NCBI GenBank assembly: GCA_016926755.1
Contig: JAFGNZ010000017.1
Location: 1 to 32,982 of the forward strand
From: Myxococcaceae bacterium
GTDB taxonomy: Bacteria; Myxococcota; Myxococcia; Myxococcales; Myxococcaceae
DNA: 32,982 bases
Direction of reading: 5' to 3'
This document shows positions 1 through 32,982 of this stretch, piece by piece. The first letter of the stretch is position 1. Each line of letters opens with the position of its first letter. A program made the translations under genes and the position numbers. The notes beneath the pieces are model-generated. The model saw nothing but the letters and a program-made list of their open reading frames with translations, was not told where the DNA came from and searched no databases.

Positions 1-2
1 GC

Positions 3-365
3 GTGCTCTCGGGCGCTGACGACAAGTCCCTCAAGGTGTGGGACGCCTCCTCCGGGCAATGCCTGCTCACCCTCTCAGGACATTCCTCTTGGGTCAGCGC
101 CTGCGCCTGGAGTCCGGACGGCCGGCGCGTGCTCTCGGGCGCTGCCGACAAGTCCCTCAAGGTGTGGGACGCCTCCACGGGCCAATGCTCCTGGTCTGGC
201 TACTACTTCCCGGAGGGGCAGACCGCGTCCATCCACGAGGTTGAGGGGCGCATCCTTCATGCTTCCCCAGAGGCCTGGCGCTGGCTGGGCTGGCAGTGGA
301 CCGATCCTGCCACGGGCCAACTTCGGCTCCTCCCCGCTGAGGCCTTCGGCCCACTCCCCGCCTGA
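3..365 (+). CDS. WD40-repeat protein, C-terminal end (5' truncated by window edge)
   Basis: Only the last 120 residues are inside the window; the true start lies upstream. One full WD40 unit and the first half of another are visible, each with the usual GH...SPDG...V(L)SG...D..LKVWD signature. The unit length is 42 residues (126 bp), normal for a WD40 blade. Bases 1-62 and 127-188 are nearly identical DNA, so the blades were recently duplicated or homogenised. After the last partial blade comes a tail of about 60 residues rich in Trp and Pro, with no recognisable domain. In myxobacteria such repeats often form the sensor end of large multidomain proteins (kinase, NACHT/STAND or TIR proteins), but the N-terminal part that would decide this is not visible. 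The WD40 call is secure; the role is unknown. Confidence 0.85.
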   Translation: MLSGADDKSLKVWDASSGQCLLTLSGHSSWVSACAWSPDGRRVLSGAADKSLKVWDASTGQCSWSGYYFPEGQTASIHEVEGRILHASPEAWRWLGWQWTDPATGQLRLLPAEAFGPLPA

Positions 366-550
366 CTTCAAAGGAACGGGTTGCAAGCCGACAATGGAGA
401 GCTGTCGCGGCACTGGGGCGCCGCTCGTGAAGCCCCGTCGCTCGGGCTGGGAGTTCGGATGACCTGTGGGGGAGGGCTGACGTGTGCCTACTGATGGGGT
501 AGGGTGCTGCGCGCGGAGAATCCATCGCTCCTCTCCCCACGAGGCACAGG

Positions 551-2020
551 ATGAAGAGACTGCGCAGGCCTTACATGCACTCAGCGTTTCTGCCGCCCGG
601 GCTGGTGGTGGACCACTGGCGCGTGGTGAGCCGGCAGGGCCGAGGTACCTATGGGACGGTGTACCAGGTCGTAGAGGTGGGGCGGGAGCAGGCCGGGCCG
701 GTGGCGTTCAAGATCGCCGTGTACGAGGGGGACAGGCGCTTCGAGCGTGAGGTGTCACTGCTGGGGCGCATTCATCACCCAAGCGTGCCGCGGCTGCTGG
801 GGTACGGCGAGTGGGGCGCGTCGCCCGGAGTCTTCTACCCGTACGTCGTCATGGAGTGGGTGGAGGGCGCGCGCCTCTATGACTGGGCCGGTGCGCACAG
901 CGCCTCTTCGCGGCGGGTGCTGGTGATGCTCTCGCAGGTGGCCAGGGCGCTGGAGGCCACGGAGCAGGCGGGAGGCGTGCACCGAGACGTCAAGGGCGCC
1001 AACGTGCTGGTGCGAGCGGCGGATGGGCGCGCGATGCTGACGGACTTTGGCGCCGGGCACTACGCGGGCGCCGAGACGCTCACCGCGCATGCCTTGCCGC
1101 CGGGGACACCTGCCTACCGCAGCCCCGAGGCCTGGCAGTTCGAGCTTCGCCACGGCCATGAGGCCCGCGCGCATTACCCAGCCAGGCCAACGGATGACCT
1201 GTTCGCGCTGCGAGTGACAGCGTACCGGCTGGTGACGGGGGAGTACCCGCCGCCCACGGAGCCCGGAGTCGAGGGAGCGGACATCTGGCACGTGGAGGGA
1301 GCAGGGCCCAGGCCGCCGATGGCGCTCAACCCGCGAGTGGAGCCGCAGCTGAGCGCGCTGGTTCTGAAGATGCTGTCGGTGAGCCCCAAGGCGCGGGGCA
1401 CGGTGCGGCAGATGGCTGAGGCTTTGGAGCAGGCGGCGAGGAGCGCCGGGCTGGGAGCGGATCAGCCCCTGTTCGGCTGGGAGCGGGTGGAGGGTGGAAG
1501 GAGAACTGCGGTGGCGAGCTCGAAGGCGGAGGAGCCCGCGCAGCAGCATCAGGCTGCCGCCGGGAGAGTCCCGTCACGAGAAGCCTCAGGCAATCTGGCA
1601 GGCGCGCTCTGGGTGGCGGTGCAGGTGTTGGTGGTGTTCGTGGTGCTGTCGCGACCCGAGCCGGAGCCCGAGCTGGAAGACCTGGAGCCGATGCCCATGT
1701 TGGCGCAGGAGGAGGCACTGGACGCAGGAGCGGCGGACGCGGGAACGGTGGGACTTGGCGACGCCGTGAGCGAGGCGCCGGTGGCCATTGCCGCGCCGGT
1801 GCCGTTCCAAAGAGCCTTCGGCGCCGATCTACCGAAAGGGCCGCTACCGGGCCAGCGACGCCCGCCCTGTGGGAGGGGACGGGTGGAGATCAACGAAGCC
1901 TGCTGGATGAAGCTCGATGAGAGGCCTCCCGACTGCCCGGAAGGCGACTCCTATGAATGGAGAGGTGCATGCTACGCGCCTGTCTTCTCTTCTCGGCGTC
2001 CGGCCACATCGAACCCATAG
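551..2020 (+). CDS. Membrane-anchored Ser/Thr protein kinase with C-terminal four-Cys domain
   Basis: A eukaryote-like (Hanks) kinase of 489 residues. The glycine loop GRGTYGTVY is at residues 30-38, the ATP lysine in VAFK at K54, the catalytic loop HRDVKGAN from H144 (D146), DFG at D165 and GTPAYRSPE near 185-193, so the catalytic set is complete. A single hydrophobic segment at about 349-367 should anchor the protein in the inner membrane. An acidic Ala/Pro-rich linker follows, then a short periplasmic module (about 428-480) with four cysteines (C440, C451, C462, C474). The kinase encoded at 19666-21183 has the same architecture and tail. The ATG at 551 has GAGG eight bases upstream; M9 is a weaker alternative. 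A lipoprotein gene begins 24 bases after the stop and may share its transcript. The substrate and ligand are unknown. Confidence 0.93.
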   Translation: MKRLRRPYMHSAFLPPGLVVDHWRVVSRQGRGTYGTVYQVVEVGREQAGPVAFKIAVYEGDRRFEREVSLLGRIHHPSVPRLLGYGEWGASPGVFYPYVVMEWVEGARLYDWAGAHSASSRRVLVMLSQVARALEATEQAGGVHRDVKGANVLVRAADGRAMLTDFGAGHYAGAETLTAHALPPGTPAYRSPEAWQFELRHGHEARAHYPARPTDDLFALRVTAYRLVTGEYPPPTEPGVEGADIWHVEGAGPRPPMALNPRVEPQLSALVLKMLSVSPKARGTVRQMAEALEQAARSAGLGADQPLFGWERVEGGRRTAVASSKAEEPAQQHQAAAGRVPSREASGNLAGALWVAVQVLVVFVVLSRPEPEPELEDLEPMPMLAQEEALDAGAADAGTVGLGDAVSEAPVAIAAPVPFQRAFGADLPKGPLPGQRRPPCGRGRVEINEACWMKLDERPPDCPEGDSYEWRGACYAPVFSSRRPATSNP

Positions 2021-2044
2021 CGACGGAGCGCCTGGACCGGCCCT

Positions 2045-2572
2045 ATGCTGAAACCCCACTACATCCTATTGCTTGTTTCTCTTGTGTTGGATGGCTGCGT
2101 CGTTGCACCTGAGCCCAGGCCAGCGGGTCTGGAGGCGGGAATTGCCGCTGGCTCAGCTGGCTCTCCGGGAGTGGATGCGGGAAGCAGTGGCGGCTCTTCC
2201 AGTACGGCAAGGCCTGATGCTGGAACCCTCGCACGCAGGCCCATCATCGCAGGGGGCGTTCACTGGCCCGATGAAGTTCGGACGCTGGCCACACTGGATG
2301 GACCTGCTGTCCTCGCGGCGCATGCCGCTCTGGAGCATCTGCTGGCCCGCCTCGCGAGGGAGAAGGCCGCGGGGAGCTGCGCCTACTCGGCCAAAGCCAT
2401 GGAGGTCATCGTTGGCGAAGGGGGCGGAATGTATATCGTCCTCATCAATCAACGCATGGACAGGTGTGGATGGGTGGCTCCTCCAGGGTTCAGCACGGAT
2501 ACGGATTGGTTTGAACAGTATGCTGTATCCCCAGATGGGCGAGTCCTGGGGCGTTATCCCTACCATCCGTAG
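2045..2572 (+). CDS. Predicted lipoprotein downstream of Ser/Thr kinase
   Basis: A 175-residue protein with a type II signal: a short hydrophobic stretch, then LDGC, which makes Cys18 the likely lipidated residue. A low-complexity Gly/Ser/Ala region (about 28-60) follows and probably spans the periplasm or acts as a tether. The C-terminal globular part (about 70-175) has two cysteines and no family I recognise. The gene sits 24 bases behind the kinase gene, so co-expression is likely and it may be a partner of the kinase's extracytoplasmic tail (inference). No strong ribosome binding site precedes the ATG. The codons are visibly less GC-rich than in the housekeeping genes nearby, in line with an accessory origin. 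A partial second copy of the 5' end lies immediately downstream at 2583-2720. Confidence 0.75.
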   Translation: MLKPHYILLLVSLVLDGCVVAPEPRPAGLEAGIAAGSAGSPGVDAGSSGGSSSTARPDAGTLARRPIIAGGVHWPDEVRTLATLDGPAVLAAHAALEHLLARLAREKAAGSCAYSAKAMEVIVGEGGGMYIVLINQRMDRCGWVAPPGFSTDTDWFEQYAVSPDGRVLGRYPYHP

Positions 2573-2582
2573 GACCGAACTG

Positions 2583-2720
2583 GATCCATGCCTATTGCTT
2601 GTTTCACTTGTGTCGGATGGCTGCGTCGTTGCACCTGAGCCCAGGCCAGCGGGTCTGGGTGCAGGAGGCGGTGGCGGCTCTTCCAGTACGGCAAGACCTG
2701 ATGCTGGAGCCCTCGCGCTC
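2583..2720 (+). pseudogene. Partial duplicate of the preceding lipoprotein's 5' end
   Basis: This stretch repeats the signal-peptide and low-complexity coding region of the gene at 2045-2572. Matching blocks include ttgcttgttt, gatggctgcgtcgttgcac and ggcggctcttccagtacggc, with scattered substitutions and a deletion of about 50 bases in the Gly/Ser part. It lacks a usable ATG in the lipoprotein frame and loses the globular domain; the frame runs on into unrelated sequence. It is therefore a non-functional remnant. Similarity stops near 2720, a few bases before the stop codon of the minus-strand gene at 2725-3393, so the edge of the remnant coincides with the edge of the neighbouring cassette. 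Confidence 0.8.
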
Positions 2721-2724
2721 ACTG

Positions 2725-3393
2725 TCAGTGATTCGTTGGACCTGCTCCTCCCAGGCGAAAAGCGCGTAGCGCGCCATTCATCGCGCCCTGTAATGAGCCG
2801 TGGCGGCCCCGGCGCAGTTCTCCATAGACCAGCGCGAATGGCTGCAAGATCTTCCCATCTCGAGTCACGACAACGGGTTCATCCTCAGCAGGAGAAGGAC
2901 TTGCCTGGGCCCAGTGACCGTCAGTGGCAGTCCGCATGATCTCCCCAACGTACGCCACGAGGCTGCTCACCCACTCGGAAGAGAGCCGCTGCTCCCTCGA
3001 CAATGCATGAATTGCCCTGTCTACTGCCTCGAGACTGGCTGCTGAGCCGTCCAAGGCTTCCTGCGAGCCCATGAGTTGGGCCAAACGCGCGGCCTGCTCT
3101 TGGACCTCGGCCAGGAATGTGGCTGGAGGTGGTAGCAACGACCGCTTGGGATCAACCGGCCCCTGTTTTGCGAGAGCCTCTACATGGTCAAGCAACTCAA
3201 TCAGCGCCTCTCGCGAAGGATAGAGTGTGCCTTTGCCGTCCTCAAAGACCAGGACAACTTGGCCATCCTGGAGCAGAAGCGGTTGACCCGGCGTCCGCTT
3301 CTGTAGATCGGTGTCCACCCTGGAGTCCTGTGTTGAGAGCAAGCTGCGGACCTTCGTCGCTGAGATCATCCTTCCACGTCGCTTGAGCCTCAT
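2725..3393 (-). CDS. Soluble protein, putative immunity partner of the upstream lipoprotein
   Basis: A 222-residue protein without signal peptide or membrane segment, so probably cytoplasmic. Its ATG overlaps the TGA of the upstream lipoprotein gene (ATGA at 3393-3390), and GGAGG lies about eight bases before the start; the two are almost certainly co-translated. I do not recognise the family. Visible features are a basic N-terminus, a beta-rich segment around residues 40-60, a helical middle and a C-terminal part with the patterns YVGEIMR and FALVYGEL, which recall small bacterial immunity or DUF proteins. Its position after a lipoprotein with a nuclease-like motif suggests that it neutralises that protein. 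This role is inference from gene order and overlap only. Confidence 0.7.
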   Translation of the reverse strand: MRLKRRGRMISATKVRSLLSTQDSRVDTDLQKRTPGQPLLLQDGQVVLVFEDGKGTLYPSREALIELLDHVEALAKQGPVDPKRSLLPPPATFLAEVQEQAARLAQLMGSQEALDGSAASLEAVDRAIHALSREQRLSSEWVSSLVAYVGEIMRTATDGHWAQASPSPAEDEPVVVTRDGKILQPFALVYGELRRGRHGSLQGAMNGALRAFRLGGAGPTNH

Positions 3394-4361
3394 GGCCCTA
3401 CCTCCGTGGGATCGGGATCTGCGGGAACAACCACGGGAGGGATGGCTGGCGACGTTAGCGCCCCTGGTAGATGAAGTTTGAGCCTCGGCAGCACCAGGGC
3501 CCCTGGCGGATACACCGACGGATTGAGCGGGGTAAATGGACCAATGGAGAGCGAAGGGTTCGTTGCGGCCAGATCCTCCAATACAAATGCTCGCCAGATG
3601 GCAACTCCTCGCCGCGTTGCTTCAGCGACGACGTCCGTACCAATGGCTGTGTCTCCTGTCGTGATGAATGCGACAATAGGCTTATGCGGACTGCTGGCCA
3701 GGGCGACAGGCGAGCGTGCTGCCACATCGATCAGTCCGCGGAGTTGGTGGCGGCTGTGAGAGAGCGTCATGACTCCACGAACAGCTTTTACTTCGCAGAA
3801 GAGGCTGTCTGGAAAGGCCGTGGGCACGACTCCCCACTTGACCCAGACGATGGGGCGGACGGCTTCCGGAATCACCGAGGCGGGGAGGCCACCGGTAGCC
3901 GCAGCTCGAACAGGAGAGAGAAATGACCGCGTGTTCCGGGGAATGGCCAGCGAGTAGAGAATCCAATGCTCGAAGGCGAGACCGACGGCGCGATTGAAGG
4001 CGATCCCGGTGAGTCCCGCGCCAATTCCCTGGGCACTGGCTACAGCACGGAGCCGCAGCGTCGTGAGCGGTACCTGGCTCATAGCTATCTGGCTTGACGT
4101 ATTCGCGACAGGGATGAGCGACGCGCGCGCCCCCATAGGCACTTCTGTACGGTCCTCCATGCCCGTAGGTGCATGAGCCAGCCAGGACTGCTCGAAGTGA
4201 AAGGCACTCCCAGCGGCTACTTCTCTCCGGGGGGGGACAGGTTCAACGAGGGAGTGGCTCTCTCCTCGGCCTGAATCAGCAACACTTGCGCACCCGCTAC
4301 CAAGTAAGGCGCCTACGACGAGGAGCATCAACCCAAGAGCCCACGCCTGTCTTGTGAACAT
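3390..4361 (-). CDS. Lipoprotein with PD-(D/E)xK-like motif, candidate SitA-type toxin
   Basis: A 323-residue protein. A lipoprotein signal (hydrophobic 7-20, then GSGC with Cys24) opens it, followed by a linker of about 100 residues. A small-residue segment at 108-122 (QGIGAGLTGIAF) may contact membrane. The C-terminal half has FPDSLFCEVKA (D185, E190, K192), the arrangement of a PD-(D/E)xK nuclease core, followed by a helix with SHSRHQL and a strand AFITTGDT. A Pro-rich tail closes the protein. Lipoprotein plus variable C-terminal nuclease plus an overlapping downstream gene is the layout of SitA/SitI cassettes, which M. xanthus delivers by TraA/TraB outer membrane exchange (established for that species). 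The ATG at 4361 has GAGGT a suitable distance upstream. The nuclease call rests on one motif, and the D-E spacing is short, so other folds are possible. Confidence 0.72.
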   Translation of the reverse strand: MFTRQAWALGLMLLVVGALLGSGCASVADSGRGESHSLVEPVPPRREVAAGSAFHFEQSWLAHAPTGMEDRTEVPMGARASLIPVANTSSQIAMSQVPLTTLRLRAVASAQGIGAGLTGIAFNRAVGLAFEHWILYSLAIPRNTRSFLSPVRAAATGGLPASVIPEAVRPIVWVKWGVVPTAFPDSLFCEVKAVRGVMTLSHSRHQLRGLIDVAARSPVALASSPHKPIVAFITTGDTAIGTDVVAEATRRGVAIWRAFVLEDLAATNPSLSIGPFTPLNPSVYPPGALVLPRLKLHLPGALTSPAIPPVVVPADPDPTEVGP

Positions 4362-4700
4362 GTCTCCGACCTCACGCGGGTGACCGTGCGGCACACGGGC
4401 ATTCTCAGCGACACCTTCACCTTGCCGCTCACCAGATTGAGCCGCTCCCCAATGTACGAGGTTCTGCTCATGGAGGACCAGCGAGGTGCATGTCGCGTAC
4501 ATGCCTCCGGAGATCCTGGAGACGATGCGAGTCCACCTCGTCTCTCGAACCCCAGGCTGCGCCAGCCCGGTGCACCCGATCTGCGCCGATCCGAGGCGAC
4601 CGCCCCAGAATGGATCGCCCGCATCCCGTAAGTGCCTGGAAACACGTAAACCGGGACTTGGCCGCTTCTCTGCACTGCCTCCCAGGCGGAGGGCGAACGC
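4362..4700. promoter_or_regulatory. Divergent intergenic region with a short dyad
   Basis: These 339 bases separate the minus-strand lipoprotein from the plus-strand SPFH gene and must contain both promoters. The open frames across it show no recognisable protein. A perfect inverted repeat, gcatgt-cgcgt-acatgc, lies at 4488-4504 and could be an operator. No convincing -35/-10 or -24/-12 pair is evident by eye. A GGAGGG ribosome site occurs just before the SPFH start at 4701. Confidence 0.4.
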
Positions 4701-6503
4701 ATGAGCGCCAACGAGAAGCAGGCCAGGATGAATGGGAACCACGCAGTGAACGGTGCCGAGTCGCGGGTGCAGCTCGTGAGGGCGGAGGGCGGCGGAGGCG
4801 GCTCGAGCGGCGGCGGCAGCCACCAGCGCTACGAGCACGGCTGGCGGGCGGGCAAGCCGGAGGAGGATCCGGAGAAGATGAAGAAGTGGGGCCTGATCTC
4901 CGCGCGGCCCAGCGAGTTCCTCATCCACATGCGGCGCGGCCGGGTGCGCGAGGTGTCCGGCCAGGGCGCCAGCTGCTTCAAGTTCCCCGGCGACGCGGTG
5001 GCCATCGTCCCCACCAGCGTGCAGCGGCTCCAGTTCACCGCGGACCAGGTGACCAGCGAGAAGGTGGGCGTGTCGGTGACGGGCCTGGCGGTCTACCGCA
5101 TCGTCGATCCGCTGGTGGCCTTCCGGATGCTGAACTTCTCCTTCCCCGAGCGCGCCTCCGAGAAGCTGCAGGAGCTGCTGCGAGAGATGTTCGTCGGCGC
5201 GGCGCGGCGCCTGGTGGCCAACCTCTCGGTGGAGGAGTGCCTCACCCGGCGCAAGGAGGGCATCGCCTCGGAGCTGATGCGCGAGATCGCCCCGGTGGTG
5301 TCCGGCCGCGGCCGGCTGGATGACGCGACGGACGCGGGGTGGGGCGTCGTCATCGACACCATCGAGATCCAGGACGTGCGGGTGCTGAGCGCCACCGTCT
5401 TCGAGAACATGCAGGCGCGCTACCGCCGGGAGCAGGAGCGGCAGGCGCGCGAGGCGGAGCTGAACAAGGAGCGCTTCCTGCGGCGCGAGGAGGCGGAGGC
5501 CGAGCGCGTCATCGCCCTGACGAAGCTGGCCGCGGACGAGGAGGTGCGCCAGAAGCGGACCGTCACCGAGGAGCAGGCGCGGCTGGAGGAGCTGGCCTCC
5601 GAGGCGCGCGTCACCGAGGCGCGGCTGACGCAGGAGCGCGCCATCAAGCAGGGCCAGTCCGCCACCGAGCGCGAGGTGACGCTGGCCAGGCTGAACGCCG
5701 AGATCGAGGTCCGCCAGCGCAAGCAGCAGGCGGAGGAGGCCGCGAAGCTGGAGCACCTGGCCACCGAGGCCCGCGTGGCCGAGGCGAAGCTGACGCAGGA
5801 GCGCAACCTCAAGCAGGGCCTGGCGGCCACCGAGCGCGAGCTGGCCCTCAACAAGCTGAACGCGGAGCTGGAGCTGCGCCAGCGCAAGCAGGAGGCGGAG
5901 GAGGCCGCCAAGCTGGAGCAGCTGGCCAGCGAGGCGCGCATGGCGGACGCGAAGCTGGCGCACGAGCGCGCCATGGCCGAGGCGCAGCTGTCGCACGAGC
6001 GCACCCTGGCCGCCGCCCGCGCCGACGCCGAGCTGGAGCGCATCCGTCAGGAGCAGCAGGCGGAGATGGAGCGCATCCGCCACGAGCAGGAGGCCGCCGC
6101 CGCGCGGCACGAGGGGCAGCTGGCGTCGACGATGCAGGAGGTGGAGCGGCTCCGGGCCCAGGTGCAGGTGGCCCAGACCCGCCGCGCCATCGCCGAGGCG
6201 GAGCTGGCCGTCGCCGAGCTGGAGACGAAGAAGCTGCGCACCACTCAGGAGCTGGAGCTCAGCCGCGCCAAGGCCCTGCGCGAGATCGAGAACACGCTCA
6301 GCCCGGAGGTCATCCAGATGGCGCTGGCGCGGCAGCTCCCGCAGGTGGCCGCCGCCTTCCAGCAGAAGATGGGCGAGGTCCACGTCACCGCGGTGGATGG
6401 CGCCAACCCGTTCGGGTACATCGCCGCGGCGGTGGAGGGCGTCATGGGGCTGGCGCGCTCCGCGGGGCTGAAGATCCCCAACGCCGCCCAGCAGCAGCAG
6501 TAA
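4701..6503 (+). CDS. SPFH/Band 7 (flotillin-like) protein with long repetitive coiled coil
   Basis: A 600-residue protein. A Gly/Ser-rich, probably disordered N-terminus (about 30-45) precedes an SPFH domain (about 65-245), with the typical VSVTGLAVYRIVDP and IDTIEIQDVRV segments. Residues about 245-535 are a nearly uninterrupted charged coiled coil with three repeat units of 55 residues (from about 282, 337 and 392; the last is incomplete). The C-terminus is short, with a Gln tail. There is no N-terminal membrane helix or signal, so association with membrane would need oligomerisation or a hydrophobic patch, as in some flotillin relatives. Family members scaffold membrane microdomains or large assemblies. 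The ATG at 4701 has GGAGGG seven bases upstream. An intrinsic terminator follows, so the gene appears to be a single unit. Confidence 0.88.
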   Translation: MSANEKQARMNGNHAVNGAESRVQLVRAEGGGGGSSGGGSHQRYEHGWRAGKPEEDPEKMKKWGLISARPSEFLIHMRRGRVREVSGQGASCFKFPGDAVAIVPTSVQRLQFTADQVTSEKVGVSVTGLAVYRIVDPLVAFRMLNFSFPERASEKLQELLREMFVGAARRLVANLSVEECLTRRKEGIASELMREIAPVVSGRGRLDDATDAGWGVVIDTIEIQDVRVLSATVFENMQARYRREQERQAREAELNKERFLRREEAEAERVIALTKLAADEEVRQKRTVTEEQARLEELASEARVTEARLTQERAIKQGQSATEREVTLARLNAEIEVRQRKQQAEEAAKLEHLATEARVAEAKLTQERNLKQGLAATERELALNKLNAELELRQRKQEAEEAAKLEQLASEARMADAKLAHERAMAEAQLSHERTLAAARADAELERIRQEQQAEMERIRHEQEAAAARHEGQLASTMQEVERLRAQVQVAQTRRAIAEAELAVAELETKKLRTTQELELSRAKALREIENTLSPEVIQMALARQLPQVAAAFQQKMGEVHVTAVDGANPFGYIAAAVEGVMGLARSAGLKIPNAAQQQQ

Positions 6504-6534
6504 CCTGTCGGACAGCCTGAGAGGCTGAAAGCAA

Positions 6535-6566
6535 GGAAGCCGCCGGCGGAGGTCGGCGGCTTTCCT
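6535..6566 (+). terminator. Intrinsic terminator after SPFH gene
   Basis: The stem gccgcc (6539-6544) pairs with ggcggc (6555-6560), extended by AA/TT, and is followed by a T-rich stretch (tttcctgcttctt). It starts about 30 bases after the SPFH stop codon. Confidence 0.7.
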
Positions 6567-6746
6567 GCTTCTTGGGGGAGCGAGTCAGAGGGCTCCCCTG
6601 CTCGCGGAGCGGGCAGGAGGGAAGGGGGGTAGGGGGCGCCGGGTGTTCAGCAGCGCCGAGCAGGGCTTCATCCCGTGGCGCTTCGGTGTCACCGCGCCTG
6701 CCTGGAGCGTATATAGGGGGCTGGAAGCCTGGAGGAGTCGCTGGAC

Positions 6747-8171
6747 ATGGAAGCAACGCGCATGAAGAAGGCAGCCATCCTGGCCGCGGTGACGGGCGTG
6801 GCCGTCGCCGTCGTTCCCTGGCTCCTGCCCACCGGCCCCAGCGCCGGGCTGGATGCCGCTCGCTTCCTGGAGTCCGGCAGCTTCGCCGTGGGCGCCGCCA
6901 TCGTCTTCCTCGGAGGCCTGCTCACGGCGATGACGCCTTGCGTCTACCCGCTCATCCCCATCACCGTCTCCGTCTTCGGCGCCCGGAAGGCCGAGGGGCG
7001 GGGCAAGGCGCTGGTGCTCACCTCTTCGTACATCATCGGCATGGGCGTCATCTTCAGCGCGCTCGGGGTGCTGGCGGCGAAGACGGGGCAGGCCTTCGGC
7101 GCGCTGCTGGGGCACCCCGGCGTGGTGATGGGGCTGGCGGTGTTCCTCCTGGTGCTGGCCACATCCATGTTCGGCGCCTTCGAGCTGGCGCTGCCCTCCA
7201 GCCTGCAGAACCGGCTGAGCTCGGTGGGCGGCGCGGGCGTGGCGGGCGCGTTCCTCATGGGCAGCGTCTCCGGCTTCCTGGCGGCGCCCTGCACCGGGCC
7301 CGTGCTCACCGGCCTGCTGGCCTTCGTGGCCAAGACGGCGAACACCGGCCTGGGCGCGGGGCTGCTCTTCATCTACGCGCTGGGCATCGGCGTGCCCTTC
7401 TTCCTCATTGGCGTCTTCACCGTGCGGCTTCCGCGCGGCGGCGTGTGGATGGAGTGGGTGAAGAGCGTGCTGGGCATCATCCTGGTGGCGCTCGCCCTCT
7501 CCTATGTGAAGGACGCGTTCCCCTGGGCGCGCGAGGCGGTGAAGGGCCTGGCCGCGCAGCTCGGGAGCCTGCCGGGGGCCTTCATCGCCGCGGGGCTCGC
7601 CGGGGTGGGTGTGCTCGTGGGCGCCGTCCACCTCTCGTTCAAGGCCGGGGCGCGGGAGTTCGCCCTCAAGGGCCTGGGCGTGGCCCTGGTGGTGGTGGCC
7701 CTCCTCATGCGCGGCGGCGCGCTGGACGCGGGCCCTGCTGGGGCGCTCTGGGTGAAGCTCGGCTGGGCGGCGCCTCCCACCGTCCCCACCTTCCAGTGGC
7801 ACCACGTGATGCCCGAGAAGAAGGCCTCCTTCTCTCAGGAGCAGTTCGAGCAGGTGCTCGCGCGCGCGCGCTCCGAGGGCCGGCCGGTGATGATCGACTT
7901 CTTCGCGGACTGGTGCGCGGCCTGCAAGGAGCTGGACCGGGAGACGTACCCGTCCCCCGAGGTGATCGCCGAGTCCGGCCGCTTCCTCAACATCAAGATC
8001 GACGCGACGAACAGCGAGGACGCGCTCGACGCGCTGATGGAGCGCTTCGGGGTGGAGGGCCTGCCCACCGTGGCCTTCATCTCCTCCAGCGGGGAGCTCC
8101 TCGAGGATCCGCGCGTCACCGGCTTCCTGGAGCCCCGGCCGTTCAGCGAGGAACTCAAGAAGGTCCGCTGA
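6747..8171 (+). CDS. DsbD-type transmembrane thiol:disulfide reductase with thioredoxin domain
   Basis: A 474-residue protein. The first hydrophobic segment is at 8-28; a polytopic CcdA/DsbD region covers about 45-320, with the two conserved membrane cysteines in TPC (C65) and APC (C182). A C-terminal thioredoxin domain (about 360-474) has the active site WCAAC (C390, C393) and the cis-Pro motif GLPT. It should carry electrons from cytoplasmic thioredoxin across the inner membrane to periplasmic disulfides or cytochrome c maturation. The N-terminal DsbD alpha domain of the E. coli protein is absent, so a separate acceptor is expected. GGAGGAG lies nine bases before the ATG at 6747. The end of the gene overlaps the convergent DTW-domain gene by 17 bases. 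Confidence 0.9.
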   Translation: MEATRMKKAAILAAVTGVAVAVVPWLLPTGPSAGLDAARFLESGSFAVGAAIVFLGGLLTAMTPCVYPLIPITVSVFGARKAEGRGKALVLTSSYIIGMGVIFSALGVLAAKTGQAFGALLGHPGVVMGLAVFLLVLATSMFGAFELALPSSLQNRLSSVGGAGVAGAFLMGSVSGFLAAPCTGPVLTGLLAFVAKTANTGLGAGLLFIYALGIGVPFFLIGVFTVRLPRGGVWMEWVKSVLGIILVALALSYVKDAFPWAREAVKGLAAQLGSLPGAFIAAGLAGVGVLVGAVHLSFKAGAREFALKGLGVALVVVALLMRGGALDAGPAGALWVKLGWAAPPTVPTFQWHHVMPEKKASFSQEQFEQVLARARSEGRPVMIDFFADWCAACKELDRETYPSPEVIAESGRFLNIKIDATNSEDALDALMERFGVEGLPTVAFISSSGELLEDPRVTGFLEPRPFSEELKKVR

Positions 8172-8766
8172 GCCTCGCCCATTCGTCGCCGAGCCGCCCG
8201 CGGCTCTCCAGCACGCGGTCGATCAGCAGCTCGTGCAGCGCGTAGAGCTGCTGGGCCAGCGCCTCACCCTCGAGGAGCGCCGTCGCCCCGGCCATGGCCT
8301 CCAGCGTGGACATGCCCTCGGGGTTGGGGGGCCGGCGCAGCCTCCGGGTGTGCGGCGCGGGAGGCGGCAGCGCGAGCCCTGGCAGCCTCCGCAGCGCGGG
8401 CAGGCGCTGGAGCATGCGGCGGGCCTGCCCCCAGTTCCCGTCCAGCACCACCAGCCGCCGTGGCCGGGCCGCCTCCGGGGCGGGCGCCTGCGCGTCCGGG
8501 AAGAGCAGCCACGTGTCGGCGCCCTCCAGCACCGAGGCGTCGAACGGCGGGCCCGGGGCGCCGTAGGTGAGCACCTGGCAGCGGGACAGGGCCAGCGCCG
8601 CGATCCGCGCCGTGTTGGTGGACTTCTCCTTCTCCTTGTTGTGGCGGATGACGAGGAACTCGGTGCGCGTGTCCAGGCGCGGCACCTGCGCGCACAGGCA
8701 CAGCCGGACGGGCAGGTAGCACCGCGGGCAGCGGCCCGCGAGGTCCACCGGGGTGCGAGACCTCAT
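8155..8766 (-). CDS. tapT: DTW-domain tRNA-uridine aminocarboxypropyltransferase
   Basis: A 203-residue protein of the DTW family (E. coli TapT/YfiP), which uses S-adenosylmethionine to add an aminocarboxypropyl group to a tRNA uridine (acp3U). Visible features: an N-terminal cysteine cluster (C13, C16, C23, C25) likely to bind zinc, RHNKEKEKSTNTAR at 41-54, and the family signature D-G-N-W at 109-112 (the family consensus is DxTW-like, so the third position differs). The catalytic region is about the usual length. The ATG overlaps the TGA of the upstream 189-residue gene (ATGA), indicating translational coupling. The specific tRNA position modified is not shown by the sequence. Confidence 0.85.
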   Translation of the reverse strand: MRSRTPVDLAGRCPRCYLPVRLCLCAQVPRLDTRTEFLVIRHNKEKEKSTNTARIAALALSRCQVLTYGAPGPPFDASVLEGADTWLLFPDAQAPAPEAARPRRLVVLDGNWGQARRMLQRLPALRRLPGLALPPPAPHTRRLRRPPNPEGMSTLEAMAGATALLEGEALAQQLYALHELLIDRVLESRGRLGDEWARLSGPS

Positions 8767-9332
8767 GTGCTGATCTTGTTGCTGCGCCGGTACTGCTCCA
8801 TGAACTCCCGCGCCTCGCGCAGCTTCTGCTCGACGAAGCGGTCCTCGGCGTCCGGCTCGTAGTCGTCCGGCATGTCCACCTGGAAGAGCGCCGAGAGCGC
8901 GCCCGGGGGCACCTCGAGCCACTCGGCGGTGCGGCCCAGCGCCACCGCGCGGCGGCCGGCGAACGTCTCCGGGCCATCCTCCGGGCCACACCGGCAGATG
9001 CGCGCCGAGTCTCCCGTCACGTCGATGTAGAGCCCGAGCACCTCGGCATTCAGCTCCGCCGCGAGCGCGCACGTCACCTCGCTCACGTACGCGGCCAGGG
9101 CCTGGGCCGCAGAGCGCTCGGTGAGCGAGCGCACCAGGAAGACCTTCCAGCCGGCCGCGCTCAGCACTCCCGCCTCTTCGATCGGCGTCAGCTCCGCGGG
9201 AGGGGCCTGGATCCGTGCCAGGAGCCGCCGCAAGGGCGTCTCGATCTGCTCCCCGCGCGCGTGGGAGGCCGGGCAGAAGAAGAGGACACGGTAGTCGCGG
9301 CTGTCTGCGGGGGATTCCATACGGCGTGACAC
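8763..9332 (-). CDS. Hypothetical protein coupled to tapT
   Basis: A 189-residue protein of no family I recognise. It appears soluble, with no signal peptide or transmembrane helix. The N-terminal part has an alternating beta/alpha pattern (YRVLFFCPASHARG, then WKVFLVRSL, then LGLYIDVTGDSARI), and the C-terminus is a charged helix. A GTG start at 9332 has AGGAG ten bases upstream; the in-frame ATG at 9320 lacks a site at a good distance. The stop codon overlaps the start of tapT by four bases, so the two are one operon. A link to tRNA modification is possible from this coupling but is not shown. Confidence 0.7.
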   Translation of the reverse strand: MSRRMESPADSRDYRVLFFCPASHARGEQIETPLRRLLARIQAPPAELTPIEEAGVLSAAGWKVFLVRSLTERSAAQALAAYVSEVTCALAAELNAEVLGLYIDVTGDSARICRCGPEDGPETFAGRRAVALGRTAEWLEVPPGALSALFQVDMPDDYEPDAEDRFVEQKLREAREFMEQYRRSNKIST

Positions 9333-9373
9333 GGAGAGATGGACTCCTGGAACAAGTGCCCTAACAGTACATA

Positions 9374-9800
9374 ACAGTTAATTGAGGCATTCAAGAAGTA
9401 CCAGAAAAAGACGGCAAAGGCGAATCCAACCCCCGGGGCTCTGTTGCCCCCCAAACGCCCACGGCTCTTCGAGAACGCGCTGCTGGCGCTGAGGGAGGTG
9501 CCCGCGCCGGCGCTGCGAGTGACGTGCACGCGGGAAGGAGCGCGGGTGCGGGCGGTGGTGGAGGACAACGGGCCGGGCATCGCGCCGGAGCTGTTGCCGC
9601 GCCTGTTCCAGCCCTTCGTGACGGGGCGCAAGCGCGAGGGGCCCAGGCCAGGGACAGGCCTGGGGCTCGCGATTGCCCGGGGAATCGTGGAGCGGCACGG
9701 CGGGCGCATCACGGCGGGCCGCGCGGAGTCAGGTGGAGCCCGCTTCGAGGTGGAGCTGCCCAGGGCCCAGACCGTGATGGCCGCCGCGTCGCTGGGCTGA
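9374..9800 (+). pseudogene. Remnant of a histidine kinase ATPase domain
   Basis: The frame is open from 9374 and, from about 9444, encodes the C-terminal ATPase core of a sensor histidine kinase: ENALLAL (end of the N box), EDNGPGI (G1), LFQPFVTG (F box) and [18 protein letters not shown] (G2). The first half of the N box, the dimerisation/phosphoacceptor helix and any sensor are missing, and no credible start codon with a ribosome site is present. The upstream 80 bases are strikingly AT-rich. The core motifs are intact, so truncation may be recent. A stand-alone ATPase protein started at the TTG at 9444 (118 residues) cannot be excluded, but the missing N-box asparagine context argues against activity. 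Confidence 0.75.
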
Positions 9801-9809
9801 ACTCAGCCC
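9794..9809. terminator. Short hairpin between convergent genes
   Basis: A perfect stem gggctg/cagccc with a four-base loop overlaps the stop of the kinase remnant and lies five bases before the stop of slyD. There is no T-tract, so a terminator role is only possible. Confidence 0.35.
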
Positions 9810-9813
9810 GCGT

Positions 9814-10296
9814 TCAGTGCTCGTGGCCCGGGCTGTGCGCGTGGCCGTGCTCCAGCTCCTCCGGGCTCGCCGCGCGCACCTCGCGCACGGTGACCTCGAA
9901 GTGGAGCGTCTTGCCCGCCAGCGGGTGGTTGAAGTCCACCACCACCGTCTTGGGGCGCAGCTCCTTGATGAGGAACTCCACGTCGTCGCCCTCCTCATCC
10001 GTGGCGGTCACGATGCCGCCCGCCTCCAGCTCCAGGTCCGCTGGGAAGTCCTCGCGCGGCACCTCCTCCACGCTCTCCGGGTCGTAGTCCCCGTACCCCT
10101 CCTGGGGGGAGACCTGGGCCTTCAGGGACTCGCCCGCCTTCTTCCCCTCCAGCGCCTTCTCCAGCCCTGGGACGATCTCCTCGTGGCCGTGCAGGTAGAC
10201 GAGCGGATCGCCCTGCTCGGTTTCTTCGATGATCTCCCCGTCCCCCAGGTGCAGCCGGTAGTCGATGGAGACGACGGTGTCCTTCGCGATTTGCAT
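9814..10296 (-). CDS. slyD: FKBP-type peptidyl-prolyl isomerase, SlyD-like
   Basis: A 160-residue cytoplasmic isomerase and chaperone. The FKBP part is split (about 1-68 and 126-140) by the IF insertion (about 69-125) that marks SlyD. Diagnostic segments are VVSIDYRL, GHEEIVPGLEKALEGKKAGE, VSPQEGYGDYDP and DFNHPLAGKTLHFEV. The C-terminus is a His-rich tail (HGHAHSPGHEH), which in SlyD binds nickel and other metals; it is shorter than in E. coli. The ATG at 10296 has GGAGAG at good spacing. A 121-base gap separates it from the acetyltransferase gene on the same strand. Confidence 0.93.
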   Translation of the reverse strand: MQIAKDTVVSIDYRLHLGDGEIIEETEQGDPLVYLHGHEEIVPGLEKALEGKKAGESLKAQVSPQEGYGDYDPESVEEVPREDFPADLELEAGGIVTATDEEGDDVEFLIKELRPKTVVVDFNHPLAGKTLHFEVTVREVRAASPEELEHGHAHSPGHEH

Positions 10297-10417
10297 GGAA
10301 GCTCTCCTCGAGGCGCGCCTGGCTGATGATGAGCTTGGGTACGCTCTCTCGCAGCCGTCTAGCACAGAGCATGGCCGCCTGGAGCTTTCCGAGTCGAAGG
10401 ACCTCACGCCTGGGCGC

Positions 10418-11056
10418 TCAGGCGAGCCGCCGTCCGAGGAAGTCGAAGGCCTCGAGTGGGAGCTGGCTGGCCGGAGTCTGCGGATATTCGCTGTCCAGCA
10501 GGGTGAAGCACAGCAGGTCGGCTCGCGGGTGATGGGGCGCGAGCTGCCTGTCGCGCAGCCGCCCCTCGAAGGTGAACCCGAGCCGGCGCGCCACTGCCGC
10601 GCTCCGCTCGTTGTCGTGATCGCAGTACAGGTCCATGCGATGCACCTTGTCGAACGTGAAGGCGACCTTGAGCGCCGCCGAGGCCATCTCCGTGGCGAAG
10701 CCCTGGCCCGTCGCATCGCGGCGGAGCCAGTAGCCCACCTCGAGCGCACCGGGGCCGGCCCGCTTGAGCAGGAACGTCTCTCCCAGCAGCCGCCCCGTCT
10801 CCGGAGCGAACACGCCGTAGCAGCGATCCTGATCGAGATCGAAGCTTCCACGGGCCATCCGGATGCGCGCGACATGGGCGTCGAGAGACATGCGCCCCTC
10901 CGGCGTGGGAGGGTAGAGGTTGTCCAGGTGCTCCCCGCTGGAGTCGACCGCGTCCTTCCGGCGCTCGGCGTCGGCCGGCTCCATGCAGCGCAGGAGGAGG
11001 CGCGGTGTGCGCAGGAGGTAGGGAGGGGGCTTCGAGGCTGGATCGGGCGTGCTCAT
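10418..11056 (-). CDS. GNAT family N-acetyltransferase, RimJ/RimL-like
   Basis: A 212-residue acetyltransferase. It has the RimJ/RimL opening (LRTPRLLLRCMEPADAE), the strand EVGYWLRRDATGQGFATEM with the acetyl-CoA binding loop near residues 113-120, and the motif B pattern DHDNERSAAVARRLGF. Family members acetylate protein N-termini or small molecules; the substrate is not visible. The ATG at 11056 is preferred because longer starts would run into the divergent TPR gene, although no strong ribosome site is seen. The 100-base gap to the TPR gene must hold both promoters. Confidence 0.85.
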   Translation of the reverse strand: MSTPDPASKPPPYLLRTPRLLLRCMEPADAERRKDAVDSSGEHLDNLYPPTPEGRMSLDAHVARIRMARGSFDLDQDRCYGVFAPETGRLLGETFLLKRAGPGALEVGYWLRRDATGQGFATEMASAALKVAFTFDKVHRMDLYCDHDNERSAAVARRLGFTFEGRLRDRQLAPHHPRADLLCFTLLDSEYPQTPASQLPLEAFDFLGRRLA

Positions 11057-11156
11057 GACAGGGGTTCTACACGAGTCTTGGCTGGCTCGGCGGGGAGAGG
11101 GAGCCACCGCCTCGGCTGCTCGTCTTCTCGTGGCTTCTGAGGGATACTCAAGGGCC

Positions 11157-12455
11157 ATGGCTCAGAGCGAACTCTACCGACGTGGGTACGAGCAGCTGAA
11201 GGCGGGCAACTACGACGAGGCGAAGCGGCTCTTCCGCGAGGACGAGGAGCAGTCCGGCACCGCCTCCGAGACGAAGGCCCTGCTGGGGCAGGCGGAGGCG
11301 CGCCTGGCTCAGGGGGATCTGAGAGGAGCCGCGACGCTCTACGAGCAGCTGCTCGATCGCAACCCGTCGCTGCCGGAGGTCTACCTCGGGCTCACCCGGA
11401 TCAGCCTCTTCACGGGGGCGCTCGACGCGGCGCGCGTCCACGCCACCGCGGCCACGCGCCTGGGGCCGAAGCTGGGCCTGGCGTGGGCGCTGCTGGGCCT
11501 GGTGCACGAGGCGTCCGGGGACGTGGCGACGGCGCTGCAGCACCTGAACAAGGCCATCGAGCTGTCTCCCTCCGTCTTCCTGTGCCAGTTCAACCACGGG
11601 CGGGTGCTGGCGGTGGCGGGGCGCCCCACCGAGGCCATCGCGTCGCTCCAGCGCGCCACCGAGCTGGAGCCGAGCAACCCGGACGGCTTCTACACGCTGG
11701 GCATGGCCTGCAAGCAGGCGCGGCAGTACGAGGACGCGCTCCGGGCCTTCGAGAAGGCGACGGAGCTGGCCCCGAAGAACGTGGACTCCTGGGCCACCCT
11801 GGCCGACGTGCTCTTCGAGGTGAAGGAGTTCCAGGCGGCGCGAGACACCCTCGACAGGGGGCTGGCGGCCTGCGGCGACCACCCGGCGCTGCTGGAGAAG
11901 GCGCTGGCCACGGCGATGATGCTCTCGGACACCCAGGGCGCCATCGCCTACGTGGAGCGCGAGCTGAAGGGGGTGCCCGGCCACGAGCAGGGGTGGATCA
12001 ACCTGGCCAACCTGCGGCTGCTGACGAAGGACTTCGACAAGAGCGAGCAGGCGGCGCGCGAGCTGCTCAAGCGCAACCCGAACAGCTGGGAGGCGTGGTT
12101 CCACCTGGGCAACCTCTACGAGGCCGTCCCCGCCGAGGACAAGGCGGAGGAGGCGTACCGCAAGGCCGTGGCGCTGGCCCCGGACAACTGGAAGCCCCTG
12201 GCCAACCTGGCCGGGCTCCTCATCCAGATGGACTCGAGGAGCAAGAACTCAGAGGCCGTCCCGCTGCTGGAGCAGGCGAGCATGCTCGCCCCGAAGGGAG
12301 AGTGGCGGGTGCACTACAACCTGGCGCTCGCCTACACGAAGCTCGGGAAGAAGGAGCGCGCCCTGGAGCTCGCGCGGAAGATCCAGCGCGAGGCGCCCGC
12401 GGGAGACGCGATGGTCGCGGAGGCCCGGAAGCTGGAGTCCAACCTCCTGGAATAG
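11157..12455 (+). CDS. TPR-repeat protein
   Basis: A 432-residue protein made almost entirely of tetratricopeptide repeats, about ten to eleven units spaced near 34 residues. Typical units are YRRGYEQLKAGNYDEAKRLF, FYTLGMACKQARQYEDALRAF, AWFHLGNLYEAVPAEDKAEEAY and VHYNLALAYTKLGKKERALEL. There is no signal peptide or transmembrane helix, so a cytoplasmic scaffold is likely. No enzymatic domain is attached. An in-frame frame upstream (from 11049) lacks a better start; the ATG at 11157 follows an AAGGG/GAGGG-rich stretch. It converges on the peptidase gene at 12465 with only nine bases between the stops. Confidence 0.88.
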   Translation: MAQSELYRRGYEQLKAGNYDEAKRLFREDEEQSGTASETKALLGQAEARLAQGDLRGAATLYEQLLDRNPSLPEVYLGLTRISLFTGALDAARVHATAATRLGPKLGLAWALLGLVHEASGDVATALQHLNKAIELSPSVFLCQFNHGRVLAVAGRPTEAIASLQRATELEPSNPDGFYTLGMACKQARQYEDALRAFEKATELAPKNVDSWATLADVLFEVKEFQAARDTLDRGLAACGDHPALLEKALATAMMLSDTQGAIAYVERELKGVPGHEQGWINLANLRLLTKDFDKSEQAARELLKRNPNSWEAWFHLGNLYEAVPAEDKAEEAYRKAVALAPDNWKPLANLAGLLIQMDSRSKNSEAVPLLEQASMLAPKGEWRVHYNLALAYTKLGKKERALELARKIQREAPAGDAMVAEARKLESNLLE

Positions 12456-12464
12456 GCCGGGCGC

Positions 12465-13379
12465 TCACTCCTCGGCGGTTGCCGAGGCTGGAGCGCGCTC
12501 GTCACTGCGAGGCGTGTAGGCGTCGGTGTTCACCGTCGCCACGGCCTCCCGCTCCTTCTCCCGGTTCACGGAGCTCGGGTTGAGCGTCGCGGGCTGGCCA
12601 GGAGTCCCCGCGGTGACGATGGCCTCGATGGTGCCCCCGCCGGGAGCGCCCGGGAGGTAGGTCTCCGCCCAATTGCTGTTGGGATCCTCGATCTCCGAGA
12701 GCGGCACCCAGGCCGACGCGCCCGTCCACGAGTCATGGATGAGGACCTCGGCGCCGTTCTCTCCGTCGCGGATCTCCGTGGCGGCCATCCAGTGATCATC
12801 CATGCCCAGCGCCACGGGGCGCCCCTCGCGCAGGGCGGCCTCCATGTCCGTCACGGCCTCGGCGTTCGAGTCGTAGAGCCCATCGGCCGGCAGCTGCTGC
12901 GCGTCACCGAAGCGATCCCGGATCTGGGTGTACATCTCCCACTTGCTCCAGCCGCCCGAGACGCTGTCGCTGGGCACGAAGCCGCCCGAGCCCGAGTTCA
13001 TCACCGCCACCTCCTGGGCGGCAGCATCCTCGGTGTCGCGAAGCTCGTCGGCCCGCCCGTCGTCCACCGAGGCCTCCATCGCCATCACGGTGTTGGGGCC
13101 GCAGGTGTTGCCGAACACCTGGTGCATGCGGCCGCCCGGGTTGATGGCCAGGTTCCGGAGGAAGTCCCCCGCCTGGTTCACCGCGCCGCCCGCCAGATCC
13201 ACCAGCGGTTTGACTTGCTGCTCGAAGCCCGTCTGCAGCTGCTGGAGGCCTCCTTGGATCTGCGCGCCCAGGTTCTGCTGCCCCTGCTGCGTGTTCTCGG
13301 TGAGCCGCTTCACGGTCGACTCCGCGAAGTTTCGGATCTGCTGGAACAGGGAAGGACGCGAGGAGATGGGGGAGGACAT
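12465..13379 (-). CDS. Predicted papain-like cysteine peptidase
   Basis: A 304-residue protein. The N-terminal 80 residues form an amphipathic Gln-rich helical region (LQQLQTGFEQQVK) without a signal peptide. The catalytic part shows QVFGNTCGPNTVMAME, with Gln87 exactly six residues before Cys93 as in papain-like enzymes, then a His in MDDHWMAA (H196) and an Asp in LIHDSW (D216). Gln, Cys, His and Asp in this order fit a C39- or papain-like fold. The C-terminal 60 residues are low complexity. The ATG at 13379 gives a sensible protein, though its ribosome site is weak; a TTG at 13427 is an unlikely longer start. It is divergent from another predicted cysteine peptidase. Substrate and export route are unknown. 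Confidence 0.75.
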   Translation of the reverse strand: MSSPISSRPSLFQQIRNFAESTVKRLTENTQQGQQNLGAQIQGGLQQLQTGFEQQVKPLVDLAGGAVNQAGDFLRNLAINPGGRMHQVFGNTCGPNTVMAMEASVDDGRADELRDTEDAAAQEVAVMNSGSGGFVPSDSVSGGWSKWEMYTQIRDRFGDAQQLPADGLYDSNAEAVTDMEAALREGRPVALGMDDHWMAATEIRDGENGAEVLIHDSWTGASAWVPLSEIEDPNSNWAETYLPGAPGGGTIEAIVTAGTPGQPATLNPSSVNREKEREAVATVNTDAYTPRSDERAPASATAEE

Positions 13380-13636
13380 GGGAGTACCCCAGGAAGGCAA
13401 TGTTGTGAGGACACAGGAACCGAGCAAGGGGATTATCGGCGACCCTGGCCTCGAGTTTCCAGGTTCTTGAATGATCGTTTAATCGCGTCCGAGTGACCGA
13501 TGCGAGGCAGAAGCAACTCAAAATGGGCTGGGGGCGAGAAAAACATTGTAAGCCCCATGGAACGAATGTTCTCGGGCCCTGAGAAAGAGAGAGCTCCCAT
13601 GACGCGCCCCGTGCCACGCGTGGCGCAACCGCGCGG
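13380..13636. promoter_or_regulatory. Divergent promoter region, relatively AT-rich
   Basis: The region between two divergent peptidase genes is noticeably lower in GC than its surroundings (for example the stretch around 13460-13580 with tgatcgtttaat and gaaaaacattgtaa). It must hold both promoters, but no clear consensus pair was found by eye. Confidence 0.35.
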
Positions 13637-14224
13637 GTGCGGCAGGGCTCGGGGGGCGGCCTGGTGGAGATCGAGGAGCCGCCCTACACGGACACTCGCT
13701 CGCTCGAGGAGATCCGGGCGGCGCGTGATGGCTCGGCCGCCACGGCGCTGGACTGGGCGCGCTTCCAGGAGAACGCCTCCAACCCGAGCTACGACAACTG
13801 GTGCCTGGACTTCTGCATCAACGCCTACAACCTGCAGAACAACGATCTGTGCCCGGAGATGACGAACCCGGGGGCAGTGGGCCCTTATGGAGACAGTGCC
13901 TGGGGCGCCTTCCAGGCGCTGCGGCACAACGGGAAGACCCGCCCCGAGAGCGGCACGCCGGATCCGACCCAGCCGCTGGAGGCCGGCACGCTGGTGTTCT
14001 TCGGGCCCACGGACAAGAACCAGAATGATGGCCACGTCTGCATCGCCACCGGGCGCATGGCGCCGGACGGCACGCCGGAGGTGATCACCTCGGGCTTCCC
14101 GCCGGATGACTCGGGCGTGCACTACTCCTCGGTGGGCAACCTGGAGCAGCTCTCCGGCCCGTACGTCGGCTACACCACGCCGGAGCTCGCCTTCGTGCAG
14201 CCGGACACGCAGCAGGGCTCCTGA
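13637..14224 (+). CDS. NlpC/P60- or CHAP-like cysteine peptidase, possible 5' frameshift
   Basis: A 195-residue reading. WCLDFCINAYN (C56, C60) and DGHVCIATGR (H133), with a strand LEAGTLVFFGP between them, match the order of the catalytic Cys and His of NlpC/P60 or CHAP peptidoglycan hydrolases. No signal peptide is present in this frame. The GTG at 13637 has no ribosome site. A better start, ATG at 13599 behind a purine-rich gagaaagagagag, is in a different frame, and a single missing base near the GGGGGG run around 13650-13655 would join it to the catalytic frame. So the 5' end may be frameshifted, by mutation or sequencing error. The neighbour in the opposite direction is also a predicted cysteine peptidase. 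Confidence 0.7.
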   Translation: MRQGSGGGLVEIEEPPYTDTRSLEEIRAARDGSAATALDWARFQENASNPSYDNWCLDFCINAYNLQNNDLCPEMTNPGAVGPYGDSAWGAFQALRHNGKTRPESGTPDPTQPLEAGTLVFFGPTDKNQNDGHVCIATGRMAPDGTPEVITSGFPPDDSGVHYSSVGNLEQLSGPYVGYTTPELAFVQPDTQQGS

Positions 14225-14241
14225 CGAAGCGCGCGGCGCGT

Positions 14242-14261
14242 CCACCCGTCCACGCGGGTGG
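14242..14261 (+). terminator. GC-rich hairpin after peptidase gene
   Basis: The arms ccacccg and cgggtgg pair perfectly around a six-base loop, 18 bases after the stop codon at 14224. There is no T-run, so a transcription stop is plausible but unproven. Confidence 0.4.
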
Positions 14262-14279
14262 GCGGGCAACGCGCTGCTG

Positions 14280-14408
14280 ATGGAGTCGGCGGAGTTGCTG
14301 GAGCGGACCCGGCAGAAGCTGGGAGAGGTACAACGGCGAGCAGAGGAGGCGGAGCGCCGGCTGGCGGAGCTTCAGGCGGAAATGGAGCGCCTTCAGCACC
14401 GCGGCTGA
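14280..14408 (+). CDS. Small coiled-coil protein, 42 residues
   Basis: A short frame with ATG at 14280 encodes a highly charged, Leu-spaced helix (ELLERTRQKLGEVQ, then AERRLAELQAEMERLQ). The heptad-like Leu pattern is regular, which is unlike the shadow frames of this GC-rich DNA. Its ribosome site is poor (GGCGGG about 12 bases before the ATG). It lies 12 bases from the convergent end of rtcR. No function can be assigned; it may be a real microprotein or chance. Confidence 0.4.
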   Translation: MESAELLERTRQKLGEVQRRAEEAERRLAELQAEMERLQHRG

Positions 14409-14420
14409 GCTCGTCTCCCC

Positions 14421-16064
14421 TCAGGCGGCCTCGGTGGCTCCGCGCCCCGAGACGTCGTCCCAGCCGAGCCCGAAGCGGGTGAGGTACTTCCGCAGCCGAT
14501 CCGCGTCATTGGTGCTCTGCTTCCGCGCCCGTGACTGGGCGAACAGCACGCGCCCGGCCTCCGACAGTGAGCGCGCCTGCCGGCACACGGAGATGACGTC
14601 CGCGAGCTGCACCCGGTCGAACCGATCCAGCTCCGCCGCCAGCTCCGAGCCGAGCACCTCCGCCACGAGATCCACCGCGCCCGCCGCCGCCGGGGAGGTG
14701 CTCCGCGTCCACTGCGCGCGCAGTCGGACGAGCTCCTCGTCCACGTCCTCCCGGGTGATGCGCCCTCCCGAGGCCAGCGTGGCCATGCGCAGCACCGCCG
14801 CGTTCAGGTCGCGGAAGTTGCCGCTCCAGCGGGCCTCGGGGGAGGTGGCGAAGCGCAGGAAGTGCTCCTGGGCCTCCTTGTTCATCGTCACCCGCTGGCC
14901 CAGCGCCTGGGAGGCCTGATCCAGCTCATAGAGGAGGTTGGGGGGGAGATCCTCGGGGCGCTCTCGCAGCGCGGGCAGCCGGAACGTCCACAGGTTGATG
15001 CGCGCCAGCAGATCCTCCCGGAAGCGCCCGCGCTCCACCTCCACCTGGAGATCCCGGTTCGTGCCGGCGATGAGCTGGAAGTCGCTCGCCACCTCCTTGT
15101 CCGAGCCCACCGGCAGGAAGCGCTTGTCCTCCAGCGCTCGCAGCAGCATGGCCTGCTCGTCCGCGCCCAGCTCGCCGATCTCGTCCAGGAACAGGACGCC
15201 CCCGTTCGCCTGGCGCAGCAGCCCGGGCCGGTCGCTCAGCGCCCCCGTGAAGGCGCCCCTCACGTGGCCAAACAGGGCGGACATGGCCCCGTCCCCGCGC
15301 AGCGTGGCGCAGTTGAGATCCACGAAGGGCCCGCTCACCTGCCGCCGCGCCTTCTTCAACGCGTAGATGCGCCGCGCGAGCTGGGACTTGCCCGCGCCCG
15401 TGGGCCCGGTGATGAGCAGCGGCGCGCGGGAGTGGCTGGCCACCTGTTCGATCCGCTCGATGAGCCGGTTGAACGCCGGGTTGAGCGTGTCGATGCCGGC
15501 CTTGAGGGAGGACAGGCCCTCGCGCTGCTCCTGCTGGAAGCGCGCGGCCAGCTTGTCGTACTTGGAGAGGTCCAGATCGATCAGGGTGTAGCTGCCCCCG
15601 CCGCCCAGCCCCTTGTCCCGCCCGACCGGTGGCGACGTCTGCACCAGCCTCGCGGGGATGTGCCGGCTCTCCACCAGCAGGAACATGCTGATCTGCGCGA
15701 TGTGCGTGCCGGTGGTGATGTGGACGAGGTAGTCCTCCTGTTCGGGCTGGAACGGATAGGCCCTCGCGTAGTCGAGCAGCGCTCCGTAGACCTGCTCCAG
15801 GTCCCACGGGTTCCGGATGTCCACCACCGCCCCGCGCACCTGCGTATCCGGTGACACCTGGTGGATGTCCTCTGTCACCGTCGCCGCCAGCAGCGTCGCC
15901 GAGGCCGGGTAGAGCAGCTCCAGCCGGTCCACCAGCAGATCCTCCTGCTGGCACAGGGCCACCGTGGGGCGCCATCGCTCCCAGCGCCTCGGGCCCTGCC
16001 CCTGGTCGATCGTCGTGCCGAGCATCCCGATGACGACTGTCTTGCGCCGCTGTGCCTTCGCCAT
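14421..16064 (-). CDS. rtcR: RtcR, sigma54-dependent activator of RNA repair genes
   Basis: A 547-residue regulator divergent from rtcB. The N-terminal part (about 1-180) is the CARF-like RtcR sensor, including HITTGTHIAQISMFLL. The AAA+ domain has Walker A GPTGAGKS (220-227), the sigma54-contact loop GAFTGA (270-275) and Walker B LFLDEIGEL (291-299). A C-terminal helix-turn-helix region (about 490-535) should bind upstream sites. In E. coli, RtcR is held off by its sensor until RNA damage ligands appear, then activates rtcBA with sigma54; the ligand is thought to be an RNA with a cyclic phosphate end. The length matches the family (about 530). The ATG at 16064 lacks a strong ribosome site. 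The gene is read away from rtcB. Confidence 0.95.
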   Translation of the reverse strand: MAKAQRRKTVVIGMLGTTIDQGQGPRRWERWRPTVALCQQEDLLVDRLELLYPASATLLAATVTEDIHQVSPDTQVRGAVVDIRNPWDLEQVYGALLDYARAYPFQPEQEDYLVHITTGTHIAQISMFLLVESRHIPARLVQTSPPVGRDKGLGGGGSYTLIDLDLSKYDKLAARFQQEQREGLSSLKAGIDTLNPAFNRLIERIEQVASHSRAPLLITGPTGAGKSQLARRIYALKKARRQVSGPFVDLNCATLRGDGAMSALFGHVRGAFTGALSDRPGLLRQANGGVLFLDEIGELGADEQAMLLRALEDKRFLPVGSDKEVASDFQLIAGTNRDLQVEVERGRFREDLLARINLWTFRLPALRERPEDLPPNLLYELDQASQALGQRVTMNKEAQEHFLRFATSPEARWSGNFRDLNAAVLRMATLASGGRITREDVDEELVRLRAQWTRSTSPAAAGAVDLVAEVLGSELAAELDRFDRVQLADVISVCRQARSLSEAGRVLFAQSRARKQSTNDADRLRKYLTRFGLGWDDVSGRGATEAA

Positions 16065-16077
16065 ACAGATACGACTT

Positions 16078-16100
16078 TATCCGATGGGATAGGGAATCGG
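16078..16100. promoter_or_regulatory. Candidate RtcR upstream activating site
   Basis: Two overlapping dyads lie 35-57 bases upstream of the -24 element: TATCC-gatg-GGATA (16078-16091) and CCGAT...ATCGG (16081-16100). Their position between rtcR and the sigma54 promoter suits an activator site, but RtcR's recognition sequence is not established here. Confidence 0.4.
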
Positions 16101-16134
16101 CCAGCGGTGGAGGCGCTCCCCTCGGAGAGAGGGC

Positions 16135-16150
16135 TGGCACGCCGGCTGCT
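16135..16150 (+). promoter_or_regulatory. Sigma54 (-24/-12) promoter of rtcBA
   Basis: The sequence tggcacgccggctgct matches the sigma54 consensus TGGCACRNNNNTTGCW at all fixed positions except one (C instead of T before TGC). Spacing between the GG and GC elements is exact. The expected start is near 16160, about 47 bases before the rtcB ATG. It fits control by the adjacent RtcR. Confidence 0.8.
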
Positions 16151-16206
16151 CTCCCTCCTCGCGTGCCTGGCACATGGGCTGGGCGAACGAGACGGAAGGC
16201 AAGGCC

Positions 16207-17433
<1,227 letters not shown>

Positions 17434-17467
17434 GCCCGGAGGTGAGGCGCGAGGAGACCATGCCGGG

Positions 17468-17524
17468 ATGAAGACACCGAGGCGCCCGCTCCCTCCGAGA
17501 CCGAGACATCGGTCGCTAGGTTGA
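17468..17524 (+). CDS. Candidate Pro/Arg-rich leader peptide before rtcA
   Basis: The short frame encodes MKTPRRPLPPRPRHRSLG and stops inside the descending arm of the large hairpin. A strong ribosome site (GAGGAG, 17451-17456) precedes it, and a 3-codon frame (ATG CCG GGA TGA, 17460-17471) overlaps its start. Consecutive Pro codons could slow ribosomes. Translation here would open the hairpin, so it could act as an attenuation leader; this is inference and the frame may be chance. Confidence 0.3.
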   Translation: MKTPRRPLPPRPRHRSLG

Positions 17525-17537
17525 GGGAGCGGGCGCC
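17481..17537 (+). terminator. Large nested hairpin between rtcB and rtcA
   Basis: The outer arms ggcgcccgctccctc (17481-17495) and gagggagcgggcgcc (17523-17537) are perfect 15-base complements. Inside, gaccga/tcggtc (17499-17514) closes a four-base loop. The sequence gctatttt follows directly, giving an intrinsic terminator shape. It lies 28 bases before the rtcA start, so it may be an attenuator, an mRNA stabiliser or a structured RNA substrate of the repair enzymes. Confidence 0.75.
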
Positions 17538-17564
17538 GCTATTTTGGGAGCAGAGGGTTCTCAC

Positions 17565-18581
17565 ATGGTGCGGATCGACGGTTCGAAGGGAGAGGGGGGC
17601 GGCCAGGTGCTGCGCACGTCGCTGGCGCTGTCGCTGGTGACGGGGACGCCCTTCCAGATGGTGAACATCCGGGCGGGGCGGCAGAAGCCCGGGCTGCTGC
17701 GCCAGCACCTGACGGCGGTGAAGGCGGCGGCGGAGGTGGGGGCGGCGGAGGTGACGGGGGCGGAGCTGGGCTCGCGCGAGCTGACGTTCAAGCCGCGGGC
17801 GCTGTCGGCGGGTAACTACTCCTTCGCGGTGGGGACGGCGGGCAGCGCGACGCTGGTGCTGCAGACGGTGCTGCCTGCGCTGATGCTGGCGAGCGGGCCG
17901 TCCACGCTGATGCTGGAGGGAGGGACGCACAACCCGGCGGCGCCGCCGTTCGACTTCTTGGAGAAGGCGTACCTGCCGCTGGTGCGGCGGATGGGGCCGA
18001 AGGTGGAGGCGGTGCTGGAGCGGTACGGCTTCTTCCCGGCGGGGGGAGGGAAGTTCCGGGTGAGCGTGGAGCCGGCGCCGCTGAGGCCGCTGACGCTGCT
18101 GGAGCGGGGGGCGGTGAAGCGGCGGCAGGCGACGGCGCTCATCGCGCAGCTCCCGTTCGACGTGGCGAAGCGGGAGCTGGCTGCGGTGGAGCGGGTGCTG
18201 AAGTGGAAGCCGACGGAGCTGCGGACGGAGGAGCTGAAGCGCTCGACGGGGCCAGGGAACGTGCTGTGGCTGGAGGTGGAGAGCGAGCACGTGACGGAGG
18301 TCTTCACGGCGTTCGGGGAGCGGGGCGTGAGGGCGGAGGAGGTGGCGGAGAGGGCGGCGGGGGCGGCCAGGCGCTACCTGGAGGCGGAGGTGCCGGTGGG
18401 AGAGAACCTGTGCGATCAGCTCCTGTTGCTACTGGCGCTGGCGAAGGGGGGCACGTTCCGGACGCTGCCGCTGGACGGGCACTCCGAGACGCAGCTCCAC
18501 ACGTTCTCGAACTTCCTGGACGTGAAGGTGGATGTCCGAGAAGTCTCGCCCGAGGTCCGCGAGGTGGAAGTGCGCGGGTAG
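17565..18581 (+). CDS. rtcA: RtcA, RNA 3'-terminal phosphate cyclase
   Basis: A 338-residue enzyme, equal in length to E. coli RtcA. It converts RNA 3'-phosphate to 2',3'-cyclic phosphate with ATP through an adenylated histidine. Visible features are the opening IDGSKGEGGGQVLRTSLALS, the segment AGNYSFAVGTAGSATLVLQTVLP, GGTHNPAAPPFDFLEKAYLP, and near the C-terminus GENLCDQLLLLLALAKGG and DGHSETQLHTFSNFLD, whose His is the expected nucleotidylation site region. The ATG at 17565 has GAGGG eight bases upstream. It follows rtcB beyond a hairpin, so its level may be set separately. Together with RtcB it repairs or remodels RNA ends. Confidence 0.96.
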   Translation: MVRIDGSKGEGGGQVLRTSLALSLVTGTPFQMVNIRAGRQKPGLLRQHLTAVKAAAEVGAAEVTGAELGSRELTFKPRALSAGNYSFAVGTAGSATLVLQTVLPALMLASGPSTLMLEGGTHNPAAPPFDFLEKAYLPLVRRMGPKVEAVLERYGFFPAGGGKFRVSVEPAPLRPLTLLERGAVKRRQATALIAQLPFDVAKRELAAVERVLKWKPTELRTEELKRSTGPGNVLWLEVESEHVTEVFTAFGERGVRAEEVAERAAGAARRYLEAEVPVGENLCDQLLLLLALAKGGTFRTLPLDGHSETQLHTFSNFLDVKVDVREVSPEVREVEVRG

Positions 18582-18583
18582 CA

Positions 18584-18602
18584 GCTTGACAGAGCGTCAA
18601 GC
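18584..18602. terminator. Hairpin between convergent rtcA and double-CXXCG gene
   Basis: The arms gcttgac and gtcaagc pair perfectly around agagc, three bases after the rtcA stop and 15 bases before the stop of the convergent gene. There is no T-run, but the position suits a bidirectional stop. Confidence 0.5.
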
Positions 18603-18616
18603 CTGCCAGCCTGTGG

Positions 18617-19665
<1,049 letters not shown>

Positions 19666-21183
19666 ATGGGGACGCGGCTACCCTTGCTGGAAGTAGATCC
19701 TCGCTCCTTGCCGCCGGGGGCACGGATGGGGTCATGGCGGATCAAGGGCTGGAGAGGGCGAGGCACCTACGGCACCGTCTACCGCGCAGAGCGTGCAGGC
19801 CGTGAGTGGGCCGGCTCGGTTGCCCTCAAGCTGGCCAACCACCCTCGAGATGAGCGCTTCGCGCGGGAGGCGGAGCTGCATTCGCGCATTCGGAGTCCCC
19901 ACGTTCCTCGTCTCCACGATCACGGCCTGTGGGAGCACCCATCCGGAGCCTTTCCTTTTCTGGTGATGGATTGGGTCGAGGGAGTTGAACTGTACGAGTG
20001 GGCCGCGCGGCGCAATCCCACCGAGCGTCAGGTGCTGGGGCTGCTGGCTCAGATGATGCGGGCGCTGGAGGCCACTCATGCCGTTGGTGGCGTGCACCGA
20101 GACGTCAAAGGCGGCAATGTACTGGTGAGGCTCTCGGACGGTTGGGCCTTCCTTACGGACTTCGGCGCGGGGTACTACCGGGGCGCTGCTACGCTCACCT
20201 CGAAGTTGCTGCCGCCGGGCACCCCCGCCTACCGGAGCCCCGAGGCCTGGGCGTTCCTGCGCGCGTTCCGGCGCCATCCCACGGTGCACTACCCGGCCAG
20301 CACGTGCGACGACCTGTTCGCGCTGGGGGTGATGGCGTACCGGCTGATGACGGACGAATACCCGCCGTCCACCGACCCGGAGGAGCCAAGGGCGAAGGTG
20401 TGGTGCGAGGGTGGGCCAGGGGCGCCACCAGTGCGAGGACTCAACCCCCGCGTGAGCCCGGAGACGGAGTCCGTCGTCTCGCGCCTGCTGGCCATTGCCC
20501 CAGTGGATCGTTTCCAGGGCAAGGCCCACGAGGCCGCTGAAGCGTTGGAGGAGGCGGCGCGGCGCGTTGGGCCCGAGGCGGACACTCCGCTCTTTGAATG
20601 GGGGCACGAGCACCGTCCCCGGTGGCGTTCTCCCGGAGGCGTGCGTCTGGCCGAGAAGCGGGACGCCGCTGCGAGGGAGGAACTGGCGCGGCGAGAGGAG
20701 GAGGCACGGGCTCGAGGAGACGCTGCTGACAGGCAGCCGCCACTCCGGCCCCGAGTGAATGTGTGGGGAGTGGAAGGGGTGGTGGCCGCCGCGGGGCTGT
20801 TGTTCGTCTCGTTCGTGGTGGCGTTGCTGTACCGAGGGCCGCAGAGGGGACAGAGCAGCGCGCAGAGAGACGCCCGAGAGGGCGGCGTCGTGGCGGTAGG
20901 CGACAGCGACAGCGCCGCTTCGAAGCAAGCCTCCGCTCCTTCAGACGGCGCAGGCCGGACACTCGGGTCGCCCATGCCCGAGAAGCCCCTTCCCGGTCAG
21001 CGCAAGCCCCCGTGCAACAGGACTGGAGAGGTAGCGATTCGGGGCGGGTGCTGGTACGCGCTGCGCGACGCGAGGCCGCCGTGCAAGGAGGAGGGCAAAG
21101 AGGATGCGTACGCCTGGGAGGGGGCTTGCTACGGCCCTTCATTCCCTGTCCAACGCCCACCCACCTCAAGCCCACCTTATTAG
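19666..21183 (+). CDS. Membrane-anchored Ser/Thr protein kinase, paralog of the kinase at 551-2020
   Basis: A 505-residue kinase with GRGTYGTVYRA, ALKLA (ATP lysine), HRDVKGGNV, DFGAGYY and GTPAYRSPEAW, all intact. A charged helix and linker lead to one transmembrane segment (about 375-393, GVVAAAGLLFVSFVVALLY). The periplasmic end repeats the tail of the first kinase: KPLPGQRKPPC, then three more Cys with the same spacing pattern (GGCWYALR, RPPC, WEGACYGP). The start at 19666 is chosen because GGAGGG lies six bases upstream; a GTG at 19642 would extend it by eight residues. Its stop overlaps the convergent M23 gene's stop by four bases. The ligand and targets are unknown. Confidence 0.93.
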   Translation: MGTRLPLLEVDPRSLPPGARMGSWRIKGWRGRGTYGTVYRAERAGREWAGSVALKLANHPRDERFAREAELHSRIRSPHVPRLHDHGLWEHPSGAFPFLVMDWVEGVELYEWAARRNPTERQVLGLLAQMMRALEATHAVGGVHRDVKGGNVLVRLSDGWAFLTDFGAGYYRGAATLTSKLLPPGTPAYRSPEAWAFLRAFRRHPTVHYPASTCDDLFALGVMAYRLMTDEYPPSTDPEEPRAKVWCEGGPGAPPVRGLNPRVSPETESVVSRLLAIAPVDRFQGKAHEAAEALEEAARRVGPEADTPLFEWGHEHRPRWRSPGGVRLAEKRDAAAREELARREEEARARGDAADRQPPLRPRVNVWGVEGVVAAAGLLFVSFVVALLYRGPQRGQSSAQRDAREGGVVAVGDSDSAASKQASAPSDGAGRTLGSPMPEKPLPGQRKPPCNRTGEVAIRGGCWYALRDARPPCKEEGKEDAYAWEGACYGPSFPVQRPPTSSPPY

Positions 21184-22256
21184 CGTTTTCTCGCCATGGG
21201 AGCACGATCGCGAGGCGTGCGGCTGTTCCCCGAGGTGTAGCTCTCGAAGGTGCGGGGGATGCCGCTGTCCTCCTCCACGTCGCGGAAGGTGATCGGAATG
21301 CTCCGCCCTCCGCTCTCCACCACGAAGTGGATGTGGCCGGTGAGGCTGTTGCCCACGTTGCCGACGCTCGCCAGCCGGTCTCCCTGGCGGACTCGATCTC
21401 CCACCGTGACGGTCGCGCTGTCCTGCGCGATGTGCAGGTAGCGCCCCACGGTGCCATCGCTGTGCGTCACCTCCACGAAGTTGTTGGGCTTGCCGCTGCC
21501 GTGGCCGCTGTTGCTGTCCGTCACCGCGCGCACCGTCCCCTCACGCGCCGCCAGCACGGGCGTGCCACACCGCCGGCGGAAGTCCCAGGAGTGTTGCTCG
21601 CGTCCCTCATGGTTGAAGGACGAGTTGTTGCCCTGCACCACCCAGGCGCGCTCGCCCCCCGGGTACGGGAGCCGATACGGAGAGCTGGCGCGAGCCGGGT
21701 AGGCTCCAGTGTCGATCGAGCCGCGCAGCACCAGCCACGCGATGAGCCAGATCAACCCCCAGACGCCGTACACGGTCGCGCCAGTGATCAGCGGGGCCCG
21801 CCAGCCGAGAGGCGGAATGGACCTGCCGAGCGCCGCGAGCGGGCCTCGGACGATGGCGGGAAACGCGAACCAGGCCACGAACCCGAGCACGCTGCCGACC
21901 AGCCCACCCCAGTGGTAGAGCCCCGAGAGCCAGGTGGGCCCGCAGGTGGCGAAGGCCCCGAAGGCGAACAGGAACGCCCCGCCGATTGACAGGAGCGCCG
22001 CGGTCAGCGCGAGTGAGCGCGTCCAGCGCAGGCTCGCGTCGAGCCGAGCTCCGTCACCACGCCTGATAGCCACGGCGAGCAACAGCGCACGGATCGTCAG
22101 GCCGATGAATGCTCCCCACACCACCAGGGACACCACCGCCGTCACGATCATCAGCGTCTCGCCGAGGAAACCCGCGAAGGATGCCCCGAACATCACCGCT
22201 GCGTAGACCAGCAGGATGACAAGGGTTGTCAGTGCCGCGGTGCCGTAGTTCCTCAT
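21180..22256 (-). CDS. Membrane M23 (LytM-type) peptidase
   Basis: A 358-residue protein. About five hydrophobic segments (roughly 5-30, 34-63, 80-104, 117-136 and 155-178) place the C-terminal domain outside the membrane. The M23 domain (about 205-330) has the metal ligands H222 and D225 in HSWD, H275 in YLHIA and the HIHF motif (H308, H310), so it should be an active zinc endopeptidase cleaving peptidoglycan cross-links. Such a polytopic N-terminus is unusual for this family, which is usually a signal peptide or single helix plus coiled coil. The ATG at 22256 has GGGGGAAAG just upstream. No divisome partner is nearby. Confidence 0.85.
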   Translation of the reverse strand: MRNYGTAALTTLVILLVYAAVMFGASFAGFLGETLMIVTAVVSLVVWGAFIGLTIRALLLAVAIRRGDGARLDASLRWTRSLALTAALLSIGGAFLFAFGAFATCGPTWLSGLYHWGGLVGSVLGFVAWFAFPAIVRGPLAALGRSIPPLGWRAPLITGATVYGVWGLIWLIAWLVLRGSIDTGAYPARASSPYRLPYPGGERAWVVQGNNSSFNHEGREQHSWDFRRRCGTPVLAAREGTVRAVTDSNSGHGSGKPNNFVEVTHSDGTVGRYLHIAQDSATVTVGDRVRQGDRLASVGNVGNSLTGHIHFVVESGGRSIPITFRDVEEDSGIPRTFESYTSGNSRTPRDRAPMARKR

Positions 22257-22343
22257 CTCTTTCCCCCTCGGATCCCGAGAATCAGGATCCACCGCCCTGT
22301 GCCTCTGCGCACATGGCCATCCGAGGAGGAAAAGACCATTGAT

Positions 22344-22384
22344 CCCAGAGGCCTCGACACGTTGAGGCCTCGACATGCCCTGGG
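22344..22384 (-). terminator. Hairpin with repeated GAGGCCTC after fghA
   Basis: The palindrome gaggcctc occurs twice (22348-22355 and 22364-22371) and can pair across an eight-base loop, framed by cccag and ctggg. It lies just past the fghA stop on the minus strand; a TTTTCC stretch follows further on. A terminator of the adhC-fghA unit is likely. Confidence 0.5.
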
Positions 22385-22385
22385 C

Positions 22386-23233
22386 CTACGCGTTCAGCGC
22401 CGCGGCGTGATGGCGCAGGTGGTCCTCCATGAAGGTGGAGACGAAGTAGTAGCTGTGATCGTAGCCCTCCTGTCTCCTCAGGGTGAGGGGCTGCCCCGCC
22501 GCCGCGCAGGCCTCCTCGAGCAGCTCCGGGCGGAGCTGTTCCGTGAGGAACTTGTCCCGCGTGCCCTGATCCACCAGCAAGGGAGGGAGGGGCTCGCGAA
22601 GGGTGCGCACCAGCTCGCTGGCGTCCCAGGCGCTCCAGGCCTGTGGGTCCGGCCCCAGGTAGCCGCCGAAGGCCTTCTGGCCCCAGGGGCTCCGTATGGG
22701 CGCGGCGATGGGCGCGAAGGCGGAGACGGAGCGATAGCGGCCGGGCTGGCGCAGCGCGCAGATGAGCGCCCCGTGGCCGCCCATGGAGTGGCCGAAGATG
22801 CCCTCCCGGTCCGCGCGGGCGGGCAGGTGCGCGGCCACCAGCGCCGGCAGCTCCCGGGTGACGTACGTGAACATGCGGTAGCGCGAGGCCCAGGGCGCCT
22901 GGGTGGCGTCCACGTAGAAGCCCGCTCCGACGCCGAAGTCCCAGGAGTCGCTCTCGCCCGGGAAGCCAGCGCCGCGCGGGCTGGTGTCCGGGGCCACCAG
23001 CATCAGCCCCAGCTCCGCGGCCATCCGCTGTGCGCCCCCCTTCGTGAGGAACGTCTCCTCCGTGCAGGTGAGGCCCGCCAGGTAGTAGAGCACCGGCACC
23101 TTGCGCGTGGCCGCCTGGGGCGGAGCGTAGACGCCGAAGCGCATCTCCCCGCCGCAGGCCTCCGAGGCGTGGCGGTAGAACGCCATCGTCCCGCCGAAGC
23201 AGCGGTGCTCCGACACCAGCGTCAGCGGCGCCG

Positions 23234-23237
<4 letters not shown>
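22386..23237 (-). CDS. fghA: S-formylglutathione hydrolase
   Basis: A 283-residue esterase-D family alpha/beta hydrolase that splits S-formylglutathione to formate and glutathione, the last step of formaldehyde detoxification. The nucleophile S151 sits in GHSMGGHGA, with D228 in DQGTRDKF and H261 in GYDHSYYF completing the triad. YYLAGLTCTEETF and APDTSPRG are typical family segments, and the length fits (E. coli FrmB is 277). The GTG at 23237 overlaps the TGA of adhC (GTGA) and has GAGG eight bases upstream, so the pair is translationally coupled. Confidence 0.95.
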
Positions 23238-24349
<1,112 letters not shown>

Positions 24350-24490
24350 GTGCTCTCCCGTGCCAGGGCCCTCCCGGGAGGGGAGGCGCCGGGAGCGGAC
24401 TATAGGGAAGCGGTGGGAGCGGAGCGCAGCGAAGATGCGCGGGTGCCCAGAACTGCTCAAGCCTCCGGCCTCTCGCCGCGACGTGAGCGC

Positions 24491-25153
24491 TCAGAACAGG
24501 CGCGAGCCGATGCCCAGCCGCACCTGGTAGCCCAGCCGCGTCACCGCGTCCTCGCGCGGCGCCTTGAAGTTCTCCACGCCGAGCTGTCCCGCCAGCAGCA
24601 GCGAGACGCCCTGCCCCAGGTAGAACTCCGCGCCCCCGCCCGTGAGCGCCTGGAAGCGCCGCGCCCCCGTCGGATCCAACCCGAAGTCCATGGGCAGCTC
24701 CAGCAACCCCAGCACCGCCACCGTCTCCCCCACGCGCCAGCTCACCACCAGCCCGGGGGTGATGCGCAGCAGCACGCCGCCAAAGTTGTCCGCGTCCAGG
24801 TACGCGGTGCCCGAGTTGAGCACCAGCCCCAGGCTCAGCGTGGGCGCGAACGTCGCCGGGCCCTCCCTCAGCACCGCTCGGCGGGCGCCCCCCTCGAAGA
24901 TCCCCGACAGCCGGAAGTAGTCCAGCCGGGCCCGCGCCTCGAGCTCGAAGCCGGCGATGCCCTGGCGGAAGCCCGCCCCCATCTCAGGCACGCCCACATA
25001 GCCATACAGGGTGCTGGCGCCGTCGGGCAGGGCCGCCGGAGCCATCACCGTCCCGAAGGCGCTCTCCTCGCGCGCGGGGGCGGCCCCTTCCTGCGCGGCC
25101 ACGGAAGCCGGGAGGGCCAACACGAGGGCAAGCAGCAAGACCGGGCGCGTCAT
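24491..25153 (-). CDS. Predicted outer membrane beta-barrel protein
   Basis: A 220-residue protein with a clear signal peptide (cleavage probably after VAAQ, about residue 21). The mature part alternates hydrophobic and polar residues in strands (for example LRITPGLVVSWRVG and FYLGQGVSLLLAGQLG), and the last residue is Phe, as in outer membrane barrels. No enzyme motif is seen and no exact family is recognised. It is likely a small barrel or outer membrane porin-like protein. AAGGTG lies upstream of the ATG at 25153. It is divergent from the receiver protein gene. Confidence 0.75.
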   Translation of the reverse strand: MTRPVLLLALVLALPASVAAQEGAAPAREESAFGTVMAPAALPDGASTLYGYVGVPEMGAGFRQGIAGFELEARARLDYFRLSGIFEGGARRAVLREGPATFAPTLSLGLVLNSGTAYLDADNFGGVLLRITPGLVVSWRVGETVAVLGLLELPMDFGLDPTGARRFQALTGGGAEFYLGQGVSLLLAGQLGVENFKAPREDAVTRLGYQVRLGIGSRLF

Positions 25154-25367
25154 GCGCCCACCTTACGCCCCTGATCGGGGCCGTCGACCTTTCAGCCTCG
25201 GTCCGGCCGATTCCCGACAGCCCAGAGCACCGGCCAAAAAAAGCAGCCCGGGGACTTTCTTATAGAGTGAGGTTGAGCCAGAATGTGAATCAGTTCCACT
25301 ATTCCGGATTATTACCGTTTAAGTTGATAAGCGAGCAGTTCGGTCCACTCCCTTCTGGAGCCCCCTC
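25154..25367. promoter_or_regulatory. Divergent AT-rich promoter region
   Basis: The stretch near 25235-25335 is far more AT-rich than its surroundings (aaaaaaag, tcttatagag, gaatcag, attattaccgtttaag) and separates two divergent genes, so it probably holds both promoters. No pair of boxes with correct spacing was firm enough to name. GGAG precedes the ATG at 25368. Confidence 0.45.
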
Positions 25368-26744
25368 ATGGCCGCCCGTCCCTCCCGCGCGACCATCTTC
25401 GAGCCAGTCTCCACCGCCGCCGGGCTCAGCCCCCGCGCCCGGCGGGCGAAGCGCCTGCGCGTGCTCCTGGTGGAGCCGGACCCGCGGGCCCAGGCCGAGC
25501 TGGGCAGGGCGCTGGCGGAGGCGGGCTTCGAGGTGATGGGGGTGGCCTCGGCCGAGGACGCCCAGGCGGAGCTGGCGGCCGCCACGAGCGTGCCCAACCT
25601 CATCATCTCCGAGACGGAGCTGGAGGGCCTGGACGGCTTCACCTTCTGCGATCAGCTGCGCGCGGAGCTGCGCACGGCGCAGGTGCCGGTGTTCCTCCTG
25701 GCCAGCCGCAAGGAGACGTTCCACCACGCCCTGGCCTCGAGCGTGGGGGCGGATGACTACCTGAGCAAGCCGGTGCTGGCGCAGGACGTGGTGGCGCTGG
25801 CGCGGCTCAAGGCGGGCCGGCGCTCCTCGGAGGTGGAGTTCGAGGCGCACTCGGCGCGGCTGCCGCTGATGCACATCGCCCGCGCGCTGCTGACCGGGGC
25901 GCGCTCGGGCCGGGTGGTGCTCAAGGACTGTGATGGGCTGTTCGCCTTCCGCAACGGGCACGTGGTGGACGCGCGCTTCCAGGGCGAGCATGGGGTGCTG
26001 GCGTTCCGGCGCCTGCTGAGCTTTGGCAGCGGGGTGTATGGCGTGAGCTTCGGCCCGGAGCTGCACCGGGGCTCGCTGCTGATGGATCTGGCGTTCCTGC
26101 GCGAGCAGGTGCTCCCCTCGCTGGAGCGCTTCGAGCGGCTGCGCGAGGTGGGCGTGCCGCAGGCGGCGCGCCTCACGGTGGACTTCCAGCGGCTGGCCGA
26201 GCGGCTCCCCGAGCTGCCGGATGAGGTGATCGGCCTGGTGCGCCTCTTCGATGGGCGGCGCACGGTGCGCTCGGTGTTGCTGGACTGCCGCCTCACGGAG
26301 GTGGTGGCGTTCGAGGCCATCACCCAGCTCTTCGTGATGGGGGTGCTCGCGCCGGCCTGCCACGCGGAGGAGCAGGAGCGGGTGCTGGACGCGCCGCGCT
26401 TCTTCGAGCCGATGGAGGCCGAGGCCGCCAGGGTGGCGCGCGAGGCGGATGCGCAGGACGCGGAGGAGCGTGCCGCGGACGCGCTGGAGGCCGGGCCCGA
26501 GGGGCACGAAGAGGCCCAGGCCAGCGGCACCTCCCAGCCGGAGGAGTCGGTGGAGATCGATCTGGACGAGGAGGTGCCCGCCGAGGCGCCCGCGGCCCAG
26601 GGGCCGGCCCCCATCATCCTGAGCTTCCCCCAGGTGGCGGCCCGTCGCCGGGGGGAAGGGGTGCTGCGCGCCCAGCCGGCCGAGGTGTTCCAGCTGGCCT
26701 CGGGGGCCGGCTCAAAGGGCCCGCGCACCGCCGACAAGGTTTGA
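25368..26744 (+). CDS. Degenerate receiver plus DUF4388-like protein
   Basis: A 458-residue soluble protein. The N-terminal response-regulator fold (about 29-148) keeps the acidic pocket (E36, D38) and lysine K134, but the phosphoacceptor Asp is replaced by Glu82 (LIISETE) and the usual Thr by Ala112. It should not be phosphorylated normally; Glu may imitate the active state. The middle (about 155-330) resembles a DUF4388 (PatA-like) domain with RSGRVVLKDCDGLFAFRNG. The C-terminal part is acidic, low in complexity and ends in a basic tail. Such proteins are frequent in myxobacteria and act in protein-protein signalling, but the partner is unknown. yebC starts 38 bases after the stop. Confidence 0.82.
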   Translation: MAARPSRATIFEPVSTAAGLSPRARRAKRLRVLLVEPDPRAQAELGRALAEAGFEVMGVASAEDAQAELAAATSVPNLIISETELEGLDGFTFCDQLRAELRTAQVPVFLLASRKETFHHALASSVGADDYLSKPVLAQDVVALARLKAGRRSSEVEFEAHSARLPLMHIARALLTGARSGRVVLKDCDGLFAFRNGHVVDARFQGEHGVLAFRRLLSFGSGVYGVSFGPELHRGSLLMDLAFLREQVLPSLERFERLREVGVPQAARLTVDFQRLAERLPELPDEVIGLVRLFDGRRTVRSVLLDCRLTEVVAFEAITQLFVMGVLAPACHAEEQERVLDAPRFFEPMEAEAARVAREADAQDAEERAADALEAGPEGHEEAQASGTSQPEESVEIDLDEEVPAEAPAAQGPAPIILSFPQVAARRRGEGVLRAQPAEVFQLASGAGSKGPRTADKV

Positions 26745-26782
26745 CTCGCCAGGACACTCCGGATTGACTGCCGGGCACTCCC

Positions 26783-27529
26783 ATGTCCGGTCACAATCGA
26801 TGGTCCAAGATCAAGCGGCAGAAGGCCGCGATGGGCGCGAGCAAGGGCAAGCTGTACACCAAGCTCATCAAGGAGATCACCGTCGCCGCTCGCATGGGGG
26901 GCGGAGATCCCGCCGGTAACGCCCGCCTGCGCGCCGCCATCACCGCGGCCCGCGAGGGCAACATGCCCAATGACACCATCCAGCGGGCGGTGAAGAAGGG
27001 CACCGGCGAGCTGGAGGGCGAGCACTATGAAGAGGTGATGTACGAGGGCTACGGGCCGGGCGGCGTGGCCGTGCTGGTCGAGTGCCTCACGGACAACCGC
27101 AACCGCACCGCGAGTGACGTGCGCGCCACCTTCAGCAAGGGCGGTGGCAACCTGGGCGCGGAGGGCGCGGTGAGCTGGATGTTCCAGAAGAAGGGCGTCA
27201 TCTCCGTGAAGCCGGGCCCCACCGAGGATCAGATGATGGAGAAGGCCATCGAGGCCGGCGCCGAGGACGTCATCAACCAGGGCGCTGAGGGCTTCGAGGT
27301 GCGCACCACCCCGGCGGACCTGCACACCGTGGCCACGGGCCTGGAGGGCGCGGGCCTGCAGCTGGGCGAGCAGAAGTGGAGCTACTTCCCGCAGAACACC
27401 GTCACGCTCGAGGGCGAGAACGCGAAGAAGATGCTCAAGCTGATGGACGCGCTGGAGGACAACGACGACGTGCAGAACGTCCACGCGAACTTCGAGATCG
27501 ACGAGGCGCTGATGGAGTCCCTGCAGTAG
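26783..27529 (+). CDS. yebC: YebC/TACO1 family protein
   Basis: A 248-residue protein of the YebC/PmpR family. The signature start MSGHNRWSKIKRQKAAM is followed by GKLYTKLIKEITVAAR, GGGDPAGNARLRAAI, NMPNDTIQRAVKKG and the EGYGPGGVAVLVECLTDNRNRT region. Three domains and length fit the family (about 245). Members bind DNA as regulators or help translate proline-rich stretches on the ribosome. It precedes ruvC and ruvA, a common bacterial order. Confidence 0.96.
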   Translation: MSGHNRWSKIKRQKAAMGASKGKLYTKLIKEITVAARMGGGDPAGNARLRAAITAAREGNMPNDTIQRAVKKGTGELEGEHYEEVMYEGYGPGGVAVLVECLTDNRNRTASDVRATFSKGGGNLGAEGAVSWMFQKKGVISVKPGPTEDQMMEKAIEAGAEDVINQGAEGFEVRTTPADLHTVATGLEGAGLQLGEQKWSYFPQNTVTLEGENAKKMLKLMDALEDNDDVQNVHANFEIDEALMESLQ

Positions 27530-27616
27530 CTCGCCGGCTCGGTGGGGAATCGACACGGGCTGGCCCGCGCGTTACAAGGGCTGAACACCGGTTCCGTTGT
27601 CCCGCTGGAGAGGAAC

Positions 27617-28195
27617 GTGCGCGTCCTTGGGGTCGATCCTGGCAGTCGCTTCATGGGGTATGGCGTGGTGGAGGAGCGGCGCGGCCGGCTCGCCCACGTG
27701 GGGCATGGCGTCATCAAGGTGGACGCCGAGGCCCCGCTGCACCACCGGCTGATGGTGCTGCACGCCGAGCTGACGGGCGTGCTGAGCAGGCTCCGGCCGC
27801 AGGCGGTGGCGGTGGAGGGCGTCTTCACCTTCCGCAACGCGCGCAGCGCCCTGGTGCTGGGGCACGCGCGGGGCGTGGCCCTGCTGGCGGCGGCGCAGGC
27901 GGGGCTGGCCGTCTACGAGTACCCCCCGGCGCGGGTGAAGCGCTCGGTGGGGGCGGGCGGCGCGGCCGGCAAGGATGCGGTCGCGCGCATGGTGTGTTCT
28001 CTCTTGAAGCTCGAAGCCATTGAACGGGCGGACGCCAGCGACGCACTCGCGGTGGCGCTCTGCCACCTCAACCAGGGACGGGCGGCGGGGCTCGGGGTGG
28101 GCAGCAGCGGCGCTCGCGGCAAGGGCCGCAGAGGCGCGGCCGCGCTGCTCGCGGACCGGCTGAGCCCGTCCTACCGGCGTCCGGAGGCGCGATGA
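27617..28195 (+). CDS. ruvC: Holliday junction endonuclease RuvC
   Basis: A 192-residue resolvase. The acidic active site is complete: D7 in GVDPGS, E67 in VEGVF, and D139 and D142 in ADASDALAVALCH. KRSVGAGGAAGKDAVARMV covers the DNA-binding region. It cuts four-way junctions with RuvAB. The C-terminus is longer and more basic than in E. coli (173 residues), ending in Gly/Arg-rich sequence. The GTG at 27617 follows GGAGAGG closely. The stop overlaps the ruvA start by four bases. Confidence 0.95.
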   Translation: MRVLGVDPGSRFMGYGVVEERRGRLAHVGHGVIKVDAEAPLHHRLMVLHAELTGVLSRLRPQAVAVEGVFTFRNARSALVLGHARGVALLAAAQAGLAVYEYPPARVKRSVGAGGAAGKDAVARMVCSLLKLEAIERADASDALAVALCHLNQGRAAGLGVGSSGARGKGRRGAAALLADRLSPSYRRPEAR

Positions 28196-28803
28196 TCGCC
28201 GCACTGCGCGGAACCCTGACGGAGAAGAACCTGGAGGATGCCGTCATCGACGTGGCGGGCGTGGGCTACCGCGTCGCCTTCTCCATGCTGACGCTGGGGA
28301 AGCTGCCCGCGGAGGGCCAGCCCGTGCAGGTGCGCGTGCGCACGGTGGTGCGCGAGGACGCCTTCGAGCTGTTCGGCTTCCTCACGCGCGCCGAGGAGGA
28401 GATGTTCCTCCTGCTCACCTCCGTGTCGCACGTGGGGCCGCGGCTGGCGCTCACCGTGCTGTCCGGCATGGAGGTGTCGGAGCTGGCCGTGGCGCTGGGC
28501 AAGGGCGAGGTGGCGCGGCTCACGAAGATCCACGGCATCGGCAAGAAGACGGCCGAGCGGCTGGTGTTGGAGCTCAAGGACAAGGTGAAGGAGCTGCACC
28601 TGGAGGCGGTGGCCCGGGGCGCGACGGCGCCGCCGCCGGCCGCGGGGCCGATGGCGGATCTCGTCTCGGCGCTGTTGAACCTGGGCTACAAGGCGCCGCA
28701 GGCGGAGAAGGCGGCGGAGCTGGTGGGAGAGCGGCTCGGGCCCGAGGCCGCCTTCCAGACGTTGTTCCGCGAGGCCCTCAAGGTGCTGCGCTCGGGGGCC
28801 TGA
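28192..28803 (+). CDS. ruvA: Holliday junction DNA helicase subunit RuvA
   Basis: A 203-residue protein with three domains: OB fold MIAALRGTL...VGYRVAF, helix-hairpin-helix pairs with SVSHVGPRLALTVLSG and IHGIGKKTAERLVLELKDK, and after a Pro-rich linker a C-terminal three-helix domain (LVSALLNLGYKAPQAEKAA). It binds the junction and loads RuvB. ATGA overlap with ruvC indicates coupling. ruvB is not in the next positions, so the helicase gene lies elsewhere. Confidence 0.96.
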   Translation: MIAALRGTLTEKNLEDAVIDVAGVGYRVAFSMLTLGKLPAEGQPVQVRVRTVVREDAFELFGFLTRAEEEMFLLLTSVSHVGPRLALTVLSGMEVSELAVALGKGEVARLTKIHGIGKKTAERLVLELKDKVKELHLEAVARGATAPPPAAGPMADLVSALLNLGYKAPQAEKAAELVGERLGPEAAFQTLFREALKVLRSGA

Positions 28804-28963
28804 GCGCGGGGACTTCCTCGCGACGTTCGCGTTGGGGCCTGAACAGGCCGAGCGCTTCGACGGCAGCCCCGGGTTGCCTCCTGGAGCGGAGCACCTAAAT
28901 CCCCTCTGGGGCCGGTGTGGCCCAGGGGGAGCAGGGTGCAAAGCGAACGTCAGGGAGTCCGTC

Positions 28964-29734
28964 ATGAAGCCGGGGATCTGCCCCATGCGCGGGCAAGTCG
29001 ATGAGCACTTCGCCCAAAAGCTGAAGCCCGAGAGCGAGCGCGCCCTGCGAGCGCACCTGCCGGGCTGCCGCTCCTGCAGGTCCCTCTACGAGCGCCACCT
29101 TCTCTTGAGGAAGCTGGATCCCAAGGCCGCCGCGGCTGCGCAGCCCCGTCTGGGGCAGGGGCTCGGCCTGGGGCGTCCTCCGGTGACGGTGCTGCAGGGC
29201 GTGGCGGCGCTCGCGGTGGTGGCGCTGCTCGTCGTGGGCGTGGTGGCGACGAGGCCCGAGCCCTTCGGAGAGACGCAGGGGTTCACCGCGCGCGGCGCAC
29301 CCGTCGTGGCGACGCAGTCGGAGACCCTGAAGGTCTATCGGGTCCGCCCGGGAGCGGCGGCCGAGGCGGTCAAGGGCGAGCTGCGCGCCGGGGATGAGCT
29401 GGCCTTCGCCTACCAGAACCTGCGGGGCCGCAAGTGGCTGCTGATCTATGGAGTGGACGAGCACCAGAACGTGTACTGGCTCCACCCGAGCTGGCCCAAC
29501 CCGAACGAGGAGCCCGCCGCGGTGCAGGCCTTCGGAGGGGCGGCCCTACACGAGCTGCCCGAGGCCAGCGCGCCTGCCTTCGCTGGGGAGCGGCTGGTGC
29601 TCCACGGTGTCCTCTCCGACGAGCGGCTCACGCTGAAGCAGGTCAAGGCGCTGATGCAGGGGCGTGATGGGGCGCAACCGCTGTTGATCCCCGGGGCGGA
29701 GCAGACGTCCCTGACGCTGAGGGTGAAGCGATGA
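28964..29734 (+). CDS. Zinc-finger (anti-sigma-like) membrane protein with DUF4384-like domain
   Basis: A 256-residue protein. An N-terminal zf-HC2-like segment (C6, H31, C35, C38 in HLPGCRSC) lies in the cytoplasm, a transmembrane helix is at about 76-95, and the periplasmic part (about 120-250) has the segments GDELAFAYQNLRGRKWLLIYGVD and VYWLHPSWPNP, similar to DUF4384. In myxobacteria such proteins often pair with an ECF sigma factor, but none is adjacent here. AGGGAG precedes the ATG at 28964. It is convergent with ileS. Confidence 0.8.
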   Translation: MKPGICPMRGQVDEHFAQKLKPESERALRAHLPGCRSCRSLYERHLLLRKLDPKAAAAAQPRLGQGLGLGRPPVTVLQGVAALAVVALLVVGVVATRPEPFGETQGFTARGAPVVATQSETLKVYRVRPGAAAEAVKGELRAGDELAFAYQNLRGRKWLLIYGVDEHQNVYWLHPSWPNPNEEPAAVQAFGGAALHELPEASAPAFAGERLVLHGVLSDERLTLKQVKALMQGRDGAQPLLIPGAEQTSLTLRVKR

Positions 29735-29740
29735 AGCAGG

Positions 29741-29789
29741 GGGCCTGGGCACCTCGCCACAGGCCCTGAGCTCCGAGCGAGGGCTCAGG
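29741..29789. terminator. Two tandem hairpins between convergent genes
   Basis: gggcctg/caggccc (29741-29766) and cctgagc/gctcagg (29765-29789) are adjacent perfect 7-base stems between the end of the zf-HC2 gene and the end of ileS. They suit a bidirectional stop, though T-runs are missing. Confidence 0.5.
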
Positions 29790-32700
29790 CCCGCTCCACG
29801 CGCATGCGCGCGGGCAGGCCGTTGAGGTTGAACTCCTCCTCCTTGCCGGTGAGGCCCTGGGGTCCCACGCTCAGCTCGGAGGCGAGCGTCTCGCGGGAGA
29901 TGAGCTCCTTCGCCTCCTGCGTCACCCGGAGCACCCGCGCGTCGCCGTCCACCCAGAGGCGGATGCGGTCGGTGTAGCCCAGGGCCATGTCCTTGCGCGC
30001 GGCCTGCACGCGCGCGAGCAGCTCGCGCACCAGGCCCTCATCCACGAGCGCCTCGGTGAGCTCCGTGTGGAGCACCACCACGCCCACGCCCGCGCCGGCG
30101 GCGGCGTAGCCGGGGTTGGCCTCCACGAGCACCTCCAGCTCCTCGGTGGGGAAGGGCATCCGCTCGCCGTCCACGGTGATGGACACCATGCCCTTGAGCG
30201 CCAGCTCGCGCTGGAGGATGCGGCCATCCGCCGCGTCGAACGCCTTGCGGACCGCGGCCAGCTTGGGGCCCAGCCGGCTGCCCACCGCGCGCAGGTTGGG
30301 CCGGACCTTGTAGCGCACCACGTCCGTCTCCTGGCCTGCCTCGAGGAAGGTCACCTCGTGGACGTTCAGCTCATCGGTGATGAGCTCCTTGTAGACGGCC
30401 ACGCGATCCTTGAGCTCCTGGCGCGCGAGGATGACGTCCGCGCGAGACAAGGGCTGGCGCACCTTGAGCCGGTTGTCCGTGCGGACCTTGAGGCCCAGGG
30501 AGACCAGCTCGCGCACCGCGCCCATCTCCGCGGCGAGCCCCTCGTCGATGAGGCTCGCGTCCGGATCGGGGAAGCGGCCCAGGTGGACGCTCTCCGGCTG
30601 GGAGGTGGGCCACGGTCGGCGCACGAGGTTGATCCACATCTCCTCGGCGAAGAAGGGGACGAAGGGCGCGGCCATCGCGGAGATGATGGTGAGCGCCTCG
30701 TACAGGGTGAAGTAGGCGTCCAGCTTGTCCTGCTCCAGGCCGGGCGCCCAGAAGCGCTCGCGGCTGCGGCGCAGGTACCAGTTGGAGAGCGCGTCCACCA
30801 GGGCCACCAGCCGCTGGGCGGCCTCGTAGACCTGGTAGGTGTCCAGCGAGCGGGTGACGTCCCGCAGGGCGAGCTGGACCTCGGAGAGGATCCACCGATC
30901 GAGCACCGTGCGCTGGCGGGGCTCGCGCCAGCCGTGGCTCTTGCGGATGGCGAGCCACGGCACCTCGGAGGGGTTCGGGTTGCCGGTGGCGGGCGAGAAG
31001 CCGTCGATGTTCGCGTAGATGGTGAAGAACGAGTAGACGTTGCGCAGCTTGACCTGGAAGTCCTTCTGCAGGAGCCGCACGTTGCTGAGCGAGTGGCGGG
31101 TGTTGGACCAGGTGGGGCTCGCCGCGTAGAAGAACCAGCGGAACGCGTCCGCGCCCGGAGCCCGGGAGGCGGGATCCTTGAGCACCACGCGCTCGGAGGG
31201 CGCCAGCCGGGGCACCTCTACCGGCATCACGTCCGCGCCGCGCGCCGAGGGCGCCACGCCCAGCGCCTCCAGCTCCTTCTTCGCCAGCAGCAGCACGCGC
31301 CGCTTGAGCTTCTTGTGCGCCTTCACCGTGAGGGTGAGGGCCGTGCCCGGACTGTCCGGGCGGAAGACCTGGATCTTCGCGCCCTCCTGGAGATCCAACC
31401 CCTCCAGATCCTCGCGGGCGATGAGCGCCTCGCCGGCCACGCCCGGGGCGCCCGCCGCCTTGTCATCCAGCACGGCGAAGTCCATGCGGACCTCGTCGAG
31501 GATGATCTCGGGCGGGGTGTAGTTGCCCTTGGACTTGGACTCCTTCTTGCCTTCCTTGTCGGAGACGTGGCCGAGGACGATGCAGCTCTTGTAGGGGTGC
31601 GGCCAGTCTCGGGGCGGGGTGATGCCCTCGCGCTGCTGCGTCTCCTCGTCGAAGACGAGCGTGCTGATCATCAGCAGCGAGTAGAACCAGCCGCGCGTCT
31701 GGTCGATGGCCTCGGAAATGAAGTCGGCGGGGAACGCCTGGGTGAACTTCTGCTGGGAGCCCGGGGCGTGGGGGAAGCCCCACTGGGCGAAGGGCATGCA
31801 GCCCGAGTCGAACCACACGTCGATGACTTCGGGCACGCGGGAGAAGCGGCCGGGGGTGCCGGGCTTCTCGTAGGTGATCTTGTCGATCCACGGCTTGTGG
31901 ACGATGAGGTGCTCGGCGGAGGTGGCGCCGGGCTTCTGGGCGAGGAACGCCTGGAGCTCGGCCTCCACGGCGGCCAGGTTGCTGCCGGGCTTCTCGCGCA
32001 GGGCCTGGAGCGAGGGGATGGCCTCCACCTCGCCGGTCTCCGAGTGGATCCACAGGGGCAGGGGCGTGCCCCAGTAGCGCTCGCGGGACAGGGCCCAGTC
32101 CACGTTGTTGGCGAGGAAGTCGCCGAAGCGGCCCTCCTTGATGTGCTCGGGGACCCAGTTGACCGCGCGGTTGTTGGCGATGGCCTTGTCCTTCACGGAC
32201 GTGGTGCGGATGTACCAGGCCGGGCGCGCGAACTGGATGAGCGGGTCATCATCGGCGCGCCAGCAGAACGGGTACTCGTGGCGGTACTGCTCCACGAGCG
32301 CCAGCAGCCCGCGCTCCTTGAGGGTGCGCGTGATGTCCTTGTCCGCGTCCTTGACGAACCTGCCGGTGAACTGGGGGAGATCCTCGGAGAAGGTGCCGTC
32401 CGGGCGGATGGCGCAGAACATCTCCAGGGACTCGGGCTTCGTGAAGCGGGCGCGCTCGCGGCGGAAGGCCTCGTAGTCGTCCTCGCCGAAGGCGGGGGCG
32501 ATGTGGACGATGCCCGTGCCGCTGGTGAGGGTGACGAAGTCCGCGCCGATGACGCGCCAGGCGGGCGAGTCCGAGCCCCCCTCCTTGAGGGGCAGCTCCG
32601 TGGAGCCCGCGCGCTGGAAGTACACGTCGAAGGGAGGGAAGTAGCGCCGGCCCACGAGCTCGCTGCCCTTCTGCGTCTCCAGGATGGGCAGGTCCTTCTT

Positions 32701-32982
32701 GAGCTTCTTGGCCAGCTCGTCCCGGAGGGCGGCGGCGATGATGAGCTTGCGCTCGCCGGCGTCCACGGTGACGTAGTCCATCGTGGGGTTGACGGCGGCG
32801 TACATGTTGGAGGGCAGCGTCCAGGGCGTCGTCGTCCAGATCAGCAGCGCGGTGTCGGGCGAGCCCCGGAGGGGGAAGGCCACGTAGGCGCTGGGATCGT
32901 CGACGGTGCGGTAGCCCATGCCGACTTCGCCGGAGCTGAGGGCGGTGCCGCCCTGGGGCCACCACCAGACGATCTTGTGGCC
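29785..32982 (-). CDS. ileS: Isoleucyl-tRNA synthetase, 5' end beyond window
   Basis: The frame runs off the right edge; 1065 residues are visible and the N-terminal HIGH motif is outside. It charges tRNA-Ile. TTTPWTLPSN and the editing domain (GTGIVHIAPAFGEDDYEAF) are present, followed by WYIRTTSVKD and the WFDSGCMPFAQWGFP region. The KMSKS loop reads KESKSKGN (31522-31545). About 110 residues are inserted between this loop and DAFRWFFYAASP (about 31130-31160), where typical enzymes have only a few. The anticodon-binding domain follows (NWYLRRSRERFW), then a long C-terminal extension with SITVDGERMPFP. The family assignment is certain; the exact subtype is not. Confidence 0.96.
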   Translation of the reverse strand, partial: GHKIVWWWPQGGTALSSGEVGMGYRTVDDPSAYVAFPLRGSPDTALLIWTTTPWTLPSNMYAAVNPTMDYVTVDAGERKLIIAAALRDELAKKLKKDLPILETQKGSELVGRRYFPPFDVYFQRAGSTELPLKEGGSDSPAWRVIGADFVTLTSGTGIVHIAPAFGEDDYEAFRRERARFTKPESLEMFCAIRPDGTFSEDLPQFTGRFVKDADKDITRTLKERGLLALVEQYRHEYPFCWRADDDPLIQFARPAWYIRTTSVKDKAIANNRAVNWVPEHIKEGRFGDFLANNVDWALSRERYWGTPLPLWIHSETGEVEAIPSLQALREKPGSNLAAVEAELQAFLAQKPGATSAEHLIVHKPWIDKITYEKPGTPGRFSRVPEVIDVWFDSGCMPFAQWGFPHAPGSQQKFTQAFPADFISEAIDQTRGWFYSLLMISTLVFDEETQQREGITPPRDWPHPYKSCIVLGHVSDKEGKKESKSKGNYTPPEIILDEVRMDFAVLDDKAAGAPGVAGEALIAREDLEGLDLQEGAKIQVFRPDSPGTALTLTVKAHKKLKRRVLLLAKKELEALGVAPSARGADVMPVEVPRLAPSERVVLKDPASRAPGADAFRWFFYAASPTWSNTRHSLSNVRLLQKDFQVKLRNVYSFFTIYANIDGFSPATGNPNPSEVPWLAIRKSHGWREPRQRTVLDRWILSEVQLALRDVTRSLDTYQVYEAAQRLVALVDALSNWYLRRSRERFWAPGLEQDKLDAYFTLYEALTIISAMAAPFVPFFAEEMWINLVRRPWPTSQPESVHLGRFPDPDASLIDEGLAAEMGAVRELVSLGLKVRTDNRLKVRQPLSRADVILARQELKDRVAVYKELITDELNVHEVTFLEAGQETDVVRYKVRPNLRAVGSRLGPKLAAVRKAFDAADGRILQRELALKGMVSITVDGERMPFPTEELEVLVEANPGYAAAGAGVGVVVLHTELTEALVDEGLVRELLARVQAARKDMALGYTDRIRLWVDGDARVLRVTQEAKELISRETLASELSVGPQGLTGKEEEFNLNGLPARMRVERA

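Follow-up and report, generated by a model that had tools for sequence, protein, structure and literature searches.

A conserved three-codon mini-ORF and hairpin at the 3′ end of rtcB in Myxococcaceae, a possible ribosome-gated boundary before rtcA

The window analyzed here, a whole stretch of 32,982 bases, contains an rtc locus in which the genes for an RNA ligase and an RNA 3′-phosphate cyclase follow each other on the forward strand. The ligase gene rtcB is an open reading frame (16174..17433, + strand; PF01139 match, E 3.7e-129) whose start may be at 16207, and the cyclase gene rtcA lies at 17565..18581 (+ strand; PF01137, E 2.8e-76, and PF05189). Upstream of rtcB and divergent from it is rtcR, encoding a sigma-54-dependent activator (14421..16064, − strand; PF06956 and PF00158). 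A sigma-54-type promoter, TGGCAC-N5-CTGC (TGGCACGCCGGCTGC, 16135..16149, + strand), was called upstream of rtcB by a motif match to the sigma-54 consensus. The motif was present at the corresponding place in 17 of the 18 named loci with enough flank (24 named loci in all) and in 19 of 30 loci with 1.5-kb flanks, several of which probably stop short of the promoter. One locus, L023, lacks the motif though its flank should reach.

Between rtcB and rtcA, 47 nt after the rtcB stop (17433 to 17481), lies an outer hairpin with a 15-bp stem (17481..17537, + strand), which is supported by an inverted-repeat search, folding and covariation. The original prediction described an error-free 15-bp inverted repeat with a nested stem, and both were recovered: the arms GGCGCCCGCTCCCTC (17481-17495) and GAGGGAGCGGGCGCC (17523-17537) are fully complementary around a loop of 27 nt, within which an inner hairpin (17499..17514, + strand) is formed by the 6-bp pairing of GACCGA (17499-17504) with TCGGTC (17509-17514) around the loop GACA. 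The gctatttt it placed behind the hairpin is likewise there, as GCTATTTT directly 3′ of the stem (17538-17545). The stretch 17537..17545 (+ strand) thus comprises CGCTA, invariant in a 60-copy alignment, and a T-rich tail TTTT, and GCTA stands between the stem and its U-run. Nowhere else in the 32,982 bases do arms of 11 bp or more pair without error across a loop of 3-60 nt, and among 200 first-order Markov simulations of the window, an inverted repeat of at least 15 bp arose in 2 and one of at least 13 bp in 14. The fold of 17461-17560 has an energy of -52.1 kcal/mol, compared with -37.2 ± 3.7 for shuffled sequences (z -4.05; 0 of 200 as good). A terminator consensus scan of 15000-20000, which accepts loops of 3-8 nt only, reported no terminator.

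The hairpin is the core of a larger conserved element that starts with a mini-ORF; the original prediction captured the hairpin and overlooked the conserved reading frame upstream of it. This frame, ATG CCG GGA TGA (M-P-G-stop), occupies 17460..17471 (+ strand) and is preceded by a Shine-Dalgarno-like GAGGAG at 17451..17456 (+ strand). A 9-nt spacer (17472..17480, + strand) separates the stop codon from the stem, and its last bases are the GA of a GAG that the alignment showed to be invariant.

Among the 96 genomes of the window's family, 87 have an rtcA match, with an identity of at least 74% in 64. The stretch upstream of rtcA was taken from 70 loci, 59 of which contain the element by a regular-expression match. 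Together with L010, which was added by hand, these 59 make up an alignment of 60 rows (56 distinct, the window's copy included); it leaves out L041, whose element has one arm mismatch, and the genomes G057 and G058, and all three of these carry ATG CCG GGA TGA. Foreign sequence replaces the left part of the element in L029, while in L063 and L067 the element is absent from the last 200 nt before rtcA and present further upstream in their genomes. Five loci, L080-L084, are devoid of the element, and their genomes gave no covariance-model match at E 1; in L081-L083 the spacing between rtcB and rtcA is 2-6 nt. The genome of L085, a locus whose orientation is not settled, is likewise without a covariance-model match.

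Conservation of the pairing in related genomes was the check named by the original prediction, and the pairing proved to be kept with compensatory changes, which supports a functional RNA structure. Over the 60 copies the outer helix is 99.5% paired, both sides have changed at 8 of its 15 pairs, and the double changes fall on 12 branches of a tree built from rtcB/rtcA coding DNA. For the whole structure, 46 cells with double changes were counted vs 9.5 in shuffles, and the covariation score was 0.224 vs 0.139, with 0 of 500 shuffles as high in either measure. The share of paired cells was 89.8%, vs 85.8% in shuffles and 44-65% with the partner slid. Pairs with a both-sided change numbered 8 vs 5.4 in shuffles (12 of 500 as high); the number of pair types, 20 vs 18.5, was matched by 97 of 500 shuffles and this measure is therefore not informative. 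The inner stem is 52.7% paired as aligned, as each genus has its own build of the apical part, with differing lengths and loops; in seven congeneric copies the inner stem-loop folds in each. Since the apical part varies and the outer helix is kept, the conserved core consists of the outer stem and its base. The T-rich tail is found in 46 of the 60 copies, and the other 14 have CGTG or CGTT there instead. No anti-terminator partner was noticed by eye in the 60-row alignment. A second palindromic stretch, CTCTCCC..GGGAGAG, was seen by eye between the element and rtcA in the six genus-g3 genomes (L030, L032, L035, L036, L045 and L054).

The mini-ORF is conserved together with the hairpin. Under a permissive motif, a Shine-Dalgarno-like sequence lies upstream in all 60 aligned copies, at 4-7 nt from the start in 58, the stretch scored in L010 being rtcB coding sequence. 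The first codon is ATG in 59 copies, the second is CCG in 48, AGG in 10 and AAG in 2, the third is GGA in 60 of 60, and the stop is TGA in 46, TAG in 12 and TAA in 2, with 4 switches by parsimony. The full series of Shine-Dalgarno-like motif, ATG, two codons and stop is present in 59 of 60 copies. The stop and the first paired base are 9 nt apart in 53 copies and 10 nt apart in the remaining 7. GAG and CGCTA occur in 60 of 60 copies, and the columns of GGGAT, GAG and CGCTA show 0 changes on the tree; for comparison, seven left-edge bases changed 9-19 times each, and 64 fourfold-degenerate sites changed 5.8 times on average, 6 of them also without any change. The exceptional copy, L010, has lost the mini-ORF by a deletion relative to its relatives, and the position 10 nt ahead of the hairpin is taken instead by the end of rtcB, GTG AAG GGA TAG. 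In all 60 copies RtcB ends in V-K-G-stop, for which any of the four Gly codons is used, so it is in the mini-ORF that GGA is fixed. Because the stop varies among TGA, TAG and TAA and yet is a stop in every copy, the pattern points to translation and not to a motif alone, and from the sequence we infer that the mini-ORF is translated.

Run against 145 genomes of the order, a covariance model of the element matched strongly in 63 (E at most 1.5e-12), and a run against 195 genomes of the phylum gave strong matches in the same 63. Model searches over 40 genomes used stricter filters and scored the best 20-27 first-look candidates per genome, and weak or divergent copies may escape them. Among these best 20-27 candidates, each of the 63 genomes has a single strong match, which lies behind rtcB, and no other strong match appeared in the 195 genomes. 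The 63 are all the family genomes with an rtcA at least 74% identical, except G074, a Myxococcus-group genome. There (L123, G074:C141:647-2900), a frame with PF00872 (Transposase, Mutator family), split by a stop into two adjacent pieces, takes the place of the hairpin's left part, and the right half of the hairpin remains near 1917, before rtcA. A pattern scan of named genomes (25 stretches) found the element under the titles Myxococcus, Corallococcus, Pyxidicoccus, Archangium, Hyalangium and Citreicoccus, as well as in one Myxococcaceae MAG and under two stray titles. A record titled Comamonas sp. KCTC 72670 (L133) carries the myxobacterial rtc element, and its title is probably wrong. A match in Gulosibacter (L128) lies in coding sequence and looks like chance. 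Separately, two rtcA-like matches are present in 64 of the 96 family genomes, the second being distant (about 34-42% identity among the matches listed) and visible, for example, at L016-L022.

From the last paired base to rtcA there are 25 to 143 nt in 59 copies, and for this reason sequestering of the rtcA ribosome site by the hairpin is unlikely. In G057 and G058 (L121 and L122) the distance is about 700 nt: rtcB ends at 781, the intact element lies at 822-896, rtcA starts from about 1590, and between the element and rtcA runs an opposite-strand open frame that is lipoprotein-like and has repeated Cys motifs. Since the element is kept in these two genomes where another gene separates rtcA, it goes with the 3′ end of rtcB, and the same two genomes speak against an effect that needs rtcA adjacent. 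This weakens a description of the element as being for rtcA and favors one as belonging to the rtcB 3′ end. By its structure, covariation, mini-ORF, fixed spacing and link to rtcB, it is a conserved RNA element of the cis-acting kind that lies within the rtcBA operon where rtcB ends.

We compared the element with look-alikes. REP-like intercistronic stabilizing hairpins are stable hairpins between the genes of an operon, from which the rtc element differs by its single strong copy per genome (among the best 20-27 candidates scored), its invariant stem foot and its coupled mini-ORF. A REP/BIME or other dispersed repeat was rejected, as the next best DNA match in the window's own genome has E 0.0036 and lies in other sequence; the one strong model match per genome (same 20-27 candidates) also counters a repeat. 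A kink-turn and other named internal loops were weighed for GA/GCUA, and none is claimed. A further 22 weak covariance loci (L101-L120, L124 and L125; best match in G007, E 2.6e-4) were not counted as copies; inspection by eye showed coding stretches, hairpins that follow tRNA-Glu genes, or unrelated hairpins. In three family genomes (L101, L106 and L107), confirmed tRNA-Glu genes have GCGCCCGC-armed hairpins behind them, of a GAGGCGCCCGC or GAAGCGCCCGC type similar to the rtc hairpin and with T-rich tails, which possibly represent a common terminator style of Myxococcaceae.

The combination of mini-ORF and hairpin was also counted as a pattern. In 25 sequences (223,057 bases, both strands), which cover the DNA around rtc plus the window only, a Shine-Dalgarno motif, ATG, two codons and a stop gave 64 matches including overlaps. 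A perfect stem of at least 10 bp follows 7-11 nt on in 22 of them, at 10 places, all of which are the rtc element. A related pattern matched 5 times in the window's own genome, 4 of them outside the element, and a reversed-pattern control matched 0 times. The 80 nt downstream of those 4 fold at -23 to -32 kcal/mol, and no comparable hairpin was seen there by eye.

No Rfam family reached its gathering score in the window; sub-threshold matches in 17400-17620 numbered 16, 8 of them to miRNA models, and all were far below the cut-offs. No tRNA gene was found in the window, in agreement with the remark in the original prediction that the hairpin lacks tRNA-like features. Its lead towards a Y RNA-type molecule fell away: a search for the TROVE/Ro60 protein gave no match over the cut-off in 30 genomes, with one sub-threshold match in G133 and no match in the window's own genome, while the Deinobacterium control was detected, and the Rfam result points the same way. 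We found no published description of the element in the open literature searched, which does not prove that there is none, and we regard it as a new RNA family that represents a variant of the attenuators with a minimal uORF.

Given these features, we tentatively favor, at somewhat below an even chance, the view that the rtcB mRNA has a leaky terminator or 3′ boundary gated by ribosomes, through which the RtcA:RtcB ratio is set. The suggestion of the original prediction that the hairpin may attenuate rtcA, joined with the mini-ORF, is thus the leading mechanism. The element has two parts: an ORF of three codons (M-P/R/K-G-stop), equipped with a ribosome site of its own, and a hairpin that begins 9-10 nt past the stop on an invariant GAG/CGCTA base. 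When no ribosome is present, the hairpin would fold behind RNA polymerase and act as a leaky terminator and 3′-end block, and rtcB would exceed rtcA. The mini-ORF would recruit a ribosome, which at the stop codon would cover the mRNA to about the hairpin base; parked there it would impede closing of the base, and the polymerase would continue into rtcA. Translation capacity would in this way set the RtcA:RtcB ratio and, via RtcA, how strongly RtcR receives feedback. Termination or blocking by the hairpin, its relief by ribosomes and the effect on feedback are steps we infer; a ribosome-hindered hairpin best fits the translated-looking mini-ORF, the fixed distance and the invariant stem foot together. 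The single strong match in 63 of the 64 genomes, the helix covariation, the T-rich tail of 46 of the 60 copies, the similar hairpins after tRNA-Glu genes and the rtcB stop 10 nt before the hairpin in L010 also count for gating. The 14 copies with CGTG or CGTT, the terminator scan that made no call (loops of 3-8 nt), the want of an anti-terminator noticed by eye and the two genomes with a gene ahead of rtcA count against it.

A precedent for such gating comes from E. coli (PMC4824070), where terminator efficiency dropped from ~90% to <10% when the distance between a stop codon and the terminator was cut from 28 to 5 bp, and this repression by the stop-codon ribosome vanished without translation. 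The same source puts the reach of the ribosome footprint at about 10 nt beyond the A site and gives the authors' estimate that full folding needs at least 10-15 nt free beyond it. By this estimate the rtcB stop at 47 nt is too far away, and the mini-ORF would supply the ribosome. GAG and CGCTA at the stem foot coincide with the expected edge of the area covered by a ribosome on the mini-ORF stop. The hairpin region folds at a mean of -41.5 kcal/mol over the 60 copies, and with the nucleotides after the stop masked the mean is -40.2 kcal/mol for 10 nt, -35.8 for 12 nt and -26.3 for 15 nt. As a 10-nt mask leaves the fold nearly at its full energy, a ribosome that is to weaken the hairpin must cover more than about 10 nt and extend beyond the first pairs of the stem, which counts against gating.

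These energies also bear on a rival that we consider less probable than gating and still a serious one, in which the element protects or processes the 3′ end of the rtcB mRNA and does not regulate transcription into rtcA. The hairpin would stop 3′-to-5′ exonucleases or be the target of a double-strand RNase, and a parked ribosome would shield the stretch upstream. Very stable hairpins that stay folded under the 10-nt mask suit this role, as does the retention of the element with rtcB where another gene separates rtcA. The 14 of 60 copies without a T-run also favor it: intrinsic termination is then not the shared function unless little U is needed, and these copies, with CGTG or CGTT, fit a terminator poorly, which makes 3′-end protection or processing a close rival. 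By itself, however, protection leaves the 9-10 nt stop spacing, the invariant GGA and the CGCTA unexplained.

An ordinary leaky intrinsic terminator, with the mini-ORF a motif that reads as an ORF by chance, is unlikely. It would account for the GC-rich stem with a T-rich tail in 46 of 60 copies, and similar hairpins do follow tRNA genes. Against it, all three stop codons are used while the Shine-Dalgarno-like motif and the ATG are conserved, L010 substitutes the rtcB stop for the mini-ORF without a change in distance, a T-run is missing from 14 of 60 copies, and the GAG/CGCTA base is invariant.

Two readings tie the element to the Rtc system itself. In the first, an improbable one in our view, the rtc operon carries its own gauge of translation damage in the form of a Gly(GGA)-stop ribosome set against the hairpin base. 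Damage to termination, tRNA or rRNA would make the ribosome stall or the mRNA be cut at the mini-ORF stop, and the GAG/CGCTA junction would then switch rtcA or yield ends that RtcA, RtcB or RtcR read directly. Slightly less probable again is that the Rtc proteins recognize the element itself, or a piece released from it through damage by ribosomes or nucleases around the mini-ORF, as a substrate of RtcB/RtcA or as a ligand of the CARF-type domain of RtcR. The original prediction had also named an RtcB/RtcA substrate in its own mRNA, towards which the sequence is neutral. The strict link to the rtc operon, with one strong match per genome among the best 20-27 candidates scored, and the invariant bases at the stem foot would agree with such a role, whereas more distant family members, for example those with the 2-6 nt spacing (L081-L083), do without the element. 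A bacterial Y RNA or other Ro60-bound RNA, a reading that draws on the Y RNA genes in the Salmonella rtcBA operon (PMC7790460), was rejected as having next to no chance, given no TROVE match over the cut-off in the 30 genomes (one sub-threshold), no Rfam match and no tRNA gene.

Returning to the ribosome-gated reading, a close counterpart is the vmlR attenuator of Bacillus subtilis, in which the minimal ORF, uORF(MIN), also works as MDN, MDK or MRK (PMC9226507). Both have a minimal three-residue ORF with its own Shine-Dalgarno sequence before hairpins and variable residues, here MPG, MRG and MKG. The vmlR leader controls its downstream gene with a terminator and an anti-terminator. Unlike it, the rtc element lies between two operon genes, its stop abuts the hairpin, its GGA is invariant, and no anti-terminator was noticed by eye. 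With the tR2 test system (PMC4824070) it shares a stop-to-hairpin distance at or just below the range reckoned for free folding; there the stop is the end of a reporter gene, whereas in the rtc element the ribosome would come from a dedicated mini-ORF, and only 46 of 60 copies, not the other 14, have a T-rich tail. Like the Y RNAs of rsr-yrl-rtcBA (PMC7790460), it is an RNA structure at an rtc locus, but no Ro60 was found over the cut-off in the 30 genomes, it has no tRNA-like part, and it occupies the rtcB-rtcA spacer and not the region upstream of rtcB.

How bacteria control RtcA against RtcB, and what Rtc senses, are known only in part. In Salmonella, expression of RtcA is enough to activate the operon (PMC7790460), and on that account an element that reads translation and is placed between the two genes would be positioned where the gain of the loop is controlled. 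In E. coli, a recent study has linked Rtc to resistance against ribosome-targeting antibiotics (PMC12606134), and a translation-read device at this position would be well placed. If the reading is true, an operon-internal three-codon ORF, outside any leader and docked at a constant distance to the invariant foot of a hairpin, would widen the known range of ribosome-read switches.
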